Positions 1 to 64,000 of a stretch of 64,000 nucleotides of DNA are shown piece after piece (the first letter of the stretch is position 1; each line of letters opens with the position of its first letter). The DNA is from Arthrobacter sp. zg-Y820. Its GTDB lineage: Bacteria; Actinomycetota; Actinomycetes; Actinomycetales; Micrococcaceae. Under the pieces are notes generated by a model. The model did no database searches. It saw only the letters and a list, made by a program, of their open reading frames with translations, and was not told the DNA's origin. The stretch spans positions 2,790,001-2,854,000 of the forward strand of contig NZ_CP126247.1 in NCBI RefSeq assembly GCF_030142155.1. The letters are read 5' to 3'. The position numbers and the translations under genes are program-made.

Positions 1-1499
1 GCGTCATCCGCAACGAGGAGTTCGGCACCTTCGAAAAGGTCAGTGATGATCCCCTGACCGTGAAGTACACCATCAACGAGGACGCCGTATGGTCCGACGG
101 CACGCCGATCGACTTCGACGACGTCCTGCTGAACTGGGCGGCTTTCTCCGGCAAGGTCCTGGAGGGCGAAGCCGAAATCTTCGAGCCCTCCTCCAACAAC
201 GGCTACGAATACCTGTCGATGCCCGAGGGCGAAGCCGGGTCCAAGGAGTTCGAGTACGTCTACGAGACTCCGTACGCCGACTGGGAAAACGTGATGATCG
301 GTTCCCTCATGCCCGCCCATATCGCGGCTGAGCAGGGCGGACTGAGCGTTGAAAACGACGGCGAGGCACTCGTCGCCGCGATCCAGGACAACGACCTGGC
401 TTCCCTGAAGCCTGTTGCCGAGTTCTGGAACACCGGCTGGGGTTATGCCGAGGGCCTCCCCTCGCTTCCCGATGCAGCACTGATCCCCTCCTCCGGCCCG
501 TACATTCTGGACAACGCAGCCGGCGGAAACCTGACGCTGACCAAGAATGAGAATTACTGGGGCGAAGAGCGCCAGGGTGCCACGGAGAGCATTGTCTTCA
601 AGACCATCGAGGACACCGAAGCCGTGCAGGCGCTGCAGAACGGTGACGTGGACATCATTGAACCGTCCGGTCCCACCGGTGACACCAAGGACCAGATCGA
701 AGCCATCGGTGAGTCGGTCTCCCTGCTTACCGGTACGGGCATGACGTTCACCCACATTGACCTGGACCAGTCCGAAAACGGCGTGTTCAAGGACCTCAAG
801 GTCCGCCAGGCTTTCTCCAAGTGCGTTCCGCGCCAGGACATCGTGGACAAGTTCGTCAAGCCGGTCGACCCGGAGGCCACCGTGCTGAACCTGCGCGACT
901 TCCAGCAGTCGCAGCCGGAATACGACGAAGTTCTTGAAGCAGCCCCGTCCGCCAGCGAATACGACGAGGTTGACCTCGAAGGCGCCAAGGCGCTGATGGA
1001 AGAGGCCGGCAAGACCGAGCCCGTTGACGTCCGTATGCTGTTCTCGTCGGCAAGCCAGGTGCGCGCCGATATCACTGCCCTGATCAAGGATTCCTGCGAC
1101 CAGGCCGGCTTCAACATCATCGCCACCCCCGACGCCGAGTGGACCGCGAAGCTCGATGAGCTCGGCTCCTGGGATGCCGCACTCTTCGGCTGGTCCGGTT
1201 CAGGCCTGGTAGCCAGCGCACAGTCGATCTACGACTCCGAGGGCGTCCAGAACTACGGCAAGTTCAAGAGCGAAAAGGTCGACGAGCTGTGGGACGAAAT
1301 TGCCCGCACCACTGAAGCCGACAAGGTGCTGGAGCTGAAGAAGGAACTCGAAGAGGAACTGGCCAAGGACGTCTACAACGTCGTTCTTTACACCCAGGCC
1401 GACATTGTTGCCCACAACTCCGGCATGGAGAACGTGGAGTACAACCCCACTCAGAGCGGCGTGACATGGAACGCCTTCAAGTGGACCAAGCAGGCCTAA
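1..1499 (+). CDS. Peptide-type ABC transporter substrate-binding protein (partial, 5' end outside window)
   Basis: Extracellular solute-binding protein of family 5 (DppA/OppA type). It would capture oligopeptides or similar solutes outside the membrane and deliver them to the two permeases encoded next. The reading frame is open from base 3, so the signal peptide and N-terminus lie upstream of the window. The visible part has the family pattern: the WSDGTPIDFDDVLLNW segment near the left edge, a GPYIL-x-KNENYWG segment, and the VRQAFSKCVPRQDIVDK segment of lobe II. Rich in Asp and Glu, as usual for exported actinobacterial binding proteins. It is followed by a perfect inverted repeat and then the permease gene, so it is probably the promoter-proximal gene of the operon. 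Substrate cannot be read from sequence. Confidence 0.9.
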   Translation, partial: VIRNEEFGTFEKVSDDPLTVKYTINEDAVWSDGTPIDFDDVLLNWAAFSGKVLEGEAEIFEPSSNNGYEYLSMPEGEAGSKEFEYVYETPYADWENVMIGSLMPAHIAAEQGGLSVENDGEALVAAIQDNDLASLKPVAEFWNTGWGYAEGLPSLPDAALIPSSGPYILDNAAGGNLTLTKNENYWGEERQGATESIVFKTIEDTEAVQALQNGDVDIIEPSGPTGDTKDQIEAIGESVSLLTGTGMTFTHIDLDQSENGVFKDLKVRQAFSKCVPRQDIVDKFVKPVDPEATVLNLRDFQQSQPEYDEVLEAAPSASEYDEVDLEGAKALMEEAGKTEPVDVRMLFSSASQVRADITALIKDSCDQAGFNIIATPDAEWTAKLDELGSWDAALFGWSGSGLVASAQSIYDSEGVQNYGKFKSEKVDELWDEIARTTEADKVLELKKELEEELAKDVYNVVLYTQADIVAHNSGMENVEYNPTQSGVTWNAFKWTKQA

Positions 1500-1527
1500 C
1501 CAAGGCCTCGCGCCTCAACGGTTAGAA

Positions 1528-1564
1528 GCCGGGATGGGCAGACCAGTGGTCTGCCCATCCCGGC
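1528..1564. terminator. Perfect 18-bp inverted repeat between binding-protein and permease genes
   Basis: An 18-bp arm (1528-1545), one central base and the exact complementary arm (1547-1564) form a very stable hairpin in the 110-bp gap. Only a short T stretch follows, so it is more likely a partial terminator or 3' mRNA stabiliser than a full stop. It would let the binding protein be made in excess over the membrane subunits, a common arrangement in ABC importers. Confidence 0.6.
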
Positions 1565-1609
1565 TTTGTGCCGCAACGGCTTTTCGTACCATCCCCATAG
1601 GAGCCTTCG

Positions 1610-3142
1610 GTGTTCTTCTTCATCCTTAAAAGAGCGGTGACCTCGTTCTTCATCCTGCTCGCAGCCACCGTGCTGATGTTCGTCCTGGCCGTCAACTCGG
1701 GAGATCCCCTCCAAGAATTCTTCGAACTGCAAAGCGCTGAACGCGACGCACGCATCGCCCAGACCACTGCGGCGCTCCACCTGGACGAACCCGTGGCGGT
1801 TCGTTACCTGCTGTGGCTGCAGGAAGTGGGCCGGTGCATCATTCCCGGGGGCGCCGAGTGCACGCTGGGCCTGAACCGGGCCGGCAATCCCGTCATCGAA
1901 CAGCTGCAGACCGCCATCGGCTCGACGTTCCGGCTCGTTGTTGTCGCCACCCTCGTCGCCCTTTTCCTCGGTGTTGCGATCGGCCTGGTCACCGCCCTGC
2001 GCCAGTACAGCGTCTTCGATTACTCCATCACCTTCGTTGCTTTCCTGCTCTTCTCCATGCCGCTGTTCTGGCTCTCCACCCTGCTCAAGCAGTACCTGGC
2101 GATCAACCTGAACACCTGGCTCTCTAATCCCCAAATGTCGTATCTGGGCATAGCAGGCATAGGACTGGTTGCCGGAATCGTCGGGGCCGTAGCCCTCGGC
2201 GGAGACCGGCGGCGCCGTCTGCGTGTCTTCGCCATTGTTGCCGTTGGCACCTCGGTCACGTTCTATCTGCTGCTCATCTCGAACTGGTTCAAAACACCGG
2301 GGCTGGGCCCGATTGGCCTGTTCTTCACGGCTTTTGGCCTGGCACTTGGCATCACGGCCATGCTGGCGGGCTTCCGCCGGCGCCGCATCCTGGTCGCCGC
2401 ACTTGCCACGGCAGCCGCCGGATTCATCGGATACCTGGTGACCCAGCCTCTGATGGAAGACCCGAGCTGGACCATCATCGCCGGGCTTGCGGTCCTGACG
2501 GTGCTCGTATCACTGGCCATCGGCCACTTCGTCGGCGGACCCTATGCCAAGCAGACCCGCAACCTCACGGCAGTCATCGGCCTGAGTATCGGCTTCTTCG
2601 TCTTCATCGACGCACTCCTCGGTGCCTACCCCTCCCTGTCCCGTAAAAATGGCGGCCGTCCTATTCCCACCACCGGCTCATCGACGCCGAACCTGGAGGG
2701 CACCTTCTGGGAAATCAACCTGGATTACGCCCTGTACCTGGTACTGCCCACGATCGCCATCATGCTGATCTCTTTCGCCACGTACACCAGGTACACGCGT
2801 GCCAGCATGCTCGAAGTCATGAACCAGGACTACGTCCGGACGGCACGGGCCAAGGGCCTGAACGAACGGTCAGTGGTTGTCAAGCATGCCTTCCGCAATG
2901 CGATGATCCCCATCACCACCCTGATGGCGTTCGATTTCGCCGGAGTCCTCGGCGGTGCCGTGATCACGGAAGCCGTGTTCGGCTGGAGCGGCATGGGCAG
3001 GATGTTTACGGATGGCCTGCACGACGTCGATCCGAACGTGATCATGGCGTTCTTCCTGGTGACCGGCGTAGCCGCGGTGACCTTCAACATGCTGGCCGAC
3101 ATCGCGTACGCGTTCCTCGACCCGCGCATTAGCCTGAACTGA
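1610..3142 (+). CDS. ABC transporter permease, DppB/OppB family, with large hydrophobic insertion
   Basis: Inner-membrane permease of the peptide importer. GTG start at 1610 with AGGAG six bases upstream. The C-terminal third holds the DppB signature: YTRYTRASMLEVMNQDYVRTARAKGL (split here as YTRYTRASM then DYVRTARAKGL), which includes the EAA-type loop contacting the ATPase, and it ends LDPRISLN. At 510 residues it is much longer than typical DppB (about 310-340). The excess lies at roughly residues 176-340, between the first membrane block and the conserved loop, and is predicted to add several membrane segments separated by short arginine clusters (RRRRLR, RRRR). Followed at 12 bp by the second permease gene. 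Identification as a permease is firm; the role of the insertion is unknown. Confidence 0.9.
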   Translation: MFFFILKRAVTSFFILLAATVLMFVLAVNSGDPLQEFFELQSAERDARIAQTTAALHLDEPVAVRYLLWLQEVGRCIIPGGAECTLGLNRAGNPVIEQLQTAIGSTFRLVVVATLVALFLGVAIGLVTALRQYSVFDYSITFVAFLLFSMPLFWLSTLLKQYLAINLNTWLSNPQMSYLGIAGIGLVAGIVGAVALGGDRRRRLRVFAIVAVGTSVTFYLLLISNWFKTPGLGPIGLFFTAFGLALGITAMLAGFRRRRILVAALATAAAGFIGYLVTQPLMEDPSWTIIAGLAVLTVLVSLAIGHFVGGPYAKQTRNLTAVIGLSIGFFVFIDALLGAYPSLSRKNGGRPIPTTGSSTPNLEGTFWEINLDYALYLVLPTIAIMLISFATYTRYTRASMLEVMNQDYVRTARAKGLNERSVVVKHAFRNAMIPITTLMAFDFAGVLGGAVITEAVFGWSGMGRMFTDGLHDVDPNVIMAFFLVTGVAAVTFNMLADIAYAFLDPRISLN

Positions 3143-3154
3143 TAGGCGGACATC

Positions 3155-4192
3155 ATGACTGAAAAAATCCCGTCCGGAACCACCGGCAGCAGTCCGGAAC
3201 TGACGAGCATGACTCTGGAAAGCCAGCGAACGAACATCGCAGACTCGCCCGCAACCCGGGCAGTGACTGCCGATCCGGAGATTACCGCCGCAAAAAGCCA
3301 GGGCCAGCTGGTCAGGGAGAGGTTCTTCCGCCACAAGGGTGCCCTCGCCGGCATGAGCGGACTGATCTTCATCGTCCTGCTGGCCTTCACCTCGATCGGA
3401 CTCTCCGTGGGGCCGATCCGCATCCCCGGCTGGTGGCCGCATACCTTCTCGTCGGTCATGCCGATGGAAGACGGCGGAGCCCCCACACTGTCCTGGACCG
3501 GACTGGGAAACCATCCTTTCGGCCAGGACACCCTGGGACGAGACTACTTCGCCATGACCATGCGCGGGGCCCAGATTTCCCTGACCATCGCCTTCATCGT
3601 CGGCATTGTGGGCACCGCAGTCGGGACCGTCATCGGCGCCCTGGCCGGCTACTTCCGCGGCTTTACTGAAGCGGTCCTGATGCGCTTCACCGACGTCATC
3701 ATCACCATCCCCCTGCTCGTCGTGGCCGCAGTGCTTGCCAGCATCGTCTCGGACTTCGGCATCGTGGTCTTTGCGGTCTTCCTTGGCCTGCTGACGTGGA
3801 CCAACCTGGCCCGCATCGTCCGCGGCGAGTTCCTCTCCCTGCGGGAGAAGGAGTTTGTCGAGGCGGCCAAATCCGTCGGCGCAAGCTCGAGCCGCATCAT
3901 CTTCAAGCACATCCTGCCCAACACCGTGGGCGTCATCATTGTGTCCGCGACGCTGGCGATTTCCGGCGCCATCCTGCTGGAGACCGCGCTGAGCTTCCTA
4001 GGTTTGGGCGTGCAGCCGCCGGACACCTCACTGGGCAAACTCATCAATGAGAACCGGGCGGCCATGACCACCCGCCCCTGGCTCTTCTTCTGGCCAGGCC
4101 TCTTCATCGTGGCCATTGCCCTCACCGTGAACTTCATCGGCGACGGCCTCCGGGATGCGTTTGATCCCCGACAGACAAGGAACAAGGCATGA
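3155..4192 (+). CDS. ABC transporter permease, DppC/OppC family
   Basis: Second permease subunit of the importer, 345 residues. A hydrophilic N-terminal segment of about 55 residues precedes the first membrane helix. The HPFGQDTLGRDYF segment (about 118-130) is the DppC hallmark, and the ATPase-contact loop lies around EFVEAAKSVGASSSRIIFKHILPN. The C-terminal GDGLRDAFDPR is also typical. The stop codon overlaps the ATG of the ATPase gene (ATGA), so translation of the two is coupled. It pairs with the preceding DppB-like protein to form the membrane channel. Confidence 0.93.
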   Translation: MTEKIPSGTTGSSPELTSMTLESQRTNIADSPATRAVTADPEITAAKSQGQLVRERFFRHKGALAGMSGLIFIVLLAFTSIGLSVGPIRIPGWWPHTFSSVMPMEDGGAPTLSWTGLGNHPFGQDTLGRDYFAMTMRGAQISLTIAFIVGIVGTAVGTVIGALAGYFRGFTEAVLMRFTDVIITIPLLVVAAVLASIVSDFGIVVFAVFLGLLTWTNLARIVRGEFLSLREKEFVEAAKSVGASSSRIIFKHILPNTVGVIIVSATLAISGAILLETALSFLGLGVQPPDTSLGKLINENRAAMTTRPWLFFWPGLFIVAIALTVNFIGDGLRDAFDPRQTRNKA

Positions 4193-5976
4193 GCTCGGCA
4201 CCCCTGTACAGCGACGTCAGCCCCCTGGCATCCACGGCCCCGATCCTGGAAGTAGCGGGCCTCGGGGTCGAATTCAACGTGGACAACAAATGGGTCATGG
4301 CGGCCGAGGATGTCTCGTTCACGGTCCATCCCGGCGAGATCCTGGCGATTGTGGGCGAGTCGGGTTCCGGCAAGAGCATGTCGTCCATGGCCCTGCTGGG
4401 CCTGCTGCCGGGCAACGGCCGGTCCACCGGCAGCGCCAAGCTGCAGGGCAAGGAGCTGATCGGTGTCCCGCAGTCCGCCCTCCGGAAAATCCGCGGAAAC
4501 GATATCGCCATGATTTTCCAGGAACCCATGACGGCGCTTAATCCTGTCCTGACGGTGGGCGAACAAATCAAGGAGATCATCGAACAGCACACTGATGCTT
4601 CGCCGGCCCAGGCAAAGGCCCGGGCCCTTGAGCTGCTGCGCATGGTGGAAATCCCCGAACCGGAGCGGCGCTACGATTCCTACCCGCACCAGTTCTCCGG
4701 CGGCCAGCGCCAGCGGGCCATGATTGCCATCGCCATTGCCAACGATCCCATCCTGCTCGTGGCCGATGAGCCGACCACCGCCCTGGACGTTACGGTGCAG
4801 GCGGAAGTCCTGGAGCTGCTCCGGAACCTGAACAGGCGCCTGAACAGTGCCGTCATGCTCATCACGCACGACATGGGTGTGGTCGCCGACCTTGCCGACA
4901 AGGTGGTGGTGATGGAAAAGGGCCGCATCGTTGAGGCGGCCCCCGTGGCCGAACTCTTCAACAATCCGCGCGAGGACTACACCCGGCAGCTGCTGGCTGC
5001 CGTCCCCCATCTGGGTTCCAAAGTGGGCGGAGTGCTGTCCGCGGTGGAGGTGGAAGACGACGGTTCGCTGCAAATCACCGATGCCCCGCGGGCCGTGCTC
5101 AGGGAGTCGGCGGACCTTGCCACCCCGGATGCGGGCGTAGTCCCCGCCCTGCAGCTGACGGGTGTTTCGATTGAATACCCCGGCCGCTTCCGCCAGCCGG
5201 GCTTCAAAGCCGTCTCGGACGTCTCCTTCGTCATCAACCCCGGCGAGGTTATGGGCCTGGTGGGCGAGTCCGGATCGGGGAAATCAACCATTGCCCGCGC
5301 CGTCACGGGATTGCTTCCGGTCAGCGCCGGCAGCGTGGACATCAACGGCACCAACATCGCCGGCCTCTCCCCCAAGGAGATGCTTCCCCTGCGGCGCAAA
5401 TTCGCCATCGTATTCCAGGATCCCGCGGCTTCACTGAACCCGCGCATGTCCATTGGCGAATCCATCGGTGAGCCATTGTTCCTCCACGAGAAGCTCTCCC
5501 GCACTGACCTGGACCGCCGTGTTGAAGGCCTGCTGGACGACGTCCAGCTGCCAACCAACTTCCGCAACCGTTACCCCCACGAACTCTCCGGCGGGCAGCG
5601 CCAGCGCGTCGGCATTGCCCGTGCCCTCTCGCTGCGCCCGTCGCTGCTGGTGGCCGACGAACCCACGTCAGCACTGGATGTTTCGGTTCAGGCACGCGTG
5701 CTGGCCCTGCTCCAGGACCTGCAGCAGCAGTACGGCTTCGCCTGCCTCTTTGTGAGCCACGATCTGGCCGTGGTGGAAATCCTGGCCAGCCATATCGCCG
5801 TGCTGAACAAGGGGATCATGGTCGAACAGGGGTCAACGGAACAGGTGCTGAAGTATCCGCAGGACGCGTACACGCGCCGGTTGCTGGCCGCAGCGCCGGT
5901 CCCGGATCCCGCCGAGCAGGCACTGCGCCGGGAACAGCGCAACGCCATCATGGCCGCGGGCAGTTCCGTCTCGTAA
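4189..5976 (+). CDS. Fused double-domain ABC transporter ATPase (DppD-DppF type)
   Basis: Cytoplasmic ATPase powering the importer; both nucleotide-binding domains are in one 595-residue chain. Domain 1: Walker A GESGSGKS at 56-63, signature FSGGQRQR near 169, Walker B LLVADEP near 189, switch His in ITHD near 225. Domain 2: Walker A GESGSGKS at 359-366, signature LSGGQRQR, Walker B LLVADEP and VSHD. A linker of about 50 acidic residues separates them. The start overlaps the permease stop. Fused forms are common in actinobacterial peptide importers. It is the last gene of the operon, with about 90 bp before the bL37 gene. Confidence 0.95.
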   Translation: MSSAPLYSDVSPLASTAPILEVAGLGVEFNVDNKWVMAAEDVSFTVHPGEILAIVGESGSGKSMSSMALLGLLPGNGRSTGSAKLQGKELIGVPQSALRKIRGNDIAMIFQEPMTALNPVLTVGEQIKEIIEQHTDASPAQAKARALELLRMVEIPEPERRYDSYPHQFSGGQRQRAMIAIAIANDPILLVADEPTTALDVTVQAEVLELLRNLNRRLNSAVMLITHDMGVVADLADKVVVMEKGRIVEAAPVAELFNNPREDYTRQLLAAVPHLGSKVGGVLSAVEVEDDGSLQITDAPRAVLRESADLATPDAGVVPALQLTGVSIEYPGRFRQPGFKAVSDVSFVINPGEVMGLVGESGSGKSTIARAVTGLLPVSAGSVDINGTNIAGLSPKEMLPLRRKFAIVFQDPAASLNPRMSIGESIGEPLFLHEKLSRTDLDRRVEGLLDDVQLPTNFRNRYPHELSGGQRQRVGIARALSLRPSLLVADEPTSALDVSVQARVLALLQDLQQQYGFACLFVSHDLAVVEILASHIAVLNKGIMVEQGSTEQVLKYPQDAYTRRLLAAAPVPDPAEQALRREQRNAIMAAGSSVS

Positions 5977-6067
5977 CCCGAAAGCATCCGGGCCCCGGTT
6001 TAGGTTGTCGGGCTCACCCTGTGGGACACTGGAGGGCAGAACTTTCAGCAAAACGAAGGAGGCAGCT

Positions 6068-6142
6068 ATGAGCAAGCGTGCACGCAAGCGTCGTGATCGT
6101 AAGCGCGGCGGCGCCAACCACGGTAAGCGTCCCAACACTTAA
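6068..6142 (+). CDS. Ribosomal protein bL37 (24 residues)
   Basis: Very small, extremely basic protein reading MSKRARKRRDRKRGG then ANHGKRPNT. It matches my memory of bL37, the short large-subunit ribosomal protein found in mycobacterial ribosomes and conserved in actinobacteria; the ANHGKRPN tail is the recognisable part. A textbook Shine-Dalgarno AAGGAGG (6056-6062) sits five bases before the ATG, which strongly supports translation despite the 75-bp length. It converges on rsrA/sigR with a strong terminator between them. It is too short for most gene finders. Confidence 0.85.
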   Translation: MSKRARKRRDRKRGGANHGKRPNT

Positions 6143-6181
6143 GTCTTGGACTCAGCCGTGTGGCCCATCGCCACTAAGGAA

Positions 6182-6222
6182 GAACCCCCGGAGCCTTGCG
6201 GCTGCCGGGGGTTCTTCTTTTT
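6182..6222 (+). terminator. Rho-independent terminator after bL37
   Basis: GAACCCCCGG (6182-6191) pairs with CCGGGGGTTC (6205-6214), with a further inner AGC/GCT pairing, followed by TTCTTTTT. It lies between the convergent bL37 and rsrA genes and clearly serves bL37; it may also slow - strand transcripts coming from rsrA. Confidence 0.85.
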
Positions 6223-6238
6223 GGGCCCTCGCCGCCAA

Positions 6239-6499
6239 CTAGTGGTCGGCGGTCTGGATCTGGCTGATTCGAGCCAGGATGCTCGCCTTGAGCGTCTCCG
6301 GTGCAGCCTCCGTGCAGGAGCGCTTGACCACCGAGCGGATGACGCACTCAAGGTCGTGTTCCTCGGCGCATTCGGGACACCCGTCCAGGTGCTCCTGGAT
6401 TTCCACGATGTCGTCATGGGACAGAGCCCCGTCAAGGTACTCGTAGAGCCGTTCGATGCGGGCGTCCTCGCAATCGCCCAGGCTTTGGCAATCGCTCAT
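6239..6499 (-). CDS. rsrA: RsrA-type zinc-binding anti-sigma factor
   Basis: Redox-sensing anti-sigma factor that binds and inactivates the sigma factor encoded just upstream, releasing it when its cysteines are oxidised. 86 residues. The ZAS motif H37-x3-C41-x2-C44 is intact and an upstream Cys at 10 fits the fourth ligand position known from Streptomyces RsrA (Cys11, His37, Cys41, Cys44). Additional Cys at 4, 52 and 62. Its ATG overlaps the sigR stop (ATGA), so it is translationally coupled to sigR. Known targets of this switch in relatives are thioredoxin, mycothiol and proteolysis genes; none is in the window. Confidence 0.93.
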
Positions 6500-7179
6500 A
6501 GCGTGTTCCCCTGTTTCTTTGTCTGGCCAGCACCGGCGGCGGCAGGTGCCGCCTTGCCGCGGATACCGCGTTCGTGTGCATATTCGGCGAGCAGTTCGCG
6601 GAGCATTTTGCGGCCCCGGTGCAGGCGGGACATTACGGTACCGATGGGCGTGTTCATGATTTCCGAGATTTCTTTGTACGCAAATCCCTCCACATCGGAG
6701 AAATACACGGCTAGGCGGAATTCCTCCGGGATGGACTGCAGTGCGTCCTTCACATCGGAGTCCGGAAGATGGTCGAGGGCCACTGCCTCAGCCGACCGCA
6801 GTCCGGTGGAGCTGTGCTCCGCGGCGCGGGCGAGCTGCCAGTCTTCCACCCCGTCCGAATTTGCCTGCAGCGGTTCACGCTGACGCTTTCGGTACAGGTT
6901 GATGTAGGTATTCGTCAGGATCCGGTAGAGCCAGGCCTTGAGATTCGTTCCGGGACGGTACTGGTGGAAGGCGGAGAACGCCTTGGTGTAGGCCTCCTGG
7001 ACCAGGTCTTCGGCGTCGGAGGGATTGCGGGCCATACGCATGGCCGCGGAATAGAGCTGATCCACGTACTGCATGGCATCGCGCTCGAAACGTATCTTGC
7101 GGGCCTCTTCCGATTCGGAAGCGACATCCAGCTCGGAGTCTTCCACCTGGGGGCTGCCTTCCGGCGCATCAGTTCTCAT
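6496..7179 (-). CDS. sigR: ECF sigma factor SigR/SigH (thiol-oxidative stress)
   Basis: Group IV sigma factor, 227 residues from the ATG at 7179 (MRTDAPEG), the same length I recall for Streptomyces SigR. Region 2 spans about 35-100 ([44 protein letters not shown]) and region 4 about 165-215 ([36 protein letters not shown]). No Shine-Dalgarno precedes this ATG; instead a -10-like TAGACT ends eight bases upstream, which fits a leaderless transcript. The frame stays open for a further 91 residues to an ATG at 7452, and a SigR-type promoter lies beyond that, so a longer isoform is likely as well. It forms an operon with rsrA. Confidence 0.93.
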
Positions 7180-7187
7180 CAATTTCA

Positions 7188-7193
7188 AGTCTA
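7188..7193 (-). promoter_or_regulatory. sigR: Candidate -10 element for a leaderless sigR transcript
   Basis: TAGACT on the - strand ends eight bases before the sigR ATG at 7179, placing the expected transcription start on the A of the ATG. There is no ribosome-binding sequence in between, and no convincing -35. Leaderless mRNAs are frequent in actinobacteria. Confidence 0.4.
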
Positions 7194-7480
7194 CGGTGCG
7201 GCGACCCGACTCCACTCGCAGCTGAACCAATGATGCTGCATCCGGCGGTGCTCCGGCTGTTACCGGCGCATCTGCCGTGACCAAGGCAACTGGCACGTTC
7301 ACTCTCCTCACTGCATTCGGGGACGCCGCAGCCATGGCCGCGGTGTCCCTTGAAGCCGGCAGATCCTCACTTGGCGGAAATGCCGTATGTTCGCTCAACG
7401 CTTCCGTACGGGAGCTTATTCCGCCGCACCGTTCCTGCCCCTCCGGCGGCATAAGATGTGCCGGCTCCGTAAAAGTGCAA

Positions 7481-7508
7481 AACTAAGAGTATTCTGCCCG
7501 GCTATTCC
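7481..7508 (-). promoter_or_regulatory. sigR: Candidate SigR-dependent promoter (GGAAT-N20-GTT)
   Basis: On the - strand GGAAT (7508-7504) is followed after 20 bases by GTT (7483-7481). This fits the SigR/SigH consensus GGAAT-N about 18-20-GTT. It points toward sigR and would start transcription just upstream of the ATG at 7452, which opens the 318-residue long form. It suggests positive autoregulation, as known for sigR in Streptomyces and sigH in mycobacteria. Confidence 0.5.
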
Positions 7509-7536
7509 GAGACCGGGCGGCAACCAGGAGGTCAAT

Positions 7537-8118
7537 ATGTCCGTTGTCCGTTTGCTCGCCCGCCCGCTGCTCGCCACGGGGTTCATTGCGGCCGGGGTTG
7601 ACCGCCTGCGGGACGCCGACCAGACTGCCGAGCAGCTGCGTCCCACCCTGAACCGCGTTGGCAGCATGGTCCCTGCTGCGGCCTCCGTCACCGCCAACCC
7701 CCAGCTGGTTGCCAAGGTCCTCGGCGCAACCCAGGTAGGTGCCGGTGCGCTGCTCGCCTTGGGCAAGCTTCCCCGCCTGTCCGGCCTGCTGCTTACGGGT
7801 ACCGCGGTGCTGAATGCGGTGGTTGAGTACAAGAATGCGGAGACCGACACCTCCGATGAACGCCAGGCGCGCCGTGCGGGCCTCCTGAAGAACCTCTCAC
7901 TCATCGGCGCCGTCCTGCTGGTGGCAGTCGACACCAACGGCCGCCCCGGCCTCGCCTGGCGTGCCGGGCACCTCGCTGACGACACCCGCCGCAGCGTTTC
8001 GTCGCTGGGCAAGGACGCGGGCCGCAAGACACGCGCCATTCAGAAGGACGCTGCCAAGCAGCTGAAGAAGGCCAACCGCACCGTCCGCACCACCACAGCC
8101 GGCATTGTGGGTTCCTAG
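7537..8118 (+). CDS. DoxX family membrane protein
   Basis: 193-residue membrane protein. AGGAGG (7526-7531) lies five bases before the ATG at 7537 and decides the start. The N-terminal RLLARPLLATGFIAAGVDRLRD and the following pattern of four hydrophobic segments match the DoxX family, which often accompanies thiol-stress genes. The C-terminal 60 residues are basic and soluble (KDAGRKTRAIQKDAAKQLKKANRTVR), unlike the DoxX core, and would face the cytoplasm. It is divergent from sigR and only four bases before aroA, so it probably leads the aroA-rsgA operon. Confidence 0.8.
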   Translation: MSVVRLLARPLLATGFIAAGVDRLRDADQTAEQLRPTLNRVGSMVPAAASVTANPQLVAKVLGATQVGAGALLALGKLPRLSGLLLTGTAVLNAVVEYKNAETDTSDERQARRAGLLKNLSLIGAVLLVAVDTNGRPGLAWRAGHLADDTRRSVSSLGKDAGRKTRAIQKDAAKQLKKANRTVRTTTAGIVGS

Positions 8119-8122
8119 CCAC

Positions 8123-9487
8123 ATGTCCTCCCCCGCCGAACCGCAGCTCATCTCTCCCTGGCCCGCTCCCCGGGTCTCCGCTCCGCTGGACGCCGATGTC
8201 CGTGTGCCTGGTTCCAAGTCCCTGACCAACAGGTACCTGGTGCTGGCGGCACTGGCCGACGGGCCCAGCAGGCTTCGGGCCCCCCTGCACTCGCGTGACA
8301 CTGCGCTCATGATCGCGTCCCTGCGGGCGCTGGGTGCGGAGGTGCGGGAGGTCGAGGGCGAAGGAGCCTTCGGGCCGGACCTGGAGGTGCATCCGATGGA
8401 AACCGGGAGCACCTCCAGTACGGAGATTGACTGCGGCTTGGCGGGGACCGTGATGCGGTTCGTGCCGCCCCTGGCGGCCCTGAAGAACGGCACCACGGCC
8501 TTCGACGGCGACCCGCACGCCCGCCGTCGCCCCATGTCCGCAACCATCGACGCCCTCCGCGGCTTGGGTGTGAGCGTGCACGACGACGGCGCCCGCGCCC
8601 TTCCGTTTTCAGTGCGCGGCACCGGGGAGGTGGCCGGCGGACGGCTGGACATCGATGCCGGTGCTTCCTCCCAGTTCGTTTCCGCCCTGCTGCTGGCGGG
8701 AGCACGCTTCCGGAACGGACTGCACCTCGTCCATGTGGGCGCCGCCCTGCCCAGCCGCGAGCATATTGCCATGACGGTGCAGGTCCTGCGCGGTGCCGGC
8801 GTGCACGTGGATGACTCAGTGCCGAACGAGTGGCGGGTGGCCCCCGGCCGCATCCGCGCCTTTGACGTCACCATCGAACCGGACCTGTCCAATGCCGGAC
8901 CGTTCCTGGCGGCGGCACTGGTCGCCGGCGGCACTGTGCGCATGGCCGGCTGGCCCGACTCGACAGCCCAGGTGGGCGATCGGTGGCGGCAGATCCTGCC
9001 GCAGCTCGGCGGCCGGGTGACGCTGTCCGGCGGAACCCTGACCGTCACCGGGACCGGCCGCATTCACGGCGCCGAGCTGGCTGACACCAGCGAACTCGCG
9101 CCGACCGTTGCCGCACTGTGCGCCCTGGCGGACTCTCCCTCGGTCCTCACCGGCATCGCGCATCTGCGCGGCCACGAGACGGACCGCCTCGCTGCCCTGG
9201 CCACCGAAATCACCCGGCTGGGAGGCGACGCCGAAGAGACGGCCGACGGCCTGGCGATCCGCCCGGCGTCCCTGCACGGCGGGACCTTTGAAACCTATGC
9301 AGACCATCGAATGGCAACCGCTGGTGCCCTGATTGGCCTGGCCGTTCCCGGCGTCCTGGTCCAGGACATCGGCACCACTGCCAAGACGCTGCCGGAATTC
9401 CCGGAGCTGTGGCAGGAGCTGGCCGCCTCGGGCACCTCCCCGGCTTCTCCGCCCCCGGGCTCCGAGCCGAACGGAGGCACCCGCTGA
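8123..9487 (+). CDS. aroA: 3-phosphoshikimate 1-carboxyvinyltransferase (EPSP synthase)
   Basis: Shikimate-pathway enzyme joining shikimate-3-phosphate and phosphoenolpyruvate to give EPSP, the precursor of chorismate. 454 residues from the ATG at 8123. The phosphate-binding VPGSKSLTNRYLVLAALA segment, the AGTVMRF segment, HETDRLAAL and ADHRMAT near the C-terminus are all present; the last carries the catalytic-site residues of the family. The start is only four bases after the DoxX stop, without a clear ribosome-binding site, suggesting coupling; an in-frame TTG at 8105 is a less likely alternative. The stop overlaps the rsgA start by one base (TGATG). The aroA-rsgA-hisN order near sigR is a conserved actinobacterial arrangement. 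Confidence 0.96.
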   Translation: MSSPAEPQLISPWPAPRVSAPLDADVRVPGSKSLTNRYLVLAALADGPSRLRAPLHSRDTALMIASLRALGAEVREVEGEGAFGPDLEVHPMETGSTSSTEIDCGLAGTVMRFVPPLAALKNGTTAFDGDPHARRRPMSATIDALRGLGVSVHDDGARALPFSVRGTGEVAGGRLDIDAGASSQFVSALLLAGARFRNGLHLVHVGAALPSREHIAMTVQVLRGAGVHVDDSVPNEWRVAPGRIRAFDVTIEPDLSNAGPFLAAALVAGGTVRMAGWPDSTAQVGDRWRQILPQLGGRVTLSGGTLTVTGTGRIHGAELADTSELAPTVAALCALADSPSVLTGIAHLRGHETDRLAALATEITRLGGDAEETADGLAIRPASLHGGTFETYADHRMATAGALIGLAVPGVLVQDIGTTAKTLPEFPELWQELAASGTSPASPPPGSEPNGGTR

Positions 9488-10602
9488 TGGGCCGCTCCAC
9501 CGGCAGCTGGGACGAATCCGACGTCCGCATCCGCCCCAACAAAAAAGGCTCACGCCCCCGGACCAAGGACCGGCCCGCCTACGACGAGGCGGTCACCGGG
9601 CGCATCATCACCGTTGACCGCGGACGCTACACCGCGGTCGTTGACGAAGACACCCCCACCGAACGCATCGTCACCGCCGCCCGGGCCCGTGAACTGCGCC
9701 GCAACCCCGTGGTCGCCGGCGACCTGGTCTCGCTGGTCGGTGACGTCTCCGGCGGGCCGGACACCCTGGCCCGCCTCGTCCGCATCCAGGACCGCCGCAC
9801 CCTGCTGCGCCGCAGCGCCGATGACACCGATCCGGTGGAACGCGCCGTCGTCGCCAACGCCGACCAGCTGGTGATCGTGGTGGCCGCGGCCAATCCGGAG
9901 CCGCGCACCGGCTTCATCGACCGCGCCCTCGTCGCGGCCTACGACGCCGGCATCTCTCCCCTGCTCTGCATCACCAAGGCTGACATCAAGGATCCGGCGG
10001 AGCTGCTGGCCAATTACGAGCATCTGGACCTGGACGTCATCATCAGCCGCACCGCCGCCGATGACGCCTCCGGCATCGATGCCCGCTCCGACGACGGCCT
10101 GTCCGCCCGGCTGCAGGGCGATGCCGTCCAGCAGCTGCACAGCCACCTGGAGGGGAAGGTCTCGGTCCTGGTCGGGCATTCCGGCGTCGGCAAGTCCACC
10201 CTGGTCAATGCGCTCACCGGGTCCGCGCGCGCCACCGGCGGCGTCAACGCCGTCACGGGCCGCGGCCGCCACACCTCGTCCTCCGCCCTGGCGCTGAAGG
10301 TCCTCGACGCCCCCGCCGGCAGCTGGATCATCGACACGCCCGGCATCCGTTCCTTCGGCCTGGCGCATGTGGACCCGGACCGGATCCTGCAGGCCTTCCC
10401 CGATCTTGCGCCGGGCACTGAAACCTGTGAACGCGGCTGCCGCCACGATGATCAGGCCCGGGACTGCGGCTTGGATCCGTGGGTGGCATCGGGACAGGCC
10501 GGCGCGGCCGGCCCGGCCCGGCTGGCATCGCTGCGGCGGCTGCTGGGATCCGGCACCCGGACCGAGAACCGGGCCTCCGCCAAGGAATTGGGCGCCCAGT
10601 GA
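9487..10602 (+). CDS. rsgA: Ribosome small-subunit maturation GTPase RsgA
   Basis: Circularly permuted GTPase that checks late 30S subunit maturation. 371 residues. N-terminal OB-fold, then the permuted motif order G4 TKAD (163-166), G1 GHSGVGKST (230-238), G3 DTPG (283-286), and a C-terminal zinc knuckle with C314, C318, H320 and C327. The ATG overlaps the aroA stop by one base. The basic N-terminal tail (RIRPNKKGSRPRTK) is typical of actinobacterial members. Complete, with no missing key residue. Confidence 0.96.
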   Translation: MGRSTGSWDESDVRIRPNKKGSRPRTKDRPAYDEAVTGRIITVDRGRYTAVVDEDTPTERIVTAARARELRRNPVVAGDLVSLVGDVSGGPDTLARLVRIQDRRTLLRRSADDTDPVERAVVANADQLVIVVAAANPEPRTGFIDRALVAAYDAGISPLLCITKADIKDPAELLANYEHLDLDVIISRTAADDASGIDARSDDGLSARLQGDAVQQLHSHLEGKVSVLVGHSGVGKSTLVNALTGSARATGGVNAVTGRGRHTSSSALALKVLDAPAGSWIIDTPGIRSFGLAHVDPDRILQAFPDLAPGTETCERGCRHDDQARDCGLDPWVASGQAGAAGPARLASLRRLLGSGTRTENRASAKELGAQ

Positions 10603-10714
10603 GGCGTGCAGCACCGGTGCCTGCACGCAGCTGCACTCCCGAAACGGCACCGCAACAGGCCCACAGCCGAGTAATCGTGGGCGCTGCCCACCGAATAAGG
10701 ATAAGTTGAACCGT

Positions 10715-11524
10715 ATGCCGTTCGCTCAGAGTTACAACGATGACCTGCGACTCGCCCATGTCATGGCCGACTCCGTGGACGATCAGACGATGTCCCGTTT
10801 CAAGGCCCTGGACCTGAAAATTGAAACGAAACCGGACCTCACCCCCGTCACCGACGCGGATAAGGCTGCCGAGGACGCGATCCGCGGGCAGCTCTCCCGT
10901 GCCCGTCCCCGGGATGCTGTCCTGGGTGAGGAATTCGGCTCCACCGGCTCCGGGCCGCGCCGCTGGGTGATCGACCCCATCGACGGCACCAAGAACTTCA
11001 TCCGCGGCGTTCCGGTCTGGGCCACGCTGATTTCCCTGGTCGACGACGGCGTTCCCGTCCTTGGCGTGGTCAGCGCGCCCGCCCTGGGCAAGCGCTGGTG
11101 GGCCGCCACCGGAACCGGCGCCTACATGGGCCGCTCGCTGGCGTCCGCCACCCGGCTGCGGGTCTCCAACGTCTCCAACCTCGCTGACGCGTCACTGTCC
11201 TACTCCAGCCTGGGCGGCTGGAAGGACCGCGGCAACTTCGACGAGTTCATCGGACTCACCGAGTCCGTCTGGCGCACCCGGGCGTTCGGCGACTTCTGGT
11301 CGTACTGCATGGTGGCCGAGGGCGCCGTCGACATCGCCTGCGAGCCGGAGCTGAACCTCTACGACATGGCCGCCCTGGTGCCCATCATCACCGAGGCCGG
11401 CGGCCGCTTCACCTCACTGGAGGGCGAGGACGGGCCCTTCGGCGGCAACGCCCTCGCCACGAACGGCGCCCTGCACAGCGAGGTGCTCAACCGCCTGAAC
11501 CCGGGCCTGGACGACCTCCTCTAA
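10715..11524 (+). CDS. hisN: Histidinol-phosphatase HisN (inositol-monophosphatase family)
   Basis: Dephosphorylates histidinol phosphate in histidine biosynthesis; Mg-dependent. 269 residues. Metal-binding motifs are present: GEEFG (Glu), WVIDPIDGTKNFIRG (DPIDGT), and the distal NLYDMAALVPIITEAGG. The start is not certain: AAGGA at 10697-10701 lies four bases before an in-frame TTG at 10706 and 13 bases before the ATG at 10715; the ATG gives the N-terminus expected from relatives. It follows rsgA after 112 bp and is just two bases before the methyltransferase start. Confidence 0.9.
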   Translation: MPFAQSYNDDLRLAHVMADSVDDQTMSRFKALDLKIETKPDLTPVTDADKAAEDAIRGQLSRARPRDAVLGEEFGSTGSGPRRWVIDPIDGTKNFIRGVPVWATLISLVDDGVPVLGVVSAPALGKRWWAATGTGAYMGRSLASATRLRVSNVSNLADASLSYSSLGGWKDRGNFDEFIGLTESVWRTRAFGDFWSYCMVAEGAVDIACEPELNLYDMAALVPIITEAGGRFTSLEGEDGPFGGNALATNGALHSEVLNRLNPGLDDLL

Positions 11525-11526
11525 CG

Positions 11527-12342
11527 GTGGCAGGCACAACGTCGGGTCCGCGGCTGGAGGCAGTGCGGCGCCGCCAGCTGGCGCGAAGTTACGAGGACGG
11601 CGGGGAGCACTACGACCGGATCCGGCCCGGATATCCTTCCGAAGCCGTCCAGTGGCTCTTCGCCGGTGTTTCCGGCCCGGCCGCTGCGCCGGGGGCGCAG
11701 GTGGCCGACATCGGTGCCGGTACCGGCAAATACACGCGCTGCCTGGTGTCCGCCGGATACCGGCCCACCGCCGTCGACCCCTCGGCCGACATGCTCAGCC
11801 AGCTGCAGCAGGCGCTGCCCGGGATTCCCGTCGTCGTGGGTACGGCAGAGGACACCGGGCTGCCGACCGCCTCGATGGACGCTGCCACGGTGGCGCAGGC
11901 CTGGCACTGGTGCGATCCCCTGGCCTCGAGCACCGAGCTTGCCCGGGTGCTGCGCCCGGGCGGTTTTCTGGGACTCATCTGGAACCAGCTGGACGTCAGC
12001 GTCCCCTGGGTGCACCGCTACTCCCGCATCATCCACGCCGGCGATGTGCTGCGGCCCGGTTTCCGGCCGGCCGTCGGTCCGGAGTTCGTCCCTGACGCCT
12101 CCCACACCACGCACTGGTCCCAGCAGATGACCCCGGAAGACCTGATGGAACTGGCCAAGTCCCGGTCCTACTACCTCTCCGCCGCGGCGCCGGTCCGGGA
12201 GAAGGTCATGGCCAACCTGACCTGGTATCTCTTCGAACATTTGGGCCACCGTCCCGGCGAACCGCTGGAGCTGCCCTACCTCACGCTTTCCTGGCGCATG
12301 GTCCCCGCCGCACGCCCCGCTGCAGGTCTGCCGGGCCAATGA
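11527..12342 (+). CDS. Class I SAM-dependent methyltransferase
   Basis: 271 residues, GTG start two bases after the hisN stop. The SAM-binding motif I VADIGAGTGKYTRCLV, the acidic loop VDPSADML and the post-motif ARVLRPGGFLGLIWN define a UbiE/type-11 methyltransferase fold. The N-terminal YEDGGEHYDRIRPGYP pattern is shared with a group of actinobacterial methyltransferases of unknown substrate. The stop overlaps the crcB start (ATGA). The substrate cannot be inferred from its neighbours. Confidence 0.85.
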   Translation: MAGTTSGPRLEAVRRRQLARSYEDGGEHYDRIRPGYPSEAVQWLFAGVSGPAAAPGAQVADIGAGTGKYTRCLVSAGYRPTAVDPSADMLSQLQQALPGIPVVVGTAEDTGLPTASMDAATVAQAWHWCDPLASSTELARVLRPGGFLGLIWNQLDVSVPWVHRYSRIIHAGDVLRPGFRPAVGPEFVPDASHTTHWSQQMTPEDLMELAKSRSYYLSAAAPVREKVMANLTWYLFEHLGHRPGEPLELPYLTLSWRMVPAARPAAGLPGQ

Positions 12343-12815
12343 CCCCGCAGCCCGGCACCGGCCGCCCCGGAGCACCCCGGCTGGGCTGGCCGGTTTGGGC
12401 CGCCGTCGCCGCCGGAGCCTTCGCCGGTGCGGAGGCTCGATACGGGCTGCTGCAGGTGTTTGCTCCGGAGCCGGGATCCGTGGACTGGGCCACCCTTGGG
12501 ATAAATGCCGGAGCCAGTCTGGCCCTGGGGTTCCTCACCTCGTGGTGGCTGTCCCGCCCGCAGACGCCCTTCTGGCTCAAGGCCGGCCTGGGTCCGGGAT
12601 TCCTGGGTTCTTTCAGCACTTTCTCGGCGCTGGCCCTGTCCCTCGAGCTCCCTCTCAGCGCCGGCCGGCACGGTGTCTGGATCAGCAGCCTCACCCTCAG
12701 CCTGGCGGGCGGCCTGGCCGCCGCCGCTGCCGGACTGTGGCTGGGGTCCCGTGCCGGAGCGGCCGCTGCCGTTCGCCGTCGCAGCGTCCGTCGTCATCCA
12801 GGGGACGTGTCGTGA
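12339..12815 (+). CDS. crcB: Fluoride channel subunit CrcB/Fluc (first copy)
   Basis: Small membrane protein exporting toxic fluoride. 158 residues with four hydrophobic segments. Family motifs: GAFAGAEARYGLL near the N-terminus, LGINAGASLALGF and GFLGSFSTFSAL (the Fluc Phe/Thr filter region). The N- and C-terminal tails are longer than usual; the C-terminus is basic. The ATG overlaps the methyltransferase stop and its own stop overlaps the second crcB start. Confidence 0.9.
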   Translation: MTPQPGTGRPGAPRLGWPVWAAVAAGAFAGAEARYGLLQVFAPEPGSVDWATLGINAGASLALGFLTSWWLSRPQTPFWLKAGLGPGFLGSFSTFSALALSLELPLSAGRHGVWISSLTLSLAGGLAAAAAGLWLGSRAGAAAAVRRRSVRRHPGDVS

Positions 12816-13183
12816 CAGCCCTCTGGGTGGGGGCGGCAGCAGTGCTGGGGGCGCTGGTGCGCTTCGCCCTGGATTCCTGGTTTGCCCGGCGGCAGCGCCC
12901 CGGGAAGGCCGCTTTTCCGCTGTCGACCCTGCTGGTGAATGCAGCCGGATCCTTCCTGATCGGCTGGTGCTTTGCGCTGCTGACCCGAGGTGCCATCGGT
13001 CCCGGGGAATATCCGGTTGCCGCCGCCGGACTGGCCGGCGGCCTCACCACCTTCAGCTCCTGGACCGTGGGCACGCTGACTCTGTGGCTCGATGGCCGGC
13101 GGATGGCTGCGGCAGTGAATGTGACCGCCAACCTGGTGCTCGGTGTCGCAGCCGCCGGCGCCGGACGACTGCTCGCCGCCTGA
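12812..13183 (+). CDS. crcB: Fluoride channel subunit CrcB/Fluc (second copy)
   Basis: 123-residue Fluc protein. GTG at 12812 overlaps the first crcB stop (GTGA) and is preceded by AGGGGA at 12800-12805. Motifs: VRFALDSWF, LLVNAAGSFLIGW and GLAGGLTTFSSWT. Tandem crcB genes of different length are known in Gram-positive bacteria, where the two chains are thought to be inserted in opposite orientation and assemble together. No fluoride riboswitch is visible, as the pair sits inside a longer operon. Confidence 0.92.
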   Translation: MTALWVGAAAVLGALVRFALDSWFARRQRPGKAAFPLSTLLVNAAGSFLIGWCFALLTRGAIGPGEYPVAAAGLAGGLTTFSSWTVGTLTLWLDGRRMAAAVNVTANLVLGVAAAGAGRLLAA

Positions 13184-13232
13184 GAGCCGCTACCTGTCCT
13201 CCAACCCCCGGGCACATGTAATCTGGGGCTCC

Positions 13233-13280
13233 GACCCCGCGGGGTCCTTCAGCCAGTCCAGTCCCACCAGTCCAGTCCCA
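13233..13280. repeat. 14-nt palindrome and 14-bp tandem duplication upstream of the ligase gene
   Basis: GACCCCGCGGGGTC (13233-13246) is a perfect palindrome. Seven bases later CCAGTCCAGTCCCA occurs twice head to tail (13253-13266 and 13267-13280), followed by related CCATT/CAGTCC words. Both sit in the 152-bp gap before the gene starting at 13336; a -10-like TAATCT is at 13219-13224, so the palindrome would cover the transcription start. Confidence 0.6.
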
Positions 13281-13335
13281 CCCGTCCATTCCATTCAGTC
13301 CAGCCGCCGCTCCACTGCGGAACAGGGGTACTTAC

Positions 13336-14448
13336 GTGGTCACATTCGGTATCGAAGAAGAATTCATGCTCATGGATCCGGCAACGGCGGCGCCGAGTGC
13401 CCGTGCCGCAGAGGTCATCGGAGCGCTGACCCCCGGCGACGGCGACAGCTTCACGAGTACCGCTGAGTTCCTGGCCTGCCAGGTGGAAAGCACCACACCC
13501 ATCTGCACCGAGCCTGAAGAGGCGCTGGCCTCGCTGCTCGACTTCCGCGGACGGCTCGCCGCTGCCGCGGCGGCAGCAGGGCTTGCCGCCGCCCCCACCG
13601 GTGCCGCACCCCTGGTCGCGGCCGGCCCCGCACTGGTGAGCGGCACTGCGCGCTACCAGCAAATGAGCACGATCGCCGGGGGCGTCGGCGATGAGCAGTA
13701 TGTCAACGGCACGCACGTCCATGTTGCGGTCCCCAGCCGGTGCGAAGGCGTGCAGGTATTGAACCGCCTGCGCCCGTGGCTCGCCACCCTCGGAGCGATC
13801 AGCACCAACTCCCCGTATTGGCAGGGACGGGACAGCAGGTTCGCCAGCTGGCGGATCATCCACTACCGCCGGTGGTCGGTGCAGGGTTTTCCGCCCCATT
13901 TCTCCGACGCAGCGGATTACGACGCGCGGATCGCGCGGCTCACTGCCACCGACGTCGTTCTGGATCCCGGCCACGTCGGCTGGATTGCCCGCCTGTCGGA
14001 CAATTTTCCCACCGTGGAAGTCCGTGTCGCCGATGCCCAGCTGGAAGCCAGGGACGCTGTCCTGCTGGCGCTGATGATCCGCGGACTGGTGACGACGCTG
14101 CTGGCGGAAGGGGACACCGATCTCGAGGGCAACACCGATCTGCTGGCCGATCCGGAAATCCTGGACGCCGGCCTGTGGCAGGCTGCCCGATTCGGACTGC
14201 GCGGAAACCTGCTGGACCACGGAGCCGGGGGCGGGCATCTGGGCCGCGCCGCAGCGAACCAGGTGGGTGCCCTGTTGGAGTATATTCGCCCCGCGCTGGA
14301 GGAATCCGGTGACTATCCCTATGTGCGGACCGGCATGGCACATGTGCTGGCGGCAGGAACCGGCGCCCAGCGGCAGCGGGAGGCCGTCCGCCGCGGCGGC
14401 TTTGCCGGCCTCGGTCCGCTGTTCGCACAGTCCCTGACCGCCCAGTAA
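13336..14448 (+). CDS. GCS2-type carboxylate-amine ligase (YbdK family)
   Basis: ATP-dependent ligase related to glutamate-cysteine ligase. 370 residues, GTG at 13336 with AGGGG about eight bases upstream. The N-terminal FGIEEEFMLMDP is the metal/ATP-binding signature, followed by YVNGTHVHVAVP and the C-terminal VEVRVADAQ, all typical of the YbdK/EgtA-like group. Actinobacteria of this type use mycothiol and often keep YbdK proteins of weak gamma-glutamylcysteine activity; substrate is therefore open. It has its own upstream region and a weak hairpin downstream. Confidence 0.88.
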   Translation: MVTFGIEEEFMLMDPATAAPSARAAEVIGALTPGDGDSFTSTAEFLACQVESTTPICTEPEEALASLLDFRGRLAAAAAAAGLAAAPTGAAPLVAAGPALVSGTARYQQMSTIAGGVGDEQYVNGTHVHVAVPSRCEGVQVLNRLRPWLATLGAISTNSPYWQGRDSRFASWRIIHYRRWSVQGFPPHFSDAADYDARIARLTATDVVLDPGHVGWIARLSDNFPTVEVRVADAQLEARDAVLLALMIRGLVTTLLAEGDTDLEGNTDLLADPEILDAGLWQAARFGLRGNLLDHGAGGGHLGRAAANQVGALLEYIRPALEESGDYPYVRTGMAHVLAAGTGAQRQREAVRRGGFAGLGPLFAQSLTAQ

Positions 14449-14459
14449 AGCCCGCGGAT

Positions 14460-14487
14460 CCTCGGGCTGCGCCGAGGCCGGCTTTTA
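14460..14487 (+). terminator. Probable terminator after the GCS2-type ligase
   Basis: CCTCGG (14460-14465) and CCGAGG (14472-14477) with a six-base loop, followed by CTTTTA. Short stem but well placed 12 bases after the stop. Confidence 0.4.
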
Positions 14488-14521
14488 TTCAGCGCCGGTG
14501 CTTGCTTGGGGTCTGGTGTGT

Positions 14522-14552
14522 GCTCAGCGTCTGGTGCTTGCTCAGCGTCTGG
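14522..14552. repeat. 13-bp direct repeat across the end of the DUF2568-like gene
   Basis: GCTCAGCGTCTGG at 14522-14534 and again at 14540-14552; related GTCTGGTG words precede it. The second copy includes the stop codon of the - strand gene ending at 14542. Confidence 0.6.
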
Positions 14553-14997
14553 CCGAGCGCCGGCCGGCGGGCCGGGCCGGTGCCGCAACGGCCGGATAAC
14601 CGGAGACCAGGTCCCACACCAGGTTGACGACGGCGCCTGCCGCCAGGAGCAACCCCGCCAGTGCCAATCCGCTGAGCATCAAGGCCCCTGCGCCGGCAAG
14701 GAACACTCCGGCAGCGACCAGGGGCAGCGCCGGCCAAGGCAGCCGGTGCTTCGCCCGGGGCGCCATCAGCAGCCCCCAAAACAGCACCGCAACCGCCAGC
14801 GCACCGGCGGCGGCAAGAGCCTCATATCCGGGGAAGACGGCTATGGCCCCGTACGCCACAGCGAAAAGCAGCGCCGTCTCGAGCGCGAAAGCCAATACCT
14901 GCCGTGCGATTCCGGGCCGTGGCCGGCGCCCGACGTCAGTGGCAGCCTGCGCGGAGCCGCTGTCCCGGGAGAATTCTTCCTCTGTCACAGGAGACAC
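14542..14997 (-). CDS. DUF2568 (YrdB-like) membrane protein
   Basis: 151 residues, GTG start. A soluble N-terminus of about 30 residues is followed by four hydrophobic segments with a LLMAPRAKHRLP loop between the second and third, the most recognisable feature of the DUF2568/YrdB family. The C-terminus is short and basic (PAGRRSARR). No known function. It stands alone between convergent neighbours. The end of the gene overlaps a short direct repeat. Confidence 0.7.
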   Translation of the reverse strand: MSPVTEEEFSRDSGSAQAATDVGRRPRPGIARQVLAFALETALLFAVAYGAIAVFPGYEALAAAGALAVAVLFWGLLMAPRAKHRLPWPALPLVAAGVFLAGAGALMLSGLALAGLLLAAGAVVNLVWDLVSGYPAVAAPARPAGRRSARR

Positions 14998-15023
14998 TTT
15001 AGACCCAGCCGCGGCGAAACCGC

Positions 15024-16733
15024 CTACCCGGTCTCATAGGTTGAAATATCCACAATCCGCGCCTCCCAGGGACGCAGCCGGTGCGGGTCTCCCGGTTCGC
15101 CGTAATTGCCCAGGATGAGGTCGCCCGAGCCCAGGTTCGAGGGCAGTTCCAGCTCCTCTCCGGACACATTGGCCGCCACCAGGATCTGCTGGTCTCCGCG
15201 GCTGCGGCGGAAGGCATACAGCACGGGATGCTCAGGATCGAGCAGGTGAAAGTCCCCCAGTGCCACCACCGTGGATTCGTGCCGGAGGCGGATCAGCTGC
15301 TGGTAGTAGCGGTAGATGGAGCGGTCCGAGACCAGGTCCGTCGCTGCGTTGATCTCGGGGAAGTTCGAGTTCACCGGTATCCAGGGGGTCCCGGTGGTGA
15401 AACCGGCATTGGGTTCCCCCGTCCAGTGCATCGGGGTGCGTGCATTGTCGCGGCTCATCGCGGCCAGGGCGCGCAGCGCCGTCTCCGGGCCGGTCCCGCG
15501 GAGAACCGCATCGGCATAGAAGTTCAGCGATTCCACGTCGCGGTAGTCGTTGATGGAGGTAAAACCGGCGTTGGTCATGCCCAGCTCCTCGCCCTGGTAG
15601 ACGTAGGGCGTGCCGCGGTGCAGGTGGAGCAACGTTGCCCACAGGGTTGCCGATTCATACCGGTACCCGCCGTCGTTTCCGAACCGGGAGACGTGCCTCG
15701 GCTGGTCGTGGTTGCCCAAATACAGGCTGTTCCATCCGGTGGTTGCCAGTCCGCGCTGCCAACGGTTCCAGCTGGTCTTGAGGTCGCGCAGGTCCAGTTC
15801 CCGGTAGTCCCATTTGTTGCCCGGGCGCTGATCCAGGCTGACATGCTCAAACTGGAAAACCATATCCAGTTCGCCCCGGTGCGGATCGGTGAACAGCAGT
15901 GCCTGTTCCACGGTGGCCCCCGGAGTCTCCCCCACCGTGAGGTAGTCCCCGGTCCGGTCCGCAAACACGGCGCGCCGCATTTCCTGCAGGAACTCGTGGA
16001 TCCGTGGTCCGGAGGTGAAATGCGGCGCCCCGTCACCCCAGACTCCCCCCGGTTCCACCACGCCGTCGGGCAGGGCCGGGTCCTTGGAAATGAAGTTGAT
16101 GACGTCCATCCGGAACCCGTCCACTCCCCGGTCCAGCCACCAGTTCATCATGTCGTGGACTTTGGCCCGGACCCGGGGGTTCTCCCAGTTCAGGTCCGGC
16201 TGCTGCGGAGTGAAGAGGTGCAGGTAGTACTGCTCCGTGGCGGCGTCGTAGGTCCACGCCGAACCGCCGAAGTGGGAGCCCCAGTTGTTGGGCTCGGCTC
16301 CGGGCTCGCCCGGATCGAATCCGGGCCGCGGATCCCGCCACCAGTAGGAATCCCGTTGAGCGTTGTTCCGGGAGGATGCTGAAATGCGGAAGGCCTCGTG
16401 TTCGCTGGAGGTGTGGTTCACCACCAGGTCCATGATGAGCTTCATGCCGCGGGAGTGAATGCCGGCGAGCATTTCGTCGAAGTCAGCCTCGGAACCGTAC
16501 ATGGAGTCAATCCGGCGGTAGTTGCTGATGTCGTAGCCGTTGTCGAACTGCGGTGACTCGTGAACCGGCGACAGCCAAATCACGTCCACGCCCAGCTCCG
16601 CCAGGTAGTCCAGCTTGCCCGTAATCCCCTTCAGGTCCCCGTTGCCGTTGCCGGTGCTGTCGGCGAAGCTGCGGGGATAGATTTGGTAGACGACGGCATT
16701 TGTCCACCAGGCCGGCAGATCGGGATCCCTCAT
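15024..16733 (-). CDS. GH13 alpha-glucosidase (oligo-1,6-glucosidase type)
   Basis: Cytoplasmic hydrolase of alpha-linked gluco-oligosaccharides. 569 residues from the ATG at 16733, which has AAGG eight bases upstream; the open frame extends further but the extension is not family-like. Catalytic residues are present: nucleophile Asp210 in GFRMDV, acid/base Glu269 in VGETPG, and Asp343 in LGNHDQ. The WWTNAVVYQIYPRSF N-terminus is the trehalulose-synthase/oligo-glucosidase start. No sugar transporter or regulator is adjacent. Linkage preference cannot be fixed without alignment. Confidence 0.93.
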   Translation of the reverse strand: MRDPDLPAWWTNAVVYQIYPRSFADSTGNGNGDLKGITGKLDYLAELGVDVIWLSPVHESPQFDNGYDISNYRRIDSMYGSEADFDEMLAGIHSRGMKLIMDLVVNHTSSEHEAFRISASSRNNAQRDSYWWRDPRPGFDPGEPGAEPNNWGSHFGGSAWTYDAATEQYYLHLFTPQQPDLNWENPRVRAKVHDMMNWWLDRGVDGFRMDVINFISKDPALPDGVVEPGGVWGDGAPHFTSGPRIHEFLQEMRRAVFADRTGDYLTVGETPGATVEQALLFTDPHRGELDMVFQFEHVSLDQRPGNKWDYRELDLRDLKTSWNRWQRGLATTGWNSLYLGNHDQPRHVSRFGNDGGYRYESATLWATLLHLHRGTPYVYQGEELGMTNAGFTSINDYRDVESLNFYADAVLRGTGPETALRALAAMSRDNARTPMHWTGEPNAGFTTGTPWIPVNSNFPEINAATDLVSDRSIYRYYQQLIRLRHESTVVALGDFHLLDPEHPVLYAFRRSRGDQQILVAANVSGEELELPSNLGSGDLILGNYGEPGDPHRLRPWEARIVDISTYETG

Positions 16734-16985
16734 GCTGGCGCCTTTCGCTCGGCCCCGCTGGATACCGGGCTCCTGCCGCGGCCGCCTGCACGCGGGTTGC
16801 GAGCATTTTACGCCGACCCCCTGCACCTCGGACAGAGGCTCCGGCAGCTGAGCAGCTCTCTTCCTCCGGGTGGTTCCATTTCCTTGCCACCGTCTTCGCC
16901 CGGTCATTAGTGTGGGCGCTACTTCGCCGGGCAGGTCCGCATCTGCGGACGTTTTCCGGCAATCGACCGTTTGGAGACATGTGCC

Positions 16986-17477
16986 ATGGCAACATTGACC
17001 GTTTGGAAATTCCCGGACTCAGGCGCTGCCGAGCAGGCCACTGAGACACTGTCCAGCCTGCAGTCGCAGGGCCTCATCAACGTGCAGGATTCGGCATTTG
17101 TCACTTGGCCGCAGGACGCGAAAAAGCCGCGCACCGTTCAGGAGCACAACCTCCTTGGGGCCGGCGCTCTCGGCGGCGGGTTCTGGGGTCTCCTGTTCGG
17201 CTTGATCTTCTTTATTCCGCTGATCGGCCTGGTGGTTGGTGCTGCCGTGGGTGCTCTTTCCGCCTCCATGGTGGACGTGGGAATCGACGATAACTTCATC
17301 AAGCAGGTGCGGTCGGAAGTTACGCCGGGAACATCGGCCTTGTTCGTGCTGTCCTCGGATGCCGTGGAGGACCGGGTCCTGGATGCGTTCCGCAGCAGCT
17401 TCCCGGATGCCAAGCTCATCGCCACCAATCTCTCCAAGGAGCAGGAAGCGAACCTGCGCCAGGCGTTCGCAGACTAA
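16986..17477 (+). CDS. DUF1269-like membrane protein
   Basis: 163 residues from the ATG at 16986, with GGAG at 16973-16976. Soluble alpha/beta N-terminus, then a glycine-rich hairpin of two hydrophobic helices (GAGALGGGFWGLLFGLIFFIPLIGLVVGAAVGAL) and a C-terminal domain with DVGIDDNFIKQVRSEVTPGTSALFVLSSD. This layout is that of DUF1269, small proteins whose glycine-zipper segment may associate with membranes; function unknown. Divergent from the GH13 gene across a 252-bp gap. Confidence 0.75.
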   Translation: MATLTVWKFPDSGAAEQATETLSSLQSQGLINVQDSAFVTWPQDAKKPRTVQEHNLLGAGALGGGFWGLLFGLIFFIPLIGLVVGAAVGALSASMVDVGIDDNFIKQVRSEVTPGTSALFVLSSDAVEDRVLDAFRSSFPDAKLIATNLSKEQEANLRQAFAD

Positions 17478-17585
17478 CTCCTGCGTGCGGTCCCGTTTCC
17501 CCGGGGCTGCCGTTGTCTGGCTCCCGGAGGCCGGATCGTCGAGGACGGTCCGGCCTTCGGTCATGGATGAACCCGTTGCGTCCCG

Positions 17586-17591
17586 TATCGT
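17586..17591 (+). promoter_or_regulatory. Candidate -10 for a leaderless transcript
   Basis: TATCGT ends eight bases before the ATG at 17600, the spacing expected when transcription begins at the start codon. No ribosome-binding sequence is present upstream of that ATG. Confidence 0.35.
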
Positions 17592-17599
17592 TGATGGGG

Positions 17600-17995
17600 A
17601 TGATTACCAGACGCCAGGCTGCACTTGCCTTAGATATCCCCGTTGAAATGGCCACCCGCCATGGAATCCCTCCCCGCATGACGGAGCAGGAGCTCGCTGA
17701 CCTGCAGTCCGCACCGCCCCAGTGGCTCGTCCAGTCGCGCGCCAACCGAACGGGAAAGCGTCCCGTCTGGGTTGAGCTGGAGTGTGCGGTCTGCGGCTAC
17801 CGTGAGAACGCCCGTCCGAAGAAGTGGTGGCCTGACTTTGCCTTCCTTGCCTGCGCCGACCACCCCAGCGCTGACTACCCGGAGCTGCCGGCCGGGCGCG
17901 TCCGAGGGGAGTACGACGGCATCGGAACCCGGTTTATCGGCTTTGTGGATGTTCCCCTCGCCGATGTGCCGTCCAAATCAGCGACGGCGGAGTAG
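17600..17995 (+). CDS. Uncharacterised small protein with a CxxC...CxxH cluster
   Basis: 131 residues. I do not recognise a named family. The N-terminus (ITRRQAALALDIPVEMATRHGIP) reads like a helix-turn-helix-type or ribosome-associated segment, followed by TEQELADLQSAPPQWLVQSRANRTGKRPVW. The middle holds ECAVCGYREN and then LACADHP, giving Cys-x2-Cys and Cys-x2-His, which could bind one zinc. The start at 17600 is chosen over an in-frame ATG two codons upstream because of the -10 spacing. A strong bidirectional terminator follows. Confidence 0.75.
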   Translation: MITRRQAALALDIPVEMATRHGIPPRMTEQELADLQSAPPQWLVQSRANRTGKRPVWVELECAVCGYRENARPKKWWPDFAFLACADHPSADYPELPAGRVRGEYDGIGTRFIGFVDVPLADVPSKSATAE

Positions 17996-18010
17996 CACCC
18001 CGAGACAGAC

Positions 18011-18049
18011 AAACCAGGCGCCCTGCATCCGCAGGGCGCCTGGTTTTTT
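18011..18049. terminator. Strong bidirectional rho-independent terminator
   Basis: A 16-bp perfect stem (18011-18026 with 18031-18046), loop ATCC, then a T run (18044-18049) on the + strand and AAACC at the left edge giving a T run on the - strand. It serves both the + strand gene ending at 17995 and the - strand gene ending at 18074. Confidence 0.9.
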
Positions 18050-18073
18050 ATGCAGCTCTCTTGGGCGTGCCGC

Positions 18074-18709
18074 TTAGCTTTCGGGAAGGGCCAGCCCGGT
18101 GCGGGCCATGGCGTCCTTGTAGGCGATGCGCATCGTGGCCAGGCCGTCTTCCTGCCGCTCAGCGGTTGCGCCGAAAGCGCGTCCGTCAACGGAGCGGGCC
18201 TTGTAGATCTTGAAGCTGCGCCGGTAGATCATCCGGTTCTCGGTTTTCAGGAACGCTGCGCACAGCCGCTGGGCCTCAGTGCCGTGGGCGACGATCGCGG
18301 AGGCACGCGGCACCAGGGCCAGGAAGCGCAGGAGCGGCTTGAGGCCTTCCTGGATCTGTTCCTTGGTCAGCTTTCCGTTGGGCTCACCGGGGACGAACCA
18401 CGGGTAGGTGTTCCACGGCATGACATACTCCGGACGCAGGCCCACCTGCCAGTGGACCCCCAGAAGACGCGCGACGGCGTCGTCGTCGCCGGCGGTAATG
18501 AAGCCGGACGGATGGGCGGTGCCAATGTTGGAGAACAGGCTCACAATGCGGGTGTCTCCCACGTCGTGCATCGGGTCGACGTAGGGCACCTCGGTGCCGG
18601 GTTTCAGCGCCTTGAGCGAGTCACAGAGCTGATTGACTTCAGCGACGTTGTCGTCGTAGCGGCGGTTCCAGAGTTCTTCGGATTGTGTTCCATGGTCCAG
18701 GCTTTGCAT
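18074..18709 (-). CDS. Uracil-DNA glycosylase-like protein
   Basis: 211 residues. The order of motifs fits the uracil-DNA glycosylase superfamily: a VSLFSNIGTAHPSGFITAGDDDAVARLLG segment, EYVMPWNTYPWFV (PWN-type motif) and a later AIVAHGTEAQRL (His-containing motif). AGGAG lies about ten bases before the ATG. It would remove damaged or misincorporated bases or be a non-catalytic relative; without alignment the subfamily and activity are uncertain. It stands alone, ending at the bidirectional terminator. Confidence 0.6.
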   Translation of the reverse strand: MQSLDHGTQSEELWNRRYDDNVAEVNQLCDSLKALKPGTEVPYVDPMHDVGDTRIVSLFSNIGTAHPSGFITAGDDDAVARLLGVHWQVGLRPEYVMPWNTYPWFVPGEPNGKLTKEQIQEGLKPLLRFLALVPRASAIVAHGTEAQRLCAAFLKTENRMIYRRSFKIYKARSVDGRAFGATAERQEDGLATMRIAYKDAMARTGLALPES

Positions 18710-18992
18710 AAAGTGGTGCGTCTCCTACAGGGGTCTTATCGACCGGTTATAGCTCATGTGCCCGGACGGAGCGCGTACGGGCGGATGCTGCCGAGCCGCA
18801 GCGCCGGTGCGCGGCGGTATCCAACGGACCCGCCGACAGCGGAAGGCCGAATGCGCTGCCTTGCGAACAGCTCTCCGACTCCTGCCAGTCTAGCAATTCC
18901 TACCGGCTGTCCTCCCCCGGACCGGAGGATGCACCCCGGAATTCAGGGAACGTGTGACCAAGGACTCCCGGGAGGGCAGTGCCTGAGGCACA
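18710..18992. other. Intergenic stretch without a gene
   Basis: About 280 bases between the glycosylase-like gene and the ssrA terminator. I see no coding region or tRNA. On its right edge a short hairpin GTGCC-TGA-GGCAC (18979-18991) follows the T run of the ssrA terminator on the - strand and may act as a back-up stop. Confidence 0.6.
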
Positions 18993-19033
18993 TAAAAAAG
19001 CAGGGAAAGTGCCCGAAGGCACTTTCCCTGCTT
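18993..19033 (-). terminator. ssrA terminator with UUCG tetraloop
   Basis: A 16-bp perfect stem (18998-19013 with 19018-19033). On the - strand the loop reads C(TTCG)G, the extra-stable tetraloop, and the stem is followed by a run of six T. It starts 20 bases beyond the tmRNA 3' end. Confidence 0.92.
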
Positions 19034-19053
19034 AGTGGAACAATTTTCAGCTG

Positions 19054-19420
19054 TGGAGATGGGGGGAATTGAACCCCCGTCCGATGTCGTGTTGTCAGGG
19101 CTTCTCCGGGCGCAGTCTGCGTTGGATTTTCTCGGCCCCAGCTGTCTTGCAGACAAGCAGCTGATCCGGGCCCAGCCGTCTAAGAGTCCCGAACACGCCA
19201 ACGGCGAGCATGTTCAGCAGTGGCCCTCTAAATGACGCCAGGATCCGGGACGAGAGCATTCCCGGGCTGACGGACTATGCCCGCTGCTTAGGCAGCGAGA
19301 GCGAAGTCAGTGCGCTTTGAATCGGCACTTATTGTTTTGCAAGGAGCGTTTACGAGATAACCCTGCATCCTCGGCCCGCTTCACCTGTCTCGACTAACAC
19401 CGTCGAAACCTGTCATCCCC
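19054..19420 (-). ncRNA. ssrA: Transfer-messenger RNA (tmRNA)
   Basis: Ribosome-rescue RNA, about 367 nt. The 5' end GGGGATGACAGGTTTCGACG and the 3' end with T-arm GGGGGTTCAATTCCCCCC and acceptor CATCTCCA are unmistakable; GGGGATG (19420-19414) pairs with CATCTCC (19061-19055). The discriminator A at 19054 is followed by CAG, so the terminal CCA is not encoded and must be added. The tag frame runs from GCC at 19326 to TAA at 19288 and encodes ADSKRTDFALAA, ending in the ALAA degron recognised by Clp proteases. SmpB, its partner, is encoded just upstream on the same strand. Confidence 0.97.
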
Positions 19421-19427
19421 ATGTGTA

Positions 19428-19433
19428 ATTATC
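19428..19433 (-). promoter_or_regulatory. ssrA: -10 element of ssrA
   Basis: GATAAT on the - strand ends seven bases before the first G of the tmRNA. No good -35 is visible, although TTAACC lies further upstream. The position suggests the primary transcript begins at or next to the mature 5' end. Confidence 0.5.
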
Positions 19434-19497
19434 AAACACCGATCCGGGGACCGGTTGGTTAATTGTAGCCCATCTGCGCCGGAGGCTGGAGCTGGAA

Positions 19498-19860
19498 CTA
19501 GAACCGGATGCCAAGGACGATGATTGGCATCTCCCACAGCTTGAGGACCACCCAGGAGATCACGGCAAAGAAGACGCCCAGGATGCTCAGTGCTGCTTGG
19601 CCGGCAGCCTTGTGCTTCAGCGCCCACACGAAGAGAACAGCGTTGGCAGCAACCAGGACCGGAGCGATCCAGACCAAAAGCGACGCGAGGTAGATGTAGT
19701 AGACGAAGAAGAAGGGGACAACAACCAGGATCACGACCGGGATCACGGCCAGCGCGATCAGCAGGTTGACGGTGGTTACCGCCCAGGCCCACAGCGGGGT
19801 CCGCCGTTTTTCCTCGATGACGTTCTCTTCGGGCTGCAGCGCCCAGAAGGTGCCGCTCAT
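19498..19860 (-). CDS. Small polytopic membrane protein downstream of smpB
   Basis: 120 residues; I do not recognise a named family. An N-terminal soluble stretch of about 22 residues (LQPEENVIEEKRRTPLW) precedes four hydrophobic segments with few charges: WAVTTVNLLIALAVIPVVIL, FFFVYYIYLASLLVW, VLVAANAVLFVWAL and LSILGVFFAVISWVVLKLW. The ATG overlaps the smpB stop by one base on the - strand (TGATG), so it is co-translated with smpB. Length and topology suggest a DUF-type membrane protein; no catalytic residues are evident. Confidence 0.75.
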   Translation of the reverse strand: MSGTFWALQPEENVIEEKRRTPLWAWAVTTVNLLIALAVIPVVILVVVPFFFVYYIYLASLLVWIAPVLVAANAVLFVWALKHKAAGQAALSILGVFFAVISWVVLKLWEMPIIVLGIRF

Positions 19861-20333
19861 CAGGCGCCCCGGTTTTTCTCCCGCATGTCACGCAGGGCTT
19901 CACGGTTGTCCTGCTTCTCGCGAAGGGTCTGCCGCTTGTCGTAATCGCGCTTGCCTCGGGCTACGGCAATCTCGACCTTGGCACGGCCGTCCAGGAAGTA
20001 CAGCTGGAGGGGAACAATGGTGAAGCCGGTCTCGCGGGTCTTCTGCATGATCTTGTCCAGCTGCTCCCGGTGCAGCAGCAGCTTCCGGCGGCGGCGGGCC
20101 GAATGGTTGGTCCAGCTGCCGTTGAGGTACTCAGGAATGTACGTCGCTTCAAGCCAGAGCTCATCGTTGTAGAACGTTCCGAAGCCATCCACCAACGATG
20201 CCCGGCCCTCACGCAGCGACTTCACCTCGGTGCCCATCAAAACCATGCCGGCTTCATAGGTGTCGAGGATTTCGTAGTTGTGCCGGGCCTTGCGGTTGGT
20301 GGCCACTACCTTACGGCCACTTTCTTTGGGCAC
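19860..20333 (-). CDS. smpB: SsrA-binding protein SmpB
   Basis: Binds tmRNA and takes the place of the missing codon-anticodon pair during ribosome rescue. 157 residues. Characteristic ATNRKARHNYEILDTYEAGMVLMGTEVKSLREG (read in parts), YIPEYLNGSWTNHSARRRRKLLLH and the basic C-terminal GKRDYDKRQTLREKQD tail that enters the decoding centre. Complete. It lies directly upstream of ssrA on the same strand, with one small gene between. Confidence 0.98.
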   Translation of the reverse strand: MPKESGRKVVATNRKARHNYEILDTYEAGMVLMGTEVKSLREGRASLVDGFGTFYNDELWLEATYIPEYLNGSWTNHSARRRRKLLLHREQLDKIMQKTRETGFTIVPLQLYFLDGRAKVEIAVARGKRDYDKRQTLREKQDNREALRDMREKNRGA

Positions 20334-20375
20334 GGTGCAACTCCTTTACGATGAACGGAAAACTCTATTGTAGGC

Positions 20376-21782
20376 CTACAACAGGCCCATCGGATCAACC
20401 AGGGCGCCGTTCAGCACCGTCTCAAAGTGGAGGTGGCAGCCGGTCGAGTTGCCGGTGGTCCCAACGTAACCGATCAGCTGACCGGCGTTCACCCACTGGC
20501 CCACGGATACGACATAGTTCGTCAGGTGGTAGTAGTTCGTGGCCAGTGCGCTGTTGCCGATAACGCCGTGGTTCAGCACCACGCGGTTTCCCGTTCCGAT
20601 CATTCCGTCCGACTGGCCCTGGTCTGCCCGCCAGACCTCTCCCGAAGCCGGGGCGTAAACCGGGGTTCCACAACTGGCACCAAAATCGATGCCCGAGTGC
20701 AGGTAACCGCCGGTGCCGAAGAAGTCGATGCTGCCCGGAGGCGTGGCGCGCCAGCCGAAGCCGGAGGAGATCGGGGCGCTGACGGGAAGGGTCAGGCCAA
20801 AGGCGGACGGGTTGGTCGGCGCAGTGGACGGCACCTCAGCCGGCGGAGTGGGCCGGTTGTTGCGTGCGGCCTCTTCGGCTGCCCGGCGGTTCGCCTCGGC
20901 TACCCGGGCTTCCTCTTCCTTCCGTGCCTTCTCAAGGAGGGCGCGCTGCCGTGCCGCAATGTCCTCGGTTGCCTTGACTTTGGCGGTTTCCAGCGAGGCC
21001 AGCTGAGCCTGGATAACAGGCTTTCGCGCTTCCAGGTCGGCATTTGCCGCCGCCGTCTGCTCGATCAGGGAGTCGACTTTGGACTTTTCAGCCGCTGCGG
21101 CGTCCCGGGCTTCCTGTTCCAGCCTCAGGGCATCCTCTGCCTGCTCCTTGAGACTGGAAATTTCCTCTTCGACCGCCGCCAGGCGTGCTTCCGAGTTTAC
21201 GTTCGTGGCGCTTTGCTGCGAGAGCTCCTGCATGGCGGCATTCTGGCCGCGCAGGACCTGCTCCGCCAGGCCCATGGAATCCGTGAGGCTGTCAGCACCC
21301 TCGGCGCCGAGGATCAGTGAAAAGCTGGAGGGCACCCCGCCGTTTTTGTAGGCCTGGGCCGCGATCTGTCCGATCACTTCCTGCGATTCGTCCATGGCCG
21401 CTTGGTCCTGCTCGATCTGCGCGGTAATGGTGCTGCGGGTTTCCTGGGCCAGCGCCACGCGGCCGGTCAGCGCCGTAACCTTGCCGGTGGCTGCTGAAAC
21501 GCGGCCCTCGGCATCGGTCAGCGCCTGCTGGGCTCCGGGCAGCTGCTGCTGGTAGATCGCCAGCTCGGCGACTTTCCTGCTGGTTTCGGCGTCGAGGTAC
21601 TCGTAGGTTTCCTGAACCTTCAGCTGCTCGGCCTCAATGGCTGCCTTGCGGTCGTCGAGTTCGTCGGCTGCGGCCGTTCCGCTGAAGGCGAGCGTCAGCG
21701 CCAGCATGGCGGATGCCACCACGCCGGCCGTGGTTTTGCGCAGGGCAGGCTTCGGCGCCTGACTCGAATGCGCGCTAACCAT
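20376..21782 (-). CDS. FtsEX-linked M23 peptidoglycan hydrolase with coiled coil (EnvC/NlpD-like)
   Basis: Secreted cell-wall hydrolase, 468 residues. A signal peptide (about 1-39, cleavage near TAAAD) is followed by a long Ala/Glu/Gln-rich coiled coil (about 42-310), a proline-threonine linker and a LytM/M23 domain (about 330-468). Zinc ligands His362 and Asp366 (HSGID) and His452 (HLHFE) are present, with His419 and His450 at the catalytic positions, so the enzyme should be active. It follows ftsX by 53 bp, matching the EnvC/PcsB/RipC logic in which FtsEX activates a coiled-coil hydrolase at division. No clear ribosome-binding site; a tiny upstream frame overlaps the start. Confidence 0.92.
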   Translation of the reverse strand: MVSAHSSQAPKPALRKTTAGVVASAMLALTLAFSGTAAADELDDRKAAIEAEQLKVQETYEYLDAETSRKVAELAIYQQQLPGAQQALTDAEGRVSAATGKVTALTGRVALAQETRSTITAQIEQDQAAMDESQEVIGQIAAQAYKNGGVPSSFSLILGAEGADSLTDSMGLAEQVLRGQNAAMQELSQQSATNVNSEARLAAVEEEISSLKEQAEDALRLEQEARDAAAAEKSKVDSLIEQTAAANADLEARKPVIQAQLASLETAKVKATEDIAARQRALLEKARKEEEARVAEANRRAAEEAARNNRPTPPAEVPSTAPTNPSAFGLTLPVSAPISSGFGWRATPPGSIDFFGTGGYLHSGIDFGASCGTPVYAPASGEVWRADQGQSDGMIGTGNRVVLNHGVIGNSALATNYYHLTNYVVSVGQWVNAGQLIGYVGTTGNSTGCHLHFETVLNGALVDPMGLL

Positions 21783-21835
21783 TGATGGAACCGTCCATGG
21801 AGTTTGTCAGCTTTCTTTCCAGAGTTTGCAACACT

Positions 21836-22747
21836 CTAAACCCTTAAGTACCTGCGAAGCGTCAGCAGCGAGGATATTCCTGCCAGGAGTGCCCCAACAA
21901 CGAGTAATACCGGGCTGAGGACCAGTACCTGCTGGGCGGAGATAAACGCTGTTGCGGGATAGGCCTTGGCCAGCGCACCGATGAAAAAGTGTGCCACTGC
22001 CCACAGCGTACCTGATGCCAGGACGGCGCCGATGACCGCAGCGATGACGCCCTCGAGAACGAACGGCAGCTGGATGACTGCCTTGGAGGCTCCCACCAGG
22101 CGCATGATGCCTGTCTCCCGGCGGCGGCTGAAGGCCGAGAGGCGGATGGTGGTGGCAATCAGCAGAATGGCACACACCAGCATCACGCCGGCAATTATCA
22201 GCGCAATCAGCGAAGCCAGGTTCATAAAGGAGAAGACCTTCTCCAAAAGTTCACGCTGGTCGCTGACTGTTTCCACTCCGGGCATGGAGGAAAACGCTTC
22301 ATTAATGACTTCATACTTTTCCGGATCCACGAGGGAAACGCGGAAGGACTCCGGCAACTGGTCTGCCGTCACCGAGTCGACCAGCGGGGAATTGGCGAAC
22401 TGGTCCCTGAAGTGGCTCAGCGCGGTTGCCTGGTCTTCGTAGTCCACGGAAGCCACGTACTGGGCAAAGGCCGGGGAATTCAGCTGCTCCTCGATGGCCT
22501 GGCGCTGCTCATCCGTCACCGGGCCGGAGGCACATGAGGGCGTGGTTGAGGAGTCGACGCAGAGGAAGACCGCCACCTGCACCTTGTCATACCAGTAACC
22601 CTTCATCTGCCCGATCTGCAGCTGCAGCAGGCCGGCCGCACCGACGAAGGTGAGTGACACGAAGGTCACGAGGATAACGGAGACCACCATGGACAGGTTC
22701 CTGCGGATACCCGAGCCGATCTCGCCGAGGATGAATGCCAGCCTCAT
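21836..22747 (-). CDS. ftsX: Cell-division membrane protein FtsX
   Basis: Membrane half of the FtsEX complex, which transmits ATP hydrolysis across the membrane to cell-wall hydrolases. 303 residues: an N-terminal helix, a large extracellular domain (about 50-170), then three C-terminal helices with the [19 protein letters not shown] segment. The extracellular domain has two cysteines ([10 protein letters not shown] and TPSCAS) that could form a disulfide, as in mycobacterial FtsX. The start overlaps ftsE by four bases. Confidence 0.96.
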
Positions 22748-23538
22748 TTGACTGCCCCCGCTCCTGCTGCGCCGTTTCCGCTGCCCGGCGATTCGACGTC
22801 GGCCGCTTTGGCTGCATCGTCCTGCCTGATGACGGCTCCCTGCTGCGTCTGCGGTGCGCCCAAGTAGATGCCTTCACGCTCGTCACGCACGATCTTTCCG
22901 TGGTGCAGTTCGACGACGCGCTTGCGCATCGCGTTCACAATGTCGTCGTCGTGGGTTGCCATCACCACGGTGGTGCCGTTCTGGTTAATCCGGTCCAGCA
23001 CCTTCATGATTCCCTGCGAGGTGGTGGGGTCCAGGTTTCCGGTGGGCTCATCGGCGAGCAGGATCCCGGGCTTGTTGACGATGGCGCGGGCGATGGCGAC
23101 ACGTTGCTGCTCGCCGCCGGAAAGCTCATGCGGCAGGCGGTCTTCCTTGCCTTCCAGCCCGACAGTCTTCAGGACCTCGGGCACTGAGTCGCGGATGACG
23201 GCGCGGCTGCGGCCGATGACCTGCATGGCGAATGCCACGTTCTGGAACACCGTTTTGTTGGGCAGCAGGCGGAAGTCCTGGAAAACGACGCCGATTCCAC
23301 GCCGCAGGCGCGGTACGCGCCAGCTGGGAATCTTGGCGACATTTGATCCGGCCACGTAAACGGTCCCCCGGGACGCGTGCTCTTCCTTGAGGATGAGCCG
23401 GATGAAAGTCGATTTGCCCGATCCGGAGGCTCCAACCAGAAACACGAACTCTCCGCGGTCCACTTCGAGGTTCACGGAGTTCAGGGCAGGCCTGGAATTG
23501 CGGTCATAGACCTTGGTGACGTTGTCAAAAGTGATCAT
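22744..23538 (-). CDS. ftsE: Cell-division ATPase FtsE
   Basis: ABC-type ATPase partner of FtsX. 264 residues; Walker [10 protein letters not shown] near 36-44, Q-loop [19 protein letters not shown], signature LSGGEQQR, Walker [13 protein letters not shown] and switch ATHD. A C-terminal tail of about 45 residues ([28 protein letters not shown]) is longer than in E. coli FtsE and looks disordered. The ATG at 23538 lacks a strong ribosome-binding sequence. Confidence 0.97.
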
Positions 23539-23607
23539 GTCTGCTTAGCGCCCATCGGTGCGGCCGGAAGACGGGCCTTGGTTTGGGATAAGGGCGCCGG
23601 CTGTTCG

Positions 23608-23613
23608 ACTATA
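23608..23613 (-). promoter_or_regulatory. ftsE: Candidate -10 for the ftsEX operon
   Basis: TATAGT on the - strand, a near-consensus -10, about 70 bases before the ftsE ATG, with a weak TGCAC-containing -35 region. It lies inside the dyad-like GTTCGA...TCGAAC sequence (23603-23632). Confidence 0.4.
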
Positions 23614-23713
23614 TCGACGGTTCTACTCGAACGTGCAGATTCCGCCCGGTGTGTCGCCGCCCGCCGCCGCGCCCGTCGGACCGGCGCTGCGGCGCACCTT
23701 TTTGAGCCCTCCT

Positions 23714-24577
23714 TCACCGGCTGGACCATCCCCCGTCCATGGGGTAGGAGGACCCGGTGGCCATACCGGCACTCGGTCCGGCCAGCCATCCGGCAAGGGA
23801 GGCAACCTCTTCCGGTTCCACCAGCCGCTTCACTGCGGGCTCCGTCAGCAGGACGGAAGTGAGGACTTCCGTTTCGGAAATGCCGTGGATTCGGGCTTGG
23901 TCGGTTATCTGCGCTTCCACCAGGGGTGTGCGGACATACGCAGGGCAGATGCAGTTCGAGGTCACGCCGTGCGGGCCGCCTTCGAGCGCCGTCACTTTGG
24001 ACAGGCCCTCCAGTCCGTGCTTGGCGCTGACATAGGCACTCTTGAACGCCGAGGCACGCAGCCCGTGGACGCTGGAAATGTTGATGATGCGTCCGAAGCC
24101 GCGGGCGTACATTCCGGGCAGTGCCGCCCGGATCAGCAGGAACGGCGCCTCAAGCATCAGGCGGTGGATCAGCCGGAAAGTCTCCGGGTCGAACTCCTCG
24201 ATGGCAGCGATGCGCTGGATTCCCGCGTTGTTCACGAGAATGTCGGTGTCCAGCACCAGGTCTTCCAGGGCCGAAGTCTCGCTCAGGTCCACATGCCATG
24301 CCGTGCCGCCGATATCGTCGGCGACCCGGGCGGCGGCCGCCGCGTTCAGGTCCGCCACGGTGACCTTGGCACCCAGAGCGGCAAAGTGGCGGGCGCAGGC
24401 TTCACCGATTCCGCTGGCGCCGCCGGTTACGACGGCGGTGCGCCCGGCAAGCTCCGCACCGCCGGTTCCGCGCTTCGCCGCGCTGACCTGCCCGGTCCCG
24501 CCGTCGGATATTTTGGCGCCGGATGTTCCGCCGCCGGGTGTTTTGGCGCCGGTTGTCTTACCGCCTTGCTGGGCCAT
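23714..24577 (-). CDS. bdhA: 3-hydroxybutyrate dehydrogenase (SDR family)
   Basis: NAD-dependent short-chain dehydrogenase interconverting 3-hydroxybutyrate and acetoacetate. 287 residues. Cofactor motif TGGASGIG, NNAG, catalytic Ser in INISSVHG, and YVSAKHG (Tyr-x3-Lys). The segments SNCICPAYVRTPLVEAQI, KRLVEPEEVA and the final MDGGW are those of BdhA. The ATG at 24577 is set by AGGAG seven bases upstream, which means the first 40 residues (GAKTPGGGTSGAKISDGGTG) are a low-complexity extension not normal for the family. It interrupts the usual ftsE-prfB neighbourhood. Confidence 0.85.
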   Translation of the reverse strand: MAQQGGKTTGAKTPGGGTSGAKISDGGTGQVSAAKRGTGGAELAGRTAVVTGGASGIGEACARHFAALGAKVTVADLNAAAAARVADDIGGTAWHVDLSETSALEDLVLDTDILVNNAGIQRIAAIEEFDPETFRLIHRLMLEAPFLLIRAALPGMYARGFGRIINISSVHGLRASAFKSAYVSAKHGLEGLSKVTALEGGPHGVTSNCICPAYVRTPLVEAQITDQARIHGISETEVLTSVLLTEPAVKRLVEPEEVASLAGWLAGPSAGMATGSSYPMDGGWSSR

Positions 24578-24683
24578 GGCACTGCTCCTGACCGTTCGGC
24601 TGCACCGGTGCGCAGCCTCGGAGCAGCATCATCGCACTCGACGGCCCGCCCGGCGAGCTCCCGGCGGCAGCTTGGACCCGGGG

Positions 24684-25802
24684 CTACTTGCGGGCCGAGA
24701 CGCTGCCGTTCGCGCGCCAGCGGATCCCTGCATCGATGAAGTCGTCGATCTCGCCGTCGAAGACCGCTGAGGTGTTGCCGACTTCGTGTTCGGTGCGCAG
24801 GTCCTTGACCATCTGGTACGGGTTCAGTACGTAGGAGCGCATCTGGTCGCCCCAAGATGCCTTTACGTCTCCCGCGAAGGCCTTCTTCTCGGCGTCCTCC
24901 TGCTCCTTCTTCAGCAGCAGCAGGCGCGACTGCAGGACGCGCATGGCCGCAGCCCGGTTCTGCAGCTGCGACTTTTCGTTCTGCATCGAGACCACGGTGC
25001 CTGTGGGGAGGTGGGTCAGGCGAACAGCGGAGTCAGTGGTGTTCACTGACTGTCCGCCGGGGCCCGAGGAACGGAAGACGTCCACCCGGATGTCATTGTC
25101 GGGAATGTCGATGTGGTCGGTCGGCTCAATCAGCGGAATGACCTCGACAGCGGCAAAGGATGTCTGCCGGCGGCCCTGGTTGTCGAACGGGCTGATGCGG
25201 ACCAAGCGGTGCGTGCCGGCCTCCACGACCAGGGTGCCGTAGGCATAGGGGACCTTGACCTCGAAGGTGGCCGACTTGAGTCCGGCCTCCTCTGCGTAGG
25301 AGGTGTCCAGGACCGTGGTGGGATAGCCGTGGCGTTCGGCCCAGCGCAGGTACATCCGCAGCAGCATTTCGGCGAAGTCGGCAGCGTCCACTCCCCCGGC
25401 GCCGGAACGGATGGTCACGACGGCTTCGCGCTCGTCGTACTCACCGGAGAGCAGCGTCACCACCTCCAGCTGAGACAGCGACTTGCGGAGGGATTCCAGC
25501 TCGACGGCGGCTTCTGCCTTGGAATCGGCGTCGGCCTCATCCTGGGCCAGCTCCACCAGTACCTCAAGGTCGTCGATGCGGGATTCCAGCTTTTCCAGCC
25601 GTTCCAGCGCTGTCTGCCGATGCGAAAGCTTGGACGTGATCTTCTGCGCCTCTGAGGGGTCGTCCCAGAGATCCGGAACTCCCGCCATTTCACTCAGTTC
25701 GGCGATGTCCTCTTTAATCGCTGCGACATCCGAGACCTGCTCGATGGAGGCAAAGGTGGACCTGAGGGCGCGGATCTCCGCGGGAAAATCGATTTCAGCC
25801 AT
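24684..25802 (-). CDS. prfB: Peptide chain release factor 2
   Basis: Terminates translation at UGA and UAA. 372 residues; the anticodon-like SPF tripeptide is at 204-206 and the catalytic GGQ at 249-251. The reading frame is continuous: there is no in-frame UGA near codon 25, so the autoregulatory frameshift of many bacteria is absent. No ribosome-binding site before the ATG; TAGGCT (25812-25817, - strand) nine bases upstream could drive a leaderless mRNA. Confidence 0.98.
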
Positions 25803-25977
25803 GGTAATTACAGCCTACGCCATGAGTCCTCGCCGCTGCTGTCCCGCGAAGCGTGCCGCCCGGCTGCCGCGGGTTTACGGCCCTCCCCGGCCTGCCGTTT
25901 CCCGGATTCCGCGTGCCCGGACGTATCTTGGTTCTGTCAGCGAACAGTTCCCGGGAGATCCCCGGAAGGAGCCCAAT

Positions 25978-26301
25978 GTGAGCAACCGGAATGCCGAAGA
26001 AACCGCCGCATCCCTGCCCGTCCGCCACCCGGAATCCGGACGCCGGTACTCGCTGGAAGAACTCGAGGCCCTCGCCCGTGAGGGAGATCCCTGGGCCCTG
26101 ACGAAGACCGACGAATGGGACCAGCATTTTTCCAACGAGTACCGCGTCACAATGAAGGACCGGTGCCCGGATCCGGACTGCGACCAGTTCGGTGAGCCCG
26201 CTACCTTCTGTTACGGAGATGACGGCGAGCTGCTGGACATTGACCACGGCGGATGGGCGCATCCCCCTGCTGCCGCCGAACAGCAGGCCAAAGCGTCCTG
26301 A
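25978..26301 (+). CDS. Uncharacterised acidic protein
   Basis: 107 residues; not recognised. GTG at 25978 with AAGGAG (25966-25971) six bases upstream, a strong ribosome-binding site. The first half is hydrophilic (HPESGRRYSLEELEALAREGDPWALTKTDEWDQHF) and the second carries DRCPDPDCDQFGEPATFCYGDDGELLDIDHGGWAHPP, with three Cys and two His that might bind a metal (Cys-x4-Cys then a lone Cys). Net charge strongly negative. Divergent from prfB, convergent with the tad operon. TATCTT at 25924-25929 is a possible -10. Confidence 0.7.
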   Translation: MSNRNAEETAASLPVRHPESGRRYSLEELEALAREGDPWALTKTDEWDQHFSNEYRVTMKDRCPDPDCDQFGEPATFCYGDDGELLDIDHGGWAHPPAAAEQQAKAS

Positions 26302-26314
26302 CCGAGCCGGCCTC

Positions 26315-26800
26315 CTACTGGCTGAGGCGCGCGCGGGCCTCGGCGACCGCGGTGATCGGGATTCCATCCGGCACCAGGAAGTTCACCAGCGGCGGATGTA
26401 CGACGCCGGTGAGCACCACCCGGGCCGTGCGGCCGTCGGCTGTTCCGGTTTCACCGGCAACGGTGAGGCCCGGAAGGCGGTCCCCCGCGTTAGTGGCCGC
26501 CAGGTACCTGTTCACCTCGGCCTGAACCGCCGCGGGGGCCAGCACGGCCGCCGGCCCTCCGGCGGATCCGGCCGCGGGCCCCAGCGAGAAGGTATCCGCT
26601 GCCGCCAGCGCCGCACCGTCCGCGGTGGAGAGGAGCTTCTTGTGCCCGAGGTAGAGGGCGGAGGCACCCATCACCACGGTGACCACCAGCAGACTTACCA
26701 GAAGGTATCCGATGATCAGGATCGTGACCTGGCCGTCCTCGCCGCCGGCCCGGGAATGCAGGCAGGCACGGAACCGGGCTGCCCCCGGCAACCGGCTCAT
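26315..26800 (-). CDS. TadE/TadG-like secreted pilus-assembly protein
   Basis: 161 residues from the ATG at 26800, which overlaps the previous stop (ATGA). After a short basic N-terminus comes GGEDGQVTILIIGYLLVSLLVVTVVMGASALYLGHKKLLSTADGAALAAAD, read in parts: a DGQ-x-TI prepilin-like boundary followed by one membrane helix and the ADGAALAAAD segment typical of Rv3654c-like TadE/TadG neighbourhood proteins. Rest is extracellular. It is the last gene of the tad operon; it probably functions as a minor pseudopilin. Confidence 0.82.
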   Translation of the reverse strand: MSRLPGAARFRACLHSRAGGEDGQVTILIIGYLLVSLLVVTVVMGASALYLGHKKLLSTADGAALAAADTFSLGPAAGSAGGPAAVLAPAAVQAEVNRYLAATNAGDRLPGLTVAGETGTADGRTARVVLTGVVHPPLVNFLVPDGIPITAVAEARARLSQ

Positions 26801-27282
26801 CCGTACCGCTCCACAATCTGGGTGGAAGTGGCGTCCACGGTTACAGGGGCGAAATCCGTTCCGGAGAACCCGGACCCCAGCGGCAGCGGCACATCGAAAC
26901 GCACCAGGACAGTCACGGTCGAGCCGGGCGCCAGGCACTCAGCGGAACAGGCAATATCCAGCAGCAGACCCGCCGGTTCGAATCCGAAATCGGTGAACGC
27001 CAGTTCGGCGGCCATCGTGGCCTGCTGCTCGCCGATGAACGGGTCTCCGGAAGCGACGTACACCTTCGCCGCCGATTCCGCGGCGCCGGTTGCGGCGAAG
27101 GCGGCACCCTGCACCTGGCCGGCCGTAACAATGAGGTAGATAACCGGCACGAGCAGCACCAGTCCGAGGAAGATGAACTCCACCAGTGCGCTGCCGTTCT
27201 CGGCATCGCCGGTTTTCAGTGCCGCTGTTCCGGCGGCCGGGTCAGTCGCCGGCACCGGCCGTGTCATAGCCCCAGACTCCAT
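26797..27282 (-). CDS. TadE family pseudopilin
   Basis: 161 residues. The start at 27282 is decided by a perfect GGAGGTGA (27296-27289 on the - strand) six bases upstream, although this makes it overlap the previous gene by 41 bases; an ATG at 27267 is the alternative. The N-terminal GDAENGSALVEFIFLGLVLLVPVIYLIV segment has the TadE prepilin layout, with the Glu in ALVEF following the processing boundary. The C-terminal domain contains two Cys (IACSAEC) that may form a disulfide. Part of the tad operon. Confidence 0.85.
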   Translation of the reverse strand: MESGAMTRPVPATDPAAGTAALKTGDAENGSALVEFIFLGLVLLVPVIYLIVTAGQVQGAAFAATGAAESAAKVYVASGDPFIGEQQATMAAELAFTDFGFEPAGLLLDIACSAECLAPGSTVTVLVRFDVPLPLGSGFSGTDFAPVTVDATSTQIVERYG

Positions 27283-27700
27283 GTCCGGTCACCTCCAATC
27301 CCCCGCTGGGCCCCAGGAACCCCACCACCGGCAAGGGTGCCCGGACCGTGACCTGCAGCATTCGCACTCCGCCGTGAGTGGTTTCGGAAAAGCTGACGTC
27401 CTCCGCCAGCGAGTCATTGAGCGCAAGGCGGATCAAGTCAGCTGTGCGGTCTGCGCCGTCGGCCGGGGTCCGGTCCGCCAGGGTGCCGTAGCGTGCGCCC
27501 GACGCGGCTGCATCGATCAGGGTGTTCCGGACATGCAGCACCAGCGCCAGCTGGATGATCGACATGAACAGCAGCGTCAGCAGCGCCCCGACCATGACAA
27601 AGTCCACCACCGCAGACCCGCTTTCGCGGCCGGTGGCGCCGGTGTGCCCGGCCCGGCCTGAACCGACCGGACCAGAACCGGTCTGGCCTGAACCGGTCAG
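27242..27700 (-). CDS. TadE family pseudopilin with non-standard start
   Basis: About 152 residues. The TadE core is clear: GRESGSAVVDFVMVGALLTLLFMSIIQLALVLHVRNTLIDAAASGARYGTLADR (read in parts). Between the flp-like stop and the hydrophobic segment there is no in-frame ATG, GTG or TTG. The nearest option is CTG at 27700, which overlaps the stop of the preceding gene as CTGA; the next is an ATG at 27811 well inside that gene. The interval encodes a repetitive Gly/Thr/Ser tail (TGSGQTGSGPVGSG). I give the CTG start with low certainty; the frame itself is not in doubt. Confidence 0.7.
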   Translation of the reverse strand: MTGSGQTGSGPVGSGRAGHTGATGRESGSAVVDFVMVGALLTLLFMSIIQLALVLHVRNTLIDAAASGARYGTLADRTPADGADRTADLIRLALNDSLAEDVSFSETTHGGVRMLQVTVRAPLPVVGFLGPSGGLEVTGHGVWGYDTAGAGD

Positions 27701-27712
27701 GGGCCGTTGACC
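27648..27712. repeat. Degenerate CTGAACCG repeat at the start of the TadE gene
   Basis: On the + strand the words CTGAACCG, CAGAACCG and CTGAACCG recur at 15-17-base spacing, mixed with CCGGTC words. It corresponds to the Gly/Thr/Ser-rich N-terminal tail and to the area where a start codon is missing. Confidence 0.5.
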
Positions 27713-27921
27713 TTGCTCATCGCGGACTCGAACATGGTCCTCAGCGAGGTTTCCGCCAAGACCATGATGACCGCGACCAGCGTCGCCGACATGAGCGTGA
27801 TCATCACCCATCCCGGTACGTCGCCGCGCTCGCGGTCCCCGCCTGTCACGGTTTGGGACAAGCGGACGATCAGCGCGGTGCCGAGCAGAAGCAGGATGCG
27901 GCGTGGGTTGATGGTGCGCAT
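27697..27921 (-). CDS. Flp-like small pilin (Rv3656c-type)
   Basis: 74 residues. AAGGA lies seven bases before the ATG. A basic N-terminus is followed by RERGDVPGWVMITLMSATLVAVIMVL (read in parts): a pilin-like hydrophobic helix after a short charged leader, as in Flp/DUF4244 proteins of actinobacterial tad loci. It lacks the classical G-x4-EY Flp processing motif. It probably supplies the major subunit of the pilus or secretion filament. It follows tadC by 25 bp. Confidence 0.78.
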   Translation of the reverse strand: MRTINPRRILLLLGTALIVRLSQTVTGGDRERGDVPGWVMITLMSATLVAVIMVLAETSLRTMFESAMSKVNGP

Positions 27922-27946
27922 GGGAAGTTCCTTTCATTGGAGGGGC

Positions 27947-28888
27947 CTAGAGTCCGATTCCCAGCAGGGATATGCCGGGAAAGATCGAGAAAAGCACAGT
28001 CAGGGGAAGCACGCCGAAAACCAGTGGAACCATCATGGCGATCTCCTTCTTGCCGGCGCTTTCCATCAGTTCGCGCTTGGCCAGGTCCCGGACGTCCTGG
28101 GACTGTGCACGCATGACATCGGCCAAGGGAGTGCCGCGCTCGATTGCGACGGTCAGTCCGTCGACAAACCTGGACAGCGGCGCCAGCCGGACCCGGTCGG
28201 AGAAGTGCTGCAACGCACTGGAAAGGGGCACTCCGGAGCGGGTTTCCGCGAGGATCCGTGCAAACTCGCCGGCGAGTTCACCGTGGGCCGTCCGGGCGAT
28301 CCGTTCCAGGGCGCCGTTGGCGCTTTCCCCGGCTCCGACCGCGAGCGCCATCATTTCCGCGAGGCTTGGGAATTCGGCAAGCATGCGGGTTTCGCGGTTC
28401 TTGATTTGTGCGCTCAGCCGGTAGTCCCTCAGGGTGAAGCCCAGGACCGCACCCAGAATGGTGCCTGCTATGACGCCGGGAACGCCGGCCTTGTCCGCGC
28501 TGGCCATCCACACCGTGATCGTGCCGCCGGCAAGAAAACCGCCTCCGGTCCAGAGCACCTGTTCCGCCCGAAAATCCAGGACGCTCGTGTTCCGTCCGGC
28601 GCGTTCCAACCGGCGTTCCAAGTCACGCGTCACCGGATTTATCCGGTTCAGCCGGCGGACCGCCAGGTGCAGGGCCGGCCGCAGGATCCGTTCCAAGGGG
28701 CCGAACGGGGTGAGGTCGCCTGCCGGTGCAGCCAGCAGGCGCGATCCGTGTCCTCCGGTTCGCAGCTGCGGCCCGATGCGTTCGCTGAAGGTGACCGGTC
28801 GCAGTGGAGGCAGCCGGAGAGCCGCGAACCAGAGCGATGAGCCCAGGGCAACACCGAAGAAAACGGCCAGGAACCAGGGGCCGCTCAT
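27947..28888 (-). CDS. tadC: Tad secretion platform protein TadC
   Basis: Type II secretion F-domain membrane protein, 313 residues, one of two platform subunits for Tad/Flp pilus assembly. The T2SSF pattern is present: EFPSLAEMMALAVGAGESANGALERIA (in parts), PLSSALQHFSDRV, LSRFVDGLTVAIERGTPLADVMRAQ and the MMVPLVFGVLPLTVLF helix. The start overlaps tadB by four bases. Residues 238-262 are the parent of the C-terminal part of the chimeric fragment at 33567-33995. Confidence 0.93.
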   Translation of the reverse strand: MSGPWFLAVFFGVALGSSLWFAALRLPPLRPVTFSERIGPQLRTGGHGSRLLAAPAGDLTPFGPLERILRPALHLAVRRLNRINPVTRDLERRLERAGRNTSVLDFRAEQVLWTGGGFLAGGTITVWMASADKAGVPGVIAGTILGAVLGFTLRDYRLSAQIKNRETRMLAEFPSLAEMMALAVGAGESANGALERIARTAHGELAGEFARILAETRSGVPLSSALQHFSDRVRLAPLSRFVDGLTVAIERGTPLADVMRAQSQDVRDLAKRELMESAGKKEIAMMVPLVFGVLPLTVLFSIFPGISLLGIGL

Positions 28889-29739
28889 CGGAGGACCCGC
28901 TCTTCCTCAGGCAGGGCACCGATTCCCAGCATCAGCCGGTAACAAACCACCGAAATCACGATGCCGGCAACCAGCACCGTCGCCCCGGCCGCTGAGTTGT
29001 AGGCCACGATGGCTTCCGGCCGGGAGGCGAGGAGCATCAGGACGATCCAGGGGGCGGCGACGGCCAGGCGCGCGGCATTGACAGTCCACGACTGGCGGGC
29101 CAGCAGTTCGCTGCGGGTCCTGGCATTGTCCCGCAGGAATTCGTTGAGGGTCCCCAGCAGCCGGCCCAGATCCGATCCGCCGACCTCGCGGGTCAGGCGC
29201 AGCGCTTCCACGATGCGGTCAGCGACGGGATCCGCGAGATTGGCTTTCAACCGCGACAGGGAATGGTCGAACTGTCCGCCGGACCGGTAATCCGCAGCAA
29301 ATTCCCGGAACGGCTGCCGCAGTTCTTCGGGTCCGTTCTCGCCCAGCTGGATCAGGGCTTCGGGCAGGGACAGCCCCGCCCGGATCGCCGAACGCAGGTG
29401 GTCGACGGCATCCGGCCAGAGCTCGGCCCGGGAGGTCCGCTGCTTCCGGGCCTGCCAGCGGACCAGAAACAGCGGCACGCCGGCTCCGAACAGCCCAAAG
29501 CAGGCGGCCACCGGCACAGCCCCGGTACCAGCCAGGACCAGCAGCGCCACGAGAAGTCCCGCGGCGATGCTGGCGGCGACCACGGCGCGCGGCGTCACCC
29601 GCTGGATTCCGGCCTGCATCAGTTCGTCTTCCAGCCGGCTGGTGCGCGGCTTGCGGGCAGCCGCCGGCGGAACCGCCCAGCAGGCCCGCCAGATCAGGAA
29701 CAGACCCAGCCCCAGCAGCAGCCCGACGGCCGCGCTCAC
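28885..29739 (-). CDS. tadB: Tad secretion platform protein TadB
   Basis: T2SSF-domain membrane protein, 284 residues. Two N-terminal helices, cytoplasmic domain with LWPDAVDHLRSAIRAGLSLPEALIQLGENGP (in parts), REVGGSDLGRLLGTLNEFLRD, and two C-terminal helices. GTG start overlaps the tadA stop (GTGA). It works with TadC and TadA. Confidence 0.93.
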   Translation of the reverse strand: MSAAVGLLLGLGLFLIWRACWAVPPAAARKPRTSRLEDELMQAGIQRVTPRAVVAASIAAGLLVALLVLAGTGAVPVAACFGLFGAGVPLFLVRWQARKQRTSRAELWPDAVDHLRSAIRAGLSLPEALIQLGENGPEELRQPFREFAADYRSGGQFDHSLSRLKANLADPVADRIVEALRLTREVGGSDLGRLLGTLNEFLRDNARTRSELLARQSWTVNAARLAVAAPWIVLMLLASRPEAIVAYNSAAGATVLVAGIVISVVCYRLMLGIGALPEEERVLR

Positions 29740-30962
29740 GGCTGCACCTCAAGGAGCTCCGCTACGTTGAACCCGGCGCGGGCAAACTTTTCGGGTGCCG
29801 GCATTGACGCAGCGGTGACCTCGAGCCGCCCGTCGGTGCGCTGGAAGATGGAGGAGGTTTCAATGATGCCGTTTTCGACCCGGCTGCCCAGTGCCAGGAT
29901 CTCCATCACCTGCCGTTTTCCGGCGGCGTTCCGGGCGCAGTGGACCACCAAGTCGATGCAGGAGGCCACGGTGGGAACCACGAAGGCGCTGGAGATGTTC
30001 TCGCCGGCCAGCAGTGGAAGAGTGCAGATTTTCGTGACTGCATCATGGGCGCTGTTGGCGTGCACGCTGCACATCCCCGGCAGGCCCGAGTTCAGCGCAA
30101 TCAGCATGTCCAGGCTCTCCGCCTCCCGGACCTCCCCCACGATCAGCCGGTCCGGGCGCATGCGGAGGGCTTCCTTAACCAGTCTCCGCAGCGGAATCTC
30201 CCCCATTCCTTCCAGGTTCGACTGCCGGCACTGCAGTCCCACCACGTCACGCAGCGGCAGCTGCAGCTCGAAGATCTCCTCGACTGTGACGACCCGCTCC
30301 CGCGGCCCGATCGAAGCACCCAGGCAGTTCAGCATGGTGGTCTTCCCGGCCTGAGTGGCTCCGGAGACAAGGACGTTAAGGCCGCTGGAGACGGCGGCAC
30401 CCAGGAATCTGGCCGCCTGCGGGGTCAGCGTGCCAAGTTCGACCAGGTGCTCCAGCCGGCTGGCCCGGGCAATGAACTTGCGGATGTTCACCGCCCAGTG
30501 GCGCCGGGTAATGTCAGGAATCACCACGTGCAGGCGGGAACCGTCCGGCAGCGACGCGTCCACGAACGGCGAGGAAAGATCCAGCCGGCGGCCCGAGCTT
30601 TTCAGCATCCGCTCCACCAGGTCCCGTATCTGGTCTGCGGAGAGAACCAGGGAGGTTAGCTCCGACCGTCCGTCGCGGGCGGCATAAATTTCGGTGGGTG
30701 AATTGATCCAGACTTCTTCCACGGTGGGATCGTCCAGCAGCGGCTGCAGGGCTCCGAACCCGGCGACGGCGTCGAACACGCGCCGGCGGGCCTGCTCCAG
30801 GATGCCGAGGGGCGGCAGCGAACCAAGGAGGGAACGCTCGTCGTAATCGGTCACCGCGTCTTCAACCAGGCGACGGACTTCCGCGAGCTGGCTCGCAGGG
30901 TCCAGACCGCGGACGCGGATCAGTTCCCGTACCTCGTCCTCCACTATCGCAACCGCATCCAC
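29736..30962 (-). CDS. tadA: Tad secretion ATPase TadA/CpaF
   Basis: Hexameric ATPase that powers Tad pilus assembly. 408 residues from GTG at 30962 with GGGGGA six bases upstream. N-terminal domain (1-160) includes DPTVEEVWINSPTEIYAARDG and SPFVDASLPDGSRL; Walker A GATQAGKTT at 201-209, Asp-box Glu in VVTVEEIFEL, Walker B RLIVGEVR (272-279) and the His-box CSVHANSAHDA. The Walker A lacks the second Gly-Ser usual in KTE-type (TQAGKTT), which is normal for this subfamily. First gene of the operon tadA-tadB-tadC-flp-tadE-tadE-tadE/G. Its N-terminal 96 codons are duplicated at 33707-33995. Confidence 0.95.
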   Translation of the reverse strand: MDAVAIVEDEVRELIRVRGLDPASQLAEVRRLVEDAVTDYDERSLLGSLPPLGILEQARRRVFDAVAGFGALQPLLDDPTVEEVWINSPTEIYAARDGRSELTSLVLSADQIRDLVERMLKSSGRRLDLSSPFVDASLPDGSRLHVVIPDITRRHWAVNIRKFIARASRLEHLVELGTLTPQAARFLGAAVSSGLNVLVSGATQAGKTTMLNCLGASIGPRERVVTVEEIFELQLPLRDVVGLQCRQSNLEGMGEIPLRRLVKEALRMRPDRLIVGEVREAESLDMLIALNSGLPGMCSVHANSAHDAVTKICTLPLLAGENISSAFVVPTVASCIDLVVHCARNAAGKRQVMEILALGSRVENGIIETSSIFQRTDGRLEVTAASMPAPEKFARAGFNVAELLEVQP

Positions 30963-31103
30963 CGCTGTCCCCCGGACTTAGCACGGCAGGGACCTGTGGA
31001 TCATCCGCGCCGTAAGACTGGCGTGGCCTGTTTGCGGCCACGGCGGTCAGCCTAGGAGTGCGGGCGGGCTTTTGCGAGGGTAGCCCCGGATGTGTGGATA
31101 AAC

Positions 31104-31119
31104 CGGGTAGCCGTACCCG
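31104..31119. promoter_or_regulatory. Interrupted palindrome CGGGTA-N4-TACCCG (copy 1)
   Basis: Six-base arms separated by GCCG, in the 175-bp spacer between the tadA start and the carboxypeptidase stop. The same arms with a different four-base centre (AGAG) are kept at the matching place of the degenerate second spacer (34133-34148), while most bases around have changed. It could be an operator, or a weak terminator for the carboxypeptidase gene. Confidence 0.45.
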
Positions 31120-31137
31120 CCTTGCGCACAGCCGGAC

Positions 31138-32106
31138 TCAGTAGTTCTCCGCTGCCGGCAGGCCCAAGTACTCCTCGAGGGTGGCTGTGGCGTGGCGGTG
31201 CATGCTCTGCGCCACGTCCGCCCCGACAAAACGCAGGTGCCAGGGCTCGTACGCGTACCCCGTCGTAGCCGATGCGTCGGCCGGATAGCGGACGATAAAG
31301 CCAAAGCGGTGGGCGTTTTCCGCTGCCCAGGCTCCCGCTGCCGTCTCCTCAAAGCAGGCTTGCAGCGAGCAGGTGCCGTCGGGAGCCGCAATATCCACCG
31401 CGAGTCCGGTCTGGTGCTCGCTGTGGCCGGGGCGGGCAGAGATCGTGTCAGCCGTCTCCCGGCCATACTGTGCCACGTAGCTGTTGTACAGGCCGGCCTG
31501 CTGCTCGTAGGACCGGTAGCCGCTGACGATGCTCATGGCGACGCCGTCAGCTGCCGCTCCGTCCTTGAGCTTCCCGAAAGCGGAGGCGGCCTCACTGCGC
31601 AGCGGGTGTCCGTCCACGTCAACCAGGTTTTCGGGCACATGGGTGGCCGGGTTCAGGGGCCGTTGCTTGTTAACGACGACGGCGGTGTCCGTTGCATCGT
31701 CAATGGCGCGGTCGACCACGAGCGCACCCCGACGTGCAGTGGAGATCGTGCCCCGCTCGAAGTGCTGCGTGCAGCTTCCCTCCAGGCAAACCTGGGCGTC
31801 GACCGGATAACCGAGGGTGCCTGATTCGGAGCCCTCGGCAGCCCACGCTGAATGGATGGCCCCGCGAACCGGGTAGGTACCGGTGTTCGGCGACCAGATC
31901 GTGGCGCCGTAGTAATGGTTACGGACGCATCCGCCGTCGCGCAAGCCGCAGCTTGCCTCACGGGAGGGCAGCGCCAGGGGAACGGCCGCATCCTTCGGCG
32001 CCGGGGACACTGTGTCCAGGCGCGACGGTTCGGCCGCGCCAAGGACCGCCAGGAGCGCCGCGGCAGCGAGCAGGACCGGAACGGGCTTGCAGTAGCGCCG
32101 ATTCAT
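31138..32106 (-). CDS. M15 D-alanyl-D-alanine carboxypeptidase with LGFP repeat (VanY-like)
   Basis: Exported cell-wall enzyme, 322 residues from the ATG at 32106 (AGGAG four bases upstream); an ATG 11 codons earlier has no ribosome-binding site. Signal peptide to about residue 25, then a Cys-containing spacer, one LGFP repeat (YPVRGAIHSAWAAEGSESGTLGYPV, in parts) that may bind the wall, and the M15 domain with SGYRSYEQQAGLY, the zinc-binding SEHQTGLAVD and EPWHLRFV. A C-terminal insertion with two Cys (TCSLQACFE) may form a disulfide. It trims peptidoglycan stem peptides. TAAACT about 45 bases upstream is a possible -10. Confidence 0.9.
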   Translation of the reverse strand: MNRRYCKPVPVLLAAAALLAVLGAAEPSRLDTVSPAPKDAAVPLALPSREASCGLRDGGCVRNHYYGATIWSPNTGTYPVRGAIHSAWAAEGSESGTLGYPVDAQVCLEGSCTQHFERGTISTARRGALVVDRAIDDATDTAVVVNKQRPLNPATHVPENLVDVDGHPLRSEAASAFGKLKDGAAADGVAMSIVSGYRSYEQQAGLYNSYVAQYGRETADTISARPGHSEHQTGLAVDIAAPDGTCSLQACFEETAAGAWAAENAHRFGFIVRYPADASATTGYAYEPWHLRFVGADVAQSMHRHATATLEEYLGLPAAENY

Positions 32107-32323
32107 GGGTCTCCTGGTTTTCGCTTGCGATTCGTACATGGCCTGGTTGGCAGTTTACGCGGTTCGCATCCCGCCCATTGTGCCTGATACGGGAAACCGC
32201 ATCGGCCGCACCGCATTCAGCTTGCGGATCCGAACAGCCCAGGCCAAGATCCGTGGGCACCGGCCGTACACCTGGCCCAACATTTGGGACCACTCGATCC
32301 GCGAACACCGCGCGTGCCGCGGC

Positions 32324-33535
32324 CTAGGGCCGGTTGGACGAATCCCTCTTCAGCAGCGTAAACAGACCTATTACAACGAATATTCCGCCTAGGATAAACA
32401 GTGCCATCGAGCCTACCGCCAGCCCGGTTGCCGCGATCCCGGCAACAAGACCGGCCGCCACATTTACTCCCAGCATCGCCTCACCCTCCGCTTTGTATTG
32501 CGCGGCCCACAAGTCGCGCTCTTTGTGGGTGATCTTTTTACGGAGTATTTCCATCCAGGACGCGAGAATCCATCCGCCACGTACGCAAGCCAAGATCTCC
32601 TTGGGGACTATAGTCACGGCGATAAGGATGTCCCACTTGTCCTTGAACGGAACGCGAAGGGCAATCTTGAAGTTAATGGCTATGAATAAGAGGGGCACGA
32701 GCAGTCCCCACCAAATTATTGTCAAGGCGTCCAGGTATAGTGCCAGGGAAACTACCATCACCCAGAGCGCCCGTATTACAGGTCCGGCCAGATTGAGCAT
32801 CTGGCTAACCCAATCCCTGATGGTCAGATGGTTGACCCCGAAGCGAAGCAGATCCTGCAGGGTACCCGCCTGCCACTTCATACGCTGCCCCCACAGGGAC
32901 TTCAGGTTCTTCATCCCGTCGGTATATGCCCTGACGGTGGTGGATACATAGGTCTTGTATCCCGCTTCCCGAAGGCGGTAGGTCAGCTCGTAATCCTCCA
33001 CAGCGCTTTCGTACGACCACGGTCCTTCCCGGTCGTCCCTGGCGGCAATCTCCCTCAGTGCCCTACCGGAGAATGCAGACCCGGCGCCCGCCAGGACATT
33101 GGTCCACCCATTATTCAGCCCCTGCTGGATGTTGTAAGCGTATTCCGATTTCTGTAGCCTGCACCAGAAACCGGGCTGCTGTATGGTGAACTTGGAAGTC
33201 GATCCTCCGAAGAGGCGCTTCCATGATTCCTTCTCCCAGTCTTCAATGGCATTGGGGGCAAGCACAGTGTCTGCGTCCATGGACACCACCAGATCAGAGT
33301 CACGGCCATAGAGATTCCACCCCGTATTCATGGCCTCGGACTTGCGGTGTTTTAGGCGGGGCAGGTCCATTACGATTACCGGGTACTTCTTGGCTACCTC
33401 CACCGTTTGGTCAGTACATCCATTGGCGATAATGATGATCTGGTCCGGCAGCCGGGTCTGCGCGAGAAGGGACTCTATGGTTTGCCCTATAGTTTGCTCC
33501 TCGTTATGTGCCGGTACTAGTACTGTGATATCCAT
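32324..33535 (-). CDS. Family 2 glycosyltransferase, membrane-bound, low GC
   Basis: 403 residues from the ATG at 33535; AAGGAGG sits five bases upstream and excludes the longer open frame. The N-terminal GT2 domain has VLVPAHNEEQTIG, VVSMDADTVL (DxD), AVEDYELTYRLREAG and GQRMKWQAG, a variant of the Q-x2-RW motif of processive beta-glycosyltransferases; several membrane helices follow at 270-330 and at the C-terminus (GLVAGIAATGLAVGSMALFILGGIFVVIGLF, in parts). Base composition differs from its neighbours: two 60-base stretches I counted (32641-32700 and 33361-33420) hold 29 and 31 G+C, against 42 of 60 at 31321-31380. It was probably acquired by transfer. Product unknown. Confidence 0.85.
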   Translation of the reverse strand: MDITVLVPAHNEEQTIGQTIESLLAQTRLPDQIIIIANGCTDQTVEVAKKYPVIVMDLPRLKHRKSEAMNTGWNLYGRDSDLVVSMDADTVLAPNAIEDWEKESWKRLFGGSTSKFTIQQPGFWCRLQKSEYAYNIQQGLNNGWTNVLAGAGSAFSGRALREIAARDDREGPWSYESAVEDYELTYRLREAGYKTYVSTTVRAYTDGMKNLKSLWGQRMKWQAGTLQDLLRFGVNHLTIRDWVSQMLNLAGPVIRALWVMVVSLALYLDALTIIWWGLLVPLLFIAINFKIALRVPFKDKWDILIAVTIVPKEILACVRGGWILASWMEILRKKITHKERDLWAAQYKAEGEAMLGVNVAAGLVAGIAATGLAVGSMALFILGGIFVVIGLFTLLKRDSSNRP

Positions 33536-33566
33536 TCCCTCCTCCTTCCCGTGCCGGGTGCCGGAA

Positions 33567-33995
33567 TCATCGCTGCGCCCGCGTGACATCGGCCAGCGGT
33601 GCACCCCGTCCAATGGCGGCTGCCCGCCCGTCAAGAAACCGGGACAGGAAACTTGCGGTCTGGGGGGTCAGGAGGCCCAGCTCCACCAGGTGCTCCAGAC
33701 GGCTGGCCCTTGCCGCATAGATCTCCGTCGGTGAGTTGATCCAGTTTTCCTCCACAGCGGGGGCGTCCAGCAGGGGCTGCAGGGAGCCGAACCCGGCTGC
33801 GGCGGCGTATGCCCGCCACGGTGCGTGCTCCATCGCTCCAAGGGGAGGAAGCTGCCCGAGGAGGGAGCGCTCGTCGTAATCCGTGACCGTGTCCTCGGCC
33901 AGGCGCCGCGCTTCGGCGATTTGGCTGGCCGGATCCAGTCCGCGCACGCGGATCAGCTCCCGAACCTTGTCCTCGGCAATTCCCACTGCATCCAT
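33567..33995 (-). pseudogene. In-frame chimera of tadA and tadC fragments (tad operon remnant)
   Basis: 142 codons, open throughout. Residues 1-96 match TadA 1-96 (DERSLLG, LQPLLD, NWINSPTEIYAAR), residues 97-117 match TadA 167-187 (ASRLEHLVELG-LTPQ), and residues 117-142 match TadC 238-262 (RF-DG---AI-RG-PLADV-RAQ). So internal tadA, all of tadB and most of tadC are gone. The first joint lies at a shared Ala-Arg codon pair. It lacks Walker A and B, so it cannot be an ATPase. It begins with ATG where tadA has GTG. Its 3' end runs to just before the glycosyltransferase start. Confidence 0.85.
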
Positions 33996-34215
33996 TCGCT
34001 GACCTCCGGTAGGCTCCGGAAGGGTCGGCGGCTTCGTCCCTCCCGCGACGGTGGTGCAGCCGGTTATGGGCTGCGGCATCAGGTTATGGGCGCGGGAGAG
34101 CTTTGGCGAGCGTAGTGCAACGCGCGAAAAACCGGGTAAGAGTACCCGTACCTGTGTCAGGTAGGCGGAGATCAGTAATCCGCAGCCGGGGTTTCGGCCT
34201 GCAGGCCTATGCCAC
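33996..34215 (-). pseudogene. Degenerate copy of the tadA-carboxypeptidase spacer and carboxypeptidase C-terminus
   Basis: The 176-bp spacer upstream of the chimera aligns in length and in its last 80 bases with the 175-bp spacer upstream of tadA (AACCGGGTA, GTACCCG, final TCA stop). It is followed by a TGA at 34174-34172 and a C-terminal remnant reading GLQAETPAADY against GLPAAENY in the intact M15 enzyme. Beyond about 34215 the similarity is lost. No other gene is visible here. Confidence 0.75.
34133..34148. promoter_or_regulatory. Interrupted palindrome CGGGTA-N4-TACCCG (copy 2)
   Basis: Same arms as at 31104-31119, with AGAG in the centre, located at the equivalent distance from the remnant stop codon. 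Its survival in an otherwise eroded spacer hints at function or at recent duplication. Confidence 0.45.
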
Positions 34216-34236
34216 AGCCATTACCTGTGCCGGGCT

Positions 34237-34391
34237 TCAATCCTCGTACTCGTTGCTCCGGGCGCGCTGGAGACAATGGGCAACCTCGCCAACGCTGGAC
34301 CGGGTTGAGATGCGGCAGGCACCGCAGGGGTGGGCCACCTCAATCCGTGTGCGGATCCAGGGCGCAACGCGGAATGGTGCCCGTTCCGGAA
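34237..34391 (-). pseudogene. Possible C-terminal gene fragment
   Basis: About 50 codons ending in TGA at 34239-34237, reading FRVAPWIRTRIEVAHP, CGACRISTRSS and VGEVAHCLQRARSNEYED. Third codon positions are mostly G or C, as in real genes here. It runs into the acyltransferase gene on the left side of its frame, with no start of its own. I do not recognise it. It could be the tail of a gene cut by the same rearrangement, or chance. Confidence 0.3.
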
Positions 34392-35507
34392 TTATGCCGG
34401 CACGGGAAGCGGCCTTGGAGAACTCCGCCTCCGGCCTTTCAGCCGCATGGCCGGAGCCTCGACACAAATGTAGCTGGCCAGCGCCAGCGGCAAAATGCCG
34501 GCGAATGCCAGGAGGAGGCAGGCGGGCAGCGAGAGCGCCGGCAGCCAGACTTCCAGAAGGTTCTGCACCGGAACCCCGTAAATGTAGACACCGTAGGACA
34601 GATCCTGCTTTGCGCCGATCTTCCGCAAAGGGAGCACCGCCCCCACCACGAAGACAACCAAAGCAAACGGCAGCGGAGCCAGGACAGCAGCGGTTCCGGT
34701 CAGTATCGATGCGAGGAGCAGGGCAAGGGACACTGCCAGCGCCGGAACGACCGTTATTCGCTTCGCATTCAGATAAAGAAGTGCTCCACCCGTAAACGCT
34801 GCGATAAGAGGCGGTGCCATGGTGAGTTCGCTGGGCGGTACCAGACCGGCATGGGCAGCCAGGGATGCGCCGGTGGCAGCCAGGAACACCGCCGCCGTGA
34901 GGACGTTGCGGCGGGCCCGAGTCGCGGCGATGCCGACAATCCCTATTCCGAGATAGCAGCAGCCCTCCCAAAACAGGCTCCACAGGGCTCCGTTCCAGAT
35001 TTCACCCTCAGCCAGTGTGGACCCGATGCCCGCCTGCGAAATGAACGGAGGATAAAGAAGGAAATTCCGGAGGATATAGGTCAGGGCTTCCGCGGGGACA
35101 AAGGACCCCGCGGACCCGAGAGCAACTGACAACGGTGCAAAAACAAATGCCACCATAATCAGGGCGACCAGGAAACCCGGAAAGATTCGCAGGAAACGGG
35201 CCCGGAAAAACCGGGATGCCGGTTGACCGTTGAACCTGCTCCGGGTAATCAAGTAGCCCGAGATTCCGAAGAACCCGAGAACCGACCACGCGCCAAGCGT
35301 CCGTCCGCCCAGGGAGGGTTCATCACCGTGCCCGCCGATTACCCATGAGTGGGACACCACTACCAGGCACGCCAGTATTAGGCGGATGGCATTGAGGGAA
35401 TTGTTTTTGGGATCGAACAGTTCCCCCAGCGTCATTCGTAATGGCGAGCGGCTGGGCAGCAGAGGTGGCGCAGATAGGGACATGGACCGATCTTTCGAGT
35501 TATCCAT
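34392..35507 (-). CDS. Acyltransferase family 3 membrane protein
   Basis: 371 residues from the ATG at 35507; ATG at 35483 is also possible and neither has a good ribosome-binding site. The family features are ILACLVVVSHSWVIGG (catalytic His in the first helix), GISGYLITRSRF and RFFRARFLRIFPG, followed by about ten hydrophobic segments. The LWSLFWEGCCYLGIG helix corresponds to the WSL-x-E motif. It would transfer acetyl or another acyl group to a surface glycan, fitting its place at the left edge of the polysaccharide region. It lies downstream of rmlA behind a terminator. Confidence 0.85.
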   Translation of the reverse strand: MDNSKDRSMSLSAPPLLPSRSPLRMTLGELFDPKNNSLNAIRLILACLVVVSHSWVIGGHGDEPSLGGRTLGAWSVLGFFGISGYLITRSRFNGQPASRFFRARFLRIFPGFLVALIMVAFVFAPLSVALGSAGSFVPAEALTYILRNFLLYPPFISQAGIGSTLAEGEIWNGALWSLFWEGCCYLGIGIVGIAATRARRNVLTAAVFLAATGASLAAHAGLVPPSELTMAPPLIAAFTGGALLYLNAKRITVVPALAVSLALLLASILTGTAAVLAPLPFALVVFVVGAVLPLRKIGAKQDLSYGVYIYGVPVQNLLEVWLPALSLPACLLLAFAGILPLALASYICVEAPAMRLKGRRRSSPRPLPVPA

Positions 35508-35584
35508 CGGGATTGGGAGCCGGCCGAGTAATTTCACGACACGGCTACTCGTGAGCGACCACAAGACTACTTGCATTTCTTTCC

Positions 35585-35619
35585 AAAAGTGGCCGGCCGG
35601 AAACCCGGCCGGCCACTTT
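35585..35619 (-). terminator. Terminator after rmlA
   Basis: A 15-bp perfect stem (35586-35600 with 35605-35619) and loop AAAC on the + strand; on the - strand it is followed by TTTT. It is 43 bases after the rmlA stop. Confidence 0.88.
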
Positions 35620-35661
35620 ATAATCACCGCATTTCCCGCTCCTGCGGCAACGCGGGCACTG

Positions 35662-36528
35662 CTATTTCTGCGCGAGGAGCTCCATGAGGTACTGGCCGTA
35701 CCCGCTTTTGACCAACGGCTCGGCCAAACGGCGCAGTTCGTCGTCGTTGATGTTGCCCAGTCGCCACGAGATTTCCTCGGGGCAGCCGATGGACAGGCCC
35801 TGCCGCTTCTGGACGGTGCGGATGAATTCCGAGGCCTCGTTCAGGGAGTCGAAGGTTCCGGTGTCCAACCATGCCGTGCCGCGCGGAAGGATCTCCACCT
35901 GGAGCTTTCCCTTCTCCAAGTAGATGCGGTTCACATCGGTGATCTCCAGCTCGCCCCGCGGGGAGGGCTTCAGGTCGCGGGCAATTTCGATGACGTCGTT
36001 GTCATAGAAGTAGAGTCCCGGCACCGCATAGTGGCTCTTGGGCTTGGACGGCTTCTCCTCCAGGGAGATGGCACGGCCTTCGCCATCGAACTCGACGACG
36101 CCGTAGGCGGTGGGGTCCGCCACCCAGTACCCGAACACCGCTCCGCCGTCGATGTTGGCGAAGCGCCGAAGCTGCGTCCCCATTCCGGCACCGTAGAAAA
36201 TGTTGTCGCCCAGGACCAGGGCAACGGGTCCGGTGCCAATGTGCTCAGCGCCGAGGACGAACGCCTGCGCCAAACCGTCGGGAGAGGGCTGCTGCTTGTA
36301 GGTGATGCTGACGCCGAAGCGGCTTCCATCCCCCAGCAGGCGCTGGAACTGATCCGCGTCATGGGGTGTGGTGATGATCAGGATGTCCTTGATCCCGGCG
36401 AGGATCAGGGTCGACAGCGGATAGTAGATCATTGGCTTGTCATAGACCGGCACCAGCTGTTTGCTGACGCCAAGGGTGATGGGGTGCAGCCGTGAACCGG
36501 TACCGCCGGCCAGTATTATTCCTCGCAT
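35662..36528 (-). CDS. rmlA: Glucose-1-phosphate thymidylyltransferase
   Basis: First enzyme of dTDP-L-rhamnose synthesis, making dTDP-glucose. 289 residues from the ATG at 36528, where the protein begins [18 protein letters not shown] as in characterised RmlA; GAGG is three bases upstream. Other family segments are [21 protein letters not shown] (in parts), [29 protein letters not shown] (in parts) and [10 protein letters not shown]. It is divergent from rmlB, which shares the short 56-bp promoter region. Confidence 0.97.
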
Positions 36529-36530
36529 AG

Positions 36531-37583
<1,053 letters not shown>

Positions 37584-37585
37584 AT

Positions 37586-39028
37586 ATGACACTGGAGTTT
37601 TCCAAGCCGCTCGTCCCCCATGAGACGCCGATTCCCGGGGTCGTCCTTTATGACCTCCCTGTTCACGGGGATAACCGCGGATGGTTCAAGGAGAACTGGC
37701 AGCGGGAGAAGATGCTCGCGCTCGGGCTGCCCGATTTTGGTCCCGTGCAGAACAACATTTCCTTCAACGAAAAGTCCGGCACCACCCGCGGCATCCACGC
37801 CGAGCCTTGGGACAAGTACATTTCCGTGGCGACCGGCCGGATCTTCGGCGCCTGGGTCGACCTGCGCGAGGGCCCCTCGTTCGGAACCGTATTCACGGCC
37901 GAGCTGGGCCCGGACTCGGCCATCTTCATTCCCCGCGGCGTGGGAAACGCGTTCCAGACGCTCGAAGACAACACTGCGTACACGTACCTGGTCAATGACC
38001 ATTGGAGTGCCGATGCGCAGGGCCAGTACACGTTCCTGAACCTGGCCGACGAGACCGCCGCCATCAACTGGCCGATCCCGCTGGAGCAGGCCGAACTCTC
38101 GGCGAAGGACAAGGCGCATCCGAGGCTGGCCGACGTCGTGCCCATGGCTGCGAAGAAAATCCTGGTCCTGGGTGCCGACGGACAGCTCGGGAAGGCCTTG
38201 CGCGCCGCCTATGCCGGCGAGTCCAACGTGGAGTTTGCCACCCGCGCCGACTTCGACCTCACCGATCCGTTGGCCTTCGCCGACCGGAACTGGAAGAACT
38301 ACTCCACGATCATCAACGCCGGCGCCTACACCGCGGTCGATGCCGCCGAGACTCCCGAGGGGCGTGCCGCTGCCTGGGAGATCAACGTGAACGCAGTAGC
38401 CCGCCTGGCCCGCGCCGCGACGGAGAACCGGATAACCCTGGTTCAGGTTTCCTCCGACTACGTCTTTGACGGTACGGCAGCCGAGCACCCCGAGGATGAG
38501 CCGTTTTCACCGCTCGGCGTGTACGGGCAGACGAAGGCTGCCGGTGACGCCGTTGTGTCGGCAGTTCCGGCGCACTACATCGTGCGGACCAGCTGGGTCA
38601 TCGGTGAAGGCAACAACTTTGTCCGCACCATGGCTTCGCTGGCGGAGCGGGGCATCAGCCCCGCGGTGGTCAATGATCAGATCGGCCGGCTCACCTTCAC
38701 CGAGGACCTTGCCGCCGGCATCCGGCACCTCGTGGAGACAGGCGCCCCGTTTGGCACCTACAACCTCACGAACGACGGCGATCCGGTCTCCTGGGCCGAT
38801 GTCGCCGCCGATGTCTACGAGACCCTCGGCCGGGCACGCACGGATGTGACCGGGGTGAGCACGGCAGAGTATTTCAAGGGGAAAGCCGGCGTGGCCCCGC
38901 GGCCGCTGAACAGTGTCCTTGCCTTGGACAGGATCCGTTCCACCGGTTTCGCACCGGTCGAAGCCTCAGTCCGGCTGGGTCAGTACCTTTCTCCAAAAGC
39001 TTCAGCAACCAGCAATATGGGATACTAA
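37586..39028 (+). CDS. rmlCD: Bifunctional dTDP-4-dehydrorhamnose 3,5-epimerase / reductase (RmlC-RmlD fusion)
   Basis: 480 residues. The N-terminal RmlC-type cupin (about 1-185) has FSKPLVP, GDNRGWFKENW, FNEKSGTTRGIHAEPWDKYISV (in parts, with the catalytic His) and PRGVGNAFQTL. The C-terminal RmlD-type domain (about 190-480) has ILVLGADGQLGKAL, ADFDLTD, YTAVDAAE, SSDYVFDGT, YGQTKAAGD (Tyr-x3-Lys) and RTSWVIGEG. One chain therefore performs the last two steps to dTDP-L-rhamnose. AGGGA is eight bases before the ATG. It is followed directly by a glycosyltransferase. Confidence 0.95.
   Translation: MTLEFSKPLVPHETPIPGVVLYDLPVHGDNRGWFKENWQREKMLALGLPDFGPVQNNISFNEKSGTTRGIHAEPWDKYISVATGRIFGAWVDLREGPSFGTVFTAELGPDSAIFIPRGVGNAFQTLEDNTAYTYLVNDHWSADAQGQYTFLNLADETAAINWPIPLEQAELSAKDKAHPRLADVVPMAAKKILVLGADGQLGKALRAAYAGESNVEFATRADFDLTDPLAFADRNWKNYSTIINAGAYTAVDAAETPEGRAAAWEINVNAVARLARAATENRITLVQVSSDYVFDGTAAEHPEDEPFSPLGVYGQTKAAGDAVVSAVPAHYIVRTSWVIGEGNNFVRTMASLAERGISPAVVNDQIGRLTFTEDLAAGIRHLVETGAPFGTYNLTNDGDPVSWADVAADVYETLGRARTDVTGVSTAEYFKGKAGVAPRPLNSVLALDRIRSTGFAPVEASVRLGQYLSPKASATSNMGY
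39021..39026 (+). promoter_or_regulatory. Possible -10 upstream of the GT2 gene at 39033
   Basis: GATACT ends six bases before the GTG at 39033, overlapping the end of rmlCD, and there is no ribosome-binding sequence. A leaderless internal transcript is possible. Confidence 0.25.
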
Positions 39029-39032
39029 ACGA

Positions 39033-39698
39033 GTGAACCGAACATGGATCGTTATTCCGATGTACAACGAAGCCACTGTGGTTGGTTCGGTTATCGAGGA
39101 TCTCCGCCGGGTCTTTCCGCATGTGGTCTGCGTTGACGACGGCAGCCGCGACGGCTCCCAAGACGCAGCCCGCGCTGCAGGTGCCGTGGTGGTGCAGCAT
39201 CCGATCAACCTGGGCCAGGGCGCGGCCCTGCAGACCGGCATCGAATATGCGCTTTCCGACCCCGGAATGACCAGCATCGTTACCTTTGATGCCGATGGGC
39301 AGCATCGGGTTGTCGACGCTCAGGCGATGGTGGCCCGGCTGGAAGCCGGCGAAGCCGACATCGTGCTGGGTTCCCGTTTCCTGGACAACCGGACCCAGAT
39401 CTCGAAGGCCAAGCGCCTGGTGCTGAAGACCGCGGCCATCCAGTCGCGCCTGGCCACCGGAATGAACCTGACGGATGCGCACAACGGACTGCGGGCCATG
39501 AACCGCGACGTTGCCTCCCGACTGCATTTGACCCAGAACCGCATGGCCCATGCCTCGGAGCTCGTCAACCAGTTGGCCGTGATGAAACCGCACTGGGTGG
39601 AGCACCCGGTGGAAATCATCTACACGGACTACTCGAAGTCCAAAGGCCAGTCCTTGCTGAACTCGGTCAACATCCTGGCAGAACTCTTCTTTAGGTGA
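39033..39698 (+). CDS. Family 2 glycosyltransferase (DPM1/RfbJ-like)
   Basis: 221 residues, GTG start four bases after the rmlCD stop. VIPMYNEATVVGSVI, VVCVDDGSRDGSQD, NLGQGAALQTGIEYAL, TFDADGQHRV (DxD) and SRFLD-N define a GT2 enzyme of the dolichol/undecaprenyl-phosphate sugar synthase subgroup. No membrane helices, so it is cytosolic. It pairs with the DUF2304 protein downstream, a common GT2-DUF2304 couple in polysaccharide loci. Confidence 0.9.
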   Translation: MNRTWIVIPMYNEATVVGSVIEDLRRVFPHVVCVDDGSRDGSQDAARAAGAVVVQHPINLGQGAALQTGIEYALSDPGMTSIVTFDADGQHRVVDAQAMVARLEAGEADIVLGSRFLDNRTQISKAKRLVLKTAAIQSRLATGMNLTDAHNGLRAMNRDVASRLHLTQNRMAHASELVNQLAVMKPHWVEHPVEIIYTDYSKSKGQSLLNSVNILAELFFR

Positions 39699-39703
39699 GC
39701 TAA

Positions 39704-40114
39704 GTGCTACTAATCGTCCAGATCGTCCTCGTCCTGGCAGTCATCCTCGTCTCGCTGGTGCTTATGCGCGGCGGGGCAAACGCCCGCCACCTTGCCGTGC
39801 GCCGGATCATGCTGATGGTCTTCGCCCTGGCTGCGGCGCTGTCCATCTTCTTTCCGGACGTCCTTACCCGCGTAGCCAGCTTCCTGGGAGTGGGCCGCGG
39901 CACGGACCTCGTGCTGTATGCCACGATCGTCTGCTTCTTCGTGTTCATGGCCACCACGTACCAGCGTTTCCGGACCATGGAGAACTCTGTCACCGCCCTC
40001 TCCCGGCGCATTGCCCTCGATGAAGCACCCAAGCCGTGGGTGTCCGCAGACTTTGAGCTGACGGAGTCCCGGACCGATGGGGACCAGCAGCCGAAGGAAG
40101 CTCCGCGCTCCTGA
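39704..40114 (+). CDS. DUF2304 membrane protein
   Basis: 136 residues; GTG at 39704 with AGGTGA (39693-39698) overlapping the preceding stop. Three hydrophobic segments (residues 1-20, 33-60 and 66-86 approximately) with RHLAVRRIMLMVFALAAALSIFFPD (in parts) and LVLYATIVCFFVFMATTYQRF (in parts), the DUF2304 pattern. The soluble tail is acidic. It probably anchors or assists the preceding glycosyltransferase. Confidence 0.85.
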   Translation: MLLIVQIVLVLAVILVSLVLMRGGANARHLAVRRIMLMVFALAAALSIFFPDVLTRVASFLGVGRGTDLVLYATIVCFFVFMATTYQRFRTMENSVTALSRRIALDEAPKPWVSADFELTESRTDGDQQPKEAPRS

Positions 40115-40135
40115 CGGCACGCACGAATTGCACCG

Positions 40136-40186
40136 CCACAGCACCGCAACAACCACAGCACCGTAAGAACCACAGCACCGCAACAA
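40136..40186. repeat. Three tandem 17-bp repeats
   Basis: CCACAGCACCGCAACAA at 40136-40152 and 40170-40186 are identical; the middle unit 40153-40169 differs at two positions. They lie after the DUF2304 stop and directly before a terminator. Confidence 0.85.
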
Positions 40187-40187
40187 G

Positions 40188-40224
40188 AAGCGGCCGCAGC
40201 CCCGAGGGGCTGCGGCCGCTTTTC
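40188..40224. terminator. Terminator between convergent genes
   Basis: AAGCGGCCGCAGCCCC and its complement GGGGCTGCGGCCGCTT form a 15-16-bp stem with a minimal loop, then TTTTCT. It terminates the rmlB-rmlCD-GT-DUF2304 operon; the A at the left gives weak T on the - strand. Confidence 0.88.
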
Positions 40225-40254
40225 TGCCCGCACTGCGGCAGGAACCGAATCCGC

Positions 40255-41139
40255 CTAGCGGAAGAGGTGCTTCGCCAGCTTGGGGATCGCCTCTGTCTTC
40301 CGGCTCACCAGGGCGCGCCCGATCATGGTGGCTGCGTTCAGTCGTGAAGTGATGTGGAGGCGGGCGGACCGTGCGGCCCGGTTCCAGCCCATCCGGGAGA
40401 AACGCTCGGCTTCGCCTTCAAAGAACCGGCGCTCTTCGTCAAAGCGGCGGCCGTCCAAGGCACGAACCGAGGAATCGGATCCGGAATGGCGCCGGTACAG
40501 GAACGCGAGTTCCGGCGTCAGGACCATGGCTCCGCCGTCGGCGGCGATATCCAGGATCAGCGCCAGGTCCTGGACGACGTCGAATTCGCTCCGGAAGCCG
40601 ATGCGCTTGATGACATCGGAACGCCAGGCGATGGACGGGAAGTAGTGCCAGCCGGCGTGCAGCAGGCTGGTGGCCAGCGCTTCACCTTGAAGCGCCCGCC
40701 GGTCATTTCCGCGAGGCGAGGCGGCCTTCTTCACCTGATCAACGAGCGGCTGCGTTGCCCGCCCCGCCTCATCGATAACCTGCACTCCGGGCTGGACAGC
40801 GGCGGCCTCGGGGAACTGCTCGAACGCCTCCACCACTACCGAGAGGTAGTTGGGCAGCATGACGTCATCCGCACCCATGATGACCACGATGGGGGCCTCC
40901 ACCAGGCCCACGGCCTTGCGGTAGTTGCCGTTAGCGCCGAGGTTCACCTCATTGCGCTGGTAGGTCACCCGGGGATCGTCGATGGTGCCGAACCAGCGTG
41001 CGGGTTCAGGGTCCGGATAGCCGTCGTCGATGACCACGAGGCGCCAGTCCTGATGCTGCTGCCCCATCACGCTCCGGGCGGCTTGCTTCATGAGTTCCAC
41101 GTCTCCGTAGTACGGGAACATTACATCAACGGCTGTCAC
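40255..41139 (-). CDS. Family 2 glycosyltransferase
   Basis: 294 residues, GTG start. MFPYYGDVELMKQAARSVMGQQH, RLVVIDDGYPDPEPARW, NLGANGNYRKAVG, VIMGADDVMLPNYL (DxD-type) place it in the GT2 group of polysaccharide loci. C-terminal HITSRLNAATMIGRALVSRK has no clear membrane helix. Sugar and acceptor unknown. Monocistronic, reading toward the terminator at 40188. Confidence 0.88.
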   Translation of the reverse strand: MTAVDVMFPYYGDVELMKQAARSVMGQQHQDWRLVVIDDGYPDPEPARWFGTIDDPRVTYQRNEVNLGANGNYRKAVGLVEAPIVVIMGADDVMLPNYLSVVVEAFEQFPEAAAVQPGVQVIDEAGRATQPLVDQVKKAASPRGNDRRALQGEALATSLLHAGWHYFPSIAWRSDVIKRIGFRSEFDVVQDLALILDIAADGGAMVLTPELAFLYRRHSGSDSSVRALDGRRFDEERRFFEGEAERFSRMGWNRAARSARLHITSRLNAATMIGRALVSRKTEAIPKLAKHLFR

Positions 41140-41318
41140 GGCTAGTGGCTTCTTTCACTTCATACTGCAGGCTGCCCAACAGCGGCCGCAGATGGCAGCG
41201 CGGCTGCAGGCAGTGTGGAGACATGGGACATGTCCACTATATGGAAGCCGTCCGGCTAAGTCGAAACAGGCCACCGGGTAAACTTGTTGCGTCCGTGCCG
41301 CAGATCCTCGAGGAACCC

Positions 41319-42098
41319 ATGACTTCCAGCAGTGCCAGGAACATTCAGACGCCCCAGGTTCGTGTCAGCGTCTGCATGGCGGCGTACAACGGAGCCGCCC
41401 ACATCGCCGAACAGATCGATTCAATTCTTCCGCAGCTGGGCCCGGCGGACGAACTCGTGATCGTGGACGACGCCTCCACCGACGACACCGTAAAGGTGGT
41501 TTCCCGGATCGCCGATGACCGCATCCGCCTGATTTCCTCCAGCGACAACCGCGGATACGTACGGAATTTTGAGGCGGCCCTGACGCAGAGCCGGGGCGAG
41601 TACGTTTTCCTCGCGGACCAGGACGATGTCTGGCTCCCGGGCCGCGTGGAGGCAATGATCGCAGCGCTGCAGGACGCCGACGTCGTTGCCAGCAACTTTG
41701 GATTCTTCGGTCACCAGCCGCGCCGGATCGAGTCAATCCGGCTCCGGGCCGCGGACAGCTCCCGCCGCTGGGCAAACCTGTTTGCCCTCTGGATCGGTTA
41801 TCGGCCCTACTTCGGCTGCGCCATGGCGTTCCGCCGCCCGGCGCGGGACCTCATCCTTCCCTTCCCCGATTTCCTGGACGAAACCCACGATCAGTGGATC
41901 GCGCTGGTGGGCAACCTCGCGGGGAGGATGGCTCATCTGGAACAGGACACCCTGGTGCGCCGGCTGCACGAGAACAACACCACTCCCAAACAGTGGCGCA
42001 GCCTGCGGCTCATCCTGAAAGCCCGGTTCATGCTCGTCCGGGCATTCTTCGAGGCCCGCGGCCGAATCCGCCGCTCGCGCCGCCAGCTGCACCCCTAG
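41319..42098 (+). CDS. Family 2 glycosyltransferase (rhamnosyltransferase-like)
   Basis: 259 residues from the ATG at 41319, with GAGGA four bases upstream; earlier in-frame starts lack support. RVSVCMAAYNGAAHIAEQIDSILPQL, ELVIVDDASTDDTV, NRGYVRNFEAAL, VFLADQDDVWLPGR and DETHDQWIALVG fit GT2 enzymes of the WfgS/rhamnosyltransferase type. Given the complete dTDP-rhamnose pathway next door, rhamnose transfer is plausible but unproven. It converges on the gene ending at 42194. Confidence 0.87.
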   Translation: MTSSSARNIQTPQVRVSVCMAAYNGAAHIAEQIDSILPQLGPADELVIVDDASTDDTVKVVSRIADDRIRLISSSDNRGYVRNFEAALTQSRGEYVFLADQDDVWLPGRVEAMIAALQDADVVASNFGFFGHQPRRIESIRLRAADSSRRWANLFALWIGYRPYFGCAMAFRRPARDLILPFPDFLDETHDQWIALVGNLAGRMAHLEQDTLVRRLHENNTTPKQWRSLRLILKARFMLVRAFFEARGRIRRSRRQLHP

Positions 42099-42099
42099 C

Positions 42100-42134
42100 T
42101 GTACTGAGACCGGCTAGTTGTACTGAGACCGGCT
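42100..42134. repeat. 16-bp direct repeat
   Basis: TGTACTGAGACCGGCT at 42100-42115 and 42119-42134, exact copies separated by AGT, immediately after the stop at 42098. Confidence 0.85.
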
Positions 42135-42162
42135 GCGGAGCCGGCCGTCAGCGACTCCCGCC

Positions 42163-42190
42163 GGGGGGGGGCATCCCCGGCGGGGATGCC
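42163..42190. terminator. G9 tract and hairpin between convergent glycosyltransferase genes
   Basis: Nine G in a row (42163-42171), then GGCATCCCC (42170-42178) pairing with GGGGATGCC (42182-42190) across a three-base loop. No T run follows, so it is a weak terminator candidate at best. Confidence 0.45.
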
Positions 42191-42193
42191 CCG

Positions 42194-43117
42194 TCAGCGG
42201 CGCGGTGTGACCAGTTTGCTGCCTGCCGGGGAGATCTTTCCCATCCGTCCGGTCAGTGCATCCCGGATTCCCAAGCCGATCGCGGCGATCTGGCGGAGGC
42301 GGTGCGGCCCGTAAACCACGCGCACACCGTAGAACACCACTTCCAAGCCAATCCTGCGCAGCACCCACACCGGCTGCTTGGTCGCGTACCGGCGGTACAT
42401 GACGATGCCGTTGCGGGTGATGTAGTAGACCCTGAACGGGGCATGGGAATGGACGAATCGTTTCTGTCCGCCGACGGTGACGTGCCAGGTTCCCAGGCGC
42501 ATCGGCCTGGCGTCTCCGACGGCGTGAGTGATGTTGCACCCCGGCGCGATGATGGCTTTGAGTCCGTGCTGGCGGATCCGGGCCGTGTACTCGGAATCGA
42601 CGCAGTCGATGAACAGGTCGTCTTCCAGCATTCCGACCGCTTCAAGCGTTGATGCCGGAATCAGAGTCCCCGACTGCATCGGGTCAAAGGCTTCAGGGAA
42701 GTCCTCCCCCGGCTTCTGGAGCATCACCGGAAGCCGGTTGTGGGATTCGGCGCAGACCATGCCCACGGGCACAGCCGCCCGCTTGGCGGCTTCCGCTGCC
42801 TGCAGCGCGCGCTCCACGTAATCCGGATCAAGCTCCGAATCCTGGTCCAGGGTCAGATACCATTCGGGGCTGAAGCGGCGCGCGGCAGCGATGCCGGCGT
42901 TGAGCGCCGCGGCAATGCCCATGTTGCTTTCCTGCCGGAGAACCAGGGCGCCGGCCGATTCGAGTCCGGCCAGCACCTCCGATACATCCTTCGGAGAACC
43001 ATCGTCAACGACAACGACGTGGTCGACCTGCTTGAGCAGGCGTTCAACCTTCGCCACCAGGTCTGCCGGCGGGTTGAAGGCGGAGATAACGGCTGTTACT
43101 CCGATGGGAACAGACAT
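42194..43117 (-). CDS. Family 2 glycosyltransferase (rhamnosyltransferase-like)
   Basis: 307 residues from the ATG at 43117, which has GAGAGGTG six to seven bases upstream. VTAVISAFNPPADLVAKVERLL, HVVVVDDGSPKDV, NMGIAAALNAGI, WYLTLDQDSELDPDY and IDCVDSEYTARIRQHG correspond to rhamnosyltransferases of the RfbN/RgpB kind. C-terminal TRNGIVMYRRYATKQPVWVL is usual there. It lies downstream of another GT2 gene on the same strand after 58 bp. Confidence 0.88.
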   Translation of the reverse strand: MSVPIGVTAVISAFNPPADLVAKVERLLKQVDHVVVVDDGSPKDVSEVLAGLESAGALVLRQESNMGIAAALNAGIAAARRFSPEWYLTLDQDSELDPDYVERALQAAEAAKRAAVPVGMVCAESHNRLPVMLQKPGEDFPEAFDPMQSGTLIPASTLEAVGMLEDDLFIDCVDSEYTARIRQHGLKAIIAPGCNITHAVGDARPMRLGTWHVTVGGQKRFVHSHAPFRVYYITRNGIVMYRRYATKQPVWVLRRIGLEVVFYGVRVVYGPHRLRQIAAIGLGIRDALTGRMGKISPAGSKLVTPRR

Positions 43118-43175
43118 GCGGGACACCTCTCGCTGAGCGAGTAATCGTTCGGAAATTGCGGCGGTGAATAGGGTG

Positions 43176-44081
43176 TTACGAGCCCAGGCGCACCGCGCCG
43201 CTGATGAGCTGCCCGGGACGGATGGTCCGCGGACGTTTGGCCAGGCCCTCGTACAAGCCGCGGAAGGCCGAGGAGGCCCAGACCTTCCGGTCCTTGGCCT
43301 GGGCACCCTGGCGAAGGGCGAGGACCGCCATGCCGGCACCCCAGCGCACCGGGTTCTGCAGCAGCGTGCGCGGCTGCGGGTCGAGGCGCCGCAGCCACAG
43401 GTTGTTGCGCAGGTAGTAAAAGAGGCGTCCACCCATGTCAGCCTGGTTTTTCTTCTCGGGGTGGTAGATGCGGCTTCCGGGGATCGCCACGCCGAAGGTG
43501 GCCCGGGAGAGCCTCCGGGTGTATTCGGCGTCATCGAACCAGATGAAGAAGTCGGCGTAGGGAAGCGGCATGCCGGCAGCGGCGCGGAGGTCGATCAGGA
43601 CACCGACAAAGCTGGCGCTGTTGACGGCAATGCCGCCAAGCGCCGCCGCCTTGAGCTGCTTGGACACGTCGCTCGACAGGTCCGGAAGATGGCCCTCGTT
43701 GGGCTCACCGGCATCATTGACCACCAGCGAGGTGATGAATCCGGGTCGCTCGTCGGCGTTCTCCATGGCCTGGACCAGCGGACCCAAGCTGCCCTGCAGC
43801 GGTTCGGCGTCGTCATCCATCAGCCAGGCCGCATCGTGCCCGCGGGCGATGGCGTGCTCCAGCCCCCAGGCGAATCCACCGGCGCCGCCAAGGTTGTTTC
43901 CGGTTTCAAAAATCGTGATGTCCGGGAATTCGCTGCGGACCATGTCCGGGCCCCCGTCCGTTGATCCGTTGTCCACGAGAATGATCTCGTCCGGCCGGTG
44001 GTCCTGGTTCTGCAGCGCCGTAAGGCATTTGCGGAGCAGCTCAATGCGGTTGAAGGAGACGACGACGGCTGCTACAGACAA
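43176..44081 (-). CDS. Family 2 glycosyltransferase (GlfT1-like)
   Basis: About 301 residues from a TTG at 44081 (SVAAVVVSFNRIELLRKCL); GGA lies six bases upstream. No ATG or GTG is available near the conserved start, so TTG is inferred. EIILVDNGSTDGGPDMV, NNLGGAGGFAWGLEHAIARGHDAAWLMDDDAEP (in parts) and FFIWFDDAEYTRRL carry the GT2 Asp motifs in the form seen in galactofuranosyltransferases such as GlfT1. It may start galactofuran chains made by the glfT2 gene 5 kb away. Divergent from the flippase gene. Confidence 0.85.
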   Translation of the reverse strand: MSVAAVVVSFNRIELLRKCLTALQNQDHRPDEIILVDNGSTDGGPDMVRSEFPDITIFETGNNLGGAGGFAWGLEHAIARGHDAAWLMDDDAEPLQGSLGPLVQAMENADERPGFITSLVVNDAGEPNEGHLPDLSSDVSKQLKAAALGGIAVNSASFVGVLIDLRAAAGMPLPYADFFIWFDDAEYTRRLSRATFGVAIPGSRIYHPEKKNQADMGGRLFYYLRNNLWLRRLDPQPRTLLQNPVRWGAGMAVLALRQGAQAKDRKVWASSAFRGLYEGLAKRPRTIRPGQLISGAVRLGS

Positions 44082-44258
44082 GGAATTCCAATCGTTGATG
44101 CAGCACTCCAACGACGGCTTGCGACAGTCAGAGTGCAGGCGGGCACTAGCTCGATGATACCAAGCCAAAGAGCGCCCTGCGTTAGACTTCAATGCGGGAC
44201 GGGGCAGCGACGGACGGCCGCTGAACTCCGCGCAGCCCGGCAAACGGAGGATATTTCT

Positions 44259-45530
44259 TTGGGTCAGCGAACGGTGCTGCGGCACGTCCGGCGGTTCGGC
44301 GCGTTTGGCGCCTCAGTGGGGATTACCACGCTGGTCGGTGTCTTCGCCATTCCCATTGTCATCGGCAACGCCGGCCAGGAAACGTGGGGCATCATCGCCG
44401 TCGGGCAATCGATCGCCCTGCTGTTCGGTGTCCTGGTGTCGTTCGGATGGGGAACGACGGGTCCGGCGATGGTTGCCGGGATGCCCGCGCCGGAGCGGCC
44501 GCAGATGTTTTTCGACTCGCTGGTCAGCCGCCTGTACCTCTTTCTCCTGGCCCTTCCGTTGGTCGCGCTGACTGTCCATCTCGTCGCCTCCGACGACGTC
44601 GCTGTCAGTTTCACTGCGGGCGTCACCTACCTGGTGCCCTTCCTCGGCGCCTCCTGGTACTTCGTCGGCGACGCCCGGCCGGGACGACTACTGGTCTTCG
44701 ACACCCTGCCGGTAACCCTCGGAACCGTCCTGGGACTGGTCGGGCTGATGCTGACCGGAAATGTCTTTGTCTACCTCTTCAGCCAGCTGGCGCTCAGTGT
44801 GATCGGGGTGTGCGCCAGTGCACTGCTGATCCGGCGAAACGCCGATGAGGCGCCCCGCGTTGACCTCAACCTGCGTCGGGCGGCCGCCCGGCTCGCGGGC
44901 CAAAGGCACGGCGTCATCACGGCGGCAACGTCCAGCTTGTATGTCAACACTCCCCTGCTGGTGATCTCAACCGTCATCCCGGCCGGGCGCCCGCTGTTTG
45001 CCATGGCGGACAAGTTCTTCCGCTACGGCCTGACAGCGGTCGGGCCGCTGGTGCAGGTCCTTCAGGGCTCCATTGCCGACCCCGTCCCCGCTGTACAGGA
45101 CCGCCGGATCCGTGTTGCAACGCGGCTGGCCCCTGCCGTGGCCATCGCCGGTGCGGCAGTCATGGCGCTCTGCATCCCCTGGGCCAGCCGGCTGCTCTCC
45201 TCCGGCGAGATCGCGGTGGGCTACGGTCTCGCGATCCCCATGGGCATCGTCTTCGGCGCCGTCACCATCTCTCAAATCGTGGGGCTGGCCTGCCTGATCC
45301 CCATCGGAGAAGGCAAGGCTCTGGCGTCCTCCACGGTTTTAGGTGCCGGCATTGGAATTCCGCTGATTATTGTCGGTTCGCTCACCGTTGGCGTGGATGG
45401 GGTCGCCTGGGCCCTGGCAGCATCGGAAATAACAGTGGCCGTCTACCAGCTCGCCGTCGTCCGGCGCTATTTCCGCCGCCGGCAGGCAGAACCGAAGGAC
45501 CAGCAGCACAGCTCGCCCGACGCTTCCTGA
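44259..45530 (+). CDS. Wzx-like polysaccharide flippase/exporter
   Basis: 423 residues from TTG at 44259, with GGAGG eight bases upstream. About 12 hydrophobic segments; ITTLVGVFAIPIVIGNAGQETWGIIAVGQ at the start and periodic Pro/Gly helices match the polysaccharide biosynthesis (MATE/Wzx) fold. It would move lipid-linked glycan units to the outer face of the membrane, parallel to the ABC exporter at 47.8-49.4 kb, suggesting two glycans are made. Next to a GT2 gene and a large polytopic protein. Confidence 0.85.
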   Translation: MGQRTVLRHVRRFGAFGASVGITTLVGVFAIPIVIGNAGQETWGIIAVGQSIALLFGVLVSFGWGTTGPAMVAGMPAPERPQMFFDSLVSRLYLFLLALPLVALTVHLVASDDVAVSFTAGVTYLVPFLGASWYFVGDARPGRLLVFDTLPVTLGTVLGLVGLMLTGNVFVYLFSQLALSVIGVCASALLIRRNADEAPRVDLNLRRAAARLAGQRHGVITAATSSLYVNTPLLVISTVIPAGRPLFAMADKFFRYGLTAVGPLVQVLQGSIADPVPAVQDRRIRVATRLAPAVAIAGAAVMALCIPWASRLLSSGEIAVGYGLAIPMGIVFGAVTISQIVGLACLIPIGEGKALASSTVLGAGIGIPLIIVGSLTVGVDGVAWALAASEITVAVYQLAVVRRYFRRRQAEPKDQQHSSPDAS

Positions 45531-45571
45531 CCGCGGCAGTGTGCGCGTTTGCTCTCACCGACCCAAGTATT

Positions 45572-45603
45572 TGACCCCGCTCGCGGGGCTGAGGGATAAA
45601 CTG
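45572..45603 (+). promoter_or_regulatory. Promoter with an inverted repeat in its spacer
   Basis: TTGACC (45572-45577), 18 bases, then GATAAA (45596-45601), or TAAACT at 45598. The spacer holds CCCCGC-TC-GCGGGG (45576-45589), a near-perfect palindrome. It lies about 50 bases before the gene at 45653 and is the best-looking vegetative promoter in the region. Confidence 0.5.
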
Positions 45604-45652
45604 AGTGCTGGCCGTTTACAGCGGCGCGTTTTAAATTCACCAAGGAGGCCAA

Positions 45653-47647
45653 TTGTCCTGGATACCCGCTCTGCCCGCTCTTCTGACGACGGCGGGGCTG
45701 GTGGTCATTCCAGGCTTTGTAATTGCCTTGTGCCTCCGCTTCAAGGGTTTTTCGCTCCTGGCCCTGGCTCCGGCGTTCTCATCAGCCGTCGTCGGCGTCT
45801 TCGGAGTCCTCGCCGGCCTTATCGGCGTGCAGTGGAATATCTGGACCTATCTGGCCGGCACGGCAATTACGGCTCTGGCTGCCTTCCTCCTGACTCTCGG
45901 CGGCCGGCGCCGGAACACCCCGGCCGCTGAGACTGCGTCGACCGGTGCCCGCAGGGAAAACCATTGGCGCACTGTCTGGGTGCCCGTGGCAGCAGTTGTC
46001 ATCGCCGCGGCCATGGTGGCCCGGCGCCTCATGCAGCTGATCGGCCAGCCCGACAACTTCGCGCAGAATTTCGACAATGTCTTCCATCTCAATGCCATTC
46101 GCTACATTGTCGAAACCGGCTCCGCATCGTCGCTGACGCTCGGACAGGCACAGGGCGAGGGTGCCCTTGGCCTGTATCCGGCCCTGTGGCATTCCTTTGC
46201 CGCGATGACGGTCCAGCTCACCGGGGCATCGGTGCCCCTGTCGGAAAACTCAATCAACATTGTTGCCGCAAGCCTGATCTGGCCGCTTGCCTGCGTGTTC
46301 CTGGTCCGGAAGGTTTTCGGCACCAATCCCGTCATCACCCTGGCTGCCGGCGTGCTCTCCGCCGTACAGGTAGCCTTCCCCTATATGCTGCTCGTCTGGG
46401 GACCGGTGTTCCCCACCATGCTGGCGGTCACCATGCTTCCGCTGCTGATCGGCGTTGTAGTGATGCTGGCCCGCGGATCCGCTTTGGACGCCGACCAGCC
46501 GCTGCGCCGCTCCTGGTGGTTCGCCCTCCTCCTGGGACTTGCCGGGATCTCCACGGCGCACATGAGCGCGGTGAACGCCGTCCTGATCTTCGCTCTCCCG
46601 GTAATTCTGGTCGCCTGGGGCCGGGCGGCACGTCCGCTCCTCCGCAAGCCCGTCAACGGCAGGAAAGTCGCACTGTTCGCAGTGGTCACCGTGGCCGGAG
46701 CAGCAGTGGCGGCTGCCCTGTGGATGTTCCTGCGCCCGGGGTTCTACGACCACTGGGGGCCGACCTCGACGATGGGCGGCGCCATCGGCGAAGCGCTGAC
46801 CAACGGGCCGATGGGGATGTCCGTCAACTGGCTGGTAACGATCCTGGCCGTAGCCGGCACCATCTATCTGTTCCACATCCGGCAGCACCGCTGGCTGGTC
46901 GTCAGTTACGCCATCGCCGTCACCCTCTATGTGGTCGATGCTGCCGTGGAACGCGGCTTCCTGCGCAACTTCCTGACCGGCAACTGGTACCAGGACACGA
47001 ACCGCATCGCCGGGTTCCTTCCGGTTTTCGCCACGGCGCTGGGCGCCGTTGGCGCGTGGGCCATCGTGGAGTCCGTAATGAAGTTTGCAACCGCCAACGC
47101 TGATCGGCTGCGTCCGGGTCTCCGCCGGTACGGAAAGCCGCTGGCCGCCGCAGCTCTCACCGTTGGCACGGTGGGGCTTGCTCTGGTGGGCTACTTCGGT
47201 CCGGTCCAGCAGTACATCAAGGAGAAGACCATGCTCTACTCCTTCACCGAGGCTTCGCCGCTGCTCACTCCGGCCGAACTCGAATTGGTCGACCAGCTTG
47301 ACGAGTACGTTCCGGAGGACTCGGTGATCGCAGTCAATCCGTGGAACGGCAGTTCCATGGCCTACGCGCTGAACGGCCGCGAGGTCCTGACGCCCCATCT
47401 CTTCGCACCCCCGGACCCGGAGCGGGTGCTGATCTCCGCGGAACTCGACACTTTCACACCGGAGGTCTGCGCCGCGGTCGAGGACAAGAATGTCGACTAT
47501 GTCCTGGACTTCGGCAATCAGGTCCTGGCCGAACTCGGCGGGGTTGAATATGTGGGTGTAACGGATCTGGCCGGCGACCCGGGGTTCGAATTGGTAGCCT
47601 CCACTGGTCCCGCCTCGAGCCTGTACCGCGTCACCGGCTGCGACTAG
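45653..47647 (+). CDS. Large polytopic membrane protein, DUF6541-like
   Basis: 664 residues, TTG start with AAGGAGG (45642-45648) just upstream. About 12-14 hydrophobic segments with an extracellular stretch QPDNFAQNFDNVFHLNAIRYI after the fourth and a soluble C-terminal domain of about 140 residues ending with the Cys-containing VTGCD. The overall layout, including DNVFHLNAIRYI and LYPALWHSFAAM, resembles DUF6541 and GT-C type glycosyltransferases that use lipid-linked sugars outside the membrane. A role in extending or attaching surface glycan is inferred from this and from the neighbours. Confidence 0.75.
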   Translation: MSWIPALPALLTTAGLVVIPGFVIALCLRFKGFSLLALAPAFSSAVVGVFGVLAGLIGVQWNIWTYLAGTAITALAAFLLTLGGRRRNTPAAETASTGARRENHWRTVWVPVAAVVIAAAMVARRLMQLIGQPDNFAQNFDNVFHLNAIRYIVETGSASSLTLGQAQGEGALGLYPALWHSFAAMTVQLTGASVPLSENSINIVAASLIWPLACVFLVRKVFGTNPVITLAAGVLSAVQVAFPYMLLVWGPVFPTMLAVTMLPLLIGVVVMLARGSALDADQPLRRSWWFALLLGLAGISTAHMSAVNAVLIFALPVILVAWGRAARPLLRKPVNGRKVALFAVVTVAGAAVAAALWMFLRPGFYDHWGPTSTMGGAIGEALTNGPMGMSVNWLVTILAVAGTIYLFHIRQHRWLVVSYAIAVTLYVVDAAVERGFLRNFLTGNWYQDTNRIAGFLPVFATALGAVGAWAIVESVMKFATANADRLRPGLRRYGKPLAAAALTVGTVGLALVGYFGPVQQYIKEKTMLYSFTEASPLLTPAELELVDQLDEYVPEDSVIAVNPWNGSSMAYALNGREVLTPHLFAPPDPERVLISAELDTFTPEVCAAVEDKNVDYVLDFGNQVLAELGGVEYVGVTDLAGDPGFELVASTGPASSLYRVTGCD

Positions 47648-47712
47648 GAGCCCCGGGGCGCCCAGCCCCCGGGCATTACACCCGGCCCCTGGGCATTACA
47701 GTCCCCGGCAGC

Positions 47713-47750
47713 AAAGAAGCCAGGATCGACAAGTCGATCCTGGCTTCTTT
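47713..47750. terminator. Bidirectional terminator between convergent genes
   Basis: An 18-bp perfect stem (47713-47730 with 47733-47750), minimal loop, AAAGAAG at the left and CTTCTTT at the right. It serves the + strand gene ending at 47647 and the - strand wzt gene ending at 47797. Confidence 0.88.
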
Positions 47751-47796
47751 ATGCGGCTGGCTTTTTATGCTGCGCTCAGCTCAGTTCACGGGGTGC

Positions 47797-48528
47797 TTAC
47801 TCCTGGCCCCGCATGCGGGCCACCACCTGGGCGACCGGAGCGTCCATGACGATCTGGCCGCGTTCCAGCAGCACGCCCCGTTCGCAGATCTTCGCCACCA
47901 GGTCCAGGTCGTGGCTGACGACGACGAGGGTCTTGCCCTCCTCCGCCAGTTCCCGGATCTTGGCGATGCACTTTTTCTGGAACGGCTCGTCACCCACCGC
48001 AAGGATTTCATCAACGAGGAAAACCTCAGGATCGGTGTGCACCGCAACCGAAAAAGCCAGGCGCAGGTACATGCCCGAGGAGTAGAACTTCACCTCGGTG
48101 TCGATGAACTGTCCGATCTCGGAGAACTCGACGATGGAGTCGAACTTCTCGTGGATCTCGGCCTCGGACATGCCGAGGATGGCACCGTTGAGGAAGACGT
48201 TGTCACGTCCGCTGAGGTCCGGATGGAATCCGGCCCCCACCTCGATCAGTCCGGCCACCCGGCCGCGCGTCCCCACGGTACCGGAATCCGGCAGCATGAC
48301 GCCGGAGATCTGCTTGAGCAGGGTCGACTTTCCCGAACCGTTGAGTCCCAGCAGGGCCACCGATTCGCCCTGCTTCACCTCCAGGGAAACATCCTTCAAC
48401 GCGAAGAACTTCTCCGAGAGGTCGCCTTTGCGTCCCTTGACCAACCAGACGAACGCTTCCTTGATGGACCGGGTGTGGCGAAGGACGAATTCCTTCGAAA
48501 CGTTGTGCACTTCAATTGCCGTGGACAC
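47797..48528 (-). CDS. wzt: Polysaccharide ABC exporter ATPase (Wzt/RfbE type)
   Basis: 243 residues, GTG start two bases after the permease stop. Walker A GLNGSGKST, the VGAGFHPDLSGRDNVFLNGAILGMS segment and FYSSGMYLRLAFSVAVH (in parts; degenerate signature of this family), Walker B EVFLVDEILAVGD and VSHD. It lacks the C-terminal carbohydrate-binding domain of some Wzt, as in mycobacterial Rv3781. With Wzm it exports lipid-linked galactan across the membrane. Confidence 0.94.
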   Translation of the reverse strand: MSTAIEVHNVSKEFVLRHTRSIKEAFVWLVKGRKGDLSEKFFALKDVSLEVKQGESVALLGLNGSGKSTLLKQISGVMLPDSGTVGTRGRVAGLIEVGAGFHPDLSGRDNVFLNGAILGMSEAEIHEKFDSIVEFSEIGQFIDTEVKFYSSGMYLRLAFSVAVHTDPEVFLVDEILAVGDEPFQKKCIAKIRELAEEGKTLVVVSHDLDLVAKICERGVLLERGQIVMDAPVAQVVARMRGQE

Positions 48529-48530
48529 GT

Positions 48531-49400
48531 CTAGAGCTCCTGAGCGAAGCGGCCTTCCAGCCGCCGGAAGGTGAATTGCCCCAGAATCAGGACAAGGACG
48601 GACGTGACCAGAGCCACGGGCATCCAGAGCGTGAGGAGTCCCGGCGGGGTCTCGGCAATCACTGCCGCATCATCCCAGCCGGTGGTCGGCAGCCAGAATG
48701 CATGGTGGAACAGTTCCACGGCGGTGGTCAGCGGATTCATCTGGTAGATGGTCAACGCCGTCGTTCCCAGTGAATCGCGGACCATCTGCCAGTGGTAAAG
48801 CACCGGGGAGGCCCAGGTGGCGATCATCAGCAGCATGTCCACAAAGTTCTCGGAGTCCCGGAAGTAAACGTTCACGGCGCCGAAGAACAGTCCCAGCCCG
48901 GTGGCCAGCAGCGCCACGATCACGAAGCCAATGATGGCAGCACCGATTTCGGACAGGCCCGGCCGCCACCCGGTGATGAGCGTTGCCACCAGGAGAATCA
49001 GCAGCTGCGGCAGGAAGTGCACCGCTGAGACCCAGACCGATGCCACGGGAAACAGTTCCCGGGGCAGGTAGATCTTCTTGATCAGGCCGCCGTTGCCGAC
49101 GATTGAACGGGACGCGTTCCCCAGCGCTTCGCTGAAGAAGTTGATCAGGATAATGCCCGAGAACAGGTAGATGGGGAAGTTCGGCGTTGACTCGTTCAGC
49201 CCGAGGAAGACTCCCAGCGCAAACCAGAACACCAGGAACTGGACCCCGGGCTTGACGTAGGACCACAGCAGGCCCAGCACCGACCCGCGGTAACGGACCT
49301 TGAGTTCCTTGGAAACGAGCAGCTTCAACAGATAGCGCGACCGCAGCACGTCGCGCAGCCCTCCCCCGGAACCGGGGGTAACGAGTTCTCCGGTAGACAA
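48531..49400 (-). CDS. wzm: Polysaccharide ABC exporter permease (Wzm/RfbD type)
   Basis: 289 residues, TTG start. The ABC-2 exporter pattern is present: KELKVRYRGSVLGLLWSYVKPGVQFLVFWFALGVFL (in parts), six membrane helices, NGGLIKKIYLPRELFP and RDSENFVDMLLMIATWASPVLY (in parts). It follows glfT2 by two bases. Mycobacterial Rv3783 with Rv3781 has the same function for galactan. Confidence 0.94.
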   Translation of the reverse strand: MSTGELVTPGSGGGLRDVLRSRYLLKLLVSKELKVRYRGSVLGLLWSYVKPGVQFLVFWFALGVFLGLNESTPNFPIYLFSGIILINFFSEALGNASRSIVGNGGLIKKIYLPRELFPVASVWVSAVHFLPQLLILLVATLITGWRPGLSEIGAAIIGFVIVALLATGLGLFFGAVNVYFRDSENFVDMLLMIATWASPVLYHWQMVRDSLGTTALTIYQMNPLTTAVELFHHAFWLPTTGWDDAAVIAETPPGLLTLWMPVALVTSVLVLILGQFTFRRLEGRFAQEL

Positions 49401-49402
49401 GC

Positions 49403-52680
<3,278 letters not shown>

Positions 52681-52729
52681 TTATCTGACATTCCAGTGGG
52701 GGGCACATTTTCCGTGAACGTCCCGGCTG

Positions 52730-54790
52730 CTACCAGCCGAGGGCTGCATGGAACCTGCGGTCGAATTCATCGGCCATCGACGATGTGTAAGTGGTCGTGA
52801 GGTGGTTGCTGTCCATATACACGTACACATTGCCGACGAGGGGCACGCAGTTTCCGCCGGGGCAGATCATGTCGGTCATGTCCACCAGCTCCACCCCGGG
52901 CAGGGAGTCGAAGTAGGAGACCACTGTGCCGGGATTCGAGAGCTTCTCCGACACCTCTGCGGAGCACTCGGCCGACACGGCACCGTGCGTTTCCGCGCAC
53001 TCAAGCACATCAAAGTCATAGCGCGGGTTGTCCCGGACGCCCACCACCGGGATACCTTCCTGCCGGAGCAGTTCGGAGGCCTCCGGGAGACCGGCGACGG
53101 GCAGATCGGCGGCGTCCGCAGACTGGGCCGCTGTCGCCATGGCGACGACGGCATCCGGCTTCAGCTCCAACGCGTAGTCCAGCACTGCGCTGTTGAAATC
53201 GTTGCATGCCGGTCCGCGGCTTTCCGAATACGCGCCGAAGGAGCATCCGCCCAACAGCAGGGCAACCACCCGGTAGTCGTGATTCTCTGCCATCGGTTCG
53301 ATGGCCCCCAGCCACTGTTCGGTGTGCGAGTCGCCCACCACCAGGATGGTCTTCTCCGGATCCGTGACGGGTTCGGTGCTCATGCAGCGTTTAGCGAGCA
53401 ACGGGTCCGTTGGTCCGTCGCCGTATTCCGTGCAGTCGCCCGGAAGCCCGCCCCACTCCTGGTTCATCATGCTGGGGGCCGGAATCGGCTGTGCTTCTCC
53501 GCTGCTGACATCGTCGAAATCAGCCAGCAGCACGCGCGCTCCCGGGTTTTCCTTGATTGCCTGCTCGGCCAGGTGCTCGGCCTGCAGCCGCAGGCCCTGC
53601 TGCCATCCGGCGAGTGGAGCCGCAACTACGGCGAGGCACACCGCTATGACTCCGACGGCGCGGAGGGAAGTGCGGTTGACCCAGTCCGAGGACCGCAGAG
53701 GACGCTCGACAAGCTTGGTTGTGAGGTAGGCCAGAATGAGTGACAGGCCGATGATTGCCGTTCCTCCCAGCGGGCCCACTTCCTGGCGACCGCGCCAGAT
53801 CAGGTAGATCACAAGGACCGGCCAGTGCCACAGGTAGAGGGCGTAGGACATGTCGCCCAGACGCATCAGCGGCTTCCACGACAGCAGGCGGTCGGCACCA
53901 ATACGGCTGCCCGTCTGGCCGGCAAGGATCACCAGGGCTGCGGCCAGGAGCGGGCAGAGAGCCACATATCCGGGGAACTGGCCCTGCACGTCCAGCAGGA
54001 ACCCGACACTGAGCATGGCGGCGAGCCCCAGCCAGCCGGCGGCAACCCGAAGGCCGCGGGGCAGCTTCAGGTACGGCAGCGCGAGGGCAAGCAGGGTGCC
54101 GAGGGCAAATTCCCACAGCCGGGTGCGGGTATCAAAGTAAGCGTGCGCCTGGTTTCCGTAGGTCTCCAGTATGGAAAAGCTCAGGGAGGCAATAAATACG
54201 CCGCCGAAGACCGCCAGCACGACGCGGCGGAAGCGGATCCGGCAGGTTCTCGCCAGGAACGCCGATGCGGCGAACAGCAACGGCCAGAGAAGGAAAACCT
54301 GGCCCTGAATCGACAGCGACCAAAAGTGCTGCAGGGGGCTGGCCGTGCTGTGGTCGGCGGCGTAATAGTCCACGGATTCGGCGGCCAGGACCCAGTTCTG
54401 GAAGTACAGGAGCGAGGACCAGCTCTGCGAGAGGATGTCCGTCCATCGGCTCTGCGGAACGAACAGTGCCGTGGCGGTCAGTGTTCCGATCAGGACTACC
54501 GCGACCGGCGGCAGCAGGCGCTTGAATTGGCGCAACCAGTAGCGCCCAAGGTCCAGTGCCCGGCCGGCTTCCACCTTGCGGACAAACGACAGCGTCAGCA
54601 GGAAGGCGGAGATCAGGAGGAAGACGTCCACCCCGCCCGAAACCCGGCCAAACCAGATGTGGTAGGTCACGACCATCAGTACGGCTAGGGCCCTCAGACC
54701 CTGTACTTCCGGGCGGTAACTGGATTGTGGTGCCACTGGAGGTGTGCTGTCGGCGGAGTGCCCGTGGGTATCCGTTTGTTGCTGCGACAC
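52730..54790 (-). CDS. Acyltransferase family 3 with C-terminal SGNH domain (OafA-like)
   Basis: 686 residues, GTG with AGAGG five bases upstream. N-terminal membrane domain of about ten helices: YRPEVQGLRALAVLMVVTYHIWFGRVSGGVDVFLLISAF (in parts; catalytic His) and WSLSIQGQVFLLWP. C-terminal extracellular SGNH hydrolase-like domain with the VVGDSHTEQWLG block and the final DSNHLTTTYT block carrying the Asp/His pair. Such proteins O-acetylate surface polysaccharides, with the SGNH domain handling the acyl intermediate. It sits next to the galactan operon. Confidence 0.92.
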   Translation of the reverse strand: MSQQQTDTHGHSADSTPPVAPQSSYRPEVQGLRALAVLMVVTYHIWFGRVSGGVDVFLLISAFLLTLSFVRKVEAGRALDLGRYWLRQFKRLLPPVAVVLIGTLTATALFVPQSRWTDILSQSWSSLLYFQNWVLAAESVDYYAADHSTASPLQHFWSLSIQGQVFLLWPLLFAASAFLARTCRIRFRRVVLAVFGGVFIASLSFSILETYGNQAHAYFDTRTRLWEFALGTLLALALPYLKLPRGLRVAAGWLGLAAMLSVGFLLDVQGQFPGYVALCPLLAAALVILAGQTGSRIGADRLLSWKPLMRLGDMSYALYLWHWPVLVIYLIWRGRQEVGPLGGTAIIGLSLILAYLTTKLVERPLRSSDWVNRTSLRAVGVIAVCLAVVAAPLAGWQQGLRLQAEHLAEQAIKENPGARVLLADFDDVSSGEAQPIPAPSMMNQEWGGLPGDCTEYGDGPTDPLLAKRCMSTEPVTDPEKTILVVGDSHTEQWLGAIEPMAENHDYRVVALLLGGCSFGAYSESRGPACNDFNSAVLDYALELKPDAVVAMATAAQSADAADLPVAGLPEASELLRQEGIPVVGVRDNPRYDFDVLECAETHGAVSAECSAEVSEKLSNPGTVVSYFDSLPGVELVDMTDMICPGGNCVPLVGNVYVYMDSNHLTTTYTSSMADEFDRRFHAALGW

Positions 54791-55137
54791 AAAAACCTCT
54801 CATTGGTACAGGTATTTCAGCCATAGACTCTACCCCCCCAACCATGGGAGCTCCGGATGGCGGCCGCCGCGGCCGGTCCCTCCGCGAACCCGCTGCCACA
54901 TAGTTTAAGGAACGGCCGCCTGCGGTGCCGAATCCGCCGTCCTGACGCTCCCCCGAGCGTCCGGGCGCGCTTCCCGGTCGGGCTTCCGGTCTGGCGATCA
55001 CGGCTCGCGGGGCTCACGGAAGGAGCCGCTGGAAGGGGTTTGCGAAGCAGAAGTGTGTGGCTGATCCGACAGCGGAACCGCGTCTGCACCGCACCGGGAT
55101 CTTCCGCACGGGGATGTCCCGCACGGGGGTGTTCCGG
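54791..55137. other. Intergenic stretch without a gene
   Basis: 347 bases between two - strand genes. It holds a 7-C run (54833-54839), a hairpin GACGCTC-CCCC-GAGCGTC (54944-54961) without a T tract on either side, and degenerate 15-bp repeats at its right edge. On the - strand TAGAGT near 54827-54832 may be the -10 for the acyltransferase. I see no coding region. Confidence 0.55.
55090..55136. repeat. Degenerate 15-bp repeats (CCGCACGGGGATGTT-like), about three copies
   Basis: GCACCGGGATCTTCC, GCACGGGGATGTCCC and GCACGGGGGTGTTCC follow one another just beyond the stop codon of the gene at 55138. Confidence 0.7.
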
Positions 55138-55575
55138 CTAGAACGCCTTGGGGTCTCCGGACACTTTGCTGGTGTGTTCGAGCACGGGTCGCGTAAACAG
55201 CAGCAGCAACACTGTTGCTGCCGGCAGCAACAGCAGCAGCCCGGTGAGGATGACCCCGCCCTGGAGGGTGGGCACGGCGATCACGACGGCGAAGAGCTGG
55301 AAGACCAGCGCACCGGCACGGGTCCAGCGGTATCCGCGGAAGAAGAAGTGCCCGAGGGCCAGCAGCCAGATACCGGCTGCCGCGATCAGGACCGTGGTGA
55401 AGACGGCCCCGCCCATGGAAGCAGGGGTGGCAGTGAAGAGGTTGTAAACGAACCAGCCGGCGATGCCCAGCAGCACGAGGGCTTCCAGGACCAGGACGGC
55501 GGAGATGATGAGAACTGCCGGCGGACGGGACACCGGATGACCGGCGCCCGGGTGCGGCTCATTGGGTCTTGACAC
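55138..55575 (-). CDS. Small polytopic membrane protein
   Basis: 145 residues, GTG start; not assigned to a family. A 20-residue soluble N-terminus is followed by four hydrophobic segments: AVLIISAVLVLEALVLLGIAG (in parts), VFTTVLIAAAGIWLLALGHFF (in parts), ALVFQLFAVVIAVPTL and LTGLLLLLPAATVLLLLF. The GYRWTRAGALVFQLFAVV segment resembles actinobacterial four-helix integral membrane proteins of unknown role. TAGTGT lies four bases upstream of the start on the - strand; no ribosome-binding site. Confidence 0.7.
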   Translation of the reverse strand: MSRPNEPHPGAGHPVSRPPAVLIISAVLVLEALVLLGIAGWFVYNLFTATPASMGGAVFTTVLIAAAGIWLLALGHFFFRGYRWTRAGALVFQLFAVVIAVPTLQGGVILTGLLLLLPAATVLLLLFTRPVLEHTSKVSGDPKAF

Positions 55576-55766
55576 ACTGGCACACTACCGGAGATAGTCG
55601 GAGGACGCCCACGTCTCCGGCCCCCCACCCGGAACGCTGTGACGCATCCCTCATGGTTTGGCGGAAAGTAAGAGCGAACTAACCCTTGTCTGAGTTTCCG
55701 TATCGTGGAATCCTAGTAGTTGGGGAAATCAGGGGCCTGAACTGGCCCCTTTCGTTTGCAGTTGCT

Positions 55767-55782
55767 CGTGAATGTTTTCACA
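55767..55782 (+). promoter_or_regulatory. whiB1: CRP/GlxR-like binding site upstream of whiB1
   Basis: CGTGA-ATGTTT-TCACA differs at one position from the TGTGA-N6-TCACA consensus of CRP-family regulators. It ends 41 bases before the whiB1 ATG. In mycobacteria whiB1 is controlled by the cAMP-responsive regulator Rv3676 at sites of this kind. Confidence 0.5.
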
Positions 55783-55823
55783 AACACGTGGGAGTCAACT
55801 ATCTAGAGGAGATTGTGATTAGC

Positions 55824-56072
55824 ATGGATTGGCGGAGCCGCGCAGCGTGTCTGGATAAGGATCCGGAGCTGTTCTTTCCTGTGGGCAACACCGGCCCGGC
55901 TCTTCTTCAGATCGAAGAAGCCAAAAGTGTGTGCCGCCGATGCCCGGTCATGGATACCTGCCTCCAGTGGGCTATCGAAACCGGCCAGGACGCTGGCGTC
56001 TGGGGCGGTATGAGTGAAGACGAACGCCGCGCCCTCAAGCGCCGTGCCGCTCGTGCACGACGCGCGTCCTAA
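55824..56072 (+). CDS. whiB1: WhiB-family iron-sulfur regulator, WhiB1/WblE
   Basis: 82-residue 4Fe-4S transcription factor. Cluster ligands Cys9, Cys37, Cys40 and Cys46; GVWGG turn at 58-62; basic tail RRALKRRAARARRAS that contacts DNA. The sequence closely follows my memory of mycobacterial WhiB1 (MDWR, DPELFFPVGN, GPAL, GVWGGMSEDERRALKRR). GAGGAGA lies 11 bases before the ATG; an in-frame GTG at 55815 is closer but makes an unusual N-terminus. WhiB1 responds to nitric oxide and binds the primary sigma factor in relatives. The neighbour pdtaS is also next to whiB1 in mycobacteria. Confidence 0.95.
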   Translation: MDWRSRAACLDKDPELFFPVGNTGPALLQIEEAKSVCRRCPVMDTCLQWAIETGQDAGVWGGMSEDERRALKRRAARARRAS

Positions 56073-56111
56073 CTGACGCACTAACTGCGGACCCAGGTCC
56101 GAGAGACTTCG

Positions 56112-56145
56112 AAGGGCCGCTGCCCAGGGCAGCGGCCCTTGGTGT
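56112..56145 (+). terminator. Terminator-like hairpin after whiB1
   Basis: AAGGGCCGCTGCCC (56112-56125) pairs with GGGCAGCGGCCCTT (56127-56140) with a minimal loop. Only a weak T stretch follows, inside the repeat block. Confidence 0.6.
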
Positions 56146-56246
56146 TTAACCGACACGGTATTTAACAGGCGCAGCGTTCAACCGGCACGGTGTTTAACAG
56201 GCGCAGTGTTCAACCGGCGCTGCGTTTAATAGACGCAGTGTTACCC
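56137..56246. repeat. Seven tandem 16-bp repeats between whiB1 and pdtaS
   Basis: Units start at about 56135, 56151, 56167, 56183, 56199, 56215 and 56231. Two alternating forms, CGGCACGGTGTTTAAC and AGGCGCAGTGTTCAAC, make a 32-bp higher-order unit (56151-56182, 56183-56214, 56215-56246). The first and last units are degenerate. The block lies between the convergent whiB1 and pdtaS genes and ends five bases before the pdtaS stop. Confidence 0.9.
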
Positions 56247-56250
56247 CCGG

Positions 56251-57732
56251 TCAGCTCTTGCGCGATTCGGCGTCGAGACCCATCTCGATGCGCACCTCGG
56301 TGCCGCCGCCCGGCCGCGAAGACCAGTCGATGGTGCCGTCCAGTTCGCTCTGCACCAAAGTGCGCACGATCTGGAGTCCGAGTCCTTCCCGGCGCGGCCC
56401 CGGCGGCAGCCCCACGCCGTCGTCGGCCACGGTTACCGTGAGGATCTCCTCGGCGTCGGGCCCCATTTGGCGGGCGGCACTGAGCCAAACCGTGCCCTTG
56501 CGGTCCGAAAGTCCGTGCTCGACGGCGTTAGTCACCAGTTCATTGATCACCAGTGCCAGCGGCGTGGCGAAGTCACTGGGAAGCTCCCCGAAGGACCCCT
56601 CCTTCTCCGTGCTCACCTGCTGGGTGGGCGAGGCGACCTCGGCCGCCAGACGGAACTGCCGGTCGATCAGGTCATCGAAATTCACGTTCTGGGTCAGGCC
56701 CTGGGAGAGCGTTTCGTGGACCAGGGCAATCGTGGCGACGCGGCGCATGGCCTGGTCCAGCCCCTGCTTGCCCTCCTCGCTCTCCATCCGGCGGGACTGC
56801 ATCCGCAGCAGCGCAGCGACGGTCTGCAGGTTGTTCTTCACCCGGTGGTGGATTTCGCGGATCGTGGCGTCCTTGGACACCAGCTCCATTTCCCGGCGCC
56901 GAAGCTCGGAAACATCCCGGCACAGCACCAGGGCGCCGAAGCGTTCCTTCTCGTCCCGCAGCGGTATGGCCCGCAGGGACAGGCTGACCCCGCGCGACTC
57001 GATCTCGGTGCGCCACGGCATCCGCCCGGTCACGACCAGCGGCAGCGTTTCATCCACCATCCGCCGGTCCTTGAGCAGCGCCGTCGTAATTTCCGCGAGG
57101 GAACGTCCTTCGAGGCTTTCCATGTCCCCCAGTCGCCGGAAGGCGGAAACCCCGTTGGGAGAGGCATACTGCACGACGCCGTCGGCATCCATGCGGATGA
57201 GCCCGTCGCCGACGCGCGGCGCACCCCGGCGCGACCCGGTGGGCGTGGCGAAATCCGGCCACAGGCCCAAGGTTCCCATCCGCAGCAGGTCGTAGGCGCA
57301 TTGGCGGTAGGTCAGCTCCAGGCGCGATGGCATGCGGGAGGAGGAGAGGTCCATGTGGCTGGTCACCACGGCCAGGGTGCGGCCGTTGCGGACGAAGGGA
57401 ATGGCCTCCACCCGCATGGCCGTGTCAGTCGTCCAGTTGGTTTCGCTGGAGCGTTCGATGACCTGGCTGGCCCAGGCCTTGTCCACCAGCGGCTGAAGGT
57501 CCGCACGGATCCGCTCCCCGACGAAGTCACTGTGGAAAACAGTGTGCGACGTCGAGGGGCGGGCGTGCGCCAGCGCCACGTAGCTGCCGTCGGGCAGCGG
57601 AAACCAAAGCGCCAGGTCGGCGAAGGCCAGGTCGGCGACCAGCTGCCAGTCGCCGACCAAAAGGTGCAGCCACTCCGCATCCCCCGGTCCGAAATCGGCA
57701 TGGTCCTTGATGGGATCGGTAAATATGGCCAC
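56251..57732 (-). CDS. pdtaS: Cytosolic sensor histidine kinase, PdtaS-like
   Basis: 493 residues, GTG start. N-terminal GAF-type domain (about 20-150), PAS domain (about 175-275), then a HisKA_2 dimerisation domain with ATIREIHHRVKNNLQTVAALLRMQSRR (in parts; phospho-acceptor at His295 or His296) and an HATPase domain with NELVTNAVEHGLS, VADDGVGLP and GLGLQIVRTLV. No membrane helix. Its partner PdtaR is an RNA-binding antiterminator response regulator, not encoded in the window. The kinase senses nitric oxide, copper or other signals in mycobacteria. It lies 21 bp downstream of gdh, so they are co-transcribed. Confidence 0.93.
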   Translation of the reverse strand: MAIFTDPIKDHADFGPGDAEWLHLLVGDWQLVADLAFADLALWFPLPDGSYVALAHARPSTSHTVFHSDFVGERIRADLQPLVDKAWASQVIERSSETNWTTDTAMRVEAIPFVRNGRTLAVVTSHMDLSSSRMPSRLELTYRQCAYDLLRMGTLGLWPDFATPTGSRRGAPRVGDGLIRMDADGVVQYASPNGVSAFRRLGDMESLEGRSLAEITTALLKDRRMVDETLPLVVTGRMPWRTEIESRGVSLSLRAIPLRDEKERFGALVLCRDVSELRRREMELVSKDATIREIHHRVKNNLQTVAALLRMQSRRMESEEGKQGLDQAMRRVATIALVHETLSQGLTQNVNFDDLIDRQFRLAAEVASPTQQVSTEKEGSFGELPSDFATPLALVINELVTNAVEHGLSDRKGTVWLSAARQMGPDAEEILTVTVADDGVGLPPGPRREGLGLQIVRTLVQSELDGTIDWSSRPGGGTEVRIEMGLDAESRKS

Positions 57733-57753
57733 TGTCTCTTTTTCTTGTTGTTT

Positions 57754-60700
57754 CTAGCGTCGAACGATGGAGCGCAGCAGGCGCAGGGCAACCGAGAGGG
57801 AAGCCATGTCGTCGTGCTCGAGCTTGTTGACATCTTCGAACATCACCCGGGCGCGTTCCAAATTGTCGGCGTTCTGGTCTTCCCACAGTTCAACCCGCTT
57901 CAGCGGGTCCTCCCCCGCCTGTCCGACCGTGGCCTTCAGCGCTGCCACCGTCATGTCGGCCACGGTGGAGTAGAGGTCATCACGCAGGGCTGCCCGTGCG
58001 AGGGCCTGCCAGCGGTCGCCGCGCGGCAGCTTCGTGATCCGTTCCAGCAGGTCGTCAATGCCGAACCGCTCGTAGAGGGCAAAGTACACACCGGCAACGT
58101 CTGCCGCCGGTTCGTCCACCCGCTTCGAGGCCAGGAGGGCGACGTCCAGCAGGCCGAAGCTCTCGAACAGCTCGGCCCAGTAGACGCAGAGCTCTTCGGG
58201 AACCTGCCACTCGCGCGAGCGTTCCAGCTCGGTGCGGTACCGTTCCTGGTCCGCTCCCTGCAGATAATCCAGCAGGTTCTCCCGCAGCGGACCGATGATC
58301 GGCTTGAACGCTTCGATGTCCTCCTCGATGGAGCTGCCGCGCCCCACATGGTTGACGAACCAGCGCACGGCGCGGTCCAGCAGGCGGCGCATGTCGAGGT
58401 GGATGGTCGTCCAGTGTTCCGTGGGGAAGCTTGCCGGCAGGTCGTTCAGGGCCTGCACCGCGCCGTCGATCTCGTAGATCTCGCGCAGGGCGGTGAACGC
58501 ACGCGCCACCATGGACTCGGTGGCGGACGTTTCCTCGATCACGCGGAACGCGAAGGTAATTCCACCGATGTTGATGATGTCGTTCGCCACCATCGTGGAG
58601 ATGATTTCCCGGCGCAGCGGATGGGTGTCGAGCTGGTCGGCGAACCGCTCCACCATCTGCTTCGGGAAGTACCGGCGCAGGGTGCCGCTGAAGTAGGGAT
58701 CATCGGCCAGGTCGGAGTTGGTCAGCGCCTTGGTCAGTTCGATCTTGGCGTAGGCGGCCAGCACCGACAGTTCCGGCGAGGTGAGGCCCTCGCCCGCTGC
58801 CACCCGGGAGCGGAGCTCGGCGTTGGTCGGCAGCGCCTCGAGCTCGCGGTTCAGGTCGGCGTGCTTTTCAAGCCAGTCCATCAGCCGCTCAAAGCTGGGG
58901 CTCCACTCGATCACGTGCCGGCGGTCGTTGAGCAGGAGCATGTTCTGGTCCTTGTTGTCCTGCAGGACCAGGCGGCCAACCTCATCGGTCATGGAGTGCA
59001 GGAATTCGGCGCGCTCAGCCGGATCGAGGCGCCCGGCAGCAACCATCCGGTCCACGAAGATCTTGATGTTGACCTCGTGGTCGGAGCAGTCAACGCCGGC
59101 CGAGTTGTCGATGGCGTCGGTGTTGAGGATGACGCCGGCCCGGGCAGCCTCGATGCGTCCGCGCTGGGTCATGCCCAGGTTTCCGCCCTCGCCGATCACC
59201 TTGACCCGCAGGTCGCAGCCGTCCACGCGGATCGCGTCATTGGCCTTGTCCCCCACCTCGGTGTTGGTCTCCGTGGAGGCCTTCACATAGGTGCCGATGC
59301 CGCCGTTGTAGAGCAAATCGGCCGGTGCCTTGAGGATGGCCCGCAGCAGATCCGGCGGGCTCATCTTGGTTACGGATTTGTCCAGGCCCAGGACCTCGCG
59401 GACCTCCGGGCTCAGCGGAATGCTCTTGGCCTGGCGCGGATAGACTCCGCCGCCGGTGCTGATCAGCGAGGCGTCGTAGTCGGCCCAGGAGGACCGGGGC
59501 AGTTCGAACAGCCGGCGCCGCTCCGCATGGGAGAGGGCCGGATCCGGGTTCGGGTCCAGGAAGATGTGCCGGTGGTCGAAGGCCGCCACCAGCTTGGTGT
59601 GCTCGGAAAGGAGCATGCCGTTGCCGAACACGTCTCCGCTCATGTCGCCCACGCCGACGGCCGTGAAGGACTCGGACTGCGTGTCCACGCCCAGCTCGCT
59701 GAAGTGGCGCTTGACCGATTCCCAAGCGCCGCGGGCGGTGATGCCCATGGCCTTGTGGTCATAGCCCACGGAGCCGCCGGAGGCGAAGGCGTCACCAAGC
59801 CAGAAGTTGTATTCAGCCGACAGCTCGTTGGCAATGTCGGAGAAGGAGGCCGTTCCCTTGTCCGCAGCAACCACCAGGTAGCTGTCATCGCCGTCGTGGC
59901 GCACGACGCGCTGCGGCGGCACCAGCTGCTCCTCGCCGTCGTCGGACAGCACCAGGTTGTCGGTGATGTCCAGCAGTGCGCGGATGAAGGTGCGGTAGCT
60001 TGCCTTGCCCTCTTCCATCCAGGCGGCACGGTCCGCGGCGGGATCGGGCAGCTGCTTGGCGTAGAAGCCGCCCTTGGCCCCGGTGGGCACGATGACGGCG
60101 TTCTTCACCGTCTGTGCCTTGACCAGGCCGAGGATTTCGGTGCGGAAGTCCTCTCGGCGGTCGGACCAGCGCAGACCGCCGCGTGCGACCTCGCCGAAGC
60201 GCAGGTGCACGCCTTCCACCCGCGGGGAGTAAACCCAGATTTCGTATTTGGGCCGCGGGAACGGCGCGCCCTCGATGGCCGCGGTGTTCAGTTTGAAGCT
60301 GACGTACGGCTTTTCCTGGTAGAAGTTGGTGCGCAGGGTGGCGTTGATCAGGTTCGCGACGGTCCGCAGCACCCGGTCGGCGTCGAGCGTGGGTACCTGC
60401 TCCAAACCGGTTTCGAGGGCCTCCCGGGCTTTCTCTTCCGCGGCGTTGCGCTCCTCCTCCGACAGGTCGGGGTTGAAACGGGACTCGAACAGGCCCACCA
60501 GGGCGCGCGCCACGTCCGGGTTGCGCCGGAGCGTGCCGGCAACAAACCCGTAGGAGTTGGTGTTGCCCAGCTGGCGCATGTACTTGGCGTAGCTGCGCAG
60601 GATGACCACCTGGCGCCAGGAAAGTCCCAGCTCCAGGATGAGCCGGTCGAAGTAGTCGGATTCGCTGGCGCCGGAGGTGCCGGCGCGGAACGCCTCGGCC

Positions 60701-62601
60701 AACAGTGAGCCCGTCTTCACCGGGTCCATGCCGGCCGGGTACTTCAGCCCCAGGTCGTACAGGTAGAACGAGGTGCCGTCTGCCCTGCTGATTTCAAAGG
60801 GACGCTCGTCGAGAACTTCCAGGCCGAGGTTGTGCAGGATGGGCAGGATCTGGGTCAGGGAGCGCGGCTGCAGCAGGTACAGCTTCAGCCGCGCGTCTTC
60901 GCCGCCGCTGCGGCGGGACGCTTCCGGCACGTAGACGAAAAGTTCGGGGGCAGAGTCCGGAGCCGAGACGCGGGCTTCGAAGCGGGCGATGTCCTCGAGG
61001 GCATCTTCAACCTCGTAGCTGACGCGGTAATCGGCGGGGAAAGCTTCAGCCCACAGGGCCGAGAGTTTTCCGGCCTGCTCCCGGTTGAACTTGGAGCGCA
61101 GGACTTCGCCGATGCCTTCGCTCCAGGAGCGGGCCGCCTGGACCAGGCGCTGCTCCAGCGCGCCGGCATCCAGCTCCTCGATTTCGGCGCCGCGGGGCAG
61201 CCGGATCCGGAAGAAGATCCGGGCCAGGGCCGACTCGGTCAGCCGCGCCTCGAAATCAATCGATTCGGCATTGAAGCTCGACCGCAGCTCGTCCTGGATG
61301 CGCAGCCGCACCGATGTGTTGTACCGGTCCCGCGGCAGGAAGACCAGTGCAGACATGAAGCGGCCGTACACGTCGGGGCGGAGGAACAGCCGGGTGCGGC
61401 GGCGCTCCTGCAGGCGGAGAATGCTCCGGGCAGTCTCCAGCAGGGCGTCCACGTCAATCTGGAACAGCTCATCCCGCGGATAGGTTTCCAGGATGGAGAG
61501 CAGGTCCTTGCCGGAGTGTGAATCGGCGGGGAAACCCGCCCGGCGCATGACGTCGCGGATTTTGTCCCGGACGATCGGCACGTTGCGCACCGAACCGGTG
61601 TAGGCACCGGTGGAGAAGAGCCCGATGAACCGGCGCTCACCGTTCACGTTGCCCTGCGCGTCGAAGCTCTTGATGCCGATGTAGTCAAGGTACGCCGCTC
61701 GGTGAACGGTGGAGCGGGAGTTGGCCTTGGTGATGACCAGTGCGCGCTTTTCGCGGGCCTTCGCCCTGCCTGCGCTGGTCAGGTGCTGGACCCGGCCGGC
61801 CACGGAGGCACGGCTCAGCAGTCCCAGTCCCTTGTCTTCGCTGACGCGCAGGACGTCCTCGCCGTTTTCGTTAATGAGGTCGTATTCGCGGTAGCCCAGA
61901 AAGGTGAAGTTGCCGTTGTCCAACCAGGACAGCAGTTCGCGGGCCTGCTGCAGGTCGGGGATGTCGCCGGCGTTCGCGGCCTCGCCGAGGGAACGGGAAA
62001 CCTCGTGGACCTTGGCGCGCATGGCGGGCCAGTCCGTAACTGCCAGCCGCACATCCTCAAGGACCTTGCGCAGCCCTTCGGTGAGCTCATCCCGCCGTGT
62101 TTCGTCGGGGAGGCGTCCGATCTCAACGGAAATCCAGGACTCGATGCGGGTGGTTTCATCCTGCCGCCCCAGCAGGGCTGACAGATTCGGCAGTGCCGCG
62201 GTGTCGCCGCTGGAGACCCCGGCGGCAGCCGGCACGCGGTGCACGGCCTGCAGTTCTCCGCTTTCCCGGTCGCGGCTGACCAGGAAGGTGGGATGCACAA
62301 CGAGCCGGATCGCGGCATTTTGCCGGACAATTTCCGCTGTCACGGAATCCACCAGGAACGGCATGTCGTCGGTGACGATCAGGACTACGCTGGCATCGCC
62401 CTGATCGAAGACGGATACGGAGGCCTGGCCCTCGGGCCGCAGCGACCCCAACGCACGGTGACGTTCGGCCCTTTCGCGCAGGGTTGAGCGCGGATATCCG
62501 TCTGCGTCTTCCCCTGCCAGATGCTCGTAGTAGTTCCCTGTGAATTCGTCCAGGGAATCGTCGGTACCTGATAGATCCGGAATACGGGATCCAGACGACA
62601 T
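57754..62601 (-). CDS. gdh: Large NAD-specific glutamate dehydrogenase
   Basis: Converts glutamate to 2-oxoglutarate and ammonium with NAD. 1615 residues; ATG with GGAGG eight bases upstream. The long N-terminal half carries ACT-like regulatory domains, and the catalytic part includes FGEVARGGLRWSDRREDFRTEILGLVKAQTVKNAVIVPTGAKGGFYAKQ (in parts), VAADKGTASFSDIANEL and GVGDMSGDVFGNGML (in parts), all hallmarks of the 180-kDa class (mycobacterial Rv2476c). In mycobacteria this enzyme is inhibited by the FHA protein GarA; garA is not seen here. Complete. Confidence 0.97.
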   Translation of the reverse strand: MSSGSRIPDLSGTDDSLDEFTGNYYEHLAGEDADGYPRSTLRERAERHRALGSLRPEGQASVSVFDQGDASVVLIVTDDMPFLVDSVTAEIVRQNAAIRLVVHPTFLVSRDRESGELQAVHRVPAAAGVSSGDTAALPNLSALLGRQDETTRIESWISVEIGRLPDETRRDELTEGLRKVLEDVRLAVTDWPAMRAKVHEVSRSLGEAANAGDIPDLQQARELLSWLDNGNFTFLGYREYDLINENGEDVLRVSEDKGLGLLSRASVAGRVQHLTSAGRAKAREKRALVITKANSRSTVHRAAYLDYIGIKSFDAQGNVNGERRFIGLFSTGAYTGSVRNVPIVRDKIRDVMRRAGFPADSHSGKDLLSILETYPRDELFQIDVDALLETARSILRLQERRRTRLFLRPDVYGRFMSALVFLPRDRYNTSVRLRIQDELRSSFNAESIDFEARLTESALARIFFRIRLPRGAEIEELDAGALEQRLVQAARSWSEGIGEVLRSKFNREQAGKLSALWAEAFPADYRVSYEVEDALEDIARFEARVSAPDSAPELFVYVPEASRRSGGEDARLKLYLLQPRSLTQILPILHNLGLEVLDERPFEISRADGTSFYLYDLGLKYPAGMDPVKTGSLLAEAFRAGTSGASESDYFDRLILELGLSWRQVVILRSYAKYMRQLGNTNSYGFVAGTLRRNPDVARALVGLFESRFNPDLSEEERNAAEEKAREALETGLEQVPTLDADRVLRTVANLINATLRTNFYQEKPYVSFKLNTAAIEGAPFPRPKYEIWVYSPRVEGVHLRFGEVARGGLRWSDRREDFRTEILGLVKAQTVKNAVIVPTGAKGGFYAKQLPDPAADRAAWMEEGKASYRTFIRALLDITDNLVLSDDGEEQLVPPQRVVRHDGDDSYLVVAADKGTASFSDIANELSAEYNFWLGDAFASGGSVGYDHKAMGITARGAWESVKRHFSELGVDTQSESFTAVGVGDMSGDVFGNGMLLSEHTKLVAAFDHRHIFLDPNPDPALSHAERRRLFELPRSSWADYDASLISTGGGVYPRQAKSIPLSPEVREVLGLDKSVTKMSPPDLLRAILKAPADLLYNGGIGTYVKASTETNTEVGDKANDAIRVDGCDLRVKVIGEGGNLGMTQRGRIEAARAGVILNTDAIDNSAGVDCSDHEVNIKIFVDRMVAAGRLDPAERAEFLHSMTDEVGRLVLQDNKDQNMLLLNDRRHVIEWSPSFERLMDWLEKHADLNRELEALPTNAELRSRVAAGEGLTSPELSVLAAYAKIELTKALTNSDLADDPYFSGTLRRYFPKQMVERFADQLDTHPLRREIISTMVANDIINIGGITFAFRVIEETSATESMVARAFTALREIYEIDGAVQALNDLPASFPTEHWTTIHLDMRRLLDRAVRWFVNHVGRGSSIEEDIEAFKPIIGPLRENLLDYLQGADQERYRTELERSREWQVPEELCVYWAELFESFGLLDVALLASKRVDEPAADVAGVYFALYERFGIDDLLERITKLPRGDRWQALARAALRDDLYSTVADMTVAALKATVGQAGEDPLKRVELWEDQNADNLERARVMFEDVNKLEHDDMASLSVALRLLRSIVRR

Positions 62602-62685
62602 GTAATACGCCTCCGTTATAGCCTTCTTACCTCCCGCTTCTTTGCGGTTGGCCTCACTCGAGCCTATCCCGCAAGAATGAAAAGG

Positions 62686-64000
62686 TCACTTTGCAGCGGA
62701 CATCACCCGCTTGGAACGGCGCCGGGAGGACACCCTGACGTTGGCGAGCGCAGCGATTGCGTGCCGAAGGGGCGAGGACGGCGCCGTTTCCAGCAGTGCG
62801 GAACCCGCAAGCAGTGCGGCGTCCACGGTGGAGAAGTCAGCGGGCAGGAACGCGGTAACCGGTATTCCGGGTCCGAACCTCTCCCAGGCATCACTCAGCT
62901 GCCGCTCCGGGGAGCGCCCGACGGCGGCGGAACGGACCTTGTTCAGCACCACCTTGGGTGCCGAGCCCGGTACTGCCGCTTCCAATTCGGCGAGCGCCCG
63001 GACCAGTCGTGGAACGCCCACCGAGTCTGCCGCCCCGACGGCATACACGGTATCGGCCAGTTCCAGGGCCCGCAGCGTGGCGCCGTTCCGGCGCGGCGCC
63101 AGGGTGTCGAAGCTCAACTCCTCATCGGCTTCCAAGCTGAATCCGCAATCTATGACGATCAGGTCGGCCACCTTGCGTGCCTGCTCCAGGACCAGGCCCA
63201 AGGCGGTGGGTCGCAACTCGATCCAGCGGTCCGAGCGCGTGATCCCGGTGAGCACCAAGAGCCGCTGCCCTTTCAGCGACACGCTAAGCGTGCTGCGGAG
63301 CAGTGACTGCGGGTCGAGCAGGCCCTGGTCGGCCAGCCGGCAGGCCTGGGCCACGCCTGCGGATTCGTCCAGCAGCCCCAGGCTCGCGGCGACGGAGGAT
63401 CCATAGGTGTCGGCGTCAACCAGCAGCACTGTCTTTCCGTCCGCTGCGGCTTCCGCTGCAAAGTTCACGGCCACCGTCGTTCGTCCCGGCGCGCCCGTCG
63501 GCCCCCAGACTGCGACAACGGTTCCCGCAGCCCGGATGTCATCCCCGGACTCCTGTCCCCGGTCGCCGTCCTCTCCGCCGTCGGTCCTGGCGTTGGTCCT
63601 GCCGGCGGCAGAGTCGCCCCGCCCCGCTCCGCGGTCGGGGGCTCCGGCGGCATCGAGCGACCAGGTGCGCAGTGCTGCCGAGGGATCGGCCAGCAGCGTG
63701 GAGGCACTGCGGCCGTCCATCCGGCCCACTGCGTCTGACACCAGGTCCGAGAGCAGTTCGGCGGCGGATCCGCGGGGAGCGTGGGCGATGCTCAGCGCAT
63801 CGAGGCGCTGTTGGGAGCCTTCCTCATCCGCCAGCACGAGCAGGGCCACGCCGGTGGCGGCAAGACGCTCGGCAAGGGCGGCGGTGACCTCGCCGGCGTC
63901 GTCGGCCACGATCGCCGCCCGGGCGATGCCGCTCTGGCAAGCTGCGATCAGTTCTGACAGCTCGGCGCAGCGGCGGACCACAGTGACCGGCCCGTGAAGT
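62686..64000 (-). CDS. CpaE/ParA-like ATPase with altered Walker A (partial)
   Basis: At least 438 residues; the frame stays open through the right edge, so the start lies outside. The N-terminal half resembles a receiver-like CpaE domain (ARAAIVADDAGEVTAALAERL, ATGVALLVLADEE), followed by a disordered linker (about 115-145) and a MinD/ParA-type domain: VVAVWGPTGAPGRTTVAVNFAAEAAADGKTVLLVDADTYG (in parts), LIVIDCGFSLE and VVLNKVR. The P-loop reads TGAPGRTT, with Arg where nucleotide-binding Lys is normal and no signature Lys. It may assist Tad/pilus localisation or septum placement; it is not linked to the tad operon here. Confidence 0.75.
   Translation of the reverse strand, partial: LHGPVTVVRRCAELSELIAACQSGIARAAIVADDAGEVTAALAERLAATGVALLVLADEEGSQQRLDALSIAHAPRGSAAELLSDLVSDAVGRMDGRSASTLLADPSAALRTWSLDAAGAPDRGAGRGDSAAGRTNARTDGGEDGDRGQESGDDIRAAGTVVAVWGPTGAPGRTTVAVNFAAEAAADGKTVLLVDADTYGSSVAASLGLLDESAGVAQACRLADQGLLDPQSLLRSTLSVSLKGQRLLVLTGITRSDRWIELRPTALGLVLEQARKVADLIVIDCGFSLEADEELSFDTLAPRRNGATLRALELADTVYAVGAADSVGVPRLVRALAELEAAVPGSAPKVVLNKVRSAAVGRSPERQLSDAWERFGPGIPVTAFLPADFSTVDAALLAGSALLETAPSSPLRHAIAALANVRVSSRRRSKRVMSAAK

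Follow-up and report, generated by a model that had tools for sequence, protein, structure and literature searches.

The 142-codon open reading frame studied here lies in the analysed window, a 64,000-nt stretch of the genome of Arthrobacter sp. zg-Y820 (G000). It is a real relic, which the original prediction read mostly rightly. However, the larger finding is the module to which it belongs, a tad operon reduced stepwise to its leader and a GT2 glycosyltransferase gene (GT2a). We give a probability of roughly 70% to the reading that an acquired tad operon has been gutted to leader plus glycosyltransferase, with the relic as an intermediate. A second operon of the type found in genome G008 would have been acquired horizontally, and internal deletions would have stripped the redundant pilus genes, so that only the leader, GT2a and a 142-codon remnant of tadA/tadC were left. 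The leader promoter would then transcribe GT2a, and ribosomes that translate the relic's open frame may be kept on the message up to GT2a, which would aid its expression. Sequence comparison documents the origin and order of the pieces, the leader, the relaxed state of the relic, the constraint on GT2a and the shorter modules in four relatives.

The frame had been predicted to join TadA 1-96, TadA 167-187 and TadC 238-262 in the order and orientation of the intact operon. Both the ranges and the arrangement are borne out by blastn and the codon register. Searched against the whole window, the relic region matches the resident tad operon in three collinear blocks on the same strand: the tadA 5' end (76% over 298 nt including 13 nt upstream, E 3e-56), the tadA interior (82% over 65 nt, E 3e-12) and tadC (72% over 75 nt, E 3e-5; 75% to G008). 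Nucleotide similarity to tadA and tadC is present for all three pieces. The residues ASRLEHLVELG are located at relic codon 97 and at TadA 167, LSRF begins at 238 in TadC, and the relic match stops at Q262. As had been noticed, neither joint breaks the frame, and an Ala-Arg pair marks the first of them. The relic is without TadA 97-166 and all of TadA after about residue 188. It has no Pfam or NCBIfam match and lacks the T2SSE domain of a functional TadA/CpaF ATPase, which Pfam finds at residues 69-349 of the resident TadA. A search of the other 28 genomes of the genus found the 142-codon architecture in none, so the widespread intact homologue that would have refuted the original prediction did not turn up. 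Alignment to the G008 tad operon goes further: a match of 80% over 506 nt spans the leader as far as about 34191, and it is succeeded by matches of 86% (63 nt) and 75% (75 nt). This leader homology, the third joint and the GT2 glycosyltransferase gene behind the relic had all been missed by the original prediction. The names TadA, TadC, Shine-Dalgarno and -10 are those that we presume to apply, except where a family match is given.

Table 1. Features of the relic locus and of the resident operon used for comparison, in window positions
Feature	Position	Strand	Description and basis
Carboxypeptidase gene remnant	leader end, ~34191	-	last codons and stop of the gene preceding tadA in G008
Leader copy, G008-type tad	33996..34191	-	alignment of 15 leaders, motif scan; 80% to G008 in a 506-nt match that takes in the tadA 5' end
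Inverted repeat CGGGTA/TACCCG	34133-34148	-	in leader copy
-10-like TAACCT	34081-34086	-	in leader copy; fits TANNCT
Inverted repeat GCAGCC/GGCTGC	34056-34074	-	in leader copy
Shine-Dalgarno GGAGGT	34002-34007	-	in leader copy
Relic frame	33567-33995	-	142 codons, TadA/TadC chimera; blastn and codon register
Relic block A	33708..33995	-	TadA codons 1-96; 76% to own tadA, 86% to G008 tadA
Relic block B	33642..33707	-	TadA codons from 167, about 22 codons; blastn and codon register
Relic block C	33570..33644	-	TadC codons 238-262, then one more codon; few-base overlap with block B at the joint
TGA stop	33567..33569	-	supplied by the third joint, after the tadC piece
GT2a	32324..33535	-	403-codon GT2 glycosyltransferase gene with its own, strong Shine-Dalgarno
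Resident tad operon	27242..30962	-	tadA 29736-30962, tadB 28885-29739, tadC 27947-28888; Pfam T2SSE, T2SSF
Resident operon small genes	flp-like 27697-27921, tadE-like 27242-27664	-	named by position; no family match

The relic TGA lies 31 nt before the GT2a ATG at 33535. GT2a exceeds the Pfam gathering score of the GT2 family (PF00535, 72.3 bits vs 23.3), and PF13641 and PF13632 pass as well. Six of the 29 genomes of the genus carry the gene, with identities of 84-100%; the 33% match in G006, the seventh, is a different gene. In all six carriers GT2a is located at the tad locus: between tadE and tadF inside the operon (G008), between tadG and prfB (G009, G010, G026 and G027), or before dac and the resident operon (G000). 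In 14 of 15 pairwise comparisons its omega is 0.11-0.19, which shows protein-level constraint; the pair left over is G009/G010, with 4 differences. Among 395 genomes of the family, 14 outside the genus carry relatives at 52-55% identity. No tad gene was found around ten of these within about 8 kb on each side, nor around the other four within 1.5 kb, and therefore the link to tad is seen only in this genus. With the PgaC/IcaA-type GT2 polysaccharide synthases GT2a shares its layout, a GT2 catalytic domain with sequence of predicted membrane type behind it. PgaC_IcaA is also its best NCBIfam model, but the score of 69.2 bits lies below the curated equivalog cut-off of 422.3, and no solved structure matches GT2a beyond residues 2-98. 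GT2a would produce or modify a glycan of the cell surface. Its last ~50 codons (32324-32482, minus strand) match a separate ORF of 49-51 codons 3' of GT2a in G009, G010, G026 and G027, whereas the two form one frame here. Among the neighbors at 34392-36528, an acyltransferase gene and rmlA are nearer to G027 and G028 (74/73% and 95%) than to the closer relative G003, in which rmlA reaches 82% and no acyltransferase was seen in the stretches compared. The surface-polysaccharide side therefore looks imported too.

The relatives show the module at several degrees of reduction. All five genomes in which GT2a stands outside the operon (G000, G026, G027, G009 and G010) have a second tadA leader ahead of it, a count of genomes and not of independent events. 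The five module leaders group with the G008 leader (83) and not with those of their hosts. The tadA remnant that follows the leader comprises the 142 codons of tadA and tadC in G000. In G026 only about 22 codons are left, followed by the same third-joint segment as in G000 (82% over 44 nt; 22/30 positions, where the best of 2000 shuffles reached 21). G027, G009 and G010 retain tadA codons 1-19; two more codons lead to what was the ATG of GT2a and is now ATC. The result in these three genomes is a fused tadA-GT2a frame of 374 codons that runs from the tadA GTG; an in-frame GTG at fused codon 17 (G010) could serve as an alternative start, a point against the preferred reading. The GT2a tree separates the five modules from G008 (98) and unites G026, G027, G009 and G010 (90). 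The leader tree likewise unites these four (82) but pairs the G000 leader with that of G008 (77), so that the two trees are not fully congruent over the place of G000, which also counts against the preferred reading. Given the branching in both trees, the leftover tadA parallels the branching of the four relatives. By comparison with the module-free G028 and G020, the module is flanked by direct repeats of the tadG 3' region, 58 bp long in G027 and 54 bp in G010.

Further irregularities were seen at tad loci of the genus. G007 has a stub of tadA leader plus about 17 codons, without GT2a (L153, 1150-1410); the real tadA follows about 2.6 kb downstream, and a lysozyme-like frame on the opposite strand lies between the two. 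Insertions in the tad operon split tadA by about 6.6 kb in G006 (L051) and break it after codon ~167 in G023 (L039/L151). In G022 (L155), tadA, tadB, tadE, prfB and ftsE each match as two frame-shifted pieces, a pattern suggestive of sequencing errors in the assembly. One contig that bears the title Vibrio cholerae 35D (L094) encodes an Arthrobacter-like TadA with 49% identity to the relic frame and is probably a contamination of the assembly.

Upstream of the relic, the leader copy carries elements from which we infer that it may act as a promoter (Table 1). At its start site the relic reads ATG and GGAGGT, in place of GTG and GGGGGC in G008; this improvement fits continued translation, although it amounts to two changes only. 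Conservation across the whole leader does not support promoter function: its divergence (39/151) is like that at synonymous sites (21/78) and thus not slower than neutral, and 10 of 57 columns that are invariant in 8 resident leaders are lost. In a leave-one-out comparison, seven residents lose 1-4 of 58-61 invariant columns and G008 loses 11 of 68. A search for known RNA elements at 30000-35000 gave two matches, both under gathering scores. In the leader of the resident operon, the DnaA-box-like 9-mer TTATCCACA, which we take to be the DnaA-box consensus, is located at 31093-31101 (minus strand), 139 nt upstream of tadA. The 64-kb window contains a single copy, against an expectation of 0.09. 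Of the 29 resident tadA genes, 21 have the exact 9-mer TTATCCACA at a distance of 125-143 nt upstream, whereas it is found in 0/5 leaders of GT2a modules.

The loss of invariant leader columns and the synonymous-like divergence are what would be expected if relic and leader were inert debris, with GT2a using its own promoter and nothing in the leader under selection. The strong Shine-Dalgarno sequence that belongs to GT2a points the same way and also counts against our preferred reading, as the gene could have a promoter of its own. Yet plain decay of this kind leaves two observations aside: a leader copy has been kept before GT2a in every genome in which the gene stands outside the operon, and in three of these five GT2a has no ATG and is continuous with the tadA start. 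We therefore consider plain decay rather unlikely. The preferred reading of a gutted operon with a working leader can be extended to that of a transferable expression cassette, in which selection would keep the tad promoter, the start site and translated tadA ahead of GT2a, so that the enzyme runs with the pilus, possibly a competence pilus. Such a cassette would move between species and shrink toward a TadA(1-19)-glycosyltransferase fusion. We propose this extension only tentatively and would rather bet against it than for it.

The designation of the frame as a relic of a second tad operon holds with respect to the order of the pieces, the attached leader and the further-reduced forms in four relatives. 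Collinear nucleotide homology to several operon genes plus the leader, together with relaxed constraint, marks it as such. As to the source, a tree was calculated from tadA codons 1-96 of 29 genus genomes, G000 included, and the relic. In this tree the relic is sister to G008 tadA (support 95) and the pair joins G017 (87), whereas the group of the resident tadA is split from the rest (95). The branch lengths are 0.227 for the relic and 0.013 for G008. Synonymous divergence of the relic is 0.33 to G008, 0.68 to G017 and 1.16 to the resident tadA. Given the sister position and the low dS to G008, the relic therefore derives from a G008-like operon, and G008 still has the intact gene order dac-tadA-tadB-tadC-flp-tadE-GT2a-tadF-tadG. 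By ftsX, the source genome groups with G002 and G003 (79), both of which are without relic and GT2a, so that acquisition is the simplest account. Overall, the phylogenetic evidence supports the relic as the remains of a second, horizontally acquired tad operon that was not derived from the resident one. A tandem duplication of the resident operon followed by deletion would agree with the common gene order and with the position of the relic, which adjoins the resident operon and shares its strand, but the tree and the dS values lead us to reject such a copy, and the absence of relic and GT2a from the nearest genomes also speaks against it; we regard this origin as extremely improbable. An assembly artefact is unlikely, as the leader-GT2a arrangement recurs in four other assemblies. 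A plasmid collection contained no match to positions 33000-34600 of the window, nor to GT2a at E 1e-60.

The two in-frame joints without a stop codon had been taken as a sign of either recent decay or selection for a small product. The joints are real, but simulation shows them to be weak evidence: after 30-60 substitutions, 28-62% of simulated sequences were still free of stops, and two in-frame joints contribute a further factor of 1/9. Changes on the relic branch were counted with outgroup polarization over blocks A and B, leaving out block C; for block B, five of the eight outgroup genomes had the motif in a readable frame and three were dropped. The clear changes comprise 22 non-synonymous and 5 synonymous ones and the ambiguous changes 3 and 16, respectively, at 251.5 non-synonymous and 99.5 synonymous sites. 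The resulting branch omega extends from 0.47 with all ambiguous changes counted to 1.74 with none counted, outside the dN/dS range of 0.02-0.05 of the resident tadA vs seven clade-mates, so that the relic does not exhibit purifying selection like that on resident tadA. In addition, 8 resident tadA genes share 167 invariant columns at codon positions 1 and 2, and the relic departs from them in 16. The relic frame thus appears near-neutral and relaxed, and a selected small protein is not supported; this half of the earlier alternative is disfavored by the branch omega. That the frame encodes a functional small protein derived from TadA, e.g. a competitor of TadA assembly, might be argued from its openness, the two in-frame joints and a start codon and Shine-Dalgarno sequence better than those of G008, but we reject it on the omega values, to which the changed invariant columns, the missing family matches and the lack of any counterpart in the other genomes can be added, and hold it to be scarcely credible.

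Bacterial operons can be reduced with capture of a promoter, in that deletions move a downstream gene near, or in frame with, the leader of the first gene. The module is alike in that GT2a has been brought near or into frame with the tadA leader; it differs in that several stages are found side by side in relatives, along with what is presumably an operon of the starting type. In the literature we found no like case, and a limited search on tad pilus, Arthrobacter and glycosyltransferase did not find the leader-GT2a module. The tad/Flp operons of Actinobacteria, for example tad-1 and tad-2 of Micrococcus luteus (PMC4322843), represent, as far as the available part of that paper describes them, the source type of the relic pieces and the leader. 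Compared with them, the relic has lost nearly everything, and operons of the genus have a GT2 gene in or beside them in 6/29 genomes. The available part of the paper contains 0 occurrences of 'glycosyl' and names no glycosyltransferase (PMC4322843).

As the relic illustrates, 142 codons that stay open across in-frame joints need not, in GC-rich DNA, encode a selected protein. Beyond this, the locus presents operon reduction and the capture of a leader by a cargo gene, caught at several stages in related genomes. If the leader works, a surface glycosyltransferase would be tied to the regulation of the pilus, and the modules would provide a natural series on the amount of leader and of translated frame that a gene further down requires. 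If the Arthrobacter tad pilus brings in DNA, the pilus locus would itself be a place of frequent exchange.
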